Assembly (NCBI RefSeq): GCF_001294455.1
Contig: NZ_LIKT01000006.1
Span: 62,001 to 126,000 of the forward strand
DNA: 64,000 bases
Source of the DNA: Phaeobacter sp. 11ANDIMAR09
GTDB taxonomy: Bacteria; Pseudomonadota; Alphaproteobacteria; Rhodobacterales; Rhodobacteraceae
Direction: 5' to 3'
Below are positions 1 through 64,000 of the stretch, piece by piece. Position 1 is the first letter of the stretch. Each line of letters starts with the position of its first letter. Made by a program: the position numbers and the translations under genes. The notes under the pieces were generated by a model. It was not told where the DNA came from and did not search any database. It saw nothing but the letters and a program-made list of their open reading frames with translations.

Positions 1-25
1 AGATCTCCGGTGGTGAGGGGGCGCA

Positions 26-44
26 CGCCGCGCAAAGCGCGGCG
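26..44. repeat. GC-rich hairpin in the 3' flank of the GAPDH gene
   Basis: An 8-bp perfect inverted repeat (26-33 pairs with 37-44, loop AAA). It lies downstream of the minus-strand GAPDH gene in a 110-base stretch with no gene. There is no clear T-run after it, so it may be an intergenic palindrome of the kind seen elsewhere in this window rather than a simple terminator. Confidence 0.4.
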
Positions 45-110
45 CCGGGCCCAACGGGAGCTCTGCAGCTTTGCTGCTGTGGCGACGGGCGGGAGCCATC
101 CCTCTTTTGG

Positions 111-1097
111 TTAGCTTCTGGCCATCAGCTGGGCGACATCTAGCATGCGGGCGGAAAACCCCCATTCATTGTCATACCAGCCAAAGACCCGCGCTTGCCG
201 CGCGCCAATCATGCGGATTTCCGGTGCGGCCAGCACCAAGGATTCCGGTCGGGCCCGCAGATCCGAAGATACCAGTGGCATCTCGGTCCAGCCCAGGACT
301 TCAGCGCTGTGACAGCCCGCCTTCAGGGTGGAAAGGAAATCGACCTCATCCATGGGCTCTTGTAGCTGGGCGACCAGATCCACCGCCGAGACACTGGCAG
401 TCGGCACTCGCACCGCTGCCCCGCTGATCCTGCCCTTCAGGTGCGGCAGCACCTCGTCGATCAGATGGGTGGCAGAACTGGTGGTGGGCACCATCGACAG
501 AGCCCCGGCCCGCGAACGGGCAAAATCGCCACGCGGCGCATCCACCATGGGCTGCGAGTTGGTATAGCAATGGATGGTGGTCATATGGGCGCTGGCAATG
601 CCGGCAATCTCATCCACCAGCTTGACCAGTGGCGCCAGGCCATTGGTGGTACAGGAGGCGTTTGAGACAATCCGCGCCGCTCCAAGCTGGTCCTCATTGG
701 CGCCATAGACCACCGTCAGCTCGGCGGCGGGCGAGGGACCTGAGATCAGCACCTTGGCGGCCCCCGCCGCCAGGCCACGCTGGGCCACATCCGAACTGCG
801 GGCAATGCCGGTGCAGTCCAGCACCACATCAACCCCAGAAAGATCGACACGGGTAAGATTATCCTCGTGGCGCATCTCGATAGCCTGATCCAGCACGTGG
901 AGCTGGCCGTCACTATGGGTCACTGCATGGGGAAAGGGGCCAAAGGTGCTGTCATATTGAAACAGATAGGCGCACATTTCCAGCGGCGCGATATCATTGA
1001 TCAACACGACCTCGACACCCTCGCCGCGCGCGGTGGTAAGGATCTGGCGCAAAATGGCACGGCCGATACGTCCAAACCCATTGATGGCAATTTTCAT
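111..1097 (-). CDS. gap: glyceraldehyde-3-phosphate dehydrogenase (type I) paralogue
   Basis: A 328-residue enzyme that would interconvert glyceraldehyde-3-phosphate and 1,3-bisphosphoglycerate with NAD(P) in the cytosol. The N-terminal Rossmann signature INGFGRIGR is at residues 5-13 and the catalytic cysteine is Cys149 in ASCTTNGLAP. Most GAPDHs have a second Cys four residues after the catalytic one; here it is Gly. The C-terminal signature WYDNEWGFS is present. The start at 1097 is chosen because the family N-terminus MKIAINGFG begins there; the frame is open further upstream but that part does not look like the family. It stands alone, without pgk or tkt beside it, so it may be a secondary or gluconeogenic GAPDH. 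Erythrose-4-phosphate dehydrogenase is a less likely alternative. Confidence 0.9.
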   Translation of the reverse strand: MKIAINGFGRIGRAILRQILTTARGEGVEVVLINDIAPLEMCAYLFQYDSTFGPFPHAVTHSDGQLHVLDQAIEMRHEDNLTRVDLSGVDVVLDCTGIARSSDVAQRGLAAGAAKVLISGPSPAAELTVVYGANEDQLGAARIVSNASCTTNGLAPLVKLVDEIAGIASAHMTTIHCYTNSQPMVDAPRGDFARSRAGALSMVPTTSSATHLIDEVLPHLKGRISGAAVRVPTASVSAVDLVAQLQEPMDEVDFLSTLKAGCHSAEVLGWTEMPLVSSDLRARPESLVLAAPEIRMIGARQARVFGWYDNEWGFSARMLDVAQLMARS

Positions 1098-1208
1098 GAG
1101 CGCAACTCTCTGGCGTTCCGGATGGCGCCCAAAGGGGCGCGGGACCGGACTCTGTTGAACGAAGGTCCGGCGCAGCACATGGGACCGCAGGACCGTGAGG
1201 GAATAGGG

Positions 1209-1571
1209 TCAGTTCCGGGGGCAGATCAGGGTGGCATAATAGGCCCCGGTGATGTCACGATACAGCGTGTCGATATTGGCGCTGCAGCCAGTGGCCCCGC
1301 GAAAGGCGCGTACCGCCTGCCGGGCGCTCAGCACCGCAGGCGGGCGGTGGGGCAACAGTGCCTCATTCAACCGGATCGCCCGATGAAATCCCGGAGCCTG
1401 CTCGGCTGGGGCAACAACCCAGTTGCGGCCCAGAACCGTGACCTGTTTGGCCTCTTCCTGTGCTGCCACGGTCTGGGGCATCAGGCTGCTGGCCAGGGTG
1501 ACAGCAAGCGCGGCCACCAGGCTCAGGGGGCGTTTGGAGGTCGGTCTTGCGGATGGGCGACTTGTGATCAT
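1209..1571 (-). CDS. small secreted protein of unknown function
   Basis: A 120-residue protein with a basic N-terminus, a hydrophobic segment (about residues 16-30) and an AxA-type cleavage site near TVAAQ, so it is probably exported to the periplasm. The mature part is about 83 residues and has two cysteines, one in GATGCSAN and one in the C-terminal LICPRN, which could form a disulfide. No family was recognised. It lies 111 bp upstream of the GAPDH gene on the same strand, with no visible functional link. Confidence 0.65.
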   Translation of the reverse strand: MITSRPSARPTSKRPLSLVAALAVTLASSLMPQTVAAQEEAKQVTVLGRNWVVAPAEQAPGFHRAIRLNEALLPHRPPAVLSARQAVRAFRGATGCSANIDTLYRDITGAYYATLICPRN

Positions 1572-1749
1572 CAGGAAAAACTCCGGCAGTCAAAAGCATT
1601 TGCCTCAGCCTAGCGCTGGGGCCTGGCTTTGCAATGGGCATCTCCGCCAGTTGGCACAAAGAATGCGGCAACCTGCGGGATCTGACAAAAGAGTGTATTG
1701 CCTTAATGGCCCTGCCAGGGGTTGTCCCCGGGGATGGCCTGCACTTGCG

Positions 1750-2574
1750 CTACAGAGAGAGAGGCATGTGCCGATTTACATCTTTGTAGAGCAGATAGCG
1801 GAAGGGGCCGGGACCGGCGGCATAGCAGGCCTGCGGGCAAAAGGCGCGCAGCCACATGAAATCCCCGGCTTCGACCTCGACCCAGTCCTTGTTCAGCAGA
1901 TAGACCGCCTTACCCTCAAGCACATAGAGCCCGTGCTCCATCACATGGGTCTCTTCAAAGGGAATGACGCCGCCGGGCTGGAAGGTGACGATGGTGACAT
2001 GCATGTCGTGCGACATGTCCTCTGGATCCATAAAGCGGGTGGTGGCCCAGCGTCCCTCGGTGTCAGGCATGGCATTGGGGGCGATGTCCTGCTCGTTGCA
2101 GGTAAAGGCGCGGGGTTTGTCTATGCCGGGGGCGTCCTGCCAGCGTTTGCGGATCCAGTGGAAGTTGGCGCTGGTCTCACTTCTGTTGTGCAGGGTCCAG
2201 TTGCTGCCCGCGGGCAGATAGGCAAAGCTGCCAGATCTAAGGGTCTGAACTGCGCCCTCAATGCTGATTTGCAGGCTGCCTTCGGTGACAAACAGCGCGC
2301 TTTGCGCAGCCTCATCGCTTTCGGGGCTGTCTGAGCCGCCACCGGGCTGCAGTTCGACAATATATTGCGAGAAGGTTTCGGCAAATCCAGTCATTGGCCG
2401 GGCGATGACCCACATGCGCATGCCCCACCATCCCGGCAGGAAAGAGGTGGTGATATCGCGCATGGTGCCGCCGGGCAGCACCGCATAGGCCTCGGTAAAG
2501 ACCGCGCGCCCGGTGAGCAGTTGATCCTGGCCGGGCAGGCCGCCTTTGGGGGTGAAATAGCTGCTCTGGCTCAT
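1750..2574 (-). CDS. (S)-ureidoglycine aminohydrolase-like bicupin
   Basis: A 274-residue bicupin. The C-terminal cupin closely follows E. coli AllE/YlbA: EETHVMEHG at 207-215 and PQACYA at 247-252 supply the expected metal ligands Glu208, His210, His214 and Gln248. AllE-type enzymes release ammonia from (S)-ureidoglycine in allantoin breakdown, using Mn2+. The N-terminal cupin (about 70-135) lacks a full metal set, as is normal for the family. No allantoinase, allantoate amidohydrolase or urate gene is in the window, so the true substrate may be another ureido or amino compound linked to the neighbouring Rieske oxygenase and GS-like ligase. It is on the same strand as the IclR gene, 205 bp downstream of it. 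Confidence 0.75.
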   Translation of the reverse strand: MSQSSYFTPKGGLPGQDQLLTGRAVFTEAYAVLPGGTMRDITTSFLPGWWGMRMWVIARPMTGFAETFSQYIVELQPGGGSDSPESDEAAQSALFVTEGSLQISIEGAVQTLRSGSFAYLPAGSNWTLHNRSETSANFHWIRKRWQDAPGIDKPRAFTCNEQDIAPNAMPDTEGRWATTRFMDPEDMSHDMHVTIVTFQPGGVIPFEETHVMEHGLYVLEGKAVYLLNKDWVEVEAGDFMWLRAFCPQACYAAGPGPFRYLLYKDVNRHMPLSL

Positions 2575-2779
2575 GTCGCGTTCCTATTGCTCGCTGTCCC
2601 GCCAGTGAGGGCAGGTCAGGACCAATATGCGCCTGTCGCGAGGTGGCTCCAAGCGGCGCCGCGCTGATAACAACCTTCGCGTTTTTTTGAAAACGATCCA
2701 TGGTTTGAATAAGATCCTAAAGACCGGGCAGAGGCACAATCAGGCTGCAACTGCACGGCCTTTGAGGCAAGCGGCAGGA

Positions 2780-3556
2780 TCAGAGATCATCAACCGCATG
2801 GGTCTGGCGCAACTCAGCGGCACAGAGCTGCAGCCCCTGCAGCAATTCTTCGGCCTTGGGTCCAGTGGCCAACCCTCCCGGAGCGGAGCTGCCCAGAACC
2901 ACGGGGGTTTTTCCCGGGCGCGACAGGGGCACGGCATAGCCGACAATGCCGGGTTCGAATTCGCTGTCGGTCAGGCAGTAGCCCTGGCTGCGGGCCTGCT
3001 CCACCTGGGCCAGGATCGCCTCCGGGTTCAGTAGCGATTGTACCGTATGCTGCGGGATTTCCGCCCCCTGTACCAGCGCCTCGGCGTCCGCCTGTGGCAG
3101 ACAGCTCATCAGCATTCTGCCAAGGCTGGTATGCAGCAGCGGAATATGCGCGCCGGGGGTAAAGCCATAGGTCACAGGGCCGCCTTCGGTGGTGGATTGC
3201 GCCAGCAACAAGACCCGCCCGCGGTCCAATGTGGCCAGGCTGAGCTCCGCCCCCAGTTTGCGGGCATGTTGGTTCAGCACCGGCTGGACCCGGCGGCCAA
3301 ATTGATTGCCCTGCAAAAACCCGCCGGCCAGCGCCAGAACCCGCGGGGTGAGCGACAGCATGCGCCCCTGTTGGCGCAGATAGCCGGCCTGAACCAGTGT
3401 CAGCGCGCCACGTCGCGCCGTAGCGCGATCTTGATTCGTGCGACGGGCAATTTCCGCCAATGTCATGCAGGGGGTTGCGGCATCGAACACAGCCAGAACA
3501 GATAAGCCTTTGGCAAAGCTGGAAGAAATATTTCGGTCTTGCACGTGTTTGGTCAT
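2780..3556 (-). CDS. IclR-family transcriptional regulator
   Basis: A 258-residue protein with the IclR layout: an N-terminal winged helix-turn-helix (about 12-75, including SSFAKGLSVLAVFD and MTLAEIARRTNQDRATARR) and a C-terminal effector-binding domain (about 80-255, including PLLHTSLGRMLMS and GYCLTDSEFEPGIVGYAVPL). IclR proteins usually control a divergent catabolic operon. This gene diverges from the Rieske oxygenase/GS-like pair with a 166-bp gap and is followed by the bicupin gene, so both are the natural targets. The effector cannot be told from sequence. Confidence 0.88.
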   Translation of the reverse strand: MTKHVQDRNISSSFAKGLSVLAVFDAATPCMTLAEIARRTNQDRATARRGALTLVQAGYLRQQGRMLSLTPRVLALAGGFLQGNQFGRRVQPVLNQHARKLGAELSLATLDRGRVLLLAQSTTEGGPVTYGFTPGAHIPLLHTSLGRMLMSCLPQADAEALVQGAEIPQHTVQSLLNPEAILAQVEQARSQGYCLTDSEFEPGIVGYAVPLSRPGKTPVVLGSSAPGGLATGPKAEELLQGLQLCAAELRQTHAVDDL

Positions 3557-3641
3557 GTGATCCGTCGTCTGTCTTTACTGAAATGATTTTGCTGACCTTG
3601 ACAATGGCCGATACACACAACAAAACTTGATCGTATTTAAT

Positions 3642-3659
3642 AACATATGTTCGTATGTT
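3642..3659. promoter_or_regulatory. palindromic operator candidate between IclR gene and Rieske gene
   Basis: AACATATGTT (3642-3651) is a perfect 10-bp palindrome, and AACATA (3642-3647) is mirrored again by TATGTT (3654-3659). The site sits in the divergent promoter region, in the most AT-rich part of the local sequence. IclR proteins bind palindromes of about this size in such gaps. This is inference from position and symmetry only. Confidence 0.4.
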
Positions 3660-3722
3660 GAACCAAGTCAACTAGGTTAAAATACGTAGCCTTTGATCGC
3701 TCCGCAAAAGAAAGACCCGTCC

Positions 3723-5072
3723 ATGATCAGCCAGGAAATGAACGACAGCCTCACCCGTGTCGGCAAAGGCAGCGATGCCGGAGAGGTCTTGCGGCGGTAT
3801 TGGCAACCGGCAGCGCTCTTGGATGAGCTGGAGGGCGCCCGCCCAGTGGTGCCGGTGCGCCTGCTGGGAGAGGATCTTGTGTTGTTTCGCGACAGTGAGG
3901 GTGAGTTGGGACTGATCGGGCGCCATTGCCCGCATCGCGGTGCGGATATGTGCTTTGGCCGCCTCGAGAACAACGGGCTGCGCTGCCCCTTCCATGGCTG
4001 GCATTTCAACCGTGCAGGCCAATGCGTTGAACAGCCCGGCGAGCCGGAAGGCAGCCGGATGCACAAACAGATCCAAAGCGCCGCCTATCCGGTGGTCGAG
4101 AGAAACGGCATTATCTGGGCCTATATGGGACCGGGGGAGCCTCCGGCTTTTCCGGCGCTCGATTGTTTTCGCGCGCCCACCAGTCATGTCTTTGCCTTCA
4201 AAGGACTCTGGCAGTGCAACTGGCTGCAGGCGATGGAAGTGGGGATTGACCCGGCCCATGCTTCCTTCTTGCATCGGTTCCTGCAGGACGAAGACCCGGC
4301 CGAGGCCTATGGCAAGCAATTCCGCGATACAGCCGGCAATACCGAAATCCCGATGACCAAGCTGTTGCGCGATTTTCCGCGCCCCGAAATCACAGCGGAA
4401 GAGGCGGATCACGGGCTCAGGATCACCGCCCTGCGGCATTTGGGGGATGGGCGCACCCATGTGCGGATCACCAATCAGATCTTCCCCGAGGCGATCTGCA
4501 TTCCGATGTCGCGCGAGATGACCATCACCCAGTGGCATGTGCCGATTGATGATGAGAACTGCTATTGGTATTCGATGTTCACCAGCTTTGATCAACCCGT
4601 AAACAAGGCGCTGATGCGTGAACAGCGCCTGAAAGAGCACCGCCTGCCGGACTATGCGCCGCTGAAGGGGCGTCATAACAACTATGGCTTTGACCCACAG
4701 GAGCAGCAGCGCGAGACCTATACCGGCATGGGGCTGGACATCAACGTGCATGACCAATGGGCCGTGGAAAGCATGGGCGCCATTCAGGACCGCACCCAGG
4801 AGCATCTGGGTAAGTCGGATGTGGCCATCATCCGCTATCGGCGCCAGCTGCGCGCCGCGATTGCGGCGGTCAAGGAGGGGCGGGATCAGGATCTGCCGAT
4901 GTATGGCGGGCTGGATCTTGCGACGCTGTTTGGGCCAATCTCCAACGATTCCATTGCACAGGATGGCGATTGGCAACGGGCCGCGCAGCAGGCAGATCAG
5001 AGCCGCCGGGGCGGCTGTCCTTGGGATGCCAGGGTTGCGCAGGCTGCAGATCAAGACACGGCGCCTGGCTGA
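3723..5072 (+). CDS. Rieske non-heme iron ring-hydroxylating oxygenase, alpha subunit (phthalate dioxygenase type)
   Basis: A 449-residue oxygenase. The Rieske [2Fe-2S] ligands are Cys69, His71, Cys88 and His91 (C-x-H-x16-C-x2-H). The catalytic iron motif is MEVGIDPAHASFLH, giving His179 and His184 as ligands and Asp176 as the electron bridge. Size and layout resemble single-component oxygenases of the phthalate 4,5-dioxygenase/demethylase branch, which act with a separate reductase. No ferredoxin or reductase gene is nearby, so the electron donor must be encoded elsewhere. The first ATG (3723) is used; the frame is open from a TTG at 3693, but neither has a strong ribosome site. A GS-like ligase gene follows 152 bp downstream. 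The substrate is unknown. Confidence 0.85.
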   Translation: MISQEMNDSLTRVGKGSDAGEVLRRYWQPAALLDELEGARPVVPVRLLGEDLVLFRDSEGELGLIGRHCPHRGADMCFGRLENNGLRCPFHGWHFNRAGQCVEQPGEPEGSRMHKQIQSAAYPVVERNGIIWAYMGPGEPPAFPALDCFRAPTSHVFAFKGLWQCNWLQAMEVGIDPAHASFLHRFLQDEDPAEAYGKQFRDTAGNTEIPMTKLLRDFPRPEITAEEADHGLRITALRHLGDGRTHVRITNQIFPEAICIPMSREMTITQWHVPIDDENCYWYSMFTSFDQPVNKALMREQRLKEHRLPDYAPLKGRHNNYGFDPQEQQRETYTGMGLDINVHDQWAVESMGAIQDRTQEHLGKSDVAIIRYRRQLRAAIAAVKEGRDQDLPMYGGLDLATLFGPISNDSIAQDGDWQRAAQQADQSRRGGCPWDARVAQAADQDTAPG

Positions 5073-5224
5073 AGTGCTGCCTATTCCCAGAGCAAAGGGG
5101 GATTACCTTACGGCAGAATTACCGCGCTGCCCGGTGCAGGGCGCTATTGCTAGTGACCTTCAACGCGCACAGCGGCAGGATGCCCCCAAGGTGAACCACT
5201 AGCCGCAAAGGACATGACGACGCA

Positions 5225-6685
5225 ATGACTTATGATCTGGCAACAGGGCGACTGGCCCGCAGGGGGCTGCTTGAGTCACAGGCGTTGCAACAGGCGCAGG
5301 CGGTTCTGGACGCTGCCAAGGCGGCCGGGATTGAAACCCTGCGTGTGCTCTTTGTCGATCAGCACGGCATCCTGCGGGGCAAAACCCTGGTGGCAGATGC
5401 CTTTGCCGGATTGTTTCGCACCGGGCTCAACATGCCCTCGACATTGTTGTTGAAAGATACCTCGCATCGCACCGCCTTTGGCGTCTGGGAGGGCGAACAG
5501 GGCGGTGACGTGGAGGGCTTTGTGCCGATGCGGGGCGCTGGGGATGTGCTGCTGGTGCCGCGCCCCGAAACATTTCGGGTGCTGCCTTGGTCGTCGCATT
5601 CCGCCTGGATCCTCTGCGATCCGGTGCAAAACGATGGCAGCGCCATCAGCTTTTCCTCAACCCAGGTTCTGCGCCATGCCATCGGCAGTCTGGATGCGCA
5701 GGGCCTGGAGGCGGTGTTTGGCCTTGAGGTGGAATTCCAGATCTTTGAACGGCTGGACCCGGCGCTGGACCATTGGCAGGGCAGTATGCCCGGCGCGCCG
5801 GTGGCAACCCGTAACCTGACACAGGGCCATCAGTTTCTGACCGAAAGCCGCTATAGCGACTGCGAGGCGGTGCTGGATGACATCCGCCGCAATGCGCAAG
5901 GATTGGGCCTGCAGCTGCGCTCGGTCGAGATCGAGATGGGACCAAGCCAATTCGAATTCACCTTTGCGCCGCTGCCTGCGCTGGAGCAGGCCGATGCCAT
6001 GGTGATGTTCCGCACCATGGTCAAAGAGGTCTGCGCCCGCGCAGGGTTGCACGCCAGCTTTATGGCGAAGCCGCGGCTGGAAAACGCCATGGCCAATGGC
6101 TGGCACCTGCATCAGTCACTGGTAGAGCGCAGCTCTGGGCGCAACCTCTTTGAACCCGCAGCTGATGGCAGTCTCAGTGCGCAGGCCTCGGGCTGGATTG
6201 CCGGACTGCTAAATCACGCGGCGGAATGCTCGCTGATGATTGCACCGACGGTGAACAGCTACAAACGCTATCTGCCCTATCAACTGGCGCCGGACCGCAT
6301 TCAATGGGGGCAGGACAATCGCGGCGCCATGCTGCGGGCCTTGATGCAGCCCAATGATGCCGCTTCGCGTATTGAAAACCGCGCGCCAGACAGTTCGGCC
6401 AACCCCTATTATGCCATTGCGGCGCAAATCCTTGCAGGCTCGGCCGGGATGGCGGCGGGGCTTCAGGCTCCGGCCCCGACCACCTCGCCCTACGGTGCAG
6501 GAGCGGAGCGTCTGCCACGCTCGCTGGGGCAGGCCTTGGAGGGGTTTTCCTCCTCAGAACTTTTTGCCAGCAGCCTGGGTGCGGAGTTTGTCAGCTACTT
6601 AACCCAGCTCAAGCGCTTTGAATGGAATCGCTACCTCAATACCGTCAGCGAGTGGGAGCAGGCGGAGTATTTCAACCTGTTCTGA
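5225..6685 (+). CDS. glutamine synthetase-like ligase (gamma-glutamyl-amine ligase type)
   Basis: A 486-residue GSI-fold protein. Metal-binding acidic residues are seen in LEVEFQIF (about 167-174) and EIEMGPSQFEFTF (about 235-247). The glutamate-site motif NGWHLHQS (291-298) is a variant of the canonical N-G-x-G-M-H-x-H and lacks part of the glycine-rich loop. The C-terminal ATP/cation motif appears as RIENRAPDSSANPYY. The adenylylation motif of true GlnA is not evident. Such divergent family members often glutamylate amines other than ammonia, such as putrescine, isopropylamine or aniline. Pairing with a Rieske oxygenase recalls aniline degradation, where a GS-like enzyme makes gamma-glutamylanilide for a Rieske dioxygenase. 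The substrate here is not known. Confidence 0.82.
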   Translation: MTYDLATGRLARRGLLESQALQQAQAVLDAAKAAGIETLRVLFVDQHGILRGKTLVADAFAGLFRTGLNMPSTLLLKDTSHRTAFGVWEGEQGGDVEGFVPMRGAGDVLLVPRPETFRVLPWSSHSAWILCDPVQNDGSAISFSSTQVLRHAIGSLDAQGLEAVFGLEVEFQIFERLDPALDHWQGSMPGAPVATRNLTQGHQFLTESRYSDCEAVLDDIRRNAQGLGLQLRSVEIEMGPSQFEFTFAPLPALEQADAMVMFRTMVKEVCARAGLHASFMAKPRLENAMANGWHLHQSLVERSSGRNLFEPAADGSLSAQASGWIAGLLNHAAECSLMIAPTVNSYKRYLPYQLAPDRIQWGQDNRGAMLRALMQPNDAASRIENRAPDSSANPYYAIAAQILAGSAGMAAGLQAPAPTTSPYGAGAERLPRSLGQALEGFSSSELFASSLGAEFVSYLTQLKRFEWNRYLNTVSEWEQAEYFNLF

Positions 6686-6790
6686 TCCGCTTTTATCTGG
6701 TTCAAGATTGTTATGAGTAAAAGCGACAAATCGGTGCGCATTTGCGCCTTGAACGCCTGTTATGGCGCTGGTACTTGTGGACCTGCGTAT

Positions 6791-6978
6791 TGGGGAGAAC
6801 CGGTGCTGCGTTTTTGAGCGTTTGCTTATCTGCGCAAGTCCGGTGCCGAAGGAGCAACCGCCCCGGAAACTCTCAGGCAGCAGGGACCTTATGCGCGCTA
6901 AAGACTCTGGAGAGAGCCTGTGAAACCCATAGGCCGCCGAAGGGATAACGATCTCAGGCACCTGGACAGAGGGGGCAT
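6791..6978 (+). promoter_or_regulatory. tandem glycine riboswitch (two aptamers) upstream of gcvH-gcvP
   Basis: Two copies of the glycine-aptamer signature lie in series. Aptamer 1 (about 6791-6889) has GGGGAGAACC, GCCGAAGGAGCAACC (6846-6860) and AAACTCTCAGGCA (6868-6880). Aptamer 2 (about 6904-6978) has GGAGAGAGCC, GCCGAAGGGATAAC (6937-6950) and ATCTCAGGCACC, closing with GGACAGAGG. This class normally switches on glycine cleavage genes when glycine is high. The aptamers end about 180 bases before gcvH; no further gene fits in that leader. Confidence 0.92.
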
Positions 6979-7158
6979 CAGACCGGGCGGCCGTCCTCTT
7001 TGGGGCGGGGCGCGAAGATGCCGGAGTGACTTGACCAGATCCCACTGATCAAGCCGGCCCCAGTTTTCGGCACTCTGCCCAGGGATTGGCAAGGGACCGG
7101 AAGGCCAGATCAAACCACCGGGCAGGCGCACCGGGGCAAGCAATAGGGGATAAGACAG

Positions 7159-7518
7159 ATGAAATTTACCGAAGAACACGAATGGCTGGACGTGGACGGC
7201 GATATTGTGACCGTGGGGATCACGGCCCATGCCGCCGAGCAGCTGGGCGATGTGGTCTTTATCGAGCTGCCCGAGGTCGGCGACGAATTTGCCAAGGATG
7301 ATGAGATCGTGGTGATTGAATCGGTCAAGGCCGCCTCTGACATCCTGTCGCCGCTGGACGGCGAAGTGGTCGAGGTCAACGCCGCCCTGACCGAGACCCC
7401 CGGCAAGGTGAATGAAGACCCACAGGGCGATGCCTGGTTCTTCAAGCTCAAGGTCGAAGACATGTCACCCATGGACGACTATATGGAAGAAGCCGCCTAT
7501 AAGGACTTCATCGGTTAA
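7159..7518 (+). CDS. gcvH: glycine cleavage system H protein
   Basis: A 119-residue lipoyl carrier that shuttles the aminomethyl group from glycine between the P, T and L proteins. The lipoylated lysine is Lys57 in the signature [10 protein letters not shown]. The N-terminus [10 protein letters not shown] and C-terminus are typical, so it is full length. It is the first gene after the tandem glycine riboswitch, where many alphaproteobacteria have gcvT first. A terminator-like hairpin separates it from gcvP. Confidence 0.96.
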
Positions 7519-7525
7519 ACCCGCC

Positions 7526-7560
7526 CCCGCCGCGCCCCTGGTTCGGCGGGATTTCTTTTT
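7526..7560 (+). terminator. terminator-like hairpin between gcvH and gcvP
   Basis: A 7-bp stem (7526-7532 with 7544-7550) is followed by ATTTCTTTTT. It has the form of an intrinsic terminator but sits inside what should be one transcription unit, so it may attenuate gcvP relative to gcvH, or gcvP may have its own promoter. Confidence 0.6.
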
Positions 7561-7663
7561 CCAGCGCAGCGTTCAGGTCAGCCGCAACTGACACCGGGTT
7601 TGCCCGAATAAAAGCCTGCGCCCTGCGCTGTGCCTGCAACCTCTCCAGATCAACAGGACCCCT

Positions 7664-10516
7664 GTGATGCCTTTCACCCCGACCGACTATTTGCCCTACG
7701 ATTTTGCCAATCGCCGCCATATCGGCCCCTCTCCCGAGGAGATGCAGGAGATGCTGGCCGTTATCGGCGTCGAGAGCTTGGATGCGCTGATCGACGACAC
7801 CGTGCCTGCCTCTATCCGTCAGGCTGCTGGGTTGGAATTTGGACGGCCCTTGTCGGAGCGCGAACTGCTGTTTCACATGCGCGAAGTGGCGGATAAGAAT
7901 CAGCTGATGACCTCGCTCATCGGTCAGGGCTACCATGGTACCGTGACGCCCCCGGCGATCCAGCGCAATATTCTGGAAAACCCCGCCTGGTACACCGCCT
8001 ATACGCCTTACCAGCCAGAGATATCTCAAGGTCGGCTTGAGGCGCTTTTGAACTTTCAGACAATGATTTCCGACCTCACCGGGCTTGAGATCGCCAATGC
8101 CTCTCTGCTGGATGAGGGCACTGCTGCGGCTGAGGCGATGACCATGGCGCAGCGGCTGGCCAAATCCAAGGCAAAGGCGTTTTTTGTTGACCGTGACTGC
8201 CACCCGCAGACCATCGCCGTGGTACAGACAAGGGCCGCGCCACTGGATATCGAGGTGATCGTCGGCAACCCGGACAAGCTGCAGGCGGATCAAGTCTTTG
8301 GCGCCCTGTTCCAATACCCTGGCACCTATGGTCATGTGCGCGACTTCACCCCGCAGATGGAGGCCCTGCATGCCGCCAAGGCGATTGGCGTGGTGGCCGC
8401 AGACCCCCTGGCGCTGACCCTGCTGAAAGAGCCGGGCGCCATGGGCGTCGATATTGCCGTGGGCTCGACCCAGCGTTTTGGCGTGCCCATGGGGGCGGGC
8501 GGTCCCCATGCGGCCTATATGGCCACGCGCGATGCCTATAAACGAGCAATGCCGGGGCGCATTGTCGGCGTGTCGATTGATGCCCAGGGCAACAAGGCCT
8601 ACCGGCTGTCGCTGCAAACCCGCGAGCAACACATCCGCCGCGAAAAGGCCACCTCGAATGTCTGTACCGCGCAGGCACTGCTGGCGGTGATGGCCTCCAT
8701 GTATGCGGTGTTCCACGGTCCCAAGGGGCTGAAGGCCATCGCGCAGCGGATCCACCGCAAAACTGTGCGTCTGGCCCGTGGGCTGGAAGAGGCGGGCTTC
8801 AAGGTCGATCCCAAGAGCTTTTTTGACACCATCACCGTGGATGTGGGGCCTTTGCAGGCGGCGGTGATGAAGTCGGCCCTGGACGAGGGCATCAACCTGC
8901 GCCGCGTTGGCGAGACCCGCGTTGGCATTACCCTGGATGAAACCACCCGCCGCGACACCACCGAGGCCGTCTGGCGCGCCTTTGGCATTACCCGCGCGGA
9001 TGATGCGCTGGTGCCAGAGTATCGCGTGCCACAGGATATGCACCGCAGCTCCGACTACCTGAGCCATCCGATTTTCCACATGAATCGGGCGGAGACTGAG
9101 ATGATGCGCTATATGCGCCGTCTGGCGGACCGTGATCTGGCCCTTGACCGGGCGATGATCCCGCTGGGCTCCTGCACCATGAAGCTGAACGCCGCGGCTG
9201 AGATGATGCCGCTGAGCTGGCCTGAGTTTGCGCATATCCACCCCTTTGCCCCGGCAGCGCAGCAGGCAGGTTACGCCGAGATGCTGACGGATTTGTCGGC
9301 GAAACTGTGCCAGATCACTGGCTATGATGCGATCTCGATGCAACCAAATTCCGGCGCGCAGGGCGAATATGCGGGTCTGTTGACCATTGCCGCCTATCAC
9401 CGGGCGAAAGGGGAGGGGCATCGCAATATCTGTCTGATCCCGATGTCAGCCCATGGCACCAACCCGGCCTCGGCTCAGATGGTGGGCTGGAAGGTTGTGG
9501 TGGTGAAATCCGCCCAGAATGGCGATATCGATCTGGATGATTTCCGCGCCAAGGCGGAAAAACACAGCGAAAACCTGGCGGGCTGCATGATCACATACCC
9601 CTCCACCCATGGGGTGTTTGAGGAAACCGTGCACGAGGTCTGCCAGATCACCCATGATCACGGCGGCCAGGTCTATATTGATGGCGCCAATATGAACGCC
9701 ATGGTGGGGCTCAGCCGTCCCGGGGATCTGGGCGGCGATGTGAGCCACCTGAACCTGCACAAGACATTTGCCATTCCCCATGGCGGCGGTGGCCCCGGCA
9801 TGGGGCCGATTGGCGTTAAGGCACATCTGGCGGCGCATCTGCCGGGCCACCCTGAATTGGGTGGTGCCCAAGGGCCTGTCTCGGCAGCGCCCTATGGCTC
9901 GGCCTCGATCCTGACCATTTCCTGGGCCTATTGCCTGATGATGGGCGGCGAGGGTCTGACCCAGGCGACCAAGGTGGCAATTCTCAATGCCAACTATATC
10001 GCCAAACGGTTGGAGGGCGCCTATGGCGTCTTGTACAAGGGGCCAACAGGCCGGGTGGCGCATGAGTGTATCCTGGACACCCGTCCCTTTGATGAAAGCG
10101 CGGGTGTAACTGTCGATGACGTGGCGAAACGGCTGATCGATAGTGGCTTTCACGCCCCCACCATGAGCTGGCCGGTTGCGGGGACGCTGATGGTGGAGCC
10201 TACAGAATCCGAGACCAAGGCCGAGCTGGATCGTTTTGTCGATGCCATGCTGTCGATCCGCGCCGAGGTGCAGGCCATCGAGGAGGGGGCGATTGATCCA
10301 CAGAACAACCCGCTGAAACATGCGCCCCACACGATGGAGGATCTGGTGAAGGATTGGGATCGTCCCTACAGCCGCGAGCAGGGCTGCTTTCCCCCCGGTG
10401 CCTTCCGCGTCGACAAATACTGGCCGCCGGTCAACCGCGTCGACAATGCCTATGGTGACCGCAACCTCATCTGCACCTGCCCACCGCTAGAAGACTACGC
10501 TGAGGCCGCGGAGTAG
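7664..10516 (+). CDS. gcvP: glycine dehydrogenase (decarboxylating), P protein
   Basis: A 950-residue single-chain P protein that decarboxylates glycine with PLP and passes the aminomethyl group to GcvH. The usual two homologous halves are present: an N-terminal half with [12 protein letters not shown], and a C-terminal half with the PLP lysine Lys700 in [16 protein letters not shown]. The length fits the fused homodimeric form of proteobacteria. An alternative start one codon later (7667) is equally possible. It lies 145 bp after gcvH and is probably controlled by the same glycine riboswitch. Confidence 0.97.
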
Positions 10517-10543
10517 GCCTAGGGTGCAGCTTTGTTAAATTGG

Positions 10544-10570
10544 ACGGGCCCTGTGGGGCCCGTTCTGGTT
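10544..10570 (+). terminator. intrinsic terminator after gcvP
   Basis: An 8-bp perfect stem (10544-10551 with 10556-10563, loop TGTG) followed by a moderately T-rich stretch, 28 bp after the gcvP stop. Confidence 0.65.
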
Positions 10571-10626
10571 TCTGGTACTGCCATTGACAGGTTGAGGCAG
10601 GGGCGCGGGCTTGGCATACTGCGCCC

Positions 10627-11082
10627 ATGACCCTGCCGCAAACACCAGAAGAGATCCCCGAGCTTTTTGCTGCCGCATGGAACGCCCGCGACGCTGCTGC
10701 TCTGGCTGCGCTCTTTGTTGAGGATGCGGATTTTGTCAATGTGGTTGGGCTGTGGTGGCACAAGCGTGCAGATATCCAGCGTGCCCATGCCTATGGGCTT
10801 CAGGTGATCTTTGACCAAAGCAGCCTGCGTGCCGGAGGCATCAAAGTCCGCCTTTTGGGGAAAGACTATGCGGTAGTGCATTGCCGTTGGCATCTCACGG
10901 GGCAGCGCGATCCAGTGGGGGAGCTCTTGGGAGAGCGCACCACGGTCATGGTCTTTGTCGCGCAGCAATCCAGCTCGGGCTGGCAGGTTGTAACCGCGCA
11001 GAATACCGATGTGATCCCCGGCTCGGAAACCCTGGGAAATCGCGCCGAAGGCAGCGCGGCGCTGCGCTATCAAGACCGCTAG
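10627..11082 (+). CDS. SnoaL/DUF4440-like protein (SgcJ/EcaC family)
   Basis: A 151-residue protein with the pattern of the nuclear transport factor 2-like fold: an N-terminal helix IPELFAAAWNARDAAALAALFVEDADFVNVVG, here spanning about residues 8-40, and alternating strands to the C-terminus (VVHCRWHLTGQ, TVMVFVAQQ, WQVVTAQNTDVIP). Proteins of this fold include isomerases, dehydratases and many small uncharacterised binding proteins, so no reaction can be named. It has its own transcription unit after the gcvP terminator. Confidence 0.7.
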   Translation: MTLPQTPEEIPELFAAAWNARDAAALAALFVEDADFVNVVGLWWHKRADIQRAHAYGLQVIFDQSSLRAGGIKVRLLGKDYAVVHCRWHLTGQRDPVGELLGERTTVMVFVAQQSSSGWQVVTAQNTDVIPGSETLGNRAEGSAALRYQDR

Positions 11083-11749
11083 CTCAGGACCTAAAAAACG
11101 CGGGCCAAGGCTGGGTCACTTCCCGAAGCCATGATATGATGTTTCCACTGTCTCAATGCAAACCCACGAAGGTATCGCCGGCTTTGGGAGCCGTATTCGG
11201 CCAGCCAAAGCGACTTCGTTCCAAACCATTTATCTTCCAGATAACAGAGCCTTCATGGCCCAGCATTTGAACGTCTCCCCAGGCTTTACAGTAGCAACAA
11301 GAATTGCTCATGTCAGGCCTGAATTGGCTTACAGGTGAACAGGTTGAACGGATCATGCCGTTCTTTGCCAAAGCTCCCTGGCGTAGATCGTGCTGACGAC
11401 CGTAGCGTCCTGATCCGCCTCATCTACTTCATCATGAATGGGCTGCCACGAGGCCGATAAAGCTTGGCTCGACGTGGAAAGTTTTTTCTAGTCTCACTGA
11501 CTCGCGGCGTATCGCTAGCCGATATGACAGCTGCGTCGATGGGGTCAGACCGCTCAACTCCCTCGCAAGATTGCTCCTCTTTCGGGCATGAGTGCTGGCC
11601 CGGAGATTTCGGCTTGGCTCCGAATCTTGCCTGGATTGCACTCCAGACCTCTCTGTTGCCTTAAAGGCGTGCCCCTTTCGCAACGTCAGCCTTGTTCTCA
11701 ATGACCTGGGCTTTGATCCTTTCGGCGGGATCCAAGGGGGAGTGGCGCG
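11083..11749. other. gene-free stretch holding transposase debris
   Basis: This 667-base interval has no intact gene. It contains a degraded IS5-type transposase start (listed separately). On the minus strand, about 11157-11270, a short open segment encodes VIWKINGLERSRFGW and PKAGDTF, faintly like the C-terminus of a small periplasmic protein, but too short to call. The rest shows nothing recognisable. It looks like an old insertion and deletion site. Confidence 0.6.
11310..11460 (+). mobile_element. IS5-family transposase remnant, frameshifted and truncated
   Basis: From the ATG at 11310 the reading is MSGLNWLTGEQVERIMPFFAK, the typical N-terminus of IS5-family transposases. The frame then breaks; the homologous continuation GVDRADDRSVLIRLIYFIMNG resumes in another frame at 11380 and ends at a stop near 11460. 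About 45 codons of an expected several hundred survive and the rest, including the DDE catalytic residues, is missing. No terminal inverted repeats were found. Confidence 0.75.
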
Positions 11750-13483
11750 ATGAGATGGCTTGGTCGGGAAATCATAGGGTTTTTGTTGTTGCTTGCCCTC
11801 GCGGCGGGGGGGAGCTGGTATGCGCTGCGATCTGAACAGGTTCCGGGGCGGCTGATCCTCACCGGCGGGCAGATCCTTCCCATGGGAGGAGATCCTGCGG
11901 AGCCGAGCCCCGAGGCGCTGTTGCTCGAAGAGGGGGTGATCACGGCCATGGGGTCGCTGGCGGCGCTGCAAGAGATCGGTGCGCCCCTCTACGATCTGGG
12001 CGGCAGAGTGCTGACACCAGGGCTGATCGAACCCCATACCCACCCCATCGCCACGGCGCTGCTGGGGGCAGTGGTGGATGTCAGCGGTTTCTCCCACACC
12101 AGCCGCGCTGAGGTGATGCAGAGCCTGCGCACCGCAGCGGATAAGACCGCGCTGACCCCCTGGCTGGTGGCCTATGGCTGGGACCCGGTGGCCATTGCGG
12201 ATCTTGCCGCTCCCACCCTGGCCGAGCTGGACGAGATCGCGCCCGAGCGGCCGCTGGTGGTGATCACCCAGATGCTGCATGAGGTCTTTGCCAATAGCGC
12301 AGCGATGCGGGCCGCGGGCATTTCTCTGGCCGCTCCTGCGGAGGGGGAAGCCCATGGCATCATCCGCGATGCGGCAGGGCAGGCGACCGGCGCCTTTCGC
12401 GAGCTGGAGGCGGTGAACAGCATTCTGGGCGCCATGCCTGCCGCCAATCCGGCGGTGATCGAGCTCCTGGTGCGCCGGGCCTATACGGCTTACGCAAAGG
12501 CAGGCTATACTGCGATTGGCATCACCGGGGCAGTGGGGAAACATCCCGATCCGGTGGGGCTCCTGCGCCATATCGGCGCCACGGGATCGCCGCTGCGGGC
12601 CTATCTCTATCTGCTGCCCCATCAGGGCAGGGATCTGGGCGGCAGCGATGATTTCCGGGTGCTGGGGTCCAAGTTTTGGATGGATGGCTCGCCCTTTACC
12701 GGGGGTGCAGCCTTTGCCGAGGCCTATGAGCAAAGCGATCTTACCTCAAAGCGGATGCATCTCCCCCATGGGCATCTGGGGCCGGTGAACCATGCGCCAG
12801 CGGATTTTAATGCCAAGGTGGCAGAGCTGCAAGCGGCGGGTCATCAGATTGCGGTGCATGGCCAGGGAGAGCGCGCCATTGATCAGATCCTCGACGCCTT
12901 TGAGGCCGCAGGGCCCAATCCGGGTCTGCCGCATCGGTTGGAGCATAACGCGCTGATCACCCCGGAACAGATTGTACGGGCCGGGGCGCTGGGGGTGAGC
13001 CTGGGCTTCTTTGTGGATCATATCCACTACTACGGCGATGCGCTGCCGGATATCGTCGGAGCCCGTGCCGATCGCTATATGCCGGTTGCAGAGGCCCTGC
13101 GGGCCGGGGTGGTCACAACGCTGCACGGGGATCATCCCGCCTCGCCGATTGAGGCGTTGCGAACCCTGCGTACGGCGGTGGAACGCCGCTCGGTTTCGGG
13201 GCAGACCGTCACCGCGCCGGATCAGGCGCTCACCCGCTACGAGGCCCTGTTGGCGATGACGCGATTGGCGGCACAGCAGCTGGGACAGGATGATCTGATC
13301 GGCTCGATTGAGGTGGGGAAACGCGCGGATTTCACCCTGTTCAATGGCAACCCGCTGACCAGTGACTGGTCGGAGCTCTCGGTGGCAGCGACCTGGAAGC
13401 AGGGGCAGCCAACCCATATCGGAGTGACCAGCTGGCTTCGCATCGGCCCTGCCTGGGCTGCGGCAAAATCGCTGTTGTTCTGA
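11750..13483 (+). CDS. membrane-anchored amidohydrolase-family protein (YtcJ-like)
   Basis: A 577-residue metal-dependent hydrolase of the amidohydrolase 3 group. Residues 8-25 form a hydrophobic anchor or signal segment, so the enzyme probably works in the periplasm. The metal-site motif PGLIEPHTHP places His96 and His98. Further conserved histidines are seen in IAVHGQGERAID, HRLEHNALI and TLHGDHPAS. The C-terminal SIEVGKRADFTLF is the usual closing motif of the composite beta-sandwich. Relatives hydrolyse amides or formyl groups, but the substrate cannot be predicted. It is monocistronic, between the IS remnant and a palindromic repeat. Confidence 0.82.
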   Translation: MRWLGREIIGFLLLLALAAGGSWYALRSEQVPGRLILTGGQILPMGGDPAEPSPEALLLEEGVITAMGSLAALQEIGAPLYDLGGRVLTPGLIEPHTHPIATALLGAVVDVSGFSHTSRAEVMQSLRTAADKTALTPWLVAYGWDPVAIADLAAPTLAELDEIAPERPLVVITQMLHEVFANSAAMRAAGISLAAPAEGEAHGIIRDAAGQATGAFRELEAVNSILGAMPAANPAVIELLVRRAYTAYAKAGYTAIGITGAVGKHPDPVGLLRHIGATGSPLRAYLYLLPHQGRDLGGSDDFRVLGSKFWMDGSPFTGGAAFAEAYEQSDLTSKRMHLPHGHLGPVNHAPADFNAKVAELQAAGHQIAVHGQGERAIDQILDAFEAAGPNPGLPHRLEHNALITPEQIVRAGALGVSLGFFVDHIHYYGDALPDIVGARADRYMPVAEALRAGVVTTLHGDHPASPIEALRTLRTAVERRSVSGQTVTAPDQALTRYEALLAMTRLAAQQLGQDDLIGSIEVGKRADFTLFNGNPLTSDWSELSVAATWKQGQPTHIGVTSWLRIGPAWAAAKSLLF

Positions 13484-13519
13484 CCCAAGCAGGCCATGAG
13501 TTCTGCGGCCAGCGGATGT

Positions 13520-13592
13520 GCAATTGAATATTTGGGGAAAGATGATGGGGGGAGCCCCTTGCCCTTTCATCTTTCCAATAAATATTCATTGC
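13520..13592. repeat. 73-bp imperfect intergenic palindrome, dispersed repeat copy A
   Basis: The left arm (13520-13547) begins GCAATTGAATATTT and ends GAAAGATGATG. The right arm (13568-13592) is its imperfect inverted copy, and the centre holds a GGGG/CCCC hairpin. The left arm recurs almost exactly at 35869-35896. It lies just after the amidohydrolase gene and could act as a transcript end or as a non-coding repeat of the REP type. Confidence 0.65.
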
Positions 13593-13668
13593 GCCAGGTT
13601 GCCACGGGGGGAGGTCGCTTGGCGCTCTGCCAATGGCCACCTGGCGCAAAGGCAGCAATGCGCGGCGA

Positions 13669-14017
13669 TCAGAGCTTGATCACATAGTCTTTGACGGTGG
13701 TCTCGATCACCTCCCAGATGCCTTCAAAGCCGGGGCGGATCAGAAAGCTGTCGCCTTCTTTCAAGACCCGTTCGCTGCCGTCTGCGCTGCGCAGCACGGA
13801 ATGTCCCCTGCGGATGCGGCAGTATTCCCATTCCTCATAGCTGACGCGCCAGGCGCCTGGGGTGGATTGCCAAATCCCGGCATAAAAGCCCCTCTGCCTC
13901 GCGCTCTTCAAAATCCCAAGTGGTGAAAACGGGATCCCCCGATATCAGTTTTTCTGGGGCTGTGCGGTCGGTGGTCGGGGTGAGGGTTGATGGATCTAGG
14001 GGTTGGAAGACGTCCAT
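13669..14017 (-). pseudogene. cupin (Cupin_3/DUF861) gene broken by a single-base frameshift
   Basis: Two overlapping minus-strand frames together give one normal cupin of about 116 residues. The N-terminal part starts MDVFQPLDPS at 14017 and runs to TTWDFEEREAEG. The C-terminal part continues FYAGIWQSTPGAW through WEYCRIRRGHSVL and EGDSFLIRPGFEGIWEV to the stop at 13669. The frame changes in a run of four C (four G on the coding strand) at 13889-13892; removing one G restores the join. The rest of the sequence is well kept, so this is either a very recent mutation or a sequencing error. Relatives include small ureidoglycine-aminohydrolase-like cupins of unknown role. Confidence 0.82.
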
Positions 14018-14066
14018 GGGGATCTTTCGTGTTTTGATTTGTTGGCAGGTGCTGGTCCTTGGGGCT

Positions 14067-15002
14067 TTAGTAGCCGCGTGCGCGATCCACTGCATGCAGC
14101 AGATCCTCCTTGGCGCCCAAACGGCGGTAGTTTTCCATCACATCTGCCAGAGCCTCGCCCAGGTGCCAGCCCGAAACATGCGGCGTGATGGTAACTTTTG
14201 GATGCGCCCAAAGCGGATCGGAAGCGGGCAGGGGTTCGGTGCAGAGCACATCCAGTATCGCCTGGCCCAGATGGCCACGATCCAGATCGGCAATCAAAGC
14301 AGCCTCCTCCACCAGGTCACCACGTCCAGCATTGATAAATGTGGCGCCGGGCTTCATCGCGGCCAGTGTCTGCGCATTGATCAGCCCACGGGTCTCTTCG
14401 GTGGAGGGCAAGATGGCGCAGATATAGTCGCAGCTGCCCAGCATCGGTTCAAGCGCCTTGGCCCCATGATGACAGGTGACCCCCTGCAATTCCTTGGCCG
14501 AGCGGCTCCAGCCATGGACGTCAAACCCGAGGTCGCGCATCAGCTTGGCGGTCTCGCCGCCGATATGGCCCAGGCCCAATACCCCGACGCGGGTCTTGTG
14601 GTTCTGCCGGGGCTCCAGGGGTTCCCAGGCGGCGCGGGACTGGCTGTCCGCATGGGCGGCAACGTTGCGCTGCCCCATCAGCACATAGGTGAGGCAGAAT
14701 TGGGCAATCTCGCGGGCGGGCTCGAGCGGCTTGAGCCGGGCCACCTGCACATGGGGCGCAAGGGCCGGATGGGCGACGATGGTTTCGACGCCGGCCCCCA
14801 GTTTTTGCACCAAAGCCAAATTGGGCAGGCTGGCAGGCAATTCGGGGTCAAGCCCGGAGACCGCCAGCATGGTGATTTCGGCCATATCGCCAGGTGCGTC
14901 CAGGGTACGAATATCTGCTCCGGGTTCCAAGGCGCGCAGCTCCGCCGCCAGGTCGGTGTCTGTGTACCATCCGTCATGTCCTATGTTGACAAGCAATGCC
15001 AT
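14067..15002 (-). CDS. D-isomer-specific 2-hydroxyacid dehydrogenase (GhrA-like)
   Basis: A 311-residue NAD(P)-dependent dehydrogenase. The nucleotide-binding motif is GVLGLGHIGG with GLGHIG at 143-148. The C-terminal catalytic region shows INAGRGDLVEE, ILDVLCTEPLPASDPLW and TPHVSGW. The family reduces glyoxylate, hydroxypyruvate or other 2-oxoacids; the short N-terminal domain and C-terminal motifs look most like glyoxylate/hydroxypyruvate reductase A. The start at 15002 is where similarity begins. It diverges from the acyl-CoA dehydrogenase gene and is 49 bp upstream of the broken cupin on the same strand. Confidence 0.85.
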   Translation of the reverse strand: MALLVNIGHDGWYTDTDLAAELRALEPGADIRTLDAPGDMAEITMLAVSGLDPELPASLPNLALVQKLGAGVETIVAHPALAPHVQVARLKPLEPAREIAQFCLTYVLMGQRNVAAHADSQSRAAWEPLEPRQNHKTRVGVLGLGHIGGETAKLMRDLGFDVHGWSRSAKELQGVTCHHGAKALEPMLGSCDYICAILPSTEETRGLINAQTLAAMKPGATFINAGRGDLVEEAALIADLDRGHLGQAILDVLCTEPLPASDPLWAHPKVTITPHVSGWHLGEALADVMENYRRLGAKEDLLHAVDRARGY

Positions 15003-15126
15003 GGCAGTTCCCTTTCGTGCTTTTTCCTCTGTCAGCCCGTGACGTCCCGTCATTGCGCTGGACAGTTCTGGCGCGACTAAGCCATGGTTTTTGCAAAAGG
15101 GAAAGCGCACTGGAGGAGAATGTAGG

Positions 15127-16362
15127 ATGGATATGAATTTTGGCATGCGGGCCGAGAACCGCAAGCTGCTGGAGCGGGTTGCCGCTATGGTGCGCGATGA
15201 GATCATGCCGCTGGAGGCCGAGTACCAGGCCGAGATCGGCAAGCAGGATCGCTGGCAGTATACCGAGCGTCAGGCCGAGATCCTCGAAGGGTTGAAAGCC
15301 AAGGCCAAGGCCGAGGGGCTGTGGAACTTCTGGCTCACTGACAGCGACAAGGGCTTTGGCCTGTCGACCGTGGAATACGCCTATTTTGCCGAAGAAATGG
15401 GCAAGACCCCGCTGGGGGCCGAGGTGTTCAACTGTGCCGCACCGGACACTGGCAATATGGAAGTGTTTGAGCGCTACGGCTCGGAACAGATGAAAGTGGA
15501 GTGGCTGGCGCCGCTGCTCGAAGGCAAGATCCGCTCCGCCTATCTGATGACTGAGCCCGATGTGGCCTCGTCCGATGCCACCAATGTGTCGATGGCCTGT
15601 GTGCGTGATGGCGACGACTATGTGCTGAACGGCGAAAAATGGTGGGCCTCGGGGGCGGGGGATCCGCGCTGCAAGGTCTATATCGTCATGGTGAAAACCG
15701 GCGGCGAGGAGCAGCCCAAGCACCAGCGTCAGTCGATGATCGTGGTGCCTGCGGACACGCCGGGCATCGAGGTCCTGCGCCCGATGGAGGTCTATGGCCA
15801 CGATGACGCCCCCCATGGCCATATGCATATCCGTTTTACAAATGTGCGGGTGCCGGCGGAAAACATCCTGCTGGGCGAAGGCCGCGGTTTTGAAATCGCG
15901 CAAGGCCGCCTGGGGCCCGGACGCATCCACCACTGCATGCGCGCCATTGGTCAGGCCGAAAGCGCCCTGGATCAGATGTGCAAACGCGCGCTCCAGCGGG
16001 AGGCCTTTGGCAAGAAGCTGGCGCATCTGGGGGCAAATTACGATATCATTGCCGAATGCCGGATGGAGATCGAAATGGCGCGGCTGCTCTGTCTCAAGGC
16101 CGCCTGGTACATGGATCAGGGCGACGGCCGTGCCGCCGCCCCCTGGATCAGCCAGATCAAAGTGGTGGCGCCGCGCGTTGCGCTCAAGGTTATTGACGAG
16201 GCGGTGCAGATGTTCGGTGGGCAGGGCGTCAGCCAGGATACTCCGCTGGCGATCGCCTGGACCCATGTGCGCACCCTGCGTCTGGCGGATGGTCCTGACG
16301 CGGTGCATCGCCGTCAGGTGGCCCGGACCGAGCTGAAAAAGCACACCCAGGAAAAGGTCTGA
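15127..16362 (+). CDS. acyl-CoA dehydrogenase (ACAD10/11-like)
   Basis: A 411-residue FAD flavoenzyme that would oxidise an acyl-CoA to the enoyl-CoA. Conserved signatures are AYLMTEPDVASSDATN (about 140-155), LNGEKWWASGAGDPRCK, GRGFEIAQGRLGPGRIHHCMR and MFGGQGVSQDTPLA. The layout GPGRIHHCMR is typical of the ACAD10/11 branch found with long or branched acyl-CoAs. The start at 15127 follows an AGGAG-like sequence; the frame is open from 15091 but that extension is not family-like. A thioesterase gene starts 4 bp after its stop, suggesting a shared role in fatty-acid or branched acyl-CoA turnover. Confidence 0.9.
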   Translation: MDMNFGMRAENRKLLERVAAMVRDEIMPLEAEYQAEIGKQDRWQYTERQAEILEGLKAKAKAEGLWNFWLTDSDKGFGLSTVEYAYFAEEMGKTPLGAEVFNCAAPDTGNMEVFERYGSEQMKVEWLAPLLEGKIRSAYLMTEPDVASSDATNVSMACVRDGDDYVLNGEKWWASGAGDPRCKVYIVMVKTGGEEQPKHQRQSMIVVPADTPGIEVLRPMEVYGHDDAPHGHMHIRFTNVRVPAENILLGEGRGFEIAQGRLGPGRIHHCMRAIGQAESALDQMCKRALQREAFGKKLAHLGANYDIIAECRMEIEMARLLCLKAAWYMDQGDGRAAAPWISQIKVVAPRVALKVIDEAVQMFGGQGVSQDTPLAIAWTHVRTLRLADGPDAVHRRQVARTELKKHTQEKV

Positions 16363-16366
16363 CCAA

Positions 16367-17173
16367 ATGGCATCAAAGGCCCTGTCTGCCCCGGCTTTCT
16401 TTACGCAAAGAGAGGACGGGGCCTTTGTTGGCAATGATCCGGCGCGCGGACCCTGGTCGCCAGACCATTGTCACGCGGGTCCGGTTGCCGGGCTTTGCGC
16501 CCGCGCCGCCGAAGTGGAAGTCGGCCCGGACAAGATGCTGTGCCGGCTCACGCTTGATATCCTGCGCCCCGTGCCCCTGGCGGGCATCCGTGTTGCGGCG
16601 GAAACCACGCGCCACACCCGGACGCTCGCCACCACCCGGATTACCGTGCATGATCTGAACGATGGGCTCTGTGTACAGGGCACTTCAATGCATCTGATGC
16701 GCAAGGACTTAGGTCAGGTGCCCTCTGCGCCTGTGACCCGCTTGAACCGGGCCGAGGCCGAACCAGGACCGTTTTCCATTGGCGCAGGCCTGCATGACAA
16801 ACCCTATTTTGGCCAGTTCCTGGATGTGGCCTACCCGCCCGGTTTTGGGCTTGAACCCGGACCAAAGACGCTGTGGATGCGGACACCCCAGCTGCTGGAG
16901 GGCGAAGAACAATCCCCGGTGCAGTCGCTTTGTGCGCTGGCCGATTGTGGCAATGGCATCTCCTGGAACGCCCGCCCCAGTGAAATGGGCTTTATGAACA
17001 CCGATCTGACCCTGAATGTGCACCGGGAACCGCGCGGAGACTGGCTGGCCTCGGAGTCGATCTCGCATTGGCACGAGACAGGGATCGGCATGTCGCAATC
17101 CGTGTTGCAGGACGAGGCGGGGCCAGTGGCAACCGCCTTGCAAACCCTGGTGCTGCACCCACCAAAGACTTAA
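16367..17173 (+). CDS. TesB-like acyl-CoA thioesterase (double hotdog)
   Basis: A 268-residue protein with two hotdog-like halves. The N-terminal half has PWSPDHCHAGPVAGLCARAAE and LTLDILRPVPLAG, typical of the TesB-like thioesterase-superfamily group. The C-terminal half has NGISWNARPSEMGFMNTDLTLNVHREP, split here over about residues 198-225. It probably hydrolyses acyl-CoA. It starts 4 bp after the acyl-CoA dehydrogenase stop, so the two are cotranscribed. Confidence 0.8.
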   Translation: MASKALSAPAFFTQREDGAFVGNDPARGPWSPDHCHAGPVAGLCARAAEVEVGPDKMLCRLTLDILRPVPLAGIRVAAETTRHTRTLATTRITVHDLNDGLCVQGTSMHLMRKDLGQVPSAPVTRLNRAEAEPGPFSIGAGLHDKPYFGQFLDVAYPPGFGLEPGPKTLWMRTPQLLEGEEQSPVQSLCALADCGNGISWNARPSEMGFMNTDLTLNVHREPRGDWLASESISHWHETGIGMSQSVLQDEAGPVATALQTLVLHPPKT

Positions 17174-17510
17174 TTGCACCCTGGCTTTGCAGATGCGCCG
17201 CGGCGGGCATGACCCCTGGGGCATGCGACACCTCCCTTTTAAAGGGCTCACAGTTCCAGGGGCTGAGCCCCCCTTTTTGCCAAGAGCGCGTCTGCATAAG
17301 GCAGATTTCCGACAGGGCCGAGGATGAGCGCGTACCCACAGGAGGATTGCGACACTCATAGGTAGAGTAAACCTGTCGCAAGAAGTGGTGCTAGGCCCCC
17401 TTTTTTCTTTACGATTCTAAACATGGCTGACAACCTTTGGGTGTGTTCTGGCAGTGTCGCAGGGGCTGTTCCCGCGCGCGACGCCTGAACATTTTCGAAG
17501 GGAGAGAGAG
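17174..17510. other. intergenic stretch with weak terminator and an operator-like 11-mer
   Basis: A weak terminator-like hairpin (GGGGC 17259-17263, GCCCC 17267-17271, then CCTTTTT) lies 85 bp after the thioesterase gene. Further on, GCGACA (17350-17355) and TGTCGC (17374-17379) flank GTAGAGTAAAC (17362-17372), an 11-mer that also forms the left part of both TetR operator candidates near 62.9 kb. The rest should hold the promoter of the lectin-like gene; no clear -35/-10 pair was seen. Confidence 0.4.
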
Positions 17511-18026
17511 ATGAAGTCTTTTACACAAGTAATTCTCTGCGCAATGGCGGCCAGCCTGTTTGGGGCAGGGGCAATGGCGCAGCAGGCTCCTGATGTAGGT
17601 GAACCCTGGACGGCAAATGGCAAGCTCGACACCCAGGGGGACAAACTGTTTGGCATGCAGGCCGGGCCAATCTTTTCCAATGCCCAGGCGCCCAAGTCCT
17701 GCGCGGCGGCCTGCAACATCAGCTGGAACGGCGAATGGGTGACTGTGATCGAGGGCGAAATGTCGATCTGTGCGGGCACCAATGCCGCCACGGATGGTAA
17801 GAATTTTAACGTTCTGAATGTGAATGGCGTGGCCGCGGGTCTCGAAGCCGGACCGATCTGGGACAATGACGATGCCAAGGCAAAATGCGAAGCGGCCTTT
17901 AACACCGTCAGTTGGGAAACCAATAATTGGATCACCTATGTGGAGGGCGAAGCCTCTGCATGCGCCTGCACCTCCAGCGCAGGCTACAAGGTGCGCTCCT
18001 GGCTGCCAAACAACGTCGAGCAATAG
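17511..18026 (+). CDS. secreted two-domain mannan-binding (MVL-type) lectin-like protein
   Basis: A 171-residue exported protein. Residues 1-23 form a signal peptide ending AMA before QQ. Two repeats of about 50 residues resemble the Microcystis viridis lectin domain: one with AGPIFSNAQAPKSCAAAC and WNGEWVTVIEGEMSIC (about 51-88), one with AGPIWDNDDAKAKCEAAF and NNWITYVEGEASACAC (about 113-152). MVL domains bind oligomannose glycans. Here each repeat carries cysteines that could form disulfides. The start at 17511 follows GGGAGAGAG. It is monocistronic, followed by a strong inverted repeat. Sugar binding is inferred from the family. Confidence 0.78.
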   Translation: MKSFTQVILCAMAASLFGAGAMAQQAPDVGEPWTANGKLDTQGDKLFGMQAGPIFSNAQAPKSCAAACNISWNGEWVTVIEGEMSICAGTNAATDGKNFNVLNVNGVAAGLEAGPIWDNDDAKAKCEAAFNTVSWETNNWITYVEGEASACACTSSAGYKVRSWLPNNVEQ

Positions 18027-18033
18027 GCAATGG

Positions 18034-18071
18034 GAGCACAAGCCGAGCCCTCAGCGGATCGGCTTGTGCTC
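18034..18071 (+). terminator. 13-bp inverted repeat after the lectin-like gene
   Basis: GAGCACAAGCCGA (18034-18046) pairs perfectly with TCGGCTTGTGCTC (18059-18071), loop of 12, starting 8 bp after the stop. No T-run follows, so it may protect the 3' end rather than terminate by itself. Confidence 0.55.
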
Positions 18072-18078
18072 AAGACCT

Positions 18079-18134
18079 CGGTGCTGGACACCCGGTGCTG
18101 GACACCCGGTGCCTGACGTTCGGTGCCTGACCCT
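18079..18134. repeat. 14-bp tandem repeat, four units
   Basis: Units start at 18079, 18093, 18107 and 18121. The first two are identical (CGGTGCTGGACACC); the last two are CGGTGCCTGACGTT and CGGTGCCTGACCCT. It is a small imperfect minisatellite in the gap between the lectin-like gene and truA. Confidence 0.75.
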
Positions 18135-18273
18135 TTCTGCGGTCGCGGATGCCTGCGCTGGCCTGGCTGCGACAGGCTGGCTTGGCGAGCGGGTGCACCT
18201 GCATTCAGGCCTGTCTTTGGACCTCTGAACAGCGTTGAATTCAGCGGCGGGGGGGATCTAAACGAGGCCTGTC

Positions 18274-19053
18274 TCAAACCGCTCCTGGCAGAAACGGATC
18301 CTCCGGATAGCCGACCCGCGCCAGATAGAGCCCATGGCCAGGGCAGACCGGGCCACAGGCGGAGCGGTCCTTTGCCTCGAGCGCCGTTTTTACATCAACC
18401 GGGTCCCAGGCGCCGGCGCCAACACGCTCCAGCGTGCCGACAAAGCTGCGCACCTGATTGTGCAGAAAGCTGCGCGCGCGCACATGGAAATGTACTTCAG
18501 GGCCGGATAGGCCCTGCACCCGCTCCACCCGCAGCTCATCCAGCGTTTTCTGCGGGCTTTGCGCCTGACAGATCGACGAGCGGAAAGTGGTGAAATCATG
18601 ATTTCCCAGCAGGTGGTTGGCCGCTTCCTGCATGGCCTCGACATCCAGATCATTGTTGATCTGCCAGACCTGCCCTGCGTCATGGGTTGCAGGCGCGCGG
18701 CGCACCAGAATGCGGAACAGATACTGCCGCTCGATGGCGGAAAACCGCGCGTGCCAGTCCGGCTCCACCTCGGCGCAGTCCACAATGGCCACCGGGGCGG
18801 GCTTGAGGTGAAAATTCAGCGCTTCCGACAGGCGAAAGGGCGTCCAGGGCTTTTGTAGATCGCAATGGGCGACCTGACCCAGCCCATGCACGCCGGTATC
18901 CGTGCGGCCGGCCGCGGCAATGGTATGGGGCCTGGGCTCCAAACGTGCCAGGGCCTCTTCGATCGCCCCCTGCACCGAGGGCTGATCCTTCTGCCGCTGC
19001 CATCCGGCAAAGGGCTTTCCGTGATATTCAACTTTGAGAGCAAAACGAGCCAT
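18274..19053 (-). CDS. truA: tRNA pseudouridine(38-40) synthase TruA
   Basis: A 259-residue enzyme that isomerises uridines 38-40 in the tRNA anticodon arm. The catalytic aspartate is Asp52 in [15 protein letters not shown]. Other family motifs are [12 protein letters not shown] at the N-terminus, [14 protein letters not shown] and YLARVGYP near the C-terminus. The start at 19053 begins [12 protein letters not shown], the expected N-terminus. Length is normal. It diverges from the ycjX-like gene. Confidence 0.95.
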
Positions 19054-19115
19054 GGAGGGGCAAGTAACCCGGCAACAGGAGCGAGGCAAGTGGTGGGCTG
19101 CTCTGGAAACCCTCT

Positions 19116-20579
19116 GTGGCTCTGCCTATCTTGGGACCAGACGAACAACAGCGGGTGAGCCGGGTGGTATTATCGACATTGACCGAGGGCGCGGTGCGCG
19201 GGCTTGATACGCTTGGCACGGGCCTGTCATCGCGGGTTTTTGACACAACACTCAGGCTAGGCGTCACCGGCTTGGCGCGGGCGGGCAAGACGGTCTTTAT
19301 CACTTCGCTGGTGGCCAACCTGTTGAACCGGGGGCGGATGCTACAGCTGGAGGCCGCGCGCGCCGGGCGTATCGACAGCGCCTATCTGCAACCTCAGCCC
19401 GACGATACCGTGCCCCGTTTTGCCTATGAGGACCATCTGGCCTCTCTTACCGGTCCGCAGCCCCATTGGCCGGCCAGCACCCGCGTCGTATCCGAACTGC
19501 GGCTCAGCCTGACCCTGCGCCCCTCGGGTCTGTTGTCGGGCTTCCAAGCCCCGCGGCGGCTGCATCTGGATATCGTGGATTATCCGGGGGAATGGCTGCT
19601 GGATCTGGCACTCCTGGACAAATCCTACGCGGAATGGTCCGCCGAGGTTCTGGAACGGTTACCGGCCCGGGATGTGGCTGCGAAATTCCTGCAGGTGCTG
19701 ACCACGGTGGCGGCCAATGAGCCCCATGATGAGCCTCAGGCGCAGCGCCTGGCGGCAGAGTTCACCGCCTATCTGAACGCGGCACGTCAGGCCGGGTTTT
19801 ACGATTGCTCGCCGGGGCGCTTCTTGTTGCCTGGCGACCTAGAGGGCTCCCCGGTGCTGACCTTTGGCCCGCTGCCGCCCGCGTCTGCCGCGCCGCGCCG
19901 CAGCCTGTGGCGCGAGATGGAGCGCCGCTATGAGGCTTACAAGTCCAAAGTGGTCCAACCTTTCTTTCGCGATCACTTTACCCGGATCGACCGCCAGGTG
20001 GTGCTGGTGGATGCGCTCAGCGCCATTCACTCCGGTCCGCAGGCGGTGGAGGATCTGCGCCTGGCCATGGGCGATGCGCTCGCGGCCTTTCGTCCCGGCC
20101 GCAATGGGTTCCTGACCTCGCTTCTGCGCGGCAAGCGGGTGGAGAAAATCCTCTTTGCCGCCACCAAGGCCGATCATCTGCACCATTTGCAACACCCGCA
20201 GATGACCGCGGTCATCGAAGCCCTGACCCGCGATGCGCGCGATCGGGCGCAGTTTGCCGGAGCGGAAACCGCTGCCCTGGCGCTGGCCTCTCTGCGCGCC
20301 ACCACCGAAGAGATGCGACCCCACAACGGCAGCGAGCTGCCCTGCGTGCGTGGGCGGTTGCTGGAAACAGGACGGCAGGCAGCCTTTTACCCCGGCGCCC
20401 TGCCCGAGGATCCGGCGCAATTGCTCGCCCCCGCCCGGCAGGGGGCAACGCGCTGGCTCGAAGGGGAGTACAGGGCGATGCAATTTGCCCCGGCGGCGCT
20501 GAGCCTGAAGCCCGGGGATGGCCCGCCGCATATCCGGCTGGACCGGGCGGCGGAGTTTCTGATCGGAGATGCCCTGTGA
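19116..20579 (+). CDS. YcjX-family P-loop NTPase
   Basis: A 487-residue protein of the YcjX group (DUF463), P-loop proteins associated with envelope stress in enterobacteria. The Walker A motif [10 protein letters not shown] is at 52-61 and [14 protein letters not shown] supplies a Walker B-like strand. [16 protein letters not shown] resembles a guanine-specificity NKxD-like loop (TKAD). The start at 19116 is the first in frame; GTG at 19155 is possible. It overlaps the next gene by 4 bp and is followed by a YcjF-like gene, so the usual ycjX-ycjF pair is kept but with an acetyltransferase gene between. Confidence 0.88.
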
Positions 20580-21088
20580 GCGCGTCGCGGCCTGCGCTGC
20601 CTGAGCCGGGAATCACTCTGCGCCCCGCCGGGGCCTTGGATGCAGGGGCTACGGGCTGGATACTATACCGCTTTGCCCAGGACACCCCCTGGATGCCCAA
20701 GCTGTATTCCGAGGCCGAGACAATATCCTTTTGTGGCGTGATGATCTCACGGGGCTGGGTCACGGTGGCGGAGCAGGAGGGGCAGGTGGTGGGCTTTATC
20801 GCGCGGGACGGGGCCGAAATCTGCAGCCTCTATCTGGCACCTGGCCGCTGCGGCCAGGGGGTTGGCAAGGCCTTGTTGCAGCAGGCACAGGCGGCGCAGC
20901 CGCAGCTATGGTTGCAGGCCTTTGTTGCCAATCGCGGCGCGCGGCGTTTTTACCAGCGCGAGGGGTTTTATGAGACACAGCGCTCTGACGGCGCCGATAA
21001 CGAAGAGGGGCTGCCGGATGTTCGGCTGGCCTGGTCGCCGCAGGGGAAGGGTGCCGGTCAGCACCCTGCACAGGAGGAACAGGGATGA
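20576..21088 (+). CDS. GNAT-family N-acetyltransferase
   Basis: A 170-residue acetyltransferase. The acetyl-CoA loop is seen in LAPGRCGQGVGKALLQQA (about 83-100), followed by the C-terminal strand-helix NRGARRFYQREGFYETQR. It begins at a GTG overlapping the ycjX stop (GTGA) and its end overlaps the next start (ATGA), so the three genes are translationally coupled. The substrate is unknown; the tight coupling suggests a link to YcjX/YcjF function or simple insertion into that operon. Confidence 0.85.
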   Translation: MSASRPALPEPGITLRPAGALDAGATGWILYRFAQDTPWMPKLYSEAETISFCGVMISRGWVTVAEQEGQVVGFIARDGAEICSLYLAPGRCGQGVGKALLQQAQAAQPQLWLQAFVANRGARRFYQREGFYETQRSDGADNEEGLPDVRLAWSPQGKGAGQHPAQEEQG

Positions 21089-22113
21089 GCCAGAAACCGG
21101 TAGTGTTCGATCTGGAGGACGGCGACAGCGCCCAGGGACCGGATGTGTCGGCGGCGCCACCAGTGCCTGACCCGTTGCCAAGCCTGTCCGAGAGGGCCGC
21201 TCCGGCAGCGATGGAACAGGCCGCGCGCCTGGCGGCCCGACCGACCTCCAAGCTGGGGCGTTGGTTCTGGGGGCTGGTTCTGGCGCTTCTGGGAACGGTT
21301 GTCTCGCTGGCGGCCTGGGACTATGCGGTTGGATTGGTGGCGCGGGTGCCGGTGCTGGGCTGGGCGGTCAGCGCCGGGTTGGCGCTTGCCCTTGTGTTGG
21401 CACTGGTGATGGTGCTGCGCGAACTGGCCGCCCTGGCCCGGATGAAGCGGGTGGATGGGCTGCGACAGGGGGCTATTCAGGCCAGTGCGGATCTGGCTGC
21501 GGCCCAGACACATATCGCCCGGCTGGAGGCTTTCTATGCCGCCCGCCCGGATATGGCCTGGCAATTGGCGCGGCTCTCGGAGCGGCGGGGCGAGGTCCTG
21601 GACGCGGATGCTTTGCTGATGCTGGCCGAAGAAGAGCTGCTGCTGCCGCTGGATGCCCGCGCTTTGCAAGAGGTCGAGGCCGCCGCTCGTCAGGTTGCGA
21701 CCGTCACCGCCTTGGTGCCTCTGGCGCTGGCCGATGTTGCTGTGGCGCTGCTCACCTCGGTTCGGATGATCCGGCAGGTGGCACAGATCTATGGCGGGCA
21801 CTCGGGCCTGTTCAGTTCCTGGCGGCTCACCCGCGCGGTTCTGGCGCATTTGACCGCCACCGGCGCAGTGGCGGCCGGTGATGATCTGCTGGACTCCGTT
21901 CTTGGAGGCTCGGTTCTGTCCAAACTGTCGCGCCGCTTTGGCGAAGGCGTGGTGAACGGCGCCCTGTCGGCCCGCGTCGGCATCGCCGCCATGGAGGTCT
22001 GCCGCCCGATGCCTTTCTCGCCCGCCCATCGCCCTGCGACCCGCCGGGTGATCAGGGGAGCTCTGGCTGGGCTGTTTCGCCGCGAGCAGACCGCTGCCGA
22101 GCCAAAGCCCTGA
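21085..22113 (+). CDS. YcjF-family inner-membrane protein (DUF697, TIGR01620 type)
   Basis: A 342-residue protein. An acidic, proline-rich N-terminus (1-50) leads to two membrane helices (about 62-82 and 90-110). A long helical region (about 115-200) precedes the DUF697-like part with VPLALADVAVALLTSVRMIRQVAQIYG and RFGEGVVNGALSARVGIAAMEVCRPMPF. YcjF normally pairs with YcjX; here they are the first and third genes of a three-gene operon. The function in alphaproteobacteria is not established. Confidence 0.87.
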   Translation: MSQKPVVFDLEDGDSAQGPDVSAAPPVPDPLPSLSERAAPAAMEQAARLAARPTSKLGRWFWGLVLALLGTVVSLAAWDYAVGLVARVPVLGWAVSAGLALALVLALVMVLRELAALARMKRVDGLRQGAIQASADLAAAQTHIARLEAFYAARPDMAWQLARLSERRGEVLDADALLMLAEEELLLPLDARALQEVEAAARQVATVTALVPLALADVAVALLTSVRMIRQVAQIYGGHSGLFSSWRLTRAVLAHLTATGAVAAGDDLLDSVLGGSVLSKLSRRFGEGVVNGALSARVGIAAMEVCRPMPFSPAHRPATRRVIRGALAGLFRREQTAAEPKP

Positions 22114-22153
22114 GGGCGCCAATCAGGTGACTCTTTCCAGCGGAGATCTTGAG

Positions 22154-22176
22154 CCCCTAAGGTTTTCTCCTTGGGG
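22154..22176 (+). terminator. hairpin after the ycjF-like gene
   Basis: CCCCTAAGG (22154-22162) can pair with CCTTGGGG (22169-22176), loop of about 6. It is 40 bp after the stop and lacks a strong T-run. It probably marks the 3' end of the ycjX-GNAT-ycjF operon. Confidence 0.45.
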
Positions 22177-22259
22177 ACAGGCGGGATTTGCCACCTGATG
22201 GAGCAGGCTGCAACGGGCAACGGGTTTGGTGCCTGCCAGGTCTGAATGCCGTTGCGACG

Positions 22260-22750
22260 CGCGGGCTGTGGGTAAGCCCCTGTGTAAGTCTGGGGGTGGA
22301 TCTGTGGGTAAGGCCAGAAATTGATGTCTATCAGTCCGTTGCAGCATTTTCTTTGGCACAAAAATAGCCTGGGAGGCCTGGGAGGCCTGTGAGTATCGGT
22401 GATGCTTTTTCTACAAGACTGGGGCAGATGCCTGGCCTGTGCCTGCATCACCAGGGGCGGAACTGGTTAAGTGGAGCCCAGGGGGTGGCGATGCCCGTAA
22501 CCTCCTACAATAAAGTAGTTTTCCACAGGGCGAGACGGTTTTTCCCCAGGTGGCGCGCTGTTATGCACAGGGCCGTGACCGGGGGGACGCGTAACCCAGT
22601 CACATTTTTCAGGAGATAGTTTTACATTTGTGAACTTTTTGATCCTGAAATCTGCGGCAATCCGAAAAATTGATGTCTTTTATCAACTTTTTTCAGTCTG
22701 GGTTTGCCTGCGGTGGTAAGTTGTCTCATTCACAGCAACTCTCAGAGACC
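22260..22750. other. replication-origin-like intergenic region with DnaA-box-like sites
   Basis: In a gene-free interval (22114-22759) there are four near or exact matches to the relaxed DnaA box TTWTNCACA: TTACCCACA on the minus strand at 22267-22275 and 22303-22311 (one mismatch each), TTTTCCACA at 22519-22527 and TTATGCACA at 22561-22569 (both exact to the relaxed form). They are followed by an AT-rich tract (about 22602-22697, roughly one third G+C by hand count) in otherwise GC-rich DNA. That is the layout of a bacterial oriC or a DnaA-titration site. The usual alphaproteobacterial origin neighbour hemE is not here, so the call is tentative. Confidence 0.4.
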
Positions 22751-22759
22751 ACCTCTGGC

Positions 22760-23194
22760 CTAGAACAGCTTGGGTGGGGCGTCCTTGGGTTGGCGCATGG
22801 CGACGATACCGGTGCGAAAGCCTTCGCCGATGCGATCTGCCAAAACGCCCCATTGGCGGGCGGTTAGCTCGGGCAGTTCGGCCTGCAGGACCTGGTGAAA
22901 CAGCCCAAGCCACTGCGGGAAATGTTCCGCCTGGATTTCTGGGCGCGAGACATGCACCCGCATGGGATTGCCGCTATAGCTCTTCTCGCGCAGGATCGCA
23001 TTGCGCCAGAAGCGGGCGATCTTTGCCTCATGCTCGGGCCAGTCTCCATCCGCCACATAGCGCGCAAAGATGGGCCCCAATTCCGCATGGGCTCGGACAC
23101 GGATGTAAAACAGGGTCACAATCCTGTCGATCTCCGCCCCGGTGATGTCAAAGCGTTTCATCGGATAGTCGGTGGTTTCTGGGGCTTGGCTCAT
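22760..23194 (-). CDS. group III truncated haemoglobin
   Basis: A 144-residue 2-on-2 globin. The B-E region reads DRIVTLFYIRVRAHAELGPIFARYV, with the proximal-side region NPMRVHVSRPEIQAEHFPQWLGLFHQVL, typical of group III trHbs. Such proteins bind oxygen or nitric oxide and are linked to microaerobic metabolism. The start at 23194 (MSQAPETTDYPMKRFD) is preferred; an internal Met at 23161 is possible. It diverges from a VIT-family metal transporter gene. Confidence 0.88.
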   Translation of the reverse strand: MSQAPETTDYPMKRFDITGAEIDRIVTLFYIRVRAHAELGPIFARYVADGDWPEHEAKIARFWRNAILREKSYSGNPMRVHVSRPEIQAEHFPQWLGLFHQVLQAELPELTARQWGVLADRIGEGFRTGIVAMRQPKDAPPKLF

Positions 23195-23353
23195 GTCTTG
23201 TCTCGCGCTGGAGGGAGGGCACAGATACCCACCCATGCCGCCGTCCCCACATAGGGGATGGGCGCGGCGATGGGTAGAGGTGGCGTTGATCTGTCGCAAG
23301 GCAAAGAGAGTTCACTGGGCTAGATTAGGGGTTCACAGCAAAAAGAGCCCGCC

Positions 23354-24064
23354 ATGATCGACCACGGTCACAGCCCGCAAGAAGTCAGCGATCGTATAGG
23401 AGCCCCGCCGGGACGCGGGGTGCTGCGCGATGTGATCTACGGGGCCATTGACGGCTCGGTCACCACCTTCGCCATTGTTGCCGGGGTGGCGGGGGCCGGG
23501 TTGTCCCCCTTTGTCATTGTCGCCCTGGGGTTGGCCAATGTGCTGGCGGATGGGTTTTCCATGGCGGCAGGGAATTACTCTGGCACCAAGGCAGAGCTCG
23601 ACAACCTAAAACGCCTGCGCCGGGTCGAGGAGCGCCATATTCAAACCTTCCCCGAAGGCGAGCGCAGAGAGGCCCGAGAGATCCTGCGGCTCAAGGGGCT
23701 GTCAGGCCCTGTGCTGGAGGCCGCCACCGATGCCATCTGCGCCGACAGGGAGGCCTGGATCAATCTGATGATGGAGGGCGAATATGGCGCCAGCCCGGTG
23801 GATCCAGAGCCGATGCGCGCCGCGATTGCCACCTTTGCGGCCTTTTTATTGGCGGGGCTGGTGCCGCTCTTGCCCTTCTTGCTGGGACTTGAGGCGGCCT
23901 TCTCCCTCTCGGTCTGGCTGACGCTGGCAGTCTTTTTTGCCATTGGCGCCTTCAAAAGCCATTGGTCGCTGACCCCCTGGTGGCGCTCTGGGGCGGAGAC
24001 CTTGGCAATCGGCGGTGCGGCGGCGGCCTTGGCCTATGGGGTGGGCAGCCTGTTTCAGCTGTGA
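23354..24064 (+). CDS. VIT1/CCC1-family membrane transporter (iron/manganese type)
   Basis: A 236-residue integral membrane protein. The signature GAIDGSVTTFAIVAGVAGAGLSP starts near residue 31, and ANVLADGFSMAAGNYSGTKAE is the second conserved helix of the family. A hydrophilic helical hairpin (about 85-150) is followed by three more membrane segments. The family moves Fe2+ or Mn2+ out of the cytosol (into vacuoles in eukaryotes). It is divergently placed to the truncated haemoglobin, hinting at a shared iron or oxygen theme, but no Fur-, Mur- or FnrL-like box was recognised in the 159-bp gap. Confidence 0.85.
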   Translation: MIDHGHSPQEVSDRIGAPPGRGVLRDVIYGAIDGSVTTFAIVAGVAGAGLSPFVIVALGLANVLADGFSMAAGNYSGTKAELDNLKRLRRVEERHIQTFPEGERREAREILRLKGLSGPVLEAATDAICADREAWINLMMEGEYGASPVDPEPMRAAIATFAAFLLAGLVPLLPFLLGLEAAFSLSVWLTLAVFFAIGAFKSHWSLTPWWRSGAETLAIGGAAAALAYGVGSLFQL

Positions 24065-24502
24065 TCTGGGCACTCATAGTGCCCGTGTCTGAAGGGGCCA
24101 TATGATGCATAGAAGGTTTCGCGCGCGAAACGAATTAGGCTTGTGTTAACACCGCCGCACGCTTTGGCTGCACCGTTCCGGCCGGGCCATGGCGATCTGC
24201 CCTGCGGGACGGCGTTTGCAGGCTCCGGGGCAGCCTCAAAATGGTGCTTCGAGCTGAGATGCGGCCCGGCGTGGGGACCGGTCAACAGGCGAGCAGGCTG
24301 CGACACTGCGCGCAGCCACAAGCCCGCTTTACCCCGGCCCCTAGTCGGCCTATAACGCCCCCATGTCCTATATCGAGGCCATCATTATTCGAATTATATC
24401 CCCGGCGCTCTGACACCATGAGACGCCGGGCAAAGGCGCTTGAGCCATCGCGCCGCACCGAACACCCGATTTTCCGAACAGCTCATCCAAAGGACGCCAC
24501 CC
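24065..24502. other. ileS upstream region, no gene seen
   Basis: A 438-base gap. GGGCACT (24068-24074) and AGTGCCC (24078-24084) form a tight hairpin 3 bp after the VIT-family gene and probably end its transcript. The rest should contain the ileS promoter. No RNA gene, riboswitch or T-box was recognised. Confidence 0.45.
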
Positions 24503-27412
24503 ATGTGCGCCGACACACCTGAATACAAAGACTCGCTGAACCTGCCCAAGACCGATTTCCCCATGCGCGCGGGCCTGCCCAAGCGCGAACCCTCCTGGCT
24601 GGAGCGCTGGGAAAAGATCGGTGTCTATGACCGCCTGCGCGAAAAAGAGGGGCGCACCCCTTTTGTGCTGCATGACGGCCCTCCCTATGCCAATGGCCAT
24701 CTGCACATCGGTCACGCGCTGAACAAGACCATCAAGGACATGATCGTGCGCTCGCATCAGATGATGGGTTTTGACAGCCGCTATGTACCGGGCTGGGATT
24801 GCCACGGTCTGCCGATTGAGTGGAAGATCGAAGAGCAGTACCGCAAGAAGGGCAAGAACAAGGATGCAGTGGATGTGGTTGAGTTCCGCCAGGAATGCCG
24901 CGCCTTTGCTGACAAATGGGTGGATATCCAGCGCGAAGAATTCAAGCGTCTTGGCATCACCGGCAATTGGGCTGACCCCTATCTGACCATGGATTTCCAT
25001 GCCGAGGCGGTGATCGCGGCTGAGTTCCAGAAGTTCCTAATGAACGGCACGCTCTATCAGGGCTCCAAACCCGTTATGTGGTCGCCGGTTGAGAAAACCG
25101 CCCTGGCCGAGGCCGAGGTGGAATACAAAGACAAAGACAGCTTTACCATCTGGGTGAAGTTTGCGGTTTTCGGTGCAGGTGATGATCTGAACGGGGCCAG
25201 CGTTGTGATCTGGACCACCACCCCCTGGACCATCCCGTCCAACAAGGCCGTGGTCTACGGTGCCGACTATGACTACGGCCTATATGAGGTCACCGACGCG
25301 CCAGAAGAATGCTGGGCGGCCAAGGGCGATCGCTTCCTGCTGGCCGACAAACTGGCCGGTGATGTGATGTCGCGCGCTCGCCTGGAAGAGGGGCAATACA
25401 CCCGTGTCCGCGCCGTGCCTGCGGATGAGCTGGCAACCCTGCAGCTGAGCCACCCGCTGGCCGGGGCCGAAGGCTCCAACGGCGAATGGGATCAGCCCCG
25501 TGATTTCCGAGCAGCACCTTTTGTGACTGATGAGGAAGGCACCGGTTTCGTGCACTGCGCGCCAAGCCACGGTATGGAGGAATTCGAGCTCTATCGTGAC
25601 CTTGGCATGCTGGAAGATGTCATCACCTACAATGTGATGGATGATGGCGGTTTCCGCGCTGATCTGCCTTTCTTTGGTGGCAAATACATCCTCAACCGCA
25701 AGGGCGGTGAAGGCGATGCCAACAAGACGGTCATCGACAAGCTGGTCGAGGTCGGCGGTCTGCTGGCCCGTGGCAAGATCAAGCACAGCTACCCGCACTC
25801 CTGGCGCTCCAAGGCGCCGATCATCTATCGCAACACGCCGCAGTGGTTTGCTTCTGTGGACCGCGAAGTTGGCGACGGTCAGGACGAGATGGGCACAACC
25901 ATCCGCGAACGCGCCCTGCGCTCAATTGATGAGCTGGTGAAATGGACCCCGCAAAAGGGTCGTAACCGGCTCTATTCGATGATCGAAGCCCGCCCGGACT
26001 GGGTGCTGTCACGCCAGCGCGCCTGGGGCGTACCGCTGACTTGCTTTGTCAAAAAGGGTCTGCTGCCCACAGATGCGGGTTTCATTCTGCGGGACGAAGC
26101 AGTGAATGCCCGCATCGTCGCGGCCTTTGAGGCCGAGGGCGCAGATGCCTGGTACGCGGATGGCGCCAAAGAGCGTTTCCTGGGCGATGACTACTCTGCG
26201 GATGACTGGGAGCAGGTCTTTGACGTTTTGGACGTCTGGTTTGACTCCGGCTCGACCCATGCCTTTGTGCTGCGTGACCGCGAAGATGGCAGCCCCGATG
26301 GCATTGCCGATGTCTATATGGAAGGCACCGACCAACACCGCGGCTGGTTCCATTCTTCGCTGTTGCAGGCCTGTGGCACCAAGGGGCGGGCGCCTTATAA
26401 AAACGTTGTCACCCATGGGTTTACCCTAGATGGCAAGGGCAATAAGATGTCGAAATCCTTGGGCAATACCATCGTGCCCGAGGAAATCGTCAAACAGTAT
26501 GGCGCCGATATCCTGCGGCTCTGGGTGGCGCAGACCGATTACACTTCGGATCAGCGCATCGGCCCTGAGATCCTGAAAGGCACCGCCGACAGCTATCGCC
26601 GTTTGCGCAACACCATGCGCTATATGCTGGGTTCGCTGCATGACTTCACCGAGGATCAGCGGGTTGAACCCGCCGATATGCCCGAGCTGGAGCAATGGGT
26701 GCTGCATCGTCTGGCAGAGCTGGATCATCAGGTCCGCAATGGCTATCAGAGCTTTGATTTCAACGGTGTCTGGCAGGCGCTTTTCACCTTTGCCACCGTT
26801 GATCTGTCGGCCTTCTACTTTGATGTCCGTAAAGACGCGCTCTACTGCGATGGCGACACGCTGAATGCCCGGGCCGCGCGCACTGTGTTGGACATCCTGT
26901 TCCATCGCCTCACCACTTGGCTGGCGCCCATTCTGGTCTTCACCATGGAAGAGGTCTGGCTAGAGCGTTTCCCTGGTGACGACAGCTCGGTGCACCTGAC
27001 CGATATCCCCAATACCCCTGCGGATTGGCTGAACGAGCCCCTCTCGGGCAAATGGGCGCAAATCCGCCAAGCCCGCCGTGTGGTGACAGCCGCCCTGGAA
27101 GTGCAGCGTGTGGATAAGGTGATCGGCGCCTCGCTCGAGGCGCATCCGGTGGTGCATGTGCGCGATGCAGAGGTTCTGGAACTGCTGAAATCGGTGAATT
27201 TTTCTGATATCTGCATCACTTCCGACATCTCCCTCACCAATGACCCGGCCCCGGCCGAAGCCTTCCGCATGCCCGAAGTCGACGGCATCTCAGTGGTCTT
27301 TGAAAAGGCCGAAGGCGAGAAATGTCAGCGCTGTTGGAAGATCCTGCCGGATGTAGGCAAATTCGCTCATACCGGAGTTTGCGGCCGCTGCGAGGCAGCC
27401 CTGACCGAGTAA
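24503..27412 (+). CDS. ileS: isoleucyl-tRNA synthetase
   Basis: A 969-residue class I synthetase that charges tRNA-Ile. GHLHIGHA (HIGH motif) is near residue 65, the editing domain covers about 200-400, and KMSKS occurs as GNKMSKSLGN near 645. The C-terminus carries a zinc-binding CQRCWK...CGRC motif. The start at 24503 (MCADTPEYKDSLNLP) follows AAAGGA; the frame is open from 24440 but that extension is not family-like. It is transcribed alone and ends at a strong terminator. Confidence 0.97.
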   Translation: MCADTPEYKDSLNLPKTDFPMRAGLPKREPSWLERWEKIGVYDRLREKEGRTPFVLHDGPPYANGHLHIGHALNKTIKDMIVRSHQMMGFDSRYVPGWDCHGLPIEWKIEEQYRKKGKNKDAVDVVEFRQECRAFADKWVDIQREEFKRLGITGNWADPYLTMDFHAEAVIAAEFQKFLMNGTLYQGSKPVMWSPVEKTALAEAEVEYKDKDSFTIWVKFAVFGAGDDLNGASVVIWTTTPWTIPSNKAVVYGADYDYGLYEVTDAPEECWAAKGDRFLLADKLAGDVMSRARLEEGQYTRVRAVPADELATLQLSHPLAGAEGSNGEWDQPRDFRAAPFVTDEEGTGFVHCAPSHGMEEFELYRDLGMLEDVITYNVMDDGGFRADLPFFGGKYILNRKGGEGDANKTVIDKLVEVGGLLARGKIKHSYPHSWRSKAPIIYRNTPQWFASVDREVGDGQDEMGTTIRERALRSIDELVKWTPQKGRNRLYSMIEARPDWVLSRQRAWGVPLTCFVKKGLLPTDAGFILRDEAVNARIVAAFEAEGADAWYADGAKERFLGDDYSADDWEQVFDVLDVWFDSGSTHAFVLRDREDGSPDGIADVYMEGTDQHRGWFHSSLLQACGTKGRAPYKNVVTHGFTLDGKGNKMSKSLGNTIVPEEIVKQYGADILRLWVAQTDYTSDQRIGPEILKGTADSYRRLRNTMRYMLGSLHDFTEDQRVEPADMPELEQWVLHRLAELDHQVRNGYQSFDFNGVWQALFTFATVDLSAFYFDVRKDALYCDGDTLNARAARTVLDILFHRLTTWLAPILVFTMEEVWLERFPGDDSSVHLTDIPNTPADWLNEPLSGKWAQIRQARRVVTAALEVQRVDKVIGASLEAHPVVHVRDAEVLELLKSVNFSDICITSDISLTNDPAPAEAFRMPEVDGISVVFEKAEGEKCQRCWKILPDVGKFAHTGVCGRCEAALTE

Positions 27413-27441
27413 GAAGAATCCCTCTGCGATAACGCCAAAGA

Positions 27442-27475
27442 AAACCCTGCTGCGCATGGCGCGGCAGGGTTTATT
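27442..27475 (+). terminator. strong terminator after ileS
   Basis: AAACCCTGC (27442-27450) pairs with GCAGGGTTT (27464-27472), with an inner GCGC/GCGC extension, then TATTTG. Because the next gene converges from the other strand, it may serve both directions. Confidence 0.8.
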
Positions 27476-27505
27476 TGTGCTTTCATTGTGCGGGGAGACA
27501 GAAAA

Positions 27506-27895
27506 TTACAGATTGGCGCCAGCGACGGGGGGCACAACAATGCTGCGCGCGGCGCGGTAGCTATCTTCTGCAAGTAGGCTGCTGACGGGTTTGGGACCGG
27601 GGGCATGGGCTGAAGCCATCACCAGAAACTGTACCGCCAGAGATCCTTCGCCATAGCTTCCGCGGCCCAAGGCCTGATCTCTTGCCGCTTCGAGGGCCGG
27701 ACCTACCGGCTCGCTGTCGCCAACCTTGGCCGCAACGCTCATCTCTGCCGCTTCCAGCGCCGTGTTGCGCTGAACGGCGCGATACATGCCTTCGGTTTTA
27801 CCTTCATTAAGGCTTGCATCCATTGCAGGAACGCCTGCCTTCAAAGAGGAAGTGATGTTGCTGATGCCAAAATTCGAACCAATTGCAGAGATCAT
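27506..27895 (-). CDS. small protein of unknown function
   Basis: A 129-residue protein starting MISAIGSNFGISNITSSLKAG. It is rich in Ala, Ser and Gly, has no signal peptide or membrane helix, and ends PPVAGANL. The N-terminus has a low-complexity, flagellin-like feel, but no family was recognised. The start at 27895 is chosen over the longer open frame to 27952. It is monocistronic and convergent with ileS. Confidence 0.6.
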   Translation of the reverse strand: MISAIGSNFGISNITSSLKAGVPAMDASLNEGKTEGMYRAVQRNTALEAAEMSVAAKVGDSEPVGPALEAARDQALGRGSYGEGSLAVQFLVMASAHAPGPKPVSSLLAEDSYRAARSIVVPPVAGANL

Positions 27896-28080
27896 TGTCT
27901 TACCCACTCTTTCCTTCTGTACTTGTTTTAGCCCAATTTTAGCAAAATTCACGGCCCCCTAGGGTCAGTCTTTTGGGCAAATGGGATAGCGACCTATACC
28001 AAAGATGTAGATTCCCCTGTCTCACCTCGAGGTTTTGGTGCTTTAATACTGAAAATCCTCTCTTTATTCTGGAGTGTCTG

Positions 28081-28545
28081 ATGCCCTCTGCCCAGATTGA
28101 TACATTTGTCGGAACGCTGCGGGTGACAGAAACTGACGGCGCCATCACCCGCCTGGCCTGGCCCTCCCCGGAACAAGATCCGGCGCAGGACAAAAGCGCC
28201 CTGCTGGCGCGCGCCTGTGACCAGCTCCAGGCCTATTTCGCCGGGGAGCTCCAGGTCTTTGATCTGCCGCTGCAGGTCTCGGGCTCGGATTTCCAGCGCG
28301 CGGTCTGCGACGCAATGCTGGCGATTCCTTTGGGCGAAACCCGCACCTATGGCGATCTGGCACGGGATCTGGGCAGGCCGCCGCAACCGGTGGGCAATGC
28401 CTGTGGTACCAATCCGATCCCGGTGATCATTCCCTGTCACCGGATCCTGGGGGCAAATGGTCTGGGCGGGTTTTCCGGCGGCATCGGGATTGAGACCAAG
28501 ATCACCCTGCTCAAACACGAAGGCGCGGCCAGCCTGTTGATCTAG
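28081..28545 (+). CDS. ogt: methylated-DNA--protein-cysteine methyltransferase
   Basis: A 154-residue suicide repair protein that takes the methyl group from O6-methylguanine. The acceptor is Cys119 in IIPCHRI, preceded by the recognition-helix region TYGDLARDLGRPPQPVGNACGTNPIP. The N-terminal domain is short, as in Ogt rather than Ada. The start at 28081 is chosen because the family N-terminus begins there. Its promoter lies in the divergent gap with the unknown gene ending at 27895. Confidence 0.93.
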   Translation: MPSAQIDTFVGTLRVTETDGAITRLAWPSPEQDPAQDKSALLARACDQLQAYFAGELQVFDLPLQVSGSDFQRAVCDAMLAIPLGETRTYGDLARDLGRPPQPVGNACGTNPIPVIIPCHRILGANGLGGFSGGIGIETKITLLKHEGAASLLI

Positions 28546-28707
28546 ATTTAGCGTTGAGGCGGGCCTCTGGTCCCGCGGCAGGTCGGCAATTGGGCCAGGC
28601 CATTGGCCAACCAGCCCCTGCTTTCACCTATCCAAAAATATTCCGGGGTGAATGGGCGTTGATGAAATCAGCGCACAGAGGGGCTGGCCCCTCATGACTG
28701 CGGGGTG

Positions 28708-29400
28708 TTAGCTCCGCTGTGGGATGATTTGTTGCGCAACGCCCACAAAGACCAGATAGATCGAGGTCACAACCAACCCCCAATGGGCCCAGCTTTCGGG
28801 ATGGAAATCTACCCAGGCAGCCCAGCCGGCAAAAAAGGTCCAGGCCAGCGCCATTGGCAGCGAGACCTTGCGCCAGCGCTCGGTGCGCACGGGGTGGATG
28901 AACTTCAACGGCAGAAACATGGCAAGCGACAGCACCGTCACCAGCACCAATATGGTCCAATGGCTGGGTTCCAGGGCAAAGATCACCAGAACCAGCATGT
29001 TCCAGCAGCCGGGAAAGCCGGAAAAAGAATTGTCCTTGGTCTTCATCCTTGTGTCTGCAAAATACATCGCACTGGCAAAGGTGATGACAATAATGGCAAA
29101 CCAGCCGGTCCAGCCGGCCATCAACCCCGATTGGAACAGGGCAAAGGCCGGAATGAACACATAGGTCAGATAATCGATGATCAGATCCAGCAGTACCCCG
29201 TCAAACTGCGGCGCATAGCGGCCAACCTGGTAATGGCGGGCCAGGGGACCATCAATGCCATCCACCGCAAAAGCCACAACCAGCCAAACGAACATCAAGC
29301 TCCATTTGGCCTCCACAGCGGCGAGCATGGCAAGCATTGCAAAAACAGCACCGGTAGCGGTGAGCAGGTGAACGGAGAGAGCGCGTATCTGAGGTGTCAT
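28708..29400 (-). CDS. pcs: phosphatidylcholine synthase
   Basis: A 230-residue membrane CDP-alcohol phosphatidyltransferase that condenses CDP-diacylglycerol with choline. The family motif is complete: Asp47-Gly48, Asp50-Gly51, Ala54-Arg55, then twelve residues, Gly68, Asp72 and Asp76. That spacing is typical of Pcs. About seven or eight hydrophobic segments are visible, and the length fits Pcs of Sinorhizobium and relatives. It stands alone on the minus strand. Phosphatidylcholine is common in Roseobacter membranes. Confidence 0.9.
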   Translation of the reverse strand: MTPQIRALSVHLLTATGAVFAMLAMLAAVEAKWSLMFVWLVVAFAVDGIDGPLARHYQVGRYAPQFDGVLLDLIIDYLTYVFIPAFALFQSGLMAGWTGWFAIIVITFASAMYFADTRMKTKDNSFSGFPGCWNMLVLVIFALEPSHWTILVLVTVLSLAMFLPLKFIHPVRTERWRKVSLPMALAWTFFAGWAAWVDFHPESWAHWGLVVTSIYLVFVGVAQQIIPQRS

Positions 29401-29439
29401 GTCCCCGTGATGGCGAATTTCCTCCGCGCCTGCAAGGCT

Positions 29440-29664
29440 TCAGTGCAACCAAGTCGGGTATTCCTGACGGTGCAGGCCCTGTTCGTTGGGGCTTAGCTCA
29501 GGGTTTTCTGCGCCTAAAAGAACCATTTTGGTTTTGGAGGCCCCTGGCAGCGGCAGCTCTGCACGGTGAGGGTTCTGCGGCAGGCGCGGAAAACGGATTT
29601 GCGATGGGGCGGGCGCAGGGGCGGCGGGGGCAGGGTGAAACGCGTAGGCAAGAGCCGGAGACAT
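29440..29664 (-). CDS. small proline-rich protein, hypothetical
   Basis: A 74-residue frame starting MSPALAYAFHPAPAAPAPAP and ending EYPTWLH. The ATG at 29664 is preceded by GAAAGGA at good spacing, which is the main support. The N-terminal half is Pro/Ala-rich and the rest is basic. No family recognised. It is upstream of pcs on the same strand, 39 bp apart, and may be cotranscribed with it. Confidence 0.45.
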   Translation of the reverse strand: MSPALAYAFHPAPAAPAPAPSQIRFPRLPQNPHRAELPLPGASKTKMVLLGAENPELSPNEQGLHRQEYPTWLH

Positions 29665-29877
29665 AGGGGCATCCTTTCTGGAGCAATGGGAGGCCTCAGT
29701 TAAGCGCAGAGCTCTTAACCCCTGATGCAGGCGCTAGAGTAATTTGTTTCGAATTTTAGCAAACCGGGCAGAAACCGGGCAGAAACCGGTATGGGGGCAA
29801 GAAAATTTTAAATTCCAAAAATGGAATTTATCTGGCAGAGTTTAAAGATAGGGAAATGAGAATGCGAGGAGGGCGAA

Positions 29878-30489
29878 ATGCGGCAACCTGCAGAGCACTG
29901 GAACCGGGTCTACCAGACCAAAGACACAGAACAGCTGAGCTGGTTTCAGGCGGATCCAACCCCCTCCCTGCGCGCCATTTCCCTCTGTGGCCCGCGCTCT
30001 CTTTCCGTGATCGACATCGGCGGCGGGGCCTCTCGGCTGGCCGGTGCACTGGTCGACCAGCGCCGCCAAGATATTACCGTTCTGGATATCTCACAACGCG
30101 CCTTGACCCTGGCCCGTGTCCGGCTGGGCGCAGATGGGCAACGCGTGGCTTGGATAGCCCGGGACATTACGATGTGGCAGCCGCACCGCCTGTGGGATAT
30201 CTGGCACGACCGAGCGGTGTTTCACTTTTTGACCGAAGCCTGCGACCGGCAGGCCTATATACAGGCCTTGAGTGCCGCGGTGCCCAGGGGCGGTCATGTG
30301 ATCCTGGCTTGCTTCGCACCCGACGGGCCCAAGACCTGTAGTGGCCTGCCCGTACAGCGCTATGCCCCCAAAGACCTGCAGGCCGAACTGGGGCAGGGGT
30401 TTGATCTGCTGCACAGCTGGTCCGAGCCCCATGTCACCCCGGCAGGGGATATGCAGGCCTTTACCTGGTCGGTGTTCGACCGGGTTTGA
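29878..30489 (+). CDS. class I SAM-dependent methyltransferase
   Basis: A 203-residue methyltransferase. Motif I is seen in SVIDIGGGASRLAGALVD (about 43-60), followed by ITVLDISQRALTLARVRLG as the acidic loop strand, and WHDRAVFHFLTEACDRQAYIQAL as motif post-II. The start MRQPAEHWNRVYQTKDTEQLSWFQ resembles thiopurine methyltransferase-like or tellurite-resistance TehB-like small methyltransferases. The substrate is not evident. It is convergent with xerC. Confidence 0.83.
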   Translation: MRQPAEHWNRVYQTKDTEQLSWFQADPTPSLRAISLCGPRSLSVIDIGGGASRLAGALVDQRRQDITVLDISQRALTLARVRLGADGQRVAWIARDITMWQPHRLWDIWHDRAVFHFLTEACDRQAYIQALSAAVPRGGHVILACFAPDGPKTCSGLPVQRYAPKDLQAELGQGFDLLHSWSEPHVTPAGDMQAFTWSVFDRV

Positions 30490-30538
30490 GCGAGACAATC
30501 TGCGCGGTTGCCTTGGGGCGCAGGGGGGCAGGGGCGGA

Positions 30539-31477
30539 TCAGGCTTTGGGGTGGCTGCGGTTATAGACCGCCATCAGATGCGCCGTATCCACCGCCGTAT
30601 AGGCCTGGGTTGTCGATAGCGAAGCATGGCCTAGCAGTTCCTGAATGGCGCGTAGATCGCCGCCCGCCTCGAGCAGATGGGTGGCAAAGCTGTGGCGCAA
30701 TGCATGAGGGGTTGCGCTGGCAGGAAGCCCCAGCTGAGCCCGCGCCTGGGCCATGGCGCCCTGGATCTGGCGGGGATTAAGCGCGCCGCCACGGACCCCG
30801 CGAAACAGCGGCCCATCGTCTTCTTTGGGGTAGGGGGCGAGGGCCAGATAGCGCTCTACCGCCTGACGGGCAGCGGCGATTACCGGCACCAGACGTTCTT
30901 TGCCGCCCTTGCCAGAGATGCGCAGGCTGGCGGGCAGAGGCGCGGCCTTGCCTGTCAGGGCCAGGGCTTCGGAGATGCGCAGCCCGCAGCCATAGAGCAG
31001 CGTCACCACCGCCACATCGCGCGCGGCCACCCAATCGGTGGTGGATTGCAGCTCAACGGTGTCGATGACCGCCCGGGCGGCATCCTGGGCAAGGGGGCGC
31101 GGCAGCTTCTTTTGGTACTTGGGGGCGCGCGCCGCCAGAACGGCTGTGGGTTCAAAGCCTTCCCGTTCGGCGAGCCAGCGATAAAAGCTTTTGACCGCCG
31201 AGAGCTTGCGGGCCAGGGAGCGTGCCCCGGTTCCGGTATTGCGTTCCTGAGCCATCCAGGCGCGCATATCCGAGGTGGAGATCCGAGCCAGGGCCCCGAG
31301 CCCCTGTGGCGCACCGTGATGGCTGGTCATAAAGGCGAGAAAACCACTGAGATCGCCCTGATAGGCGGTGAGGGTATTGGCCGCAGCCCCGTCCAGCGCG
31401 CTCAAGCCCTGCAACCAGAGTTGCAGCGCATCGCGGCAGGCCGCGGATATCAGCAACTGGGCCTCGGTGGTGGTCAT
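30539..31477 (-). CDS. xerC: tyrosine recombinase XerC
   Basis: A 312-residue site-specific recombinase for resolving chromosome dimers at dif. All six catalytic positions are visible: Arg167 (GCGLRISEAL), Lys190, His258 and Arg261 (HALRHSFATHLL), His284 (LLGHASLS) and Tyr293 (QAYTAVD). The N-terminal SAM-like core-binding domain covers about 12-105. It lies 118 bp downstream of the DUF484 gene, the same neighbour order (DUF484-xerC) as in many proteobacteria. No dif-like site was recognised in the window. Confidence 0.94.
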   Translation of the reverse strand: MTTTEAQLLISAACRDALQLWLQGLSALDGAAANTLTAYQGDLSGFLAFMTSHHGAPQGLGALARISTSDMRAWMAQERNTGTGARSLARKLSAVKSFYRWLAEREGFEPTAVLAARAPKYQKKLPRPLAQDAARAVIDTVELQSTTDWVAARDVAVVTLLYGCGLRISEALALTGKAAPLPASLRISGKGGKERLVPVIAAARQAVERYLALAPYPKEDDGPLFRGVRGGALNPRQIQGAMAQARAQLGLPASATPHALRHSFATHLLEAGGDLRAIQELLGHASLSTTQAYTAVDTAHLMAVYNRSHPKA

Positions 31478-31595
31478 GATCGGGCGGCCCCAAACGGCGC
31501 GATCCGCGCAAAGCCTATCGTGCAGTCAGGAAGGCTGCGCAGGTCGCAAGACAAAGATCCCGCGCCGCGGGGGCGCCGGGACAGATGGGCAGCTG

Positions 31596-32306
31596 TCACG
31601 CCAGCCAGCGGCACATGCTGCGTTCAAAGACCCCGGCAAAGAAGGTCAGCAGATCAGTGCCATGCTGAGGCGTGAATTGATGCGGGTCTTCCGAGCCGAG
31701 AACCAAAAGCCCGGGCAGGCGGCCATTGCCGAGATCCAGCCGCAGGCAGGCCTCAGAGCGGATCCAGTCGGCCTTGTTGCCAAAGATCTTGGGGGTGCCG
31801 CCCTGCATCTGGCGCAGAGTGACCTGACGCGCCGGGCCGCCACGATTGGTTCCGACATAGGCGTCGATAAAGCCAGGGCTGGCGGTTTTCAGCACATCGC
31901 CAATGCGGGCCGCGGCGGCGCCGCCGTCATCCTGCAGGGTTTCCAGCACCAGCGACACCGAATCGACGCGCATGATTTCGGCCAGATCGCCATTCAGGGT
32001 CTGCAGAAAGCCTGGGAAATCGGTGGGGTCCAGCAGGCGCAGGATGGCGCGGTGAATCTGATTCGTGCCGGCCAGGTTTTCATAGGCAGCGGCAATCACC
32101 GAGCGGTGGGTGTCTTCCAGCCGGTCCAGCCGGGCCTCCATCCGCTCCATGGCGATGCCGCGCAGATCAACGATATTGGAGCCCATGGCGCGTTCATTGG
32201 CAGTAACCAGCGCATCCATCAGGCCCTGATCTTCGAGAACCGCGTCGGGCTTTGCCAGAATCGCGTCGCGCAGGGGAGTGTCTAGTTTGGCTGTGGTGCT
32301 GCTCAT
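31596..32306 (-). CDS. DUF484-family protein
   Basis: A 236-residue protein of the DUF484 family, related to GAF domains. An N-terminal helical, probably coiled segment (about 20-75, including VDLRGIAMERMEARLDRLEDTHR) precedes a GAF-like domain ending DLLTFFAGVFERSMCRWLA. The family commonly sits next to xerC, as here. Its start is preceded by an unusual iterated motif that includes the ribosome-binding site. Function unknown. Confidence 0.85.
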   Translation of the reverse strand: MSSTTAKLDTPLRDAILAKPDAVLEDQGLMDALVTANERAMGSNIVDLRGIAMERMEARLDRLEDTHRSVIAAAYENLAGTNQIHRAILRLLDPTDFPGFLQTLNGDLAEIMRVDSVSLVLETLQDDGGAAAARIGDVLKTASPGFIDAYVGTNRGGPARQVTLRQMQGGTPKIFGNKADWIRSEACLRLDLGNGRLPGLLVLGSEDPHQFTPQHGTDLLTFFAGVFERSMCRWLA

Positions 32307-32308
32307 TC

Positions 32309-32367
32309 TTGAACCTTTGTGGCTTGAACCTTTGCGGGTTTTGAACCTGTAGAGGGTTGAACCTTTG
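32309..32367 (-). repeat. four iterated TTGAACCTTTG-type motifs at the DUF484 start
   Basis: Copies of TTGAACCTTTG or TTGAACCTGT start at 32309, 32324, 32341 and 32357 (steps of 15, 17 and 16). On the transcribed minus strand each reads CAAAGGTTCAA. The copy nearest the gene places AAAGG seven bases from the ATG, so it doubles as the ribosome-binding site. Confidence 0.7.
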
Positions 32368-32795
32368 GGCTTTGAGCCCGGGTTATAACATGGGTTTTCC
32401 GATATAGGGGCTAAAATTTTGTTAGGAGCGGGAAAAGACTGGGCAGGGACCGGCGAGACAGGCGCCCAGCACTGTTTCGAGCGGCATCCAAAAAGAGCGG
32501 GGGGCTCCCGCCCAGGGCGGCTGGATCAAAGATCCCTGGCCCCGGTTGGGCCCAGCGCCGGGCTGCGCCCGGCGCAACAGGGCAAGATCTGCTGAGAAGC
32601 GGTTTCAGGGCAGGTCTGCCCAGAAACGCGCCTTATTGAGTGTGAAGCGCCCGCCGCCGCCTCAAGGGTGGATCGCGCCGGGGCGCGACCGCTGGCGCGG
32701 CCCTTGACCCGGCGGCGACCAATGGGGGCCGCCAGGACAGCCGCGACCAGGGGCAGGGTAAAGGGAAAGACGTGAAGGGTGTGTGCTGGGAAAAG

Positions 32796-32822
32796 AAAAG
32801 GCGCCCGCAATGGGCGCCTTTT
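32796..32822 (-). terminator. terminator of the transaldolase gene
   Basis: AAAAGGCGCCC (32796-32806) pairs perfectly with GGGCGCCTTTT (32812-32822), loop of five. The stem is flanked by A/T runs on both sides, so it works in either direction; it is 37 bp past the minus-strand transaldolase stop. Confidence 0.85.
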
Positions 32823-32859
32823 GTCTGCTGCTTTCCGGTGCTCCCAATTAGCTGGGCGC

Positions 32860-33513
32860 TTACAGGATTTTGATGTCTGCGGCTTTGATGTCGTCGAGGA
32901 AAGTGGCCAGGCCCTTGTCGGTCAGCGGGTGGTTGGCCAGCGATTTGATCACGGCGGGGGGGGCGGTGATCACATCGGCGCCGATCAGGGCACTGTCGAG
33001 GATATGGTTGGCCGAACGGATCGACGCAGCCAGGATTTCGGTGTCAAAACCGTAGTTGTCATAGATCTGGCGGATATCGTTGATCAGCTCCATACCGTCG
33101 AGGTTGATATCATCCAGGCGGCCAATGAAGGGCGAGATGAAGGTGGCGCCGGCCTTGGCAGCGATCAGCGCCTGATTGGCGGAGAAGCAGAGGGTGACAT
33201 TGACCATATGGCCGTCGTCGGAGAGGGTTTTACAGGCCTTGAGACCATCCCAGGTCAGCGGCACTTTGACGGCGATGTTTTCAGCGATCTCGACCAGCTT
33301 GCGGCCCTCGGCGATCATGGTCTCGGCGTCGGTGGCGGTGACCTCGGCAGAGACCGGGCCGGTGACCAGATCGCAGATCTCTTTGGTGACCTCAATGATG
33401 TCGCGACCGGATTTCTTGATCAGCGAAGGGTTGGTGGTCACACCATCGACCATGCCAAGGTCGTTCAGTTCGGCAATGGCGTCGATTTCGGCGGTATCTA
33501 CAAAGAATTTCAT
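32860..33513 (-). CDS. transaldolase of the fructose-6-phosphate aldolase (TalC/FSA) type
   Basis: A 217-residue small transaldolase for the non-oxidative pentose phosphate pathway. The Schiff-base lysine is Lys83 in [11 protein letters not shown]. The first strand [11 protein letters not shown] and [12 protein letters not shown] are the family signatures, and [12 protein letters not shown] is the second conserved loop. Size matches the short FSA/TalC class rather than the 320-residue TalB class. It diverges from priA and has its own terminator. Confidence 0.93.
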
Positions 33514-33610
33514 CGGCGGGGATCCTTTTGGGAAAGTTTGGCCTTGATTGCGCTAGCCTTTAGCGCATGGCGCGGGCATTAAAAAGCCCCGAGGTTTGGA
33601 GGCGATACAG

Positions 33611-35806
33611 GTGAGCGGGCAGGACTTTTTCCATCAGGGCGACAGGGTGGCGGTTTTGACCGCGCAACCTCTTGATCGGCTTTTGGATTATCGCGCTCCC
33701 GAGGGTGGCTGTTTTCGCGGCGCTTTTGTGGAAGTGCCGCTGGGACCGCGCAAGGTTCTGGGGGTGATCTGGGGCGCTGGGGGTGGCGGTTTTGATTCGG
33801 CCAAGCTGCGCAGTGTCATCCGGGTGCTGGATCTGGCGCCGATGCGCGAGGAGATGCGCCAGTTTCTGACTCGTGCAGCAGATTACACGCTGACGCCCAT
33901 GTCTTTGATGCTGCGGCTGGCAACCCGGGCTCCGGGCCTGTCGGACCCGCCGTCGATGCGAAAGGTGCTGCGACTGGGCGACAGCGCCCCCGAACGGATG
34001 ACCGAGGCGCGTGCCCGGGTGCTGACGGTGATGGAGGATTTCAGCGCGCTGGCCTTTACCGCCAAGGAATTGTCGGATCTGGCGGAAGTCACCCCGTCGG
34101 TGGTGAAGGGATTGGTGAAACAGGGCGCGCTGCGCGAAGAGGAGACCCCGCGTGATCTGCCCTATCCGCCTCTGGACCCAGCGCGCCCCGGAAAGAAGTT
34201 GACCGAAGATCAGGCTGCTGCGGCTGCGACCCTGGCCAAAGCAGTGCAAAGCGGCAGCTATGGCACCACGCTGCTGAAGGGTGTCACCGGATCGGGCAAG
34301 ACCGAGGTCTATCTGGAGGCCGTAGCGGCCTGTCTGCGCAGTGGCCGTCAGGCACTGGTGCTCTTGCCGGAAATTGCCCTGACAGCGGAATTTCTGAAAC
34401 GGGTCGAGCAACGCTTTGGCGCCACCCCGGCGGAGTGGCATTCCGGCGCCACCATGACCGAGCGGCGCCGGGTCTGGCGCATGGTGGGCCAGGGCAGCGC
34501 GCAACTGGTGATCGGGGCGCGTTCGGCCCTGTTTTTGCCCTTTCGCGATCTGGGGCTGATCATTGTCGATGAAGAACATGACACCGCCTATAAGCAGGAA
34601 GAGGGCGTGTTGTATAACGCCCGTGACATGGCGGTGCTGCGCGCGGTGATGTGCTCGGCGCAGGTGGTGCTGGCTTCAGCGACACCTTCGCTGGAGACCT
34701 GGGTCAATGCCGAGGCGGGCAAATACAAGCGGGTGGATCTGAAGGCGCGCTTTGGCACTGCGGTTTTGCCGACGATGCGGGCAGTGGATATGCGCAGTGA
34801 GGCTCTGGCGCCGTCGACCTGGATTTCGCCGACCTTGAAGCAGGCGATGACTCTGCGCCTGGAGCGCGGGGAGCAGTCGCTCTTGTTCCTGAACCGGCGC
34901 GGCTTTGCGCCGGTGACGATCTGCCGGGCCTGCGGCACGCAGGTGGCCTGTGACAATTGCGATGCCCGCATGGTGGAGCATCGATTTTTGAAGCGGCTGA
35001 TGTGCCATCAATGTGGCGAGACCAAGCCGGTGCCCGAGGTTTGCCCCTCCTGTCAGGTGGAGGGCAAGATGGCCCCGGTCGGGCCGGGCATTGAACGCCT
35101 GGGGGAGGAAGCCGCAGCGCTGTTTCCTGAGGCGCGCATTGCGGTGTTGAGCTCGGATCTGTTTGGATCAGCCCGGGCGCTGAAGGCGCGCATCGAAGAG
35201 ATTGCCGCGGGAGAGGCGGACATCGTTCTGGGCACCCAGCTGGTGGCCAAGGGGCATAACTTTCCGCTCCTGACCCTGGTGGGGGTGATTGATGCGGACC
35301 TTGGCCTGCAGGGCTCGGATCTGCGCGCCGGAGAGCGCACCTTTCAGCTGATGCGCCAGGTGGCGGGGCGGGCGGGGCGGGCCGAACGCCCGGGCGAGGC
35401 GCTATTGCAGACCTTTCAGCCCGAGCATCCGGTGATCCTCGCAATCCTGAGCGGTGATGAGGAGGAATTCTGGCGCGCCGAGGCAGAAGAGCGTCGTGCC
35501 GCAGGCGTGCCGCCCTTTGGCCGCATGGCGGGGATTATCCTGTCGGGGTCCGATCTGGCGCAGGTCTTTGATCTGGGCAATGCGCTGGCGCGCAATGACG
35601 GGCCCCTGCGTCAGGTCGGGGCGCAGCTCTTTGGCCCGGCGCCGGCGCCGATCGCTCGGGTGCGCGGGCGACATCGGGTGCGACTGCTGGTGAAGGCGGA
35701 AAAGGGGGTTGCCCTGCAGGAGGCGCTGGCGCGCTGGGTGCAGCCCTTCCGCATGAAGGGCGACCTGCGTCTCAGCATTGATATTGATCCGCAGAATTTC
35801 TTTTGA
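33611..35806 (+). CDS. priA: primosomal protein N' (PriA helicase)
   Basis: A 731-residue replication-restart helicase. The N-terminal DNA-binding domain (about 1-105) is followed by a helicase core with Walker A GVTGSGKTEV (about 224-233), DEEH in IIVDEEHDTAYKQEEG, and two zinc modules CRACGTQVACDNC and CHQCGETKPVPEVCPSC. Later motifs include GTQLVAKGHNFP and RQVAGRAGRAERPGEALLQT. GTG at 33611 is taken as the start because GGAGG at 33598-33602 sits eight bases before it; the frame is also open from a TTG at 33596, which that site would overlap. Confidence 0.95.
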   Translation: MSGQDFFHQGDRVAVLTAQPLDRLLDYRAPEGGCFRGAFVEVPLGPRKVLGVIWGAGGGGFDSAKLRSVIRVLDLAPMREEMRQFLTRAADYTLTPMSLMLRLATRAPGLSDPPSMRKVLRLGDSAPERMTEARARVLTVMEDFSALAFTAKELSDLAEVTPSVVKGLVKQGALREEETPRDLPYPPLDPARPGKKLTEDQAAAAATLAKAVQSGSYGTTLLKGVTGSGKTEVYLEAVAACLRSGRQALVLLPEIALTAEFLKRVEQRFGATPAEWHSGATMTERRRVWRMVGQGSAQLVIGARSALFLPFRDLGLIIVDEEHDTAYKQEEGVLYNARDMAVLRAVMCSAQVVLASATPSLETWVNAEAGKYKRVDLKARFGTAVLPTMRAVDMRSEALAPSTWISPTLKQAMTLRLERGEQSLLFLNRRGFAPVTICRACGTQVACDNCDARMVEHRFLKRLMCHQCGETKPVPEVCPSCQVEGKMAPVGPGIERLGEEAAALFPEARIAVLSSDLFGSARALKARIEEIAAGEADIVLGTQLVAKGHNFPLLTLVGVIDADLGLQGSDLRAGERTFQLMRQVAGRAGRAERPGEALLQTFQPEHPVILAILSGDEEEFWRAEAEERRAAGVPPFGRMAGIILSGSDLAQVFDLGNALARNDGPLRQVGAQLFGPAPAPIARVRGRHRVRLLVKAEKGVALQEALARWVQPFRMKGDLRLSIDIDPQNFF

Positions 35807-35868
35807 AGCGGTTTTGAGGCGAGAGCGCCTTTTGTGAAACCCAGGCCGGGTGGCCCTGCGACTTGGGG

Positions 35869-35896
35869 GCAATTGAATATTTATGGAAAGATGATG
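35869..35896. repeat. dispersed repeat copy B (half-palindrome)
   Basis: The 28 bases match the left arm of the palindrome at 13520-13547 at 26 positions (two substitutions in the middle). The right arm is absent; instead a small ACAGGG/CCCTGT hairpin follows. It lies 62 bp after priA, a 3'-flank position like copy A. Confidence 0.6.
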
Positions 35897-35955
35897 ACAG
35901 GGGCACCCTGTTGGTCGCGCGGTCGCGCCCTGTCAGGTCGGTGTTGGATTTGGGC

Positions 35956-37029
35956 TCAGGCTGTGGAGGTCTGGTGTTTTTGATCCACCAGAAAATCGGT
36001 GGTCACAGCGCCGACCCACATGAAGAACAGCGCCAGCCAAGCGGTGCCGGTGAAAATCGAGCCACCGGTGACGCCCGCGCCAATGGCACAGCCGCCGGCC
36101 AGCATCCCGCCAAAGCCCATCAGCACCGCGCCGATCATTGCCTTGCGCATGGTGGCGGCATCATCAAAGGCCTGCAGCTTCATCTCGCCCGCGGACCAGG
36201 CGGCCAGCATGGCGCCGATAAAGACTCCGGGCACCAGGCCGATGTCGAACTCAAGAATGGCATTGCGATCCAGGAAGAACATCAATGTGTGGGCCGAGGG
36301 GCCGGTGAAAGTTGCGCTTTCGATCTGCACCGGGTCAAAGGCCACCTGGGAGAGACCAAAGGTGAGCACCCAGCCAAGCGCTACGGCAAAGCCAACACCG
36401 GAGGCAAAGACCAGCCGCGCCGCGCCAATGTGATTGCGCCGCGACAAAACCAGCGCCAGGGCTGCGATCCCCAGTCCCAGCGCCAGCCCGCCCCATTCTG
36501 GCAAACCGACCTCGACCAGCAGATCCATATTGCGCCCGCCGGAGGTGATCCAGAGACCGGCGATCTTGTCACGCAGCGGCGAGAGCATGCCCGAGAGGCT
36601 CATCTGTGCCACCACGGCAAAAATCATGCCGGAAACCACCGAGCGAAGATTGCCGGTGGCGGCCAGCACCAGCAGGCGGCCGGAACAGCCGCGTGCCAGC
36701 ACCATGCCTGCGCCAAAGATCAAACCGCCGATAATGGCGCCTGACCAGCTGCCGGGCACGGCCATCATCCGGGCGTCAGCACTGCGCATCAACCCCAATA
36801 GTTCGGCCCCCTGTACCCAGACCACGGCGGTAGAGAACGTGAGCAACCAGACCGCCATCCGGTCGCCCAGGCCGCCGCGGGCAAATTCTACCGTGGCGGC
36901 GCGCAGACAAAACCGGGAGCGCTGGGCTGCGATGCCAAAGGTAACACCGGTCAACAGACCAAAGAGCGCTGCCAGAGGGGCTTCGCCGAGGCGCTCGGCC
37001 AGAGTTTCGATAAGAGTGAGTAGATCCAT
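35956..37029 (-). CDS. YeeE/YedE-family membrane transporter (thiosulfate/sulfur type)
   Basis: A 357-residue polytopic membrane protein with about nine or ten helices. The conserved cysteine motifs of the family are present: SRFCLRA near residue 30, ARGCSGRLL near 91 and GGCAIGAGVTGGS near 320. These cysteines relay thiosulfate in the TsuA (YeeE) structure. The start at 37029 follows GGAGG and is preferred over the longer open frame. No TusA-like partner or sulfur-oxidation gene is adjacent. Substrate is inferred from the family. Confidence 0.85.
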   Translation of the reverse strand: MDLLTLIETLAERLGEAPLAALFGLLTGVTFGIAAQRSRFCLRAATVEFARGGLGDRMAVWLLTFSTAVVWVQGAELLGLMRSADARMMAVPGSWSGAIIGGLIFGAGMVLARGCSGRLLVLAATGNLRSVVSGMIFAVVAQMSLSGMLSPLRDKIAGLWITSGGRNMDLLVEVGLPEWGGLALGLGIAALALVLSRRNHIGAARLVFASGVGFAVALGWVLTFGLSQVAFDPVQIESATFTGPSAHTLMFFLDRNAILEFDIGLVPGVFIGAMLAAWSAGEMKLQAFDDAATMRKAMIGAVLMGFGGMLAGGCAIGAGVTGGSIFTGTAWLALFFMWVGAVTTDFLVDQKHQTSTA

Positions 37030-37232
37030 GATCCAGGCCTCCGCGCGTAAGAATTCTGCGGACAATATACACATATTCGCATTTTTGATTTGATTTAGGT
37101 CATGGGCGGCGGGGGCAGAGCCCGGCACCGGTCCATATTTACGGGCGGCTGTTCTGTGCAGGGATGTGGGGCTGTATGTGCAGGGGCTGCTTTGGTCTCG
37201 CGCTGGGGCAAAAAGAGGCGTAGAGGAGGGGC

Positions 37233-38468
37233 ATGTTCAAACCTCTCTCTCTGGATGCGGCCCGTCATTTGCCGCTGTGGCGTCGCCCGACAACATTGCT
37301 CTTTGTGATGGCGGTCTGCATGCCGATTGCCTTTAATGCCTGGTCAGCGCTGCTGAACAACTTTGTCATCGAGGTGGCGCAGTTTGACGGGGCTGATATT
37401 GGCCTGCTGCATACGGTACGCGAAATCCCAGGCTTTCTGGCGGTGGGGGTGATAGCGGTCATCCTGTTTGTGCGCGAGCAGGTGCTGGGGTTGATCTCGC
37501 TGATCATGCTGGGTGTGGCCACTATGCTGACCGCCTGGTTCCCCTCGCTTGGCGGCATTCTGATGATCACCCTGCTCAGCTCCATCGGCTTTCATTACTA
37601 CGAGACGGTGAACCAGTCGCTGCAACTGCAATGGCTGCCCAAGGACCGTGCGCCGCAAATCCTGGGTTGGCTGATTGCCTGCGGGTCTGCCGCGACCTTT
37701 GTGGTCTACGGGCTGATCGTGCTGCTCTGGGAGAGCTTTGATCTCACTTTCAACATGGTCTTCATGACGGCTGGTGGCGTGACTGCACTGCTGGCCATGG
37801 CCTGCCTGCTGCTCTATCCGCAGTTTGACTCGCCAACACCACAAAACAAGAAACTGGTGCTGCGCCGCCGCTATTGGCTCTACTATCTGTTGCAGTTCAT
37901 GGCCGGGGCACGGCGGCAGATCTTTGTGGTCTTTGCCGGTTTCATGATGGTGGAGCGCTTTGGTTTTGACGTGCATGAAGTCACCGGGCTGTTCCTCATC
38001 AACCTGGTGATCAATATTCTGGTGGCGCCGCTCCTGGGGCGGTTTGTGGCCCATTTTGGTGAGCGTCGAACACTGATTATCGAATATGCTGGCCTGGCGC
38101 TGGTCTTTGCGCTCTATGGCGGCATCTATTGGTTTGGCTGGGGCGTGTTGCTGGCCTCGATCCTCTATGTAGTGGACCATGTGCTCTTTGCGCTGGCGCT
38201 GGCGCTGAAGACCTATTTCCAAAAGATCGCAGATCCGGCGGATATCGCACCAACGGCGGCTGTGGCCTTTACCATCAACCATATCGCGGCGGTGTTCCTG
38301 CCGGTCCTGTTGGGGCTGCTTTGGGTGATTTCTCCGGCGATGGTTTTCGCACTGGCTGCTGCCATGGCGCTGGTCTCTTTGGGGCTGTCCTGCCTGATCC
38401 CGCGCCATCCGGAGCCGGGCAACGAGACGATTTTTGCCAAGTACCGGCCTCGGGTTGCGGCGGAATAA
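37233..38468 (+). CDS. major facilitator superfamily transporter
   Basis: A 411-residue protein with twelve likely membrane helices. The first helices include LLFVMAVCMPIAFNAWSALLN and LGLISLIMLGVATMLTAWFPSL in part; a hydrophilic central loop QFDSPTPQNKKLVLRRRYW (about 200-218) divides the two halves. The substrate is unknown. It is followed 107 bp later by prmA and diverges from the YeeE/YedE gene. Confidence 0.8.
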   Translation: MFKPLSLDAARHLPLWRRPTTLLFVMAVCMPIAFNAWSALLNNFVIEVAQFDGADIGLLHTVREIPGFLAVGVIAVILFVREQVLGLISLIMLGVATMLTAWFPSLGGILMITLLSSIGFHYYETVNQSLQLQWLPKDRAPQILGWLIACGSAATFVVYGLIVLLWESFDLTFNMVFMTAGGVTALLAMACLLLYPQFDSPTPQNKKLVLRRRYWLYYLLQFMAGARRQIFVVFAGFMMVERFGFDVHEVTGLFLINLVINILVAPLLGRFVAHFGERRTLIIEYAGLALVFALYGGIYWFGWGVLLASILYVVDHVLFALALALKTYFQKIADPADIAPTAAVAFTINHIAAVFLPVLLGLLWVISPAMVFALAAAMALVSLGLSCLIPRHPEPGNETIFAKYRPRVAAE

Positions 38469-38575
38469 CCCTGCGAAGGGCCGAAAACAGGGGAGATAGG
38501 CGGGCTGCGCAGCTCAGCTCTTGACCTCTGCGGTGCATCGGCCTAGGCGCGGGGCACCGCAGCTGGAGATCCGAC

Positions 38576-39448
38576 ATGCCCACCTTTACCGCTCTGACCA
38601 CCCTTCCTGGCAAAGCCCAAGCCGAAGCCCTGGGCGATGCGATGGAGAGCCTGATGCCCGAACCCACCGGGGTGGGCGTTTTTGAGATGGAAGATGGCTC
38701 GGGCCTGTGGGAAGTGGGCGGCTATTTCACCGAAGAACCTGACCAGGCCGGGCTGGCCCTGCTGGCGACGCTGCACGGTGCCAAGGAATTCGCTGTCTCG
38801 GAACTGCCGGAAACCGATTGGGTGGCCCATGTGCGCCGCGAGCTGGCACCTGTCGAGGCGGGGCGCTTCTATGTCTACGGCAGCCATGACGCCGAGACCG
38901 TGCCCGAGGGGCGCATCCCGCTGCTGATCGAGGCGGCGATGGCTTTTGGCACCGGACACCATGGCACCACTCTGGGCTGTCTCAAAGCACTGGATCATCT
39001 GATCGACGCGGGATTTGTCGGCGCCAAGGTGGCTGATATTGGCTGCGGCACCGCGGTGCTGGCCATGGCAGCCGCGCGGGTCTGGGAAGGCGACTTTGTC
39101 GCCAGTGACATCGACGAGGTGGCGGTCGAGGTGGCCGAGGCCAATCTCAAGGCCAATGGCATGGAAGGAGCCGTCACCTGCCTGGAGGCGGCGGGCTTTG
39201 ATCACCCCGGACTGAAAGACATGGCGCCCTATGATCTGGTCTTTGCAAATATCCTCAAAGGTCCGCTGGTGGCGCTGTCGCCGGATCTCTGCGCCAATCT
39301 GCGCCCCGGTGGCTATGCCATCCTGTCCGGGATTCTCAACGAACAGGCCGATAGCGTGATTTCCGTTTATGCCGAAAATGGAACCAATCTGGTGCGACGC
39401 GAAGAGATTGGTGAATGGACCACCCTGCTTTTGCAGCGGAATAGCTGA
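38576..39448 (+). CDS. prmA: ribosomal protein L11 methyltransferase
   Basis: A 290-residue SAM-dependent enzyme that methylates ribosomal protein L11. Diagnostic motifs are AFGTGHHGTTLGCL, VADIGCGTAVLAMAAA (motif I) and VFANILKGPLVAL, the PrmA form of motif IV. The N-terminal substrate-recognition domain spans about 1-85. Length is normal. It is probably transcribed with the MFS gene upstream. Confidence 0.93.
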   Translation: MPTFTALTTLPGKAQAEALGDAMESLMPEPTGVGVFEMEDGSGLWEVGGYFTEEPDQAGLALLATLHGAKEFAVSELPETDWVAHVRRELAPVEAGRFYVYGSHDAETVPEGRIPLLIEAAMAFGTGHHGTTLGCLKALDHLIDAGFVGAKVADIGCGTAVLAMAAARVWEGDFVASDIDEVAVEVAEANLKANGMEGAVTCLEAAGFDHPGLKDMAPYDLVFANILKGPLVALSPDLCANLRPGGYAILSGILNEQADSVISVYAENGTNLVRREEIGEWTTLLLQRNS

Positions 39449-39552
39449 TTTTACGAAGGTTTATGACGATTTTTAGGCAATTGCCTTGGAATCGCATCTG
39501 ATGGAAACTATAAAAGTTTATCCGCTGGTGGGGGCCAGTTCGGAGCAACTTT

Positions 39553-39897
39553 ATGAGTATTCAACATCAAGAATTCCGGGGTCGTGTGGCCCGTTTGCAG
39601 AGCAAACATGATGGTTTCTCGCAGGGCTATGCTGCGCGAGTCCAATCCGACGGGCTGATTGTCATCGAACCACGTAAGATCCGTTCGCGTGTCTCTGGAA
39701 AAATCTTTGTTCTGATCATCGGTGCCTTTTTGCTGTTCAAGGCTTTCCTGATAGCCGCGCTGGGCTTTGACACCTATGACGAACGGGTGGCCAAGCTGGC
39801 GGGCGGCAACCAGGTTGAACAGATTGGCGCAGTGATCATGCAGTCTGATCCGGCATCTGTCTGGGCGGCGCAACAAATCGGGCCTATTCTGCGCTAG
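39553..39897 (+). CDS. small single-span membrane protein, hypothetical
   Basis: A 114-residue protein with a basic cytoplasmic N-terminus, one membrane helix (KIFVLIIGAFLLFKAFLIAALGF, about 50-71) and a short extracytoplasmic tail. No family recognised. It ends 98 bp before a strong terminator. Confidence 0.7.
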   Translation: MSIQHQEFRGRVARLQSKHDGFSQGYAARVQSDGLIVIEPRKIRSRVSGKIFVLIIGAFLLFKAFLIAALGFDTYDERVAKLAGGNQVEQIGAVIMQSDPASVWAAQQIGPILR

Positions 39898-39994
39898 AGC
39901 ATAGCATCTATGCTGAGGGGCAGCTTTTGCCCGCCTCTCAAAGCGGCCAGTCTGACAGGGCGGCGCTGGGTGCCTGATTTCCCAATTGCCGATT

Positions 39995-40028
39995 AAAAAA
40001 CCGTCGTGGCTTTGCCCGACGGTTTTTT
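39995..40028 (+). terminator. strong intrinsic terminator
   Basis: AAAAAACCGTCG (39995-40006) pairs perfectly with CGACGGTTTTTT (40017-40028), loop of ten. It ends the transcript of the small membrane protein gene and faces the terminator of the DUF1127/sRNA unit. Confidence 0.9.
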
Positions 40029-40080
40029 GCAGTTCTGCCGCAGGATTTCGCCCCAGTGTTCAGATCGCCTCTTGGGCCAA

Positions 40081-40171
40081 AAGAAAACCGCCGCGGCCAG
40101 TCTGGCGCGCGGCGGCATGTGGGTGATCCTTTAGGGAGGAGGAGAGAGGATCACCGGGAGCTGGTCTATGA
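40081..40171 (-). ncRNA. CcsR ('cuckoo')-like small RNA in the 3' tail of the DUF1127 gene
   Basis: Directly after the DUF1127 stop, the minus strand forms a 9-bp hairpin (40122-40130 with 40147-40155) whose 16-base loop contains CCUCCUCCC, an anti-Shine-Dalgarno motif. A second stem (40088-40095 with 40108-40115) is followed by TTTTCTTTT, a Rho-independent terminator. In Rhodobacter sphaeroides, CcsR RNAs with this loop motif are processed from a transcript that begins with a DUF1127 gene. The match of gene order, loop motif and terminator is the basis; processing is inferred. Confidence 0.75.
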
Positions 40172-40390
40172 TTAAAAGACAGGCTTGCCTGTTGCGATGT
40201 CTTCGATATCACCGCGGCTCAGGCCGATGTCAGCCAATTCGCGATCCGACAGAGCGTTCAGGGCGTTCTTGGAGTTGCGTGCATCATTCCACGACACCAC
40301 GGCGCTGGCCGCGGCGATGAACAAAAGGCCGATACGGCCAAACAGGCCGGTGGAGCCATAGGTGGTGCGGGTCGTGTCAAAAGCAGCCAT
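40172..40390 (-). CDS. DUF1127-domain small protein
   Basis: A 72-residue protein ending with the DUF1127 signature NALSDRELADIGLSRGDIEDIATGKPVF, rich in short charged turns. A middle hydrophobic segment (about 19-35) could touch the membrane. DUF1127 proteins in alphaproteobacteria are stress-induced and affect RNA turnover in some species. The start at 40390 follows a GGATGAGGAT ribosome site. Its 3' tail carries the CcsR-like hairpin, and a heat-shock-type promoter candidate lies upstream. Confidence 0.88.
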   Translation of the reverse strand: MAAFDTTRTTYGSTGLFGRIGLLFIAAASAVVSWNDARNSKNALNALSDRELADIGLSRGDIEDIATGKPVF

Positions 40391-40455
40391 ATCCTCATCC
40401 TTTGTATCTGAGTGAACATGTTGTGCAGCAACGGGATGTTGCTTCGGTTTTGCGC

Positions 40456-40484
40456 ATTTAGGGTGGAATTTTTGCCCGCACAAG
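40456..40484 (-). promoter_or_regulatory. RpoH-type promoter candidate for the DUF1127/sRNA unit
   Basis: Reading the minus strand, CTTGTG (40484-40479) and CTAAAT (40461-40456) are separated by 17 bases, about 66 bases before the DUF1127 start. The CTTG-type -35 element fits the heat-shock sigma factors that control this locus in Rhodobacter. The -10 element is only a fair match. Confidence 0.3.
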
Positions 40485-40696
40485 TGTCGAAAAACGCATG
40501 TGTCATATGCACAGTGCGCATAGCTTTGGCCTATAAAAATAAGGCTGATCTGTATCTATTTACGCCCTGCTCAGAAATGTCGCGTCCTGCCTGGTAAGGG
40601 GTCGGTTTTGGAACAGGATCCGGGGGTTTTGGCGTGGTGTTCCCATTTTGGCGCGGCCAGGGCGGCGTGCAACAGGATGGGAAAGCGTTTGGCCAT

Positions 40697-40711
40697 GTTC
40701 GCCTTTTGTGC
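40697..40711 (+). promoter_or_regulatory. LexA/SOS-box candidate upstream of ruvC
   Basis: GTTC-N7-GTGC matches seven of eight positions of GTTC-N7-GTTC, the LexA box of Rhodobacter and other alphaproteobacteria. It is 51 bp before the ruvC start. ruv genes are commonly SOS-controlled. Confidence 0.4.
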
Positions 40712-40761
40712 TATTTGCGGTAAAAATACTTTGAACACCACAGGCAAAGGCCGGGCAGAAC

Positions 40762-41259
40762 ATGCGCATTTTGGGAATTGATCCGGGGCTTCGCAACCTC
40801 GGGTGGGGGGTTATCGAATCGCAGGGCAGCCGGCTCAGCCATGTAGCCAATGGGGTCTGCACCTCGGATGGCGATGATCTGGGCGAGCGGCTGTTGTCGC
40901 TGCACAATCAGGTCTCAGAGGTGATCGAGCGCTATGCGCCCTGTCAGGCCGCCATTGAACAGACCTTTGTCAACAAGGACGGCGTGGCGACGCTGAAACT
41001 GGGACAGGCGCGCGGTGTTGCCCTGCTGACCCTGGCCAAGGCCGGCTTGCCCACCGGGGAATATGCCCCCAACCGGGTGAAAAAGACCGTGGTCGGGGTG
41101 GGCCATGCCAGCAAGGAGCAGATCATCCATATGGTCAAACTGCAGCTGCCCGGCTGCAGCCCCAAAAGCGCCGATGCGGCAGATGCGCTGGCGATTGCCA
41201 TCTGTCACGCCTATTACGGTGGAACCCAGCAAAGACAGTTGAAAGAGGTGCGGGCATGA
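40762..41259 (+). CDS. ruvC: Holliday junction endonuclease RuvC
   Basis: A 165-residue resolvase that cuts Holliday junctions. The four acidic catalytic residues are all in their classical places: Asp7 (LGIDPGL), Glu66 (AAIEQTF), Asp138 and Asp141 ([11 protein letters not shown]). Its end overlaps the ruvA start by 4 bp, so the two are translationally coupled. Confidence 0.97.
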
Positions 41260-41945
41260 TTGGCAAGCTCACGGGACGTCTGGACTATCGCGCCACGGAT
41301 CACGTGCTGATTGACGTGCGTGGCGTTGGCTATCTGGTCTATTGCTCGGAACGCACCATGATGAGCCTGCCGGGGGTGGGTGAGCCGGTGGCGCTTTATA
41401 CCGATATGCTGGTGCGCGAAGACCTTTTGCAGCTGTTTGGTTTTACCTCGCTGGTGGAGAAGGAATGGCACCGGTTGCTGACTTCGGTGCAGGGGGTCGG
41501 GGCCAAGGTTTCGCTGGCGATCCTGGGCACCCTGGGCCCCGATGGAGTCAGCCGTGCCATTGCCCTGGGGGACTGGGGCAGCGTCAAGGCGGCCAAGGGG
41601 GTTGGCCCCAAGACCGCGCAACGCATCGTGCTGGATCTGAAAGACAAAGCACCCGGTGTCATGGCCATGGGCGGCAGCCTACCCGAGGCTATGGAGGGTG
41701 CGGACCTGGAGGCGGTGGTCGAACCGGCAGAACCCGCCGCGCCAAAGAAAACGACGCGCAAGGCCAAGGCTCAGCCCAGCGGCGCGGCGGCGGCCTCGGC
41801 CGGGGCTTTGTCTGCTTTGGGCAACCTTGGTTATAGCCCCTCGGATGCGGCTTCAGCGGTGGCAGAGGCGGCAGGAGACAACCCCGAGGCTGATGAAGCT
41901 GCATTGATCCGCGCCGCGCTGCGGCTCTTGGCACCAAAGGGGTGA
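41256..41945 (+). CDS. ruvA: Holliday junction helicase subunit RuvA
   Basis: A 229-residue junction-binding protein. It starts [11 protein letters not shown] and has helix-hairpin-helix motifs ([32 protein letters not shown]) and a C-terminal RuvB-binding domain ([18 protein letters not shown]). The linker is longer than usual (about 145-175), rich in Ala, Glu and Lys, as often in alphaproteobacteria. Confidence 0.96.
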
Positions 41946-41972
41946 GGGGATGCAAGAGAAAGCGACCCTTAT

Positions 41973-41994
41973 GCCTTGGCCTCTTGGCCAAGGC
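41973..41994. repeat. hairpin between ruvA and ruvB
   Basis: GCCTTGGCC (41973-41981) pairs with GGCCAAGGC (41986-41994), loop TCTT, followed by further GC-rich inverted sequence. No T-run follows. It separates ruvA from ruvB, which are usually closer, so ruvB may be expressed at a different level or from its own promoter. Confidence 0.5.
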
Positions 41995-42079
41995 GCGCCT
42001 GAGCTCCCCCCCGGGAGGGCGCTTTGCACCCACCCGAGGTCGGGCACTGCGGATATAGCTAGCCGAACACGAGGCCCCC

Positions 42080-43102
42080 ATGATTGACGCCGATCCCTCC
42101 CTGCGGCCCGAGCCGCTGCCCGAGGACAATGACCGCGCGCTGCGTCCGCAGGGCATTTCCGAATTCATCGGCCAGGCCGAGGCCCGCGCCAATCTGCGCA
42201 TCTTTATCGAAAGCGCCCGCCGCCGGGGCGAGGCGATGGACCATACCTTGTTTCACGGGCCTCCCGGCCTGGGCAAGACAACGCTCGCACAGATCGTGGC
42301 GCGCGAGCTGGGGGTGAACTTCCGCATGACCTCGGGGCCGGTGCTGGCCAAGGCCGGGGATCTGGCGGCAATCCTGACCAATCTGGAAGCCCGCGATGTG
42401 CTGTTCATTGATGAGATCCACCGGCTGAACCCGGTGGTGGAAGAGATCCTCTATCCGGCGATGGAGGATTTTGAGCTGGACCTGGTGATCGGCGAAGGGC
42501 CCGCCGCGCGCACTGTGCGCATCGAGCTGCAGCCTTTCACCCTGGTGGGGGCCACCACCCGCATGGGGCTGCTCACGACGCCCCTGCGGGATCGCTTTGG
42601 CATCCCCACCCGGTTGCAGTTCTATACCGTGGAGGAGCTGTTTGAGATCGTCAGCCGCAATGCCCGCAAGCTGGGCACCCCGGCGGATGACGATGGCGCC
42701 CGAGAGATTGCGCGGCGCGCAAGGGGAACCCCAAGGATCGCCGGGCGGCTCCTGCGCCGCGTGGTGGACTTTGCGGTGGTCGAGGGCGACGGCCATATCA
42801 CCCAGGCGCTGGCGGATGGGGCCTTGACCCGGTTGGGGGTCGATCATCTGGGGCTGGATGGGGCGGACCGGCGCTATCTGCGCTTGATCGCCGAAAACTA
42901 TAGCGGAGGTCCGGTGGGCATCGAGACGCTTTCAGCGGCGCTGAGTGAAAGCCGCGATTCCCTAGAGGATGTGATTGAGCCATATCTGCTGCAACAGGGG
43001 CTGATCCAGCGCACTCCGCGGGGGCGAATGCTGGCGCAGAAGGCCTGGACCCATCTGGGCATGGCACCGCCGCCGCGTGCAGCGGACCTGTTTGGACAAT
43101 AG
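42080..43102 (+). CDS. ruvB: Holliday junction branch-migration ATPase RuvB
   Basis: A 340-residue AAA+ motor. Walker A is [10 protein letters not shown] (59-68), Walker [11 protein letters not shown] with Asp111-Glu112, and the arginine-finger region is [18 protein letters not shown]. The C-terminal winged helix has [18 protein letters not shown]. Length is normal. It follows ruvA after a 134-bp gap with palindromes and is followed 7 bp later by a MazG-like gene. Confidence 0.97.
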
Positions 43103-43109
43103 GGTGGCG

Positions 43110-43436
43110 ATGGCCAAGGCCCCAAGACAGGCGCGGGCAGGGGATCTGACTGCCTTGACCGAATTGGCCCGTCGCGTCTCCGATATCTATGCCGAACGTT
43201 TTGACATCAATCGGGATCCCACCTGGTATCTGGGCAAGATGAGCGAAGAGCTGGGAGAGGTCACCGCCGCCTATCTGAAACTGCAGGGACAGGGGCGGGG
43301 CCCGGGGACGCGCCGGGATCTGGAGGATGAACTTGGCGATCTGTTGGGCTTTGTGCTGCTTTTTGCAGATTGGCAGGGCGTGGATATCGGGGCGGCTTTT
43401 GAGCGCAAATGGGGAGGATATTTGCCCGGTGATTGA
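43110..43436 (+). CDS. MazG-like nucleotide pyrophosphohydrolase
   Basis: A 108-residue protein with the MazG-type metal-binding pattern: EELGEV (about 46-51) and EDELGDLLGF (about 72-81). Such small all-alpha pyrophosphohydrolases hydrolyse NTPs or dNTPs to monophosphates. The start at 43110 follows AGGGTGG and comes 7 bp after ruvB, so it belongs to the same operon. The substrate is not known. Confidence 0.8.
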   Translation: MAKAPRQARAGDLTALTELARRVSDIYAERFDINRDPTWYLGKMSEELGEVTAAYLKLQGQGRGPGTRRDLEDELGDLLGFVLLFADWQGVDIGAAFERKWGGYLPGD

Positions 43437-43447
43437 TTTTGCTAAGA

Positions 43448-43482
43448 AGGCCCTCAGGGGGCGGTGTGCCCCCTGAGGGCCT
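43448..43482 (+). terminator. 15-bp perfect hairpin after the ruvB operon
   Basis: AGGCCCTCAGGGGGC (43448-43462) pairs perfectly with its inverse at 43468-43482, loop GGTGT. It is 11 bp past the MazG-like stop. The T-run is weak and late (AATTTT at about 43489-43493). Confidence 0.75.
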
Positions 43483-43648
43483 AACCCAATTTTAAGGAAG
43501 CACTGCGCGTCAAGGACAAGCCGCTGCGCGGGGCCTGGCGGCCTCCTTGACCCGCGGGGGCAGTCGGGGTGGTCTTGTCGTTTTGCTCTGTGCGGGGCAT
43601 AGAGCGGCAAGCCGCACTGCAAAACGCCTATCTGATGGAGAGCCTCTC

Positions 43649-44326
43649 ATGTCGCTGGACCTGACCCCGGAAGACATCCAAGCCTTTTTCACCCGCCCGG
43701 ATGGCAGCTATCTTTTTGCCCGCTGGGGGCGCCCCATTGCGCCGATTGTCTTTGGCGTTGAGGATCAGACCCTGCGGGTGGTCAAAGGGGCCATCGAGGC
43801 GGTGGCAACGCTGGCGGGGGCACAGATGGCGGAGACCGATCCGGAACTGGGCTCCAACCTGATGTTCTTTTTCTTTCGCGACTGGAGTGAGCTGTTGGAT
43901 GTGCCCGATATGGGGCGTCTGATTCCCGGGCTGGAGGCGCTGGTTGCGCGTCTTCAGGCGGCGGATGCCAGCCAGTACCGGGCTTTCCGCTTTGATGATC
44001 AAGGCGCCATTCAGGCCAGTTTTGTCTTTTTGCGCATGCAGGGGGCCTTGGCCGAAATTCCGGCCGAAACCCTGGCGCTGGGTCAGGCGGCGCAGGTGAT
44101 TGTGATGTGGGGCGAGGCCGCCTTTGCCGAGACCTCGCCGTTGGCGGTGCTGCCAGAGACCGGCGCGACTATCCTGCGCCCCGAGATTGCCGCCATTATT
44201 GCTGCCGCCTATGACCGGATGATGCCGCCCTCTGCGGATGATGCCTCTCATGCTCTGCGGTTGTTTGCCAGGCTGCAAGCGCCAACCCAGACCCGCGCGC
44301 CGGGTTCCCCCGAGGCGCAGGGCTAA
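43649..44326 (+). CDS. protein of unknown function
   Basis: A 225-residue soluble protein starting MSLDLTPEDIQAFFTRPDGSYLFARWGRPI. It has no signal peptide, no membrane helix and only one cysteine-free core; LMFFFFRDWSELLDVPDMGRLIPGL is a notable hydrophobic stretch, here spanning about 72-96. No family was recognised. It is 13 bp upstream of thpR on the same strand. Confidence 0.75.
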   Translation: MSLDLTPEDIQAFFTRPDGSYLFARWGRPIAPIVFGVEDQTLRVVKGAIEAVATLAGAQMAETDPELGSNLMFFFFRDWSELLDVPDMGRLIPGLEALVARLQAADASQYRAFRFDDQGAIQASFVFLRMQGALAEIPAETLALGQAAQVIVMWGEAAFAETSPLAVLPETGATILRPEIAAIIAAAYDRMMPPSADDASHALRLFARLQAPTQTRAPGSPEAQG

Positions 44327-44339
44327 CGGGGCTGGGACG

Positions 44340-44894
44340 GTGCGTTGTTTTCTGGGGCTTTGCCTGCCGGATCCGATCCTTGATCAGCTGGACCGGCTGC
44401 AGGATGAGATCCCGGTCGGGCGGCGGGTGCCCAGTGAAAATCTGCATATTACGCTGAGCTTTCTGGACGACCAACCCGACGAGCTGTTGGAGGCCCTGCA
44501 TCAGGCGCTCTGCCAATTCCGGGCGCCTCAGCTGCGGCTGGAGCTGCGCGGGTTGCGCGTCATGGGCGGCAAGAGCCCAAGGGTGCTCTGTGCCGAGGTG
44601 ACGCCGGATGCCTCTCTGAGCCAGTTGCAAAGCTGCCTGCGGTCGCTGGTACAGGTCAGTGGCATTGCCCTGCCGCGGGCGCGCTTTCGCCCGCATGTCA
44701 CGCTGGCGCGGTTTGCCCCGCGCCTGCAACCGGGCCAGCAGCAGCGGATAGAAAAGGCGCTGCTACAATATGGCGGCTTTACCTCGCCGGTTTTTGCGGT
44801 CCCTGAAATCACGTTGTTTGGCTCGACCCTTCTGCCTGATGGCGCCCGTTACGAGGTGTTGGCGCAATACCCGCTGGGGGCGGAGCCGAGCTGA
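44340..44894 (+). CDS. thpR: RNA 2',3'-cyclic phosphodiesterase (LigT/2H family)
   Basis: A 184-residue 2H phosphoesterase. The paired catalytic motifs are HITLSFL (in ENLHITLSFL) and HVTLARF (in RPHVTLARF). A GTG at 44340 is chosen as the start because the family N-terminus (VRCFLGLCLPDPI, read with initiator Met) begins there; upstream codons do not fit. ThpR opens cyclic phosphates on RNA ends; its biological role is poorly known. Confidence 0.88.
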   Translation: MRCFLGLCLPDPILDQLDRLQDEIPVGRRVPSENLHITLSFLDDQPDELLEALHQALCQFRAPQLRLELRGLRVMGGKSPRVLCAEVTPDASLSQLQSCLRSLVQVSGIALPRARFRPHVTLARFAPRLQPGQQQRIEKALLQYGGFTSPVFAVPEITLFGSTLLPDGARYEVLAQYPLGAEPS

Positions 44895-44989
44895 GAGCGC
44901 TACGGAACATGGCTGTCGCGCCGTGCCGGGGCTTGTGAGCGTCTTGTCCCGGACCTAGGTTGCCAGCAAGAGCACAGGAGCATTTTCCC

Positions 44990-45376
44990 ATGACCCACAT
45001 CTTTCCCGTCCGCGTCTACTACGAGGACACCGACATGGGGGGCATTGTCTATCACGCCAATTACCTGCGCTTTATCGAACGCGCCCGCAGTGACTGGGTG
45101 CGCGGCCTGGGCAATGATCAAAACGCCATGCGCGATGCCGGGGTGATCTGGGTGGTGCAGCGGATCGAAGCAGATTACCTCGCCGCGGCAAAATATGATG
45201 ACGAACTGGTGATCGAAACCGAGATGATCAAACTGACCCCGGCGCGGCTGATCATGAGCCAGCTGGTCAAGCGCGGCGAGACCGCGCTGTTTCGCGCCAA
45301 GGTCTCGGCGGTTTGTATGAGCGCAGAGACCGGGCGGCCGACGCGGCTTCCGGCAGAGATTCGCGCATTGCTGTAA
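44990..45376 (+). CDS. ybgC: YbgC-family acyl-CoA thioesterase of the Tol-Pal cluster
   Basis: A 128-residue hotdog thioesterase. The signature VYYEDTDMGGIVYHANYLRFIERARSDW carries the catalytic Asp of the family (YEDTDMGG, about residues 10-17). ybgC is the usual first gene of tol-pal clusters. Here it precedes tolQ by 207 bp. The start at 44990 is the family-like MTHIFPVRVYYED. Confidence 0.92.
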   Translation: MTHIFPVRVYYEDTDMGGIVYHANYLRFIERARSDWVRGLGNDQNAMRDAGVIWVVQRIEADYLAAAKYDDELVIETEMIKLTPARLIMSQLVKRGETALFRAKVSAVCMSAETGRPTRLPAEIRALL

Positions 45377-45583
45377 CAATGCCTGCCCGGCGCACTGTTT
45401 GATTGGCAATTGCTGCGAACATCGGCTAGCCTGCTTGAAAATAAGGCCGCAACAGACGGCTGAGGTCGCAACAGACGATCAAGAGCACTTGAGGGCAACA
45501 CGCAGACAATATCGGGCTTCCGCAGTGGGGCGCGATGTACAGATGTAAGACCGGAGCGATCCGGCAGAGGATTGAGCAGGCAA

Positions 45584-46279
45584 ATGGAAGCAGAAACTCT
45601 GGCGCTGGCGCAGGAGATTGACTTCTCCATGTGGGGTCTTTTCGCGCGGGCCACCTTTACCGTGAAACTGGTGATGCTGATGCTGACGGCGGCCTCGATC
45701 TGGTCCTGGGGTATCATTATTCAGAAACTGATCAACTATCGCCAGGCGCGGCGCCGGGCGGCGCGTTTTGACCAGGCCTTTTGGTCGGGAGAGCCGTTGG
45801 ATGGGCTGTTTGACCAACTGGGCCCGGATCCCACGGGCCATTCAGAGCGGATTTTTGCTGCCGGGATGGCAGAGTGGCGGCGCAGCCACCGCAGCGATGG
45901 TGGGCTGATCCCCGGGGCGCAGGCACGGATTGATCGTTCGATGGACGTGGCTATCGCCAAAGAGACCGAAGATTTGCAACGCGGATTATCGGTGCTGGCG
46001 ACCGTGGGCTCTACCGCGCCCTTTGTCGGGCTGTTTGGCACCGTCTGGGGCATCATGACCGCTTTTATCGAGATTGCTGAACAGCAAAGCACCAATCTGG
46101 CGGTTGTCGCTCCCGGCATTGCCGAGGCGCTTTTGGCTACCGGCCTGGGCCTGCTGGCGGCGATCCCTGCGGTGGTCTTTTACAACAAGCTGAGCGCCGA
46201 CAGCGATCGTATCTTGGGCGGTTACGAGGCCTTTGCGGATGAGTTTGCCACCATCCTTAGCCGTCAGTTGGATTCCTGA
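45584..46279 (+). CDS. tolQ: Tol-Pal motor subunit TolQ
   Basis: A 231-residue inner-membrane protein of the MotA/TolQ/ExbB family that forms the proton channel with TolR. The first helix is at about 18-40; the conserved STAPFVGLFGTVWGIM and GLLAAIPAVVFYNKL helices are near 140-155 and 185-200. ATG at 45584 is preferred over a TTG at 45572. The stop is 3 bp before tolR. Confidence 0.95.
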   Translation: MEAETLALAQEIDFSMWGLFARATFTVKLVMLMLTAASIWSWGIIIQKLINYRQARRRAARFDQAFWSGEPLDGLFDQLGPDPTGHSERIFAAGMAEWRRSHRSDGGLIPGAQARIDRSMDVAIAKETEDLQRGLSVLATVGSTAPFVGLFGTVWGIMTAFIEIAEQQSTNLAVVAPGIAEALLATGLGLLAAIPAVVFYNKLSADSDRILGGYEAFADEFATILSRQLDS

Positions 46280-46282
46280 GCC

Positions 46283-46771
46283 ATGGGAGCCGCGGTTCAG
46301 ACCTCCTCCTCTAGTGACCGGCGTCGTGGTCGGCGTCGGGGCCGGGCACGGCCCATGTCTGAAATCAATGTGACACCCTTTGTCGATGTCATGCTGGTCT
46401 TGCTGATCATCTTCATGGTGGCCGCGCCACTGACCACCGTCGGCGTGCCGGTGGATCTGCCAAAGACTGAGGCAGGCGCGTTGCCAAGTGAGCAGGAAGA
46501 GCCGCTGACCGTGACCATGATCCTGGGCGGCGAGATCCAGATCCAGACCACCCCGGTGGCCCGCGCCGAACTGGTGGCAAAACTGCGCGCCATCGCGGCG
46601 GAACGCACATCCGACCGGGTCTACCTGCGTGCTGATGGTGGGATTTCCTATGCGGAGGTGATGCAGGTGATGGGGGCGCTGAACGCAGGCGGCTTTGCCA
46701 ATGTCGGTCTGGTGACAGATTTGGCGGCGCCAGAGACCGATGCGGCCTCCGTTTCTGGCACGGATCAATAA
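46283..46771 (+). CDS. tolR: Tol-Pal motor subunit TolR
   Basis: A 162-residue ExbD/TolR-family protein. A basic N-terminus leads to SEINVTPFVDVMLVLLIIF with the essential membrane aspartate in FVDVML. The periplasmic domain follows, ending EVMQVMGALNAGGFANVGLVT. It follows tolQ directly. Confidence 0.95.
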   Translation: MGAAVQTSSSSDRRRGRRRGRARPMSEINVTPFVDVMLVLLIIFMVAAPLTTVGVPVDLPKTEAGALPSEQEEPLTVTMILGGEIQIQTTPVARAELVAKLRAIAAERTSDRVYLRADGGISYAEVMQVMGALNAGGFANVGLVTDLAAPETDAASVSGTDQ

Positions 46772-46792
46772 GCGGGGGCTTGGGGCATTTTT

Positions 46793-47920
46793 ATGGGCCT
46801 GCAAACCGGAACCAAAATCTCTCTTGCCGGGCACGGGGTGCTGGTGGGCTGGGTGGCCTTTGGCGCCTGGTTGCCCTCGGAGCCGCTACCGCTGCCGGTT
46901 CAGGAGGTTGCGGTGATTTCGGCGCAAGAATTTGCCAGGTTGAGCCAGCAGATTCAGGCCCCTGAGGTGGTAGAAACCCCAAGCAGTCTGACGCCACCAG
47001 AGCGATCTCCTGAGCCCCCCGAGGTCTCGGTGCGTCCGGAAACCCGCCCCGATACATCCACGCCCCAATCGACGCCCGCTCCGGCCGAGGAGGCTCCGGT
47101 GCCAACCCCGCCCGAGCCCGAGCCGGAACCCGAGCTGGCCGACTCGCTGCCGGTGCCTGAGAGTCCGATTGAAACGCCCACAATCCTGCGAAACCTGCCG
47201 GTTCCCGAACAGGTCCGTCCCGCAGATCGGGTTGCGCCTGTGCCAGTAGAGGCCCCAGAGGATGAGGTCGCGATTGATGATTTGGTGCAGGAAGAGGTGA
47301 GCCCGGATGCGGGCGCGGTGAGCGCGCAGGAACTGCAGGACGCAACTGCGCCCGAAGCGGCCAGCGACAGAATTGCCACCGAAGCCAATGAAGATGACGA
47401 GGCCGAGCCCGCCCCGACGGTGACAGCTCCGGCGACCTCGGTGCGGCCAAAGGCACGGCCAAGGCGCCCCGAGCCGCCCCAGGTGGCGGAACCAGAGCCA
47501 AACACGCCCGAGCCAGATCAATCTTCGGCGATTGAGGATGCCCTGGCGGCTGCCATAGCAGGTGGCGGCGAAGTGGAAGCGCCGGAGCCCGCGGGCCCGC
47601 CCTTGACGGTTGGTGAGAAAGACGCGCTGCGGGTGTCGGTGTCCAAATGCTGGAACGTGGGTTCGCTCTCGACCGAGGCGCTGAAGACCACCGTCGAGGT
47701 TGCTGTCTCGCTTGACCCGGAGGGGCGGCCCAAAACCGGCACCATCCGGATGATGGCAAGCACCGGTGGCTCTGCCAGTGCGGCCAAACAGGCCTATGAG
47801 GCGGCGCGGCGCGCGATCATTCGCTGCGGAGCCAAGGGGTTTTCCCTGCCGAGCGAAAAATATGACCATTGGCGTGACATCGTGATGACTTTTAACCCTG
47901 AGAAGATGCGGATCAAATGA
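46793..47920 (+). CDS. tolA: TolA-like energy-transducing protein
   Basis: A 375-residue protein with one N-terminal membrane helix (about 10-28), a long Pro/Glu/Ala-rich periplasmic region (about 45-255) and a C-terminal TonB/TolA-like domain (SVSKCWNVGSLSTEALKTTVEVAVSL and onward). The low-complexity region replaces the Ala-rich helix of E. coli TolA, as usual in alphaproteobacteria. Its place between tolR and tolB confirms the role. Confidence 0.9.
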   Translation: MGLQTGTKISLAGHGVLVGWVAFGAWLPSEPLPLPVQEVAVISAQEFARLSQQIQAPEVVETPSSLTPPERSPEPPEVSVRPETRPDTSTPQSTPAPAEEAPVPTPPEPEPEPELADSLPVPESPIETPTILRNLPVPEQVRPADRVAPVPVEAPEDEVAIDDLVQEEVSPDAGAVSAQELQDATAPEAASDRIATEANEDDEAEPAPTVTAPATSVRPKARPRRPEPPQVAEPEPNTPEPDQSSAIEDALAAAIAGGGEVEAPEPAGPPLTVGEKDALRVSVSKCWNVGSLSTEALKTTVEVAVSLDPEGRPKTGTIRMMASTGGSASAAKQAYEAARRAIIRCGAKGFSLPSEKYDHWRDIVMTFNPEKMRIK

Positions 47921-47979
47921 GACACCAAAAAGTGAAAACGCCACGCAGGGGGTTCGATTATGAAGACGACTATGATTGT

Positions 47980-48001
47980 GGCGGGGGTGTTTTTCCCCCT
48001 G
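47980..48001 (+). terminator. short hairpin between tolA and tolB
   Basis: GGGGG and CCCCC flank TGTTTTT just before TTGACA at 48005-48010. It could be a partial terminator followed by a tolB promoter, but no good -10 element was found at the right distance. Confidence 0.3.
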
Positions 48002-48062
48002 CATTGACACCCCGAACGCTTGATACTGCACTGACATTCACTCCGGAAAGGACGCGACGCTC

Positions 48063-49400
48063 ATGAGGCGCAACCTGACAGCTCTTTTGGCAAGCCTTCT
48101 TCTTGCGGCGGCTCCGCTGGTGCTTTCTGGCAGCAGCGCCGAAGCCCAGAATGGCCCTCTGCGGATCGAAATCACTGACGGGGTGATCGAACCCTTGCCC
48201 TATGCGGTGCCGAGTTTTCTGGCTGAAACTCCGGCAGCGGCAGAGCTGGCCAATCAAATCACCCGAGTGATTGCGGCGGATCTCAGCGGCACGGGCCTGT
48301 TTCGTGAAATCCCTGCCACCGCGCATATCTCTGGCGTGACCGATTTTAACGCGCCCGTGCGTTATGCCGATTGGAAAGCGGTGAACGCCCAGGCCCTGAT
48401 CACCGGGGCCGTGTCGGTCAATGGCAAGCAGCTGACCGTGCGTTTCCGCGGCTATGACGTCTTTGCAGACAATGAACTGGGCGCGGGCCTGCAGTTCAGC
48501 GGCACCACCGATGGCTGGCGTCGCATGGCCCATAAGGTGGCCGATGCCATCTACAGTAGGATCACCGGTGAAAGCGGCTATTTTGACAGCCGGGTGGTGT
48601 TTGTCTCGGAAACCGGTCCCAAGAACGACCGACGCAAGCGGTTGGCAATCATGGATTATGATGGCGCCAATGTGCAGTATCTGACCAATAGCGCTGCGCT
48701 GGTGCTGGCGCCGCGCTTCTCGCCCACCGGCGACCGGGTGCTCTACACCAGCTATGAAAGCGGCTTTCCGCAGATCCATGTGCTGGATGTGGGCAAGGTG
48801 CAGCGCCGGGTTCTGTCGGCGGATAAGGGCATCATGAGCTTTGCGCCGCGCTTTGCTCCCGATGGCAATACCGTGGTCTATTCGCAGGCCGAAGGCGGCA
48901 ATACCGATCTTTACACAATGGATATCGCCACGGGGGCGCGCAAGCGGCTGACCCATGCGCCTTCGATCGAGACGGCGCCTTCCTATTCGCCAGATGGCAG
49001 CCAGATCGTCTTTGAAAGCGACCGCTCCGGCACGCCGCAGCTCTATGTGATGTCCGCCAGTGGTGGTGAAGCCCGCCGGGTGAGCTTTGGCAAGGGGCGC
49101 TATGGCACGCCTGTTTGGTCGCCGCGTGGTGATCTCATCGCCTTTACCAAGCAAAGCAAGGGGCGGTTTCATATTGGCGTCATGCGGCTGGATGGCAGCG
49201 AAGAACGCCTGCTGACGGCTTCGTTCCTGGATGAGGGCCCCAGCTGGTCCCCCAATGGGCGGGTGATCATGTTTACGCGTGAAACCCAGGGGGCCAATGG
49301 TCGCGCGCTGCTTTACTCGGTGGATATCCTGGGACGGAACTTGAAACCGGTGCGCACACCGGACGGGGCCTCTGATCCGGCCTGGTCGCCGTTGCAATAA
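48063..49400 (+). CDS. tolB: Tol-Pal periplasmic protein TolB
   Basis: A 445-residue periplasmic protein. Residues 1-28 form a signal peptide ending SSAEA. The N-terminal domain (about 30-165) is followed by a WD40-like beta-propeller with repeated [34 protein letters not shown] and [12 protein letters not shown] blades. It binds Pal and is part of the outer-membrane constriction system. Confidence 0.96.
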
Positions 49401-49516
49401 CAAAAGACTGTTAAAGCCTGAACCGGCGTGAAAACGCAAGGCTGGAAGACCTGCATAGAATCGGCCCCTGCTCTGTGATAGGTTCGGGCCAAGAAACCAA
49501 AGGAAAAGACTTTGTC

Positions 49517-50017
49517 ATGAGCGGTTTTAAGAAGGCATTTATGCTTGTTGCAGCCCTGGGGCTGGCAGGCTGTAGCACCTCGCCCTGGGACGATAGCGCC
49601 CTTGGCAATACCGGCGGAGCGGGTGATCTCGGCTCTAATCTGAATCCGGCCAGCCCGGCCTATTTCCAGGAAACCATCGGTGACCGTGTGCTGTTTCTGG
49701 TGGATCAGTCCACGCTGAACCCGGCAGCGGAAGCCATCCTGCAGGGCCAGGCGCGCTGGCTGACGGCCAACGCGGATTACACCGTGACCATCCAGGGCCA
49801 TGCAGATGAGCAGGGCACGCGGGAATATAACCTGGCTCTGGGCGCGCGCCGCGCCAATTCCGCGCGGGAGTATCTGATTTCGCAGGGCATTGCTGGTTCC
49901 CGTATTGATGTGGTCAGTTTTGGCAAGGAACGCCCGCTAGAGATCTGCTCGGCGGAAAGCTGTTATGCCAAGAACCGCCGTGCGGTCACTGTCTTGGCCG
50001 GTGGATTGACGGGGTAA
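49517..50017 (+). CDS. pal: peptidoglycan-associated lipoprotein Pal
   Basis: A 166-residue outer-membrane lipoprotein. The lipobox LAGC places the lipidated Cys19. The OmpA-like C-terminal domain has VTIQGHADEQGTREYNLALGARRA, with the peptidoglycan-binding Asp and Arg. The start at 49517 gives a compact signal peptide. It lies between tolB and cpoB. Confidence 0.96.
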   Translation: MSGFKKAFMLVAALGLAGCSTSPWDDSALGNTGGAGDLGSNLNPASPAYFQETIGDRVLFLVDQSTLNPAAEAILQGQARWLTANADYTVTIQGHADEQGTREYNLALGARRANSAREYLISQGIAGSRIDVVSFGKERPLEICSAESCYAKNRRAVTVLAGGLTG

Positions 50018-50018
50018 G

Positions 50019-50861
50019 ATGATGCGGTTTCTGCAAGCGGTCTTTTTGTCGACAACTCTATTGGGGACATCCAGCCTGGTGTCACCTGCATTGGCGCAGG
50101 ATCAACAGACCCTGGCTGACATTCGTCAGGAATTGACGGTGCTCTATGTGGATATTCAGCGCCTCAAGCGCGAGCTCTCCACCACCGGAGGTGCCAATTC
50201 CGGAGTTGTCGCGGGCAGTTCGGTTCTGGACCGCGTAGGGGCGATCGAGACCAGCTTGCAGCAACTCACTGCGCAGACGGAACAGTTGGAATACCGCATT
50301 AATCGCATTGTTGCCGATGGCACCAATCGGATTGGTGATCTGGAATTCCGTCTGGTGGAGCTGGAAGGTGGCGATATCGCAGCGCTTGGAGAAACCACCA
50401 CCCTGGGTGGTGAAGAGGCGCTGACCGGCGCCGGAAGCCTGGGGAGCGGGCAATCAGAGACCGACGGCAGCGAGCTGGCGGTTGGGGAACAGGCTGATTT
50501 TGACGCAGCCCAGCAGGATCTGAGCGACGGCTCTTATCAGCAGGCCGCAGAGAAATTCGCCATTTTCACCCAGTCCTATCCCGGAAGTCCCCTCGCTCCA
50601 AAGGCCGATTTCAACCGTGGCAAGGCGCTGGACGGTTTGGGCGATACCCGCGAAGCGGCGCGCGCCTACCTGGCCTCCTTTACCGCAGAGGCAAATGGTG
50701 AAACCGCGCCCAAGGCTCTGTTTGAACTGGGGGCTGCCCTGGGGCGCCTGGGCCAGGTTGATCAGGCCTGTATTACCTTGTCAGAGGTGGCCGTGCGCTT
50801 CCCGGGGAGCGATACAGTCGCAGTGGCGACGGTCGAAATGGCCGAATTGGGATGCTCTTGA
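50019..50861 (+). CDS. cpoB: Tol-Pal cluster TPR protein CpoB (YbgF)
   Basis: A 280-residue periplasmic protein. A signal peptide (about 1-26, ending ALAQ) is followed by a coiled-coil region (about 28-115) and a C-terminal TPR domain (about 155-275, with DFDAAQQDLSDGSYQQAAEKF). CpoB links Tol-Pal activity to septal peptidoglycan synthesis. It starts one base after the pal stop and its end overlaps the tilS start by 10 bp. Confidence 0.93.
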   Translation: MMRFLQAVFLSTTLLGTSSLVSPALAQDQQTLADIRQELTVLYVDIQRLKRELSTTGGANSGVVAGSSVLDRVGAIETSLQQLTAQTEQLEYRINRIVADGTNRIGDLEFRLVELEGGDIAALGETTTLGGEEALTGAGSLGSGQSETDGSELAVGEQADFDAAQQDLSDGSYQQAAEKFAIFTQSYPGSPLAPKADFNRGKALDGLGDTREAARAYLASFTAEANGETAPKALFELGAALGRLGQVDQACITLSEVAVRFPGSDTVAVATVEMAELGCS

Positions 50862-52135
50862 CGGAAACCGGAATTGAGAAGACCGGCAGCAGGGAAAAGA
50901 TGATCTCTACCCTGCGCCGTCACTTTACCACGCCGCCGCCTGCGCGGATTGGCATCGCGGTCTCTGGTGGCGGTGATTCCGTCGCCTTGATGCATCTTCT
51001 GCAAGAGTGCTTTGGCGATGAGCCGGTCGAGCTCATGGTGGCCACGGTTGACCACGGGCTGCGTGACGAATCGCGGCAGGAGGCCGAGGCGGTTGCCCGG
51101 ATGGCGCAGGGGCTTGGCCTGCGTCACGAGATCCTGACATGGCAACAGGGGCCAGAGGAGACGGGAAATTTGCAGGACCAGGCGCGGCGCGCCCGGTATG
51201 AATTGCTGGTGGATTGGGCCCGGCGAAACGGAATCCCGGTTCTGGCACTAGGCCATACGGCGGATGATCAGGCCGAAACCGTGATCATGCGGCTGACGCG
51301 GGCCTCTGGGGTCAACGGGCTTGCAGGCATACCGGTGCGGCGCACGCAGGATGGGGTTTCTTTGGTGCGCCCCTGTCTGGCGATGCGGAGGGTTGATCTG
51401 CGACAGTATCTGCGCGCGGTGGGGCAGGATTGGATTGAAGACCCGTCAAACGACGATGAGAGCTTTGACCGCATCAAGATCCGCAAAGCTTTGGCCGTTT
51501 TGGAGGAGCTCGGGCTGACCGTGCCGGCATTGGCTACCGTGGCGCAGAATATGGGTAAGGCGCAAAAGGCGCTCGGCTGGTATGCCTTCCTGTCGGCGCG
51601 GGATATGGTGCAGATTGAGGCTGGGGCCGTGGTTTTTGAGTTGCGAAAATTCCGCACGCTGCCGGATGAAATCTCGCATCGGTTGATGATGCAGGCGCTT
51701 TTGTGGGTTTCTGGCGGCCAATACCCGCCGAGACGCCAGCCAATGATCGAGGCCGTGGCAATTGCGCAGCGCGGCGGATCGACCACTCTGGCGGGATGCC
51801 GGGTCCTGAGCCACAGGGATAAGATCTGGGTCTGTCGCGAGGCGGCCATGGTGCAGCAAGAGCGCTGCGAACCCGGCGAGGTCTGGGATCATAGATGGTG
51901 TTTTTTTGGCGGAAAATTAGAGGCTTGCGAGGTTCGCGCTGTGGGGGAACTCGGATTGAAATCCTGCCCCAACTGGAGGGACCAGGGCTGCCCGGCGCCG
52001 GTTTTGGAGGTCACCCCTTCGCTGTGGCGAGACGGGGTTTTGGTGGCGGCCCCGCTGGCCGGATTGGCCAATGGATGCAGCGCAGAACCGATAAATAGTG
52101 CAGAAGAGTTCTTCGCATCGCTTTTATCGCATTGA
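50852..52135 (+). CDS. tilS: tRNA(Ile)-lysidine synthetase
   Basis: A 427-residue enzyme that converts cytidine 34 of tRNA-Ile(CAU) to lysidine. The PP-loop SGGGDS is at residues 38-43 and LGHTADDQAETVIMRLTRASG is the second family signature. The C-terminal part is less conserved. ATG at 50852 overlaps the cpoB end; ATG at 50900 is an alternative. It leads into ftsH, a gene order common in alphaproteobacteria. Confidence 0.94.
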   Translation: MLLTETGIEKTGSREKMISTLRRHFTTPPPARIGIAVSGGGDSVALMHLLQECFGDEPVELMVATVDHGLRDESRQEAEAVARMAQGLGLRHEILTWQQGPEETGNLQDQARRARYELLVDWARRNGIPVLALGHTADDQAETVIMRLTRASGVNGLAGIPVRRTQDGVSLVRPCLAMRRVDLRQYLRAVGQDWIEDPSNDDESFDRIKIRKALAVLEELGLTVPALATVAQNMGKAQKALGWYAFLSARDMVQIEAGAVVFELRKFRTLPDEISHRLMMQALLWVSGGQYPPRRQPMIEAVAIAQRGGSTTLAGCRVLSHRDKIWVCREAAMVQQERCEPGEVWDHRWCFFGGKLEACEVRAVGELGLKSCPNWRDQGCPAPVLEVTPSLWRDGVLVAAPLAGLANGCSAEPINSAEEFFASLLSH

Positions 52136-52210
52136 ACCTGCGTGAATGTTCCTTATTTTATGCGCAACGAGGGCGTTCTGCGCGGACGCCCGGATATTAG
52201 GAGATATTCC

Positions 52211-54136
52211 TTGGGAAACGCACGTAACATCGCCTTCTGGGTTGTTCTGTTTGTCTTGATCCTGGCGCTGTTCAATCTGTTCAGTGGCTCAGGCGGTACG
52301 ATGCAGAGCAACGAACGCTCTTTCTCTGATTTTGTTGCCTCAGTCGAAGGTGGACAGGTCAGCACTGTGGTGCTGGACGGGGAGCAGGTTCGCTTTTCGA
52401 CCTCTGACGGACAGAACTATGTGACCATCCGGCCCTCTGATGCCGAAGTCACCGAGTTGCTGATCAAGAACAACATTCCGGTGCGGGCTGAAAAGCAGCA
52501 GCAATCTGGGTTCCAGTCCTTTTTGATTACCTTGCTGCCTTTCGTGCTGCTGATTGGTGTCTGGATCTATTTTATGAACCGGATGCAGGGCGGTGGCAAA
52601 GGTGGGGCCATGGGCTTTGGCAAATCCAAGGCCAAGATGCTGACGGAAAAGCATGGCCGCGTCACCTTTGATGATGTGGCGGGCATTGATGAGGCCAAGG
52701 AAGAGCTGGAAGAGATCGTGGAATTCCTGCGCAACCCGCAGAAATTCTCGCGGCTCGGCGGCAAGATCCCCAAGGGCGCTCTGCTGGTGGGCCCTCCCGG
52801 CACTGGTAAAACGCTGCTGGCCCGCGCGATTGCAGGTGAGGCGGGGGTGCCGTTCTTCACCATTTCGGGCTCTGACTTTGTTGAGATGTTTGTCGGGGTC
52901 GGTGCCTCTCGCGTGCGCGACATGTTTGAACAGGCCAAGAAGAACGCCCCCTGTATTGTCTTTATCGATGAGATCGACGCTGTTGGCCGTCATCGTGGTG
53001 CTGGCTATGGCGGTGGCAATGATGAGCGCGAGCAGACCCTGAACCAGCTCTTGGTTGAGATGGACGGCTTTGAGGCCAATGAAGGCGTCATCATCCTGGC
53101 TGCGACCAACCGAAAGGATGTGCTGGACCCAGCCCTGCTGCGTCCGGGTCGTTTTGACCGCAACGTGACCGTTGGCAACCCCGACATCAAGGGCCGCGAA
53201 AAGATCCTCGGCGTGCATGCCCGCAAGACCCCGCTGGGTCCGGACGTCGATCTGCGCATCATTGCCCGTGGCACGCCTGGGTTCTCGGGCGCGGATCTGG
53301 CCAACCTGGTCAACGAATCTGCGCTGATGGCTGCCCGCGTTGGCCGCCGCTTTGTCACCATGGAGGATTTTGAATCCGCCAAGGATAAGGTGATGATGGG
53401 CGCCGAACGTCGCTCGATGGTGCTGACCCAGGACCAAAAGGAAAAAACTGCCTATCACGAGGCGGGCCATGCGGTTGTTGGTCTGGAGCTGCCGCTCTGC
53501 GATCCGGTCTACAAGGCGACCATCATTCCCCGCGGCGGTGCCCTGGGGATGGTTGTCTCGTTGCCGGAAATGGACCGTCTCAACTATCACCGCGATGAAT
53601 GCGAACAAAAGCTGGCCATGACCATGGCGGGCAAGGCTGCGGAAGTGATCAAATACGGTGAAGATCATGTCTCCAACGGCCCTGCCGGCGATATCCAGCA
53701 GGCTTCGGCCCTGGCGCGGGCCATGGTGTTGCAGTGGGGCATGTCCGACAAGGTGGGCAATATCGACTACCGCGAAGCGGCAGAAGGCTATTCTGGCAAT
53801 ACCGCAGGTTTCTCGGTCTCCGCCCATACCAAGGAGCTGATTGAGGAAGAGGTGAAACGCTTCATCCAGACTGGCTATGACCGGGCCTTGCAGATCCTCA
53901 CTGACAAGAATGAGGAATGGGAACGTCTGGCCAAGGGGCTGTTGGAATATGAAACCCTGACTGGTGATGAGATCAAGCGGGTCATGAAGGGGGAGCCGCC
54001 GCATGAGAAGGGCGACGACTCCGACGAGGATCAGGGCAATGCTTCGGTCACGGCGATTCCTAAGGCCAAGCCGAAGAAGCCCTCTCCCGATGGAGAAGGT
54101 GGCGAGAGTGGGCTGGAGCCCGAGCCGACCTCCTAA
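52211..54136 (+). CDS. ftsH: ATP-dependent zinc metalloprotease FtsH
   Basis: A 641-residue membrane AAA protease. Two membrane helices (about 5-22 and 100-118) flank a periplasmic domain. Walker A is GPPGTGKT, the second region of homology follows, and the zinc site is His416-Glu417-Ala-Gly-His420. A TTG at 52211 is chosen as the start because AGGAG at 52199-52203 is well placed and the product then begins [11 protein letters not shown], as in relatives; a GTG at 52142 would add 23 residues. The C-terminal tail is charged and low complexity. Confidence 0.96.
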
Positions 54137-54163
54137 GTCATAGGCCCTATGTACAATGAGACG

Positions 54164-54200
54164 AGACCCCAAATGCCCTCACCGGTTTTGGGGTCTTTTT
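54164..54200 (+). terminator. intrinsic terminator after ftsH
   Basis: AGACCCCAAA (54164-54173) pairs with TTTGGGGTCT (54187-54196), followed by TTTTT. It ends the ftsH transcript 27 bp after the stop. Confidence 0.9.
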
Positions 54201-54241
54201 TCCATCGTGGCCTGTAGCGCCTAGATTGGCTTTTGGGGGTG

Positions 54242-54309
54242 GCGCGGGGCTGGCGGGCAGCGAGCTGCCCGCCAGCCCCGCGCCCGGGTCGGATCGCTTT
54301 GCGATCCGA
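54242..54309. repeat. double intergenic palindrome
   Basis: The first element is a 20-bp perfect inverted repeat (54242-54261 with 54264-54283) separated by only two bases. The second, 54289-54309, is a 9-bp stem with loop TTT. Both lie after the ftsH terminator, so they are not needed for termination. They resemble REP/BIME-like elements. Confidence 0.75.
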
Positions 54310-54404
54310 TCCCGCTCCTAGACGCAAATGGGGCTTTCCATCGGAAAACTTCGGCCTATTGTCGCCGGTATTGAGCAGTTTGGAACGGATTTGGAGGACA
54401 TAGA

Positions 54405-54980
54405 ATGCCGGTATTGCTGGAAACGGAATTCAGAGGCGAAGTGGTTTGGGCTGGCGAAACGGCGGCCAACACAGGTATCGCGGGCACCGAAGTACAGACG
54501 CTCTCTTTGGGCTTTGACGGGCTCACCGGCGAGCGCCATCAGGGTGAAAACCGGACTTCCTGTGTGCGGATGCGCAATCTTCACCCTGAAGGCACCCTCA
54601 TCCGCAATGTGCGCCAGCTGAGCATCCTCTCAGCAGAGGAGCTGGCACTGATTGCCGCCGACATGGGGCTGGAACAGGTGGATCCGGCGGCACTGGGGGC
54701 CAATCTGGTGCTGCGCGGCATTCCGGATTTCACCTATGTTCCCCCTTCCTCTCGCCTGCGGGGGCCCGACGGGGTGACACTGACCGTAGACATGGAAAAC
54801 CGCCCCTGCATCTTCCCGGGACGCGAAATCGACAAGCATCACGCAGGCTTTGGACCAAAATTCAAACCGGCTGCTAGGGGGCGGCGGGGAATCACCGCTT
54901 GGGTCGAGTGCCCGGGGCAGCTGAAAACCGGCGACAGCCTAAGGCTGTTTGTGCCGGATCAACGCGCCTGGGCGCCCTAG
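54405..54980 (+). CDS. MOSC-domain protein
   Basis: A 191-residue protein of the MOSC family (molybdenum cofactor sulfurase C-terminal domain). Features are a short N-terminal strand segment, VRQLSILSAEELALIAADMGLEQVDPAALGANLVLRGIP in the middle (about 68-107) and MENRPCIFPGREIDKHH with the conserved Cys near 134. MOSC proteins handle sulfur for metal cofactors. No Moco gene is nearby. Confidence 0.82.
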   Translation: MPVLLETEFRGEVVWAGETAANTGIAGTEVQTLSLGFDGLTGERHQGENRTSCVRMRNLHPEGTLIRNVRQLSILSAEELALIAADMGLEQVDPAALGANLVLRGIPDFTYVPPSSRLRGPDGVTLTVDMENRPCIFPGREIDKHHAGFGPKFKPAARGRRGITAWVECPGQLKTGDSLRLFVPDQRAWAP

Positions 54981-55167
54981 CGGCAGCCTATCGGGGACAG
55001 AACTTTCGTTTTGGCACCTTTCGTTCTCTCAAACTTTGCCTGGACGCCGCTTCATGGCCGGAAAATGTCGGAAATCACGCGCGCTTTTTGACGCATTCTG
55101 ACTAAATCTGAGACAGATCCGGCAGACTGTGGCCGGTGTTTCTATTCTCACATTCAGGAACCAGGCC

Positions 55168-56844
55168 ATGAGCTACAAGAGTGACATCGAGATCGCCCGC
55201 GAGGCGAATAAGCTCCCGATCCAAGAGATCGGTGCAAAGATCGGCATGTCAAACGACGACCTGCTGCCCTATGGCCATGACAAAGCCAAAGTCAGCCAGG
55301 AGTTCATCAACTCCGTGCAGGGCAACGAAGACGGCAAACTGATCCTCGTGACCGCGATCAACCCAACGCCGGCAGGCGAAGGTAAGACCACAACCACCGT
55401 TGGTCTGGGCGATGGTCTGAACCGCATCGGCAAAAACGCCATGGTCTGTATCCGCGAAGCGAGCCTCGGCCCGAACTTCGGCATGAAGGGTGGCGCTGCT
55501 GGCGGTGGTTATGCTCAGGTCGTGCCAATGGAGGAAATGAACCTCCACTTCACCGGTGACTTCCACGCCATCACCTCAGCGCATTCTCTGCTCTCGGCGA
55601 TGATCGACAACCACATCTACTGGGGCAATGAGTGCGAAATCGACATTCGCCGCGTCGCCTGGCGTCGTGTGGTCGATATGAACGACCGCGCTTTGCGTCA
55701 GATCACGGCCTCCCTGGGCGGCGTGTCCAATGGCTTCCCCCGTGAAACCGGCTTTGACATCACGGTAGCCTCCGAAGTCATGGCGATCCTGTGCCTGGCC
55801 ACCGATCTGCAGGATCTGGAAAAGCGCCTGGGCGACATCATCGTGGCCTACCGCCGCGACAAGACCGCCGTTTACTGCCGCGACATCAAGGCCGCAGGTG
55901 CCATGACTGTATTGCTGAAAGATGCGATGCAGCCCAACCTGGTGCAGACCCTGGAAAACAACGCAGCCTTTGTGCATGGCGGCCCCTTCGCCAATATCGC
56001 CCATGGCTGTAACTCGGTTATCGCCACCAAGACGGCGCTGAAGATCTCGGACTATGTTGTCACTGAAGCAGGCTTTGGTGCCGACCTGGGTGCCGAAAAG
56101 TTCATGAACATCAAGTGCCGCAAGGCCGGTATCGCGCCTTCGGCCGTGGTTCTGGTTGCCACCGTCCGCGCGATGAAAATGAACGGCGGCGTGGCCAAGG
56201 CGGATCTGGGCGCGGAAAATGTCGACGCGGTCAACAACGGCTGCGCCAACCTGGGCCGTCACATCGAGAACATCAAAAGCTTTGGTGTGCCCGTTGTTGT
56301 CGCCATCAACCACTTTGTCACCGATACCGATGCCGAAGTTGATGCGGTCAAAGCCTATGCTGAAACCCACGGCGTCGAGGCAGTTCTGTCGCGTCACTGG
56401 GAGCTGGGCTCGGAAGGCTCTGCTGATCTGGCCAAGAAGGTTGTGGAAATCGTCGATAGCGGGTCGGCCAACTTTGCCCCGATCTACCCCGACGAGATGT
56501 CGCTGTTCGACAAAATCGACACCATCGCCAAGCGTATCTATCGCGCTGACGAAGTGCTGGCCGACAACAAGATCCGCAACCAGCTGAAAGAATGGGAAGC
56601 CGCAGGCTACGGCAATCTGCCGGTCTGCATGGCCAAGACACAGTATTCGTTCTCGACCGATCCCAGCCTGCGCGGCGCGCCGGTCGGCCATTCGGTTCCG
56701 GTTCGTGAAGTGCGTCTGTCGGCGGGTGCCGGTTTCATCGTTGCCGTCTGCGGCGAGATCATGACCATGCCGGGTCTGCCCCGCAAACCAGCAGCGGAAA
56801 ACATCCGATTGAACGAAGATGGCCAAATCGAAGGCTTGTTCTAA
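55168..56844 (+). CDS. fhs: formate--tetrahydrofolate ligase
   Basis: A 558-residue enzyme that makes 10-formyl-THF from formate and ATP. The nucleotide-binding motif [19 protein letters not shown] is at 66-84 and [22 protein letters not shown] follows. It begins [13 protein letters not shown] at 55168 after an AGGAACCAGG ribosome site. With folD (57246-58148) it forms a one-carbon module that is interrupted by a chorismate mutase gene. Roseobacters use this route for methyl-group oxidation. Confidence 0.97.
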
Positions 56845-56863
56845 ATCGTAAAACGCGCAATCT

Positions 56864-56888
56864 GCGGCCCGAGACCTTCTCGGGCCGC
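56864..56888 (+). terminator. hairpin between fhs and the chorismate mutase gene
   Basis: GCGGCCCGAG (56864-56873) pairs perfectly with CTCGGGCCGC (56879-56888), loop of five, 19 bp after the fhs stop and 13 bp before the next start. Only AAGAGTTTTG follows. It may attenuate downstream expression. Confidence 0.6.
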
Positions 56889-56901
56889 AAGAGTTTTGAA
56901 T

Positions 56902-57207
56902 ATGACACATCTGATCCCTCCGCCGCACTGTGGTGACATGGCTGAACTGCGTGGCCAGATCGACGATCTGGATGAAATGCTGGTAGAGCTGCTGGCGACG
57001 CGGGCCGGATACATCGACCGGGCGATTGAGCTGAAGCGGCTGAACGGCTGGCCTGCTCGGATCCCGACGCGGGTGGATGAGGTCATCGAGAATGCCCGCG
57101 CCAAGGCGGGCGAAGCTGGGCTCGACCCCGATCTGATCGAGACACTGTGGCGCCAGCTGGTAGAATGGTCGATCGCGCGCGAAGCCCGCGTGATCCACGA
57201 GACTTAG
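56902..57207 (+). CDS. chorismate mutase (AroQ class)
   Basis: A 101-residue helical protein converting chorismate to prephenate. The pattern [31 protein letters not shown] (about residues 16-46) supplies the arginines and lysine typical of AroQ active sites. A lactate/isochorismate-pyruvate lyase-like activity is an alternative for some stand-alone members. Start at the ATG 56902; a TTG at 56896 is also in frame. It sits between fhs and folD. Confidence 0.85.
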
Positions 57208-57245
57208 AGCGGGCCGGTTGGGTCTGCGGCAAAAGGAAGAATGCA

Positions 57246-58148
57246 ATGGCAGCAAACATCATTGACGGCAAAGCCTTCGCCGCCACAGTACGGGAAAAAG
57301 TGGCAGGCCATGTTGCACGCCTGAAGGAAGAACATGGTATCACCCCTGGACTGGCCGTGGTCCTGGTGGGCGAAGATCCGGCCTCCCAGGTCTATGTGCG
57401 CTCCAAGGGTAAGCAGACCGTCGAGACGGGCATGAACTCCTATGAGCACAAGATGGATGCCGAGACCTCGGAAGAGGATCTGTTGGCGGTCATCACCAAG
57501 CTGAACAATGACCCTGCGGTGCATGGCATTCTGGTGCAGCTGCCGCTGCCTGGTCATCTCAATGAAGACCTGATCATCAATTCCATTGCACCGGAAAAGG
57601 ACGTGGACGGTTTCCACATCTCCAACGTGGGCCTGTTGGGCACCGGCCAGAAGTCCATGGTGCCCTGCACGCCGCTGGGCTGCCTGATGATGCTGCGCGA
57701 CTACCACGGCAGCCTGTCCGGCATGAATGCGGTTGTCATTGGGCGTTCCAACATCGTTGGCAAACCCATGGCGCAATTGCTGCTGGGCGACAGCTGCACC
57801 GTCACCATCGCCCATAGCCGTACAAAGGACCTGCCCGAGGTGGTAGGGCGCGCGGATATCGTTGTGGCTGCGGTTGGACGACCTGAAATGGTGCCAGGGG
57901 ATTGGATCAAGGAAGGCGCCACGGTTATCGACGTTGGCATCAATCGTATTCCCGCTCCGGAAAAAGGCGAAGGCAAGATGAAACTGGTGGGCGATGTGGA
58001 TTTTGCCAGCTGTTCTGAGCGCGCTGGTGCGATCACACCTGTACCCGGTGGCGTCGGTCCGATGACCATTGCCTGCCTGCTGGCCAATACCGTCACTGCT
58101 TGCTGCCGCGCCAACGGTTTGGCCGAGCCGGAAGGTCTGACTGCCTGA
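57246..58148 (+). CDS. folD: bifunctional methylene-THF dehydrogenase/methenyl-THF cyclohydrolase
   Basis: A 300-residue enzyme with both steps from 5,10-methylene-THF to 10-formyl-THF. The catalytic lysine is Lys56 in [34 protein letters not shown] and [10 protein letters not shown] are conserved. Start at 57246 ([12 protein letters not shown]). It ends the fhs - chorismate mutase - folD group and has its own terminator. Confidence 0.97.
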
Positions 58149-58171
58149 CACAGGAATTGATTATTTTTCGG

Positions 58172-58196
58172 AAAGGGCTCCAAATTGGAGCCCTTT
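58172..58196 (+). terminator. terminator after folD
   Basis: AAAGGGCTCC (58172-58181) pairs with GGAGCCCTTT (58187-58196), loop AAATT, 23 bp after the stop. Confidence 0.85.
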
Positions 58197-58260
58197 GCTA
58201 TGCAGTCCGGCATAGTTCGTTCCTGGGGCGTGGCAACACCGCATGCAGTGGAGCGGGCAG

Positions 58261-58425
58261 GGACAGTTAAGGGGGCGTTGCCCCCTCGCGCCAAGGCGCT
58301 CACCCCCAGGATATTAAAGGCCAAATGAAACCTGGAGCTTTTTCACTTTCATTTGGCAAAAAGTATCCCGGGGGAGCCGCCAGGGGCGGCGGGGGCAGAG
58401 CCCCCTGTTATGGCTATCAGTTTGA
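58261..58425. repeat. nested intergenic palindromes
   Basis: Inner arms at 58303-58330 and 58347-58374 are imperfect inverted copies carrying GGCCAAATGAAA and TTTCATTTGGC. Outside them lie GGGGGCGTTGCCCCC-type and GGGGGCAGAGCCCCC-type hairpins. No gene fits here. The module looks like an intergenic repeat unit typical of GC-rich roseobacters. Confidence 0.6.
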
Positions 58426-58434
58426 CGCTGTGCT

Positions 58435-58983
58435 CTAGAGGCGCCGGAGGACCTCTGTGTGACGTTTTTTACCGCAAGCATGGGGCGTTGGTTGGTTCTG
58501 CCAGAAAAACATCCTCAGGAGACGCCCCAGAAAGCTGCCAGAGAGGACACCGAGTAAGGCTAGGTATAGGATTTGGAAAGATGCCATTGCCGCAAGCTCA
58601 GGAAACAGGGAGGCGACAAGCCCGTTTGCAAAGTTCGCCCAGAACAGGAGCATTAGCGCCGTGAGGCTGAACCATTCTCCTGCAGCCATGACGCGAAGCC
58701 CGGTGCGGGCCAGGGTCCAGTGCCCCTGCTTCCAAAACCCACCGAGGATGCCACAAAGGTAGGCAAGTCCCCAGGATATAAAAGCCAGTCTGTATGCTTC
58801 CAGTGCCAGAAGGCTGGGTAGGTTTATCAGGGCAATGAGAGGTACCGGTATCTGAGACAACAGCGAAATCTGACGGTCCCGACTGCAAAGAAGCCCAAGG
58901 GCGATGAGAAGGGCGAGCAGGGGCCAGACCCCAATCGGGGCCCCAGTCAGGATGCCAAGGGTGAGTTCAGCCATAGCGTTCAT
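58435..58983 (-). CDS. multi-span membrane protein of unknown function
   Basis: A 182-residue protein with about five hydrophobic segments (for example PLLALLIALGLLC, IPVPLIALINLPSLLALEAYRL and WFSLTALMLLFWANF) and a basic C-terminal tail. It resembles DUF6622-type membrane proteins, but the assignment is weak. Starts at 58983; its gene follows the DUF2306-like gene on the same strand with a 16-bp gap. Confidence 0.7.
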   Translation of the reverse strand: MNAMAELTLGILTGAPIGVWPLLALLIALGLLCSRDRQISLLSQIPVPLIALINLPSLLALEAYRLAFISWGLAYLCGILGGFWKQGHWTLARTGLRVMAAGEWFSLTALMLLFWANFANGLVASLFPELAAMASFQILYLALLGVLSGSFLGRLLRMFFWQNQPTPHACGKKRHTEVLRRL

Positions 58984-58999
58984 TGGGGGTGTTCCTCCT

Positions 59000-59398
59000 T
59001 CAAAATCCAAGCAGGACAGCATTCATCAGCCGACCGGGAAGCAGAGTGAACAGCCCGGCTGTCATGAGGGAGCCATAGGTGAGCCAGGTCATCACCCGTC
59101 GGTGACGGGAAATCTGTTTGCTGCGTGCAGCCCGGAGCGCTATCGCAATCGAAAAGAGGGTTATCAGCGACAGCAGATGGATCGGGCTGAACCCGCCCAG
59201 AAGTCTGATTTCCTGGATCCAGAAACTCGACAGGGCGACACAGCCCATAAGGCAGATCCAGGTCCAACCGAGCATCCGGTGCAGGCGGTTTCCGCGCTTC
59301 AGCGAGAAAATGGCGATGGTTAGCGGGATCAAAGCGAGGGCCGCAAATGCATGTAGCTGAACTGCAATAGGTGCGCTCAAGAGTGGTGAGAAGGTCAT
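59000..59398 (-). CDS. DUF2306-like membrane protein
   Basis: A 132-residue protein with four predicted membrane helices and the DUF2306-type pattern AVQLHAFAALALIPLTIAIF, KRGNRLHRMLGWTW, and RHRRVMTWLTYGSLMTAGLFTLLPGRLMN in part. The function of the family is unknown. It is the first gene of a minus-strand pair, divergent from a membrane-bound LytTR regulator; that arrangement suggests it is the regulator's target. Confidence 0.78.
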   Translation of the reverse strand: MTFSPLLSAPIAVQLHAFAALALIPLTIAIFSLKRGNRLHRMLGWTWICLMGCVALSSFWIQEIRLLGGFSPIHLLSLITLFSIAIALRAARSKQISRHRRVMTWLTYGSLMTAGLFTLLPGRLMNAVLLGF

Positions 59399-59513
59399 AT
59401 TGGGTCCGTGGTTGATATCTGTCCTCTAGCCATGGCAAATTCGGTGCAATATCAGCAAAGTGATTTACGCCAGAGGCGCTTTGGCTTCGTAAAATGCAGG
59501 GATTAGGGATGTG

Positions 59514-60290
59514 ATGTCATTCACGAAGCGTGAAAAACCAATGGCGGTCTCGCTGGTTTTGCTTTGGGCATTGCTGACGGTTTTTGCAGCGGCCACCGGC
59601 CCTTTTGGCACTTTTGAGGGGCTGGGTTTGGGCGGTCGGATTGTCTATTGGGCGGTCATTGTGGGCGTGTCGATCGGGCTGACCAGACTGCAGTTGCATT
59701 TGCTGCGGGGCGCGCCACAGATCCTGCGCTTTGCCAGTCAGCTGCCCTACGGGCTGGCCTTGGCCGTCCTTGCTCATGGCATGAACCTGATGATTTTTCC
59801 CCAATGGGGCGGCTGGGCGGATTTTGGATTTTTGGCTCTGGTGACGCTCAGCGTTGTCGTGATGATCGAAGCTGCTGTTTTCCTAGGGCGTCGTCATCTC
59901 GCTGTCGACAGTTCCAGGGAGGGCGCGCCAGACAGCAAGGATCTGTCTCCTGAGCCGACAGCGGAAACCTTGCCCAGCCCCGAGGTTCTGTTTCAGCGCC
60001 GTTTGCCCCTGGATAAGCGCGGCGCGCTGGTCCGGCTGGAGGCGCAGGACCATTATTTGTTGGTGGTTACGGATCAGGGCAGTGAGACCCTGTTGATGCG
60101 TCTGGGTGACGCAGCCGATGAACTGGCCGGGGTCGGCCTGCGGGTGCATCGCTCGCATTGGGTCAGCCGGGCTCAGGTGCGGGAGCATATCCGGCAAAAG
60201 GGGCGGGATATCCTCAAGATGTCTAATGGTGAGCCTGTTCCTGTCAGCCGCAGTTACAAGGCCGCGGCGCAGGCTGCAGGCATTTTGTAG
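59514..60290 (+). CDS. membrane-anchored LytTR-type transcription regulator
   Basis: A 258-residue protein. The N-terminal part has four hydrophobic segments (about 10-125); the C-terminal part is a LytTR DNA-binding domain (about 157-255) with VRLEAQDHYLLVVTDQG and LRVHRSHWVSRAQV. The ATG at 59514 directly follows an in-frame GTG at 59511; either may start. Such membrane LytTR proteins often control neighbouring membrane genes, here the divergent DUF2306 pair. Confidence 0.85.
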   Translation: MSFTKREKPMAVSLVLLWALLTVFAAATGPFGTFEGLGLGGRIVYWAVIVGVSIGLTRLQLHLLRGAPQILRFASQLPYGLALAVLAHGMNLMIFPQWGGWADFGFLALVTLSVVVMIEAAVFLGRRHLAVDSSREGAPDSKDLSPEPTAETLPSPEVLFQRRLPLDKRGALVRLEAQDHYLLVVTDQGSETLLMRLGDAADELAGVGLRVHRSHWVSRAQVREHIRQKGRDILKMSNGEPVPVSRSYKAAAQAAGIL

Positions 60291-60302
60291 GGGACGGTTT
60301 TT

Positions 60303-60710
60303 TTAAAGCGAAACCGGGATCATGGTGCCCTGCAGGACTGCGATCAGTTTTTCGCCCTCTCCGGTGACGGCGTGGACTTCGGCGCTGACCACCACCAGGC
60401 GGCGGCCGGGCTTGATCACGCGACCTGTCGCGCGCAAATAGTCCCCGGCGCCTGGTGCCAGAAGGTTCACCTTGATCTCCGCCGTCATCACCTCCTGATC
60501 TGCAGGCAGCAGGGTCAGTGCTGAATAGCCTGCAGCGCTGTCGCCAATGGCAAAGGTCAGAGCCGCATGCGCAAAGCCCTGTTGCTGGCGGCTTGTGTCC
60601 AGAATAGGTGCCGTGATGATCACCTCGCCTGGGGTGATGCTGCTGATCCTGGCCCCAAGGGTTTCCATCATGCTTTGGCGGGCAAAACTGTCGCGAATAC
60701 GCTGTTCCAA
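60303..60710 (-). CDS. PaaI-type hotdog thioesterase
   Basis: A 135-residue thioesterase. The hotdog signature QQQGFAHAALTFAIGDSAAGYSAL (about 42-65) has the family's histidine-glycine turn region and the acidic residue Asp57. ADQEVMTAEIKVNLLAPGAGDYLRATG is the second conserved block. It is convergent with the LytTR gene. Acyl-CoA substrate unknown. Confidence 0.85.
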   Translation of the reverse strand: MEQRIRDSFARQSMMETLGARISSITPGEVIITAPILDTSRQQQGFAHAALTFAIGDSAAGYSALTLLPADQEVMTAEIKVNLLAPGAGDYLRATGRVIKPGRRLVVVSAEVHAVTGEGEKLIAVLQGTMIPVSL

Positions 60711-60864
60711 ATGGCGGGTCCTTATCTGCGCTATTTGAGACAGAGCCTAATGCATGAAGGCGCGAGAGCGCCCCGTGACGCTGCGCCACATCTGCGCTGG
60801 GGGGCAGCACAAGGGCGTGGCTTGCCCCCCCCTTTGTACAGCCCCATCCAGTGCACCCAGGCTG

Positions 60865-62172
60865 CTATTTTACGATATGCTCGTCTTTCACAAACATATT
60901 GGCCCAGGCGCGGTCGATCAGCTTTGGGGACATCTGATAGGGGATGCCTTCGAACTCGCAGATGGCTATCATCTGATCAATCAGGAAGATCGGCTGATAA
61001 TTGGCATAGGTGTTGTCGATGGTTGGGTATTTCACCTTGAGCAGATGCACCAGCGCCGACTCGTCCAGCGGCATGCCGCGTTTGCGGGCAACCATGGCAA
61101 AGATTTTAAGGAAGTTTTCCTGGTTCGGCCCGTCGATCTTGATCTTGAAAAAGATCCGCCGCAGCGCCGCTTGGTCAAAGATCTCATTGGGGTGAAAGTT
61201 GGTGGAGAAGATCACCAGGGTGTCAAAGGGCACCTCGAACTTCTCACCCGATTGCAACGCCAGGATATCCTTGTTCTCTTCAAGGGGCACAATCCAGCGG
61301 TTGACCAGAGACTGAGGCGACTCGGCCTGACGTCCCAGATCGTCGACGATGAAAATGCCACCGGTGGATTTCAATTGCAGCGGTGCTTGATAGGTGCGCG
61401 CCGTGGGGTTGTAGACCAGATCCAGCATATCCAGCGAGAGTTCGCCGCCAGTGATCACCGTGGGGCGTTCACATTTGACATAGCGGCTGTCAAAGCGTTT
61501 GGGGCGGCGAATGGCAGTTGGATCTTCGGGGGCCTCTTCGATCAGGGTATGCACGATGGGGTCATAGACCGTGATCACCTGACCGGCATATTCGATGGCG
61601 CGGGGCACATAGACATGATCGCCCAGGGCGTCGCGGATCCCGTTGGAAATCGAGGATTTACCGTTGCCGGGCGGGCCATACATCAGGATCGACCGGCCGG
61701 CGCTGACCGCAGGGCCTAGATGATCCAGCAGGCTGTCGGGCAGAACCAGATGCCCCATCGCGTTGACCAGCTGGTTGCGGGTCACCATGATATTGCGGAT
61801 CGACTGGCGTTTGATCTGTTCACGGTAGACATCCAGCGGCACTGGCATCGGGCCAAAGTATTCGGATTGGGCCAGCGCATCCTGGGCGCGGGCCTTGCCT
61901 GCATCTGTGAGCTGGTAGCCCATCTCGTTGCCGCTATTGGCGTTTAGCGTGCCGGTGGCCTCCAGCAGTTTCTGTTCGCGAGCCATGTCGACCAGCTCTT
62001 GGGTGACCGGGATCGGCAGGCAGATCGCCTCGGCTACATCGCTGACGATGTTGACGTTCTTGCGAAAGATCGTTTTGAGCAAGATATCCCGCATCATCAC
62101 GATCGGAAGCTGCATCTGCGCCAGCCCCTTTGGGGTGGGCGGGGCAGTGACGGGGCTGTTTTGCATGTTCAT
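60865..62172 (-). CDS. AAA-family ATPase with predicted chaperone-like role
   Basis: A 435-residue P-loop ATPase. Walker A is GPPGNGKS at 166-173; GGIFIVDDLGRQAESPQ supplies Walker B and VIFSTNFHPNEIFDQAALRRIFFKI sensor and arginine-finger regions. The N-terminal 110 residues form a helical region with a winged-helix-like segment (LVDMAREQKLLEATG). No specific partner gene is adjacent. An ATG two codons downstream (62166) is an alternative start. Confidence 0.8.
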   Translation of the reverse strand: MNMQNSPVTAPPTPKGLAQMQLPIVMMRDILLKTIFRKNVNIVSDVAEAICLPIPVTQELVDMAREQKLLEATGTLNANSGNEMGYQLTDAGKARAQDALAQSEYFGPMPVPLDVYREQIKRQSIRNIMVTRNQLVNAMGHLVLPDSLLDHLGPAVSAGRSILMYGPPGNGKSSISNGIRDALGDHVYVPRAIEYAGQVITVYDPIVHTLIEEAPEDPTAIRRPKRFDSRYVKCERPTVITGGELSLDMLDLVYNPTARTYQAPLQLKSTGGIFIVDDLGRQAESPQSLVNRWIVPLEENKDILALQSGEKFEVPFDTLVIFSTNFHPNEIFDQAALRRIFFKIKIDGPNQENFLKIFAMVARKRGMPLDESALVHLLKVKYPTIDNTYANYQPIFLIDQMIAICEFEGIPYQMSPKLIDRAWANMFVKDEHIVK

Positions 62173-62346
62173 CTGATGGCCTGCTCATGTGATCGCAACA
62201 ATGCCGGACCTGACAAAAGGCCAGGGGGGCTTGCGCAACAGTCTATTCACCACTGCGGCAAGACTGAGGCACAGAGCGAGCAATTTGACGGTCGAAGGGT
62301 TGGAATTTAATCCCAATTGTCTGGCATGCCGCAGGAAGCGCCTGTC

Positions 62347-62877
62347 TCAATGCGCAACAGCAGCCCTTTTGGCGAGGGCAGCCAGCCGTTTTGCACTGAT
62401 CAAGGCGGCCTCCTTGGCCAAAGGCCAGGCCTGGGTCAGCCCCTCCAGGATCACTAGGGCATCACTGGCGGTTACATCATTTCCTGCCTGACTCGCTGCC
62501 AGTTGCGAAATTTCTGCCTTGTGTCGCTCCAGCAGGCTGCGCAGGGACCTGTCCGTTGGGGCCGAAACGACAGCCGCATGAAACAGGCACCCGTGACTGG
62601 CTTCGGTTCTCATCCAGTCAGCGACCCGATCAAGGGTATCTTCCAGGCTCTGCGGCACTGATCCGGTGGGGGTCGTAAAAATATGCGACAGATACCTTTG
62701 GTGCCGGTGTTCCAGCGCCAGGCGAACCATAGCATCGCGCGAGGGCGCGTATTTATACAGGGTACGCAAGCTCACGCCTGCCGCATCACGCAGCTCTTCA
62801 ACGCTGGGCTCGGTAAAGCCCCGTGCTGCAAAGGCGCGCTCCAAGCCGCCTGCGATCTTGGTCATCATTTTGTTCAT
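62347..62877 (-). CDS. TetR/AcrR-family transcriptional repressor
   Basis: A 176-residue regulator. The N-terminal helix-turn-helix is GFTEPSVEELRDAAGVSLRTLYKYAPSRDAM (about 19-49); the C-terminal domain is helical and ends AALAKRAAVAH. It diverges from a quinone-oxidoreductase-like gene, 65 bp apart, with two near-identical operator candidates in the gap, so it likely represses both genes. Confidence 0.88.
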   Translation of the reverse strand: MNKMMTKIAGGLERAFAARGFTEPSVEELRDAAGVSLRTLYKYAPSRDAMVRLALEHRHQRYLSHIFTTPTGSVPQSLEDTLDRVADWMRTEASHGCLFHAAVVSAPTDRSLRSLLERHKAEISQLAASQAGNDVTASDALVILEGLTQAWPLAKEAALISAKRLAALAKRAAVAH

Positions 62878-62887
62878 GCTTGACGAA

Positions 62888-62931
62888 GTAGAGTAAACAT
62901 TTTACCTGATCAAGTAGAGTAAACATTCTAC
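62888..62931. promoter_or_regulatory. twin TetR operator candidates in the divergent promoter
   Basis: Two 18-bp copies, GTAGAGTAAACATTTTAC (62888-62905) and GTAGAGTAAACATTCTAC (62914-62931), differ at one position and start 26 bp apart. The second has perfect GTAGA/TCTAC arms. They fill most of the 65-bp gap between the two divergent starts. Spacing and symmetry fit cooperative TetR binding. Confidence 0.75.
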
Positions 62932-62942
62932 CGGAGGCAGGC

Positions 62943-63992
62943 ATGACCCTACCCAACTTGATGAACGGCGTGGTTTTGACTGGCCACGGTGGCCCGGAGG
63001 TGCTTGAGAAGCGCAGTGATCTGCCTATTCCTGCGCCCGGGCCACAGGACGTGATCATTCGGGTAAAGGCTGCGGGGGTGAACAACACAGACATCAATAC
63101 CCGCACGGGCTGGTACTCCAAGGGTGACGCCGAGGGCGCGGATGCCTCTTGGACCGGGACACCTTTGGAGTTTCCGCGTGTGCAGGGGGCAGATGTCTGT
63201 GGGGAAATCGTAGCTGTTGGCGCTGATGTGGCGCCAAACCGCATTGGTGAGCGGGTTCTGGTCGAGCCCTGTCTGCGATTTGCCGATGGTGTTGAGCAAA
63301 GCCCACCCTGGTACATTGGTTCTGAATGCGATGGTGGGTTTGCACAGTACACCCGGGTCGACAGCCGCCATGCCCATGCGATCAAAAGCGATTTGACGGA
63401 TGTGGAGCTGGCCTCCTTTCCCTGTTCTTATTCAACGGCGGAAAATATGCTGACGCGGGCCAATCTGCAGCCCGGAGAAACTGTCCTGATCACCGGCGCC
63501 TCTGGCGGGGTGGGGTCCGCAGCAATCCAGTTGGCCCGCGCAAGAGGCGCCCACGTAATTGCGGTGACTAGCCCTGCAAAAATGACCACCTTGCAGGATC
63601 TTGGGGCCGAAAATGTCCTGCCGCGCGAGGCTGATCTTGTTGCCGAACTGGGCAAGAGCAGTGTCGATGTGGTGGTGGATCTGGTTGCCGGACGCGCTTG
63701 GCCTATCCTGCTGGATGTTTTGCGTCCCGGTGGCCGCTATGCCGTTGCCGGTGCCATCGCAGGGCCATTGGTCGAGTTGGATGTCCGCACCCTATACCTC
63801 AAGGATCTCAGCTTTTTTGGCTGTACCGTTCTGGGGCCCCAGGTCTTTGGCAACCTCATTGCGCGGATTGAGCGATCCGAAATCAAACCGCTGGTGGCCG
63901 AGGTGTTTGCCTTGGATGACATCAATGCCGCCCAAAGAGCTTTTGATAAAAAGGGCTACACAGGGAAGATTGTTCTGAAAGTGGACGCTTAG
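62943..63992 (+). CDS. NADPH:quinone oxidoreductase-like medium-chain dehydrogenase
   Basis: A 349-residue MDR-family enzyme. The nucleotide-binding motif is ITGASGGVGSAAIQLARARGAHVIAV (about 180-205). The N-terminal catalytic domain has VNNTDINTRTGWY and GADVCGEIVAVG. The zinc-ligand set of classical alcohol dehydrogenases is not evident, so it belongs with quinone or enoyl reductases. The start at 62943 follows GGAGG. It is probably induced by the ligand of the divergent TetR repressor. Confidence 0.87.
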   Translation: MTLPNLMNGVVLTGHGGPEVLEKRSDLPIPAPGPQDVIIRVKAAGVNNTDINTRTGWYSKGDAEGADASWTGTPLEFPRVQGADVCGEIVAVGADVAPNRIGERVLVEPCLRFADGVEQSPPWYIGSECDGGFAQYTRVDSRHAHAIKSDLTDVELASFPCSYSTAENMLTRANLQPGETVLITGASGGVGSAAIQLARARGAHVIAVTSPAKMTTLQDLGAENVLPREADLVAELGKSSVDVVVDLVAGRAWPILLDVLRPGGRYAVAGAIAGPLVELDVRTLYLKDLSFFGCTVLGPQVFGNLIARIERSEIKPLVAEVFALDDINAAQRAFDKKGYTGKIVLKVDA

Positions 63993-64000
63993 CCCTTGGC

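Follow-up and report, generated by a model that had tools for sequence, protein, structure and literature searches.

Do four neighbouring genes of Phaeobacter sp. 11ANDIMAR09, which encode a bicupin, an IclR-type regulator, a Rieske oxygenase (ROx), and a glutamine synthetase (GS)-like ligase (GSL), serve a single pathway? A preliminary description of the 64,000-nucleotide stretch analysed here (the window) had grouped them as one possible amine-oxidation module, and all four were found at the positions it gave. The four genes look like two adjacent systems: a ROx-GSL unit with its IclR regulator, and a bicupin that sits with urate genes. We consider it fairly probable that the divergent IclR governs a two-enzyme step, made up of ROx and GSL, that opens an arylamine and most likely leads from 4-aminobenzoate to protocatechuate, with the bicupin standing apart.

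A conserved oxygenase-ligase pair with a divergent regulator

ROx occupies positions 3723-5072 of the forward strand; the open reading frame was called at 3693-5072, and the alignment of orthologues puts the start at the ATG at 3723. With its Rieske and LigXa_C domains, it is a SadA-like oxygenase of the phthalate-dioxygenase (PDO)/LigXa type that consists of a single alpha subunit, as in SadAB-type oxygenases, and, again as in that type, a GS-like gene, GSL (5225-6685, forward strand; Gln-synt_C domain), lies directly 3' of it. GSL was located downstream of ROx on the same strand in 79 of 80, 17 of 18, and 19 of 20 loci in three samples (no more than 700 bp between the tblastn ends). Phylum-wide matches numbered 21, a single genus with large genomes, from the same class, accounting for nine. 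A split oxygenase, with the Rieske domain as a separate protein, occurs in nine related loci; in L132 the Rieske protein has 132 aa and the catalytic protein 409 aa.

The regulator gene (2780-3556, reverse strand), divergent from ROx, encodes an IclR helix-turn-helix and C-terminal domain; its best subfamily match is PcaR/PcaU/PobR (TIGR02431), at 172 bits, below the curated cut-off of 284.75. Divergent homologues lie at most 1.5 kb upstream of ROx in 42/80, 9/18, and 14/20 loci of the three samples. ROx and GSL are a widely conserved pair, and IclR, ROx, and GSL are the unit. The locus survey thus bears out the view that the ligase adjoining the oxygenase is a real arylamine-type unit.

A motif search of 29 IclR-ROx intergenic stretches, which included that of the window and omitted L072, L073, L078, and L096 (intergenic stretch too short), gave an imperfect palindrome with the consensus GTTCGTTATACGAAC (GTGCG... 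is also frequent), scoring 16.1 bits against a mean of 7.3 (maximum 8.0) for 20 shuffled sets with the same seed. The copy at 3649-3663 has the top score in the window (16.6 bits; the runner-up, at 52388, reaches 16.0) and is a putative operator to which IclR may bind.

GSL as a presumed arylamine ligase

The best PDB match of GSL is 8wwu (NpaA1). In the tree, GSL falls into a 39-row clade (support 100/100) together with NpaA1, the pNB8c ligase, and a protein of Novosphingobium SA1, while the GlnA of its own genome, PuuA, IpuC, and five further own-genome paralogues lie outside, several of these outside rows being long-branched. Inside the clade, the SadB-type and window-type ligases are joined with weak support (80/73). 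The preliminary description had named a grouping with ordinary GlnA as the outcome that would count against its reading, and no such grouping appeared. As a GlnA, GSL scores 216.8 bits against an NCBIfam cut-off of 429, and the tree places it apart; a PuuA-type putrescine ligase is ruled out by tree and cut-off, and an IpuC-type ligase by the tree.

GSL also showed the active-site signature of the gamma-glutamyl arylamine ligases (NpaA1/DcaQ branch of GoaS). By what we take to be the GS residue numbering, all six metal ligands are kept and the ammonium-site Asp is lost (P71), as in NpaA1. At the tunnel position of NpaA1 Phe75, the NpaA1 branch has Phe in 6/6 rows, and all 80 SadB- and window-type rows (79 distinct) have Lys, which is Lys77 in GSL. 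The tunnel comparison drew on 68 of 77 orthologues, namely those longer than 440 aa, with the window sequence appearing once more among them. We therefore presume from residues and tree position that GSL is a SadB-like gamma-glutamyl arylamine ligase.

Comparison with known systems

The sad genes were reportedly cloned by Gan et al. in 2012. According to a later account, sadA, sadB, and sadC encode a dioxygenase, a glutamine synthetase, and a ferredoxin (PMC5632844). The preliminary description knew of no described pathway for its gene set, which does not hold for the ROx-GSL core, a published sadAB type, but otherwise stands. Like the sad system of Hydrogenophaga intermedia PBC and the homologous genes that Novosphingobium resinovorum SA1 carries on pSA3, the window has an oxygenase gene with a GS-like partner; our comparison rests on the SA1 and other plasmid homologues. 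The plasmid of SA1, a sulfanilate degrader, carries a homologous pair together with a CHMI-like protein, a ferredoxin, and a reductase, and its oxygenase is 60.6% identical to ROx over 92%. Among the matches listed, 13 plasmid-borne proteins are 58-63% identical to ROx, and the record of each also contains a GSL; further plasmid homologues reach at most 41% identity (40 of 85 records listed). The tunnel Lys is common to SadB-type rows and GSL.

The window differs from the sad system in several respects. GSL belongs to a clade separate from the SadB-type (43-47% identity), no 4-sulfocatechol genes were seen beside the window pair, and no ferredoxin or reductase gene adjoins it; for this last reason we call the pair SadAB-like and do not call it a sad operon. 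Ferredoxin (and reductase) genes do lie beside the pair in the relatives L117, L134, L135, L137, and L144. In the 1.5-kb flanks of L205, the best reductase homologue of the own genome, no ferredoxin gene was found.

In the aniline and naphthylamine systems (AtdA, TdnQ/DcaQ, NpaA1), the amine is gamma-glutamylated before Rieske oxygenation, the order that we propose for the window pair, and NpaA1 and the pNB8c ligase share the clade of GSL at 34-38% identity. However, in the Atd/Tdn/Npa clusters the oxygenase is made of alpha and beta subunits and a gene for a glutamine amidotransferase is present, whereas the window pair has neither beta subunit nor amidotransferase gene, and the NpaA1 branch has Phe where GSL has Lys. 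A gamma-glutamyl hydrolase gene was likewise not found beside the window pair.

ROx resembles the phthalate and isophthalate dioxygenases (PDB 7fjl, 9ina) and other LigXa_C oxygenases in family and in a conserved carboxylate-binding Arg; we know of no GS-like ligase partner for these enzymes. R248 of ROx is invariant in 14 aligned sequences (alignment A2, from which L038 and L047 were omitted owing to a stop codon within their stretch) and matches, in the alignment, R234 of isophthalate dioxygenase, a residue that binds the carboxylate and is required for activity (PMC12445078).

Proposed pathway and substrate

Because GSL has a tunnel Lys in place of the Phe of the NpaA1 branch, and ROx a carboxylate-binding Arg, the substrate is probably an acidic arylamine; our best guess is 4-aminobenzoate, going to protocatechuate. 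GSL would use ATP and glutamate to form the gamma-glutamyl amide of the aromatic amine, and ROx would add O2 across the carbon of the C-N bond and its neighbour, with electrons from a ferredoxin and a reductase presumably encoded elsewhere in the genome. After losing glutamine, the product would rearomatise to an acid of the catechol type. This would most likely be protocatechuate, whose ring could then be cleaved by PcaHG or LigAB.

A 4-aminobenzoate cluster is said to have been published for Paraburkholderia terrae; by title and abstract in the open literature, we found no described 4-aminobenzoate route of the ligase-oxygenase type among the matches listed. In Palleronia, GSL adjoins pcaHGCDB, and in three loci the gene 3' of GSL encodes an arylamine NAT family acetyltransferase. 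Across genomes, pcaH is not enriched with ROx (12/19 genomes with ROx versus 81/130 without). Among genomes lacking pcaH, a LigA match occurs in 6/7 with ROx versus 2/14 without (above cut-off, 4/7 versus 1/14). For pcaH or ligA, the strict count of 16/19 versus 28/41 is not significant (p = 0.23), and the union reaches p = 0.045 solely when sub-cut-off matches are counted; several tests reuse these same 19 and 41 genomes, with p values uncorrected for multiple testing and phylogeny ignored. The 41 are the first by handle number of the 130, G020 and G030 (38-40% homologues) having been skipped.

Some relatives adjoin genes for 3-hydroxyanthranilate dioxygenase, cytosine deaminase, or ureidoglycolate lyase and hydantoinase, which hint at other substrates. 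The same chemistry might act on another acidic arylamine or aminophenol (anthranilate, 3-aminobenzoate, 4-amino-3-hydroxybenzoate), followed by ring cleavage of the 3-hydroxyanthranilate type. A 3-hydroxyanthranilate 3,4-dioxygenase family gene lies directly 3' of GSL in L102, L107, L112, L116, and L121 (one of them scanned) and about 8.5 kb (G062) and 10.7 kb (G139) from ROx, and matches over cut-off occur in 6/19 genomes with ROx versus 4/41 without (p = 0.06). We regard this as unlikely, since 13 of the 19, that of the window included, have no such match, and the nearest relatives with a reported substrate act on 4-aminobenzenesulfonate, a para-substituted acid (PMC5632844).

More improbable is an attack on the exocyclic amine of a purine- or pyrimidine-type heterocycle. 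Its support lies in the neighbours: the window lineage and G095 both have a urate cluster adjoining the pair, a cytosine deaminase gene lies about 6-10 kb away in L131, an amidohydrolase next to ROx in L101 looks cytosine-deaminase-like by eye, and ureidoglycolate-lyase and hydantoinase genes are nearby in L037 and L132. Most of the 81 loci, however, lack such genes among the recognised families (the neighbours being partly annotated), and the GSL clade, Lys77, and the ROx family point to acidic anilines.

A strict sulfanilate (4-aminobenzenesulfonate) 3,4-dioxygenase is very improbable: the window proteins share 60.6% (ROx) and 43% (GSL) identity with those of the SA1 plasmid, and Lys77 with its ligase, but GSL forms its own clade beside the SadB-type, the pair is widely distributed, in marine genomes and beyond, where one would not expect sulfanilate, and the authors of PMC5632844 suppose a natural analogue as the original substrate.

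The bicupin and the urate cluster

The bicupin gene (1750-2574, reverse strand) lies on the same strand as the IclR gene, with 205 bp between them, and just left of the window it is adjoined by a urate/allantoin gene cluster. In its translation we read by eye the pattern E-T-H-x3-H ... Q, which we take to be the bicupin motif. At 496 bits it passes the NCBIfam equivalog cut-off of 445 for (S)-ureidoglycine aminohydrolase and has the purine gene context of that enzyme; by the curated cut-offs and its urate/allantoin neighbours, it resembles an ordinary member, and no difference was found.

If the four genes worked together, the bicupin would free ammonia from an oxidised, nitrogen-rich ring product. 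Such a module could draw on the 18 of 81 loci in which a bicupin is in view near the pair, 1.0 to 5.9 kb from ROx, on L092 and L096, where it comes without a purine gene in the fetched stretch, and on G095, where, in a second arrangement, it adjoins an allantoinase gene beside GSL-ROx. Nevertheless, purine genes or a permease accompany it in 16 of the 18, and in the other 63 loci it is not in view, although in 41 of them the upstream side of ROx is covered for 7 kb or more. Among 60 genomes of the same family, 55 have the bicupin, which is as common without ROx (37/41) as with it (18/19), and all 55 have an allantoinase match, at most 12.5 kb away in 42. A scan with the IclR-ROx intergenic motif found no operator-like site before the bicupin and so lends no support to a regulator common to both. 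Together with the equivalog-level score, the locus and genome counts, the allantoinase linkage, and the operator scan lead us to reject the module, to which we give very little credence. Most likely the bicupin gene is part of a distinct cluster for the degradation of uric acid, outside the arylamine pathway, and its role would be in allantoin breakdown.

Implications

An apparent four-gene pathway is resolved into two systems, and the ligase-oxygenase pair is given a testable job. We tentatively suggest, at somewhat less than even confidence, that the window pair represents a natural pathway of wide occurrence. Its substrate would be 4-aminobenzoate, which is both a precursor and a breakdown product of folate, and the route would run via the gamma-glutamyl amide and a lone Rieske oxygenase to protocatechuate and glutamine; this would be the natural stock of xenobiotic sulfanilate degradation, with a sister branch that has its Rieske domain on a separate protein. 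As the Phe-to-Lys switch suggests, ligases for neutral anilines might be distinguished from those for acidic arylamines by a simple sequence rule. If 4-aminobenzoate is the substrate, a folate-related aromatic amine route would be common to other Pseudomonadota and the roseobacters of the sea, with consequences for the question, left open by PMC5632844, of what the sad-type genes act on in nature.

The oxygenase-ligase pair and its regulator

All four genes that the preliminary description had joined into a single module, possibly for amine oxidation, are present where it placed them: a bicupin gene (1750-2574, minus strand), an IclR gene (2780-3556, minus strand), the divergently oriented Rieske oxygenase gene ROx (3723-5072, plus strand), and the GS-like ligase gene GSL (5225-6685, plus strand). 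By Pfam and NCBIfam, the bicupin product is a cupin pair above the cut-offs for (S)-ureidoglycine aminohydrolase, the IclR gene encodes an IclR-family regulator, ROx has a Rieske domain and a LigXa_C catalytic domain, and GSL has a GS catalytic domain and lies well under the cut-offs of all five curated GS models matched. A GAPDH-like gene and a small ORF flank these genes on the left, and gcvH and a gcvP-like gene (labelled gcvP by eye) on the right. The interval between GSL and gcvH (6685-7159) is without gcvT, relatives such as L055 and L057 (L numbers are fetched DNA stretches) have a gcvT-like gene there by eye, and the sole gcvT match above cut-off in the organism's own genome is on contig C5. 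Ureidoglycolate-lyase-type and hydantoinase/oxoprolinase genes lie near the pair in L037 (1213-5080) and L132 (16429-20353).

In three partly overlapping samples, GSL lies downstream of ROx in the same orientation, the match ends being separated by 700 bp or less: in 79/80 contig loci, 17/18 same-family genomes, and 19/20 genomes of a phylum-wide sample, the exceptions being L082, L025, and L169. In 42/80, 9/18, and 14/20, respectively, ROx is preceded within 1.5 kb by a divergent gene homologous to the window's IclR. Because the wider neighbourhood differs from genus to genus, ROx and GSL behave as a pair. ROx occurs in 21 of 398 Pseudomonadota genomes (identity 55% or higher) and in 19 of 149 same-family genomes (59% or higher). 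The real unit is IclR / ROx-GSL; in other words, the ligase-oxygenase part of the proposed module stands, and the bicupin that was joined to it is most likely just a neighbour.

The intergenic stretch between IclR and ROx contains a putative operator, a 15-bp palindrome of about GTTCGTTATACGAAC, found in 29 such stretches, including the window's own and several from close relatives, and located 40-90 bp ahead of the ROx start in 25 of them. Its information content is 16.1 bits, against a mean of 7.3 and a maximum of 8.0 in 20 shuffled sets, in a search seeded with a motif picked by eye. Across the 64-kb window, the top operator-like site (16.6 bits) occupies 3649-3663; the second, at 52388-52402 (16.0 bits), is inside an ftsH-like gene (by eye) and may be a chance match. 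The best motif in the IclR-bicupin interval reaches only 4.7 bits.

The bicupin and urate breakdown

In L031, which covers the 10 kb left of the window, the genes for membrane urate oxidase, a LysR-type regulator (by eye), and hydroxyisourate hydrolase come first, in that order, followed by an allantoinase-OHCU decarboxylase fusion, ureidoglycolate lyase, xanthine permease, the GAPDH-like gene, the small ORF, and the bicupin. The ureidoglycine aminohydrolase step is expected immediately ahead of ureidoglycolate lyase. Among 81 ROx loci (the window's own and 80 contigs), the bicupin is in view in 18, at 1.0-5.9 kb from ROx, and 16 of these have purine genes or a permease in the stretch (exceptions: L092 and L096); it is not in view in 63, and in 41 of these 63 the region ahead of ROx is covered for 7 kb or more. 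In 60 same-family genomes, the bicupin is equally present with ROx (18/19) or without it (37/41). Each of the 55 bicupin genomes also matches allantoinase with an E value of 1e-80 or better (in two, under the curated cut-off), and the two genes are at most 12.5 kb apart in 42/55 (30/37 among the ROx-less genomes). We assign the bicupin to urate breakdown. At 111-1097, next to the urate genes, the GAPDH-like gene scores under the cut-offs of all ten NCBIfam models matched; 21 of the 81 ROx loci show a member of this family.

The ligase, the oxygenase, and the sulfanilate link

In a 47-row tree, GSL falls in a 39-row clade (support 100/100) with ligases like SadB of sulfanilate degraders, NpaA1 of the naphthylamine dioxygenase system, and the pNB8c ligase, which we take to be DcaQ. 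Outside it are PuuA, IpuC, and six own-genome paralogues, including the organism's GlnA, so that GSL does not group with ordinary GlnA; the branching order of these outside rows is unsure because several have long branches. Support is 96/100 for the window-type rows and weak (80/73) for joining them to the SadB-type rows. GSL keeps the six GS metal ligands and has lost the ammonium-binding Asp. Its best solved relative, 8wwu (E 3.5e-89), is NpaA1, in which Phe75, Phe86, and Trp235 are described as the tunnel bottleneck for neutral arylamines (PMC11335346). Position 75 is Phe in 6/6 NpaA1-branch rows; an arylamine context is known for only two of them, NpaA1 and the pNB8c ligase. The SadB- and window-type rows have Lys there in 80/80 cases (79 distinct); only here and at Asp107 is a charged residue fixed in one set and absent from the other. 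A Lys at the tunnel mouth would fit an acidic group on the ring.

ROx is of the phthalate dioxygenase type, and its invariant R248 occupies the alignment column of R234 in isophthalate dioxygenase (numbering offset of 23, derived from the printed alignment), a residue reported to bind carboxylate and to be required for activity (PMC12445078). Among the 40 plasmid records listed of 85, 13 carry a ROx homologue of 58-63% identity, and each of these 13 also encodes a GSL; below them is a sharp gap, the other 27 being at 41% or less. The 13 include pSA3 of Novosphingobium resinovorum SA1, a 4-aminobenzenesulfonate degrader (PMC5632844), with the order oxygenase, GSL, CHMI-like protein, ferredoxin, and reductase, a maleylacetate reductase gene about 2 kb from the cluster, and pcaH about 40 kb away. 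In Hydrogenophaga, sadA, sadB, and sadC are described as dioxygenase, glutamine synthetase, and ferredoxin, and the original substrate is argued to have been a related natural compound (PMC5632844). The pSA3 genes are presumably the sad genes of SA1.

Split oxygenases in relatives

In the window, ROx has the usual fused form. In nine loci (L048, 8865-10516; L049, 989-2652; L132, 12819-14492; L133, 1909-3576; and L175-L179), the homologous gene encodes a catalytic protein of some 409 aa that lacks the Rieske-ligand stretch in the alignment, and in 9/9 a separate small protein with an intact CxH...CxxH Rieske motif is encoded directly upstream (132 and 141 aa where the start is called). In the L132 pair, the sole one scanned, Pfam assigns the Rieske domain to the small protein; the large one matches LigXa_C and related catalytic models and has no Rieske hit. 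GSL is in view in 8/9 of these loci, and 6/9 show a third small protein that matches nothing in Pfam or NCBIfam. Homologues occur in 43 of 390 genomes of the order: five give full-length matches and belong to the split kind, and the remaining 38 match only from residue 79-92 onward, like the fused kind. Judged by title, none of the papers listed in a literature search is on such a split oxygenase.

Predicted pathway and substrate

GSL would make the gamma-glutamyl amide of the substrate, and ROx would dioxygenate it at the C-N carbon, with electrons supplied via a ferredoxin and a reductase encoded elsewhere; glutamine would be released and the ring converted to a catechol acid. Ferredoxin and reductase genes follow GSL in L134, L135, and L137, with an amidotransferase-type gene in the fetched stretch; L144 has the ferredoxin and reductase only. 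The organism's own closest counterpart of the L117 reductase (38% identity) is encoded on contig 17. A CHMI-like protein of 111-117 aa, which in the five scanned scores marginally for the Pfam family of 5-carboxymethyl-2-hydroxymuconate isomerase (26.5-30.3 bits; cut-off 26.5), is encoded after GSL in L071, L075, L103, L106, L113, L132, L133, L143, and L175, and before IclR in L091; as a guess, it may assist a final tautomerisation.

An acidic arylamine is well supported as the substrate because of the GSL clade and its Lys, the ROx Arg, and the sulfanilate link. The case for 4-aminobenzoate specifically is circumstantial. In its favour, pcaHGCDB is beside GSL in Palleronia, an arylamine N-acetyltransferase family gene directly follows GSL in L078 (12887-13690), L086, and L108 (the L078 protein, the only one scanned, is above the Pfam cut-off and below that of the NCBIfam equivalog), and box-type genes (by eye) are beside GSL in L083 and L087. 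LigA is also matched in six of the seven ROx genomes without pcaH (four above cut-off), versus two of 14 in the ROx-less comparison (one above cut-off). On the other side, pcaH alone is not enriched in ROx genomes, and the strict pcaH-or-LigA union test is not significant. As a side observation, two pcaH genes are present in 3/19 genomes with ROx (G092, G128, and G137) and in 1/130 others (p=0.007). In some genomes the pair is linked to a 3-hydroxyanthranilate dioxygenase, so that another aminobenzoate may be the substrate. The ROx-GSL unit represents a novel variation on sadAB and is probably a natural aminobenzoate system.
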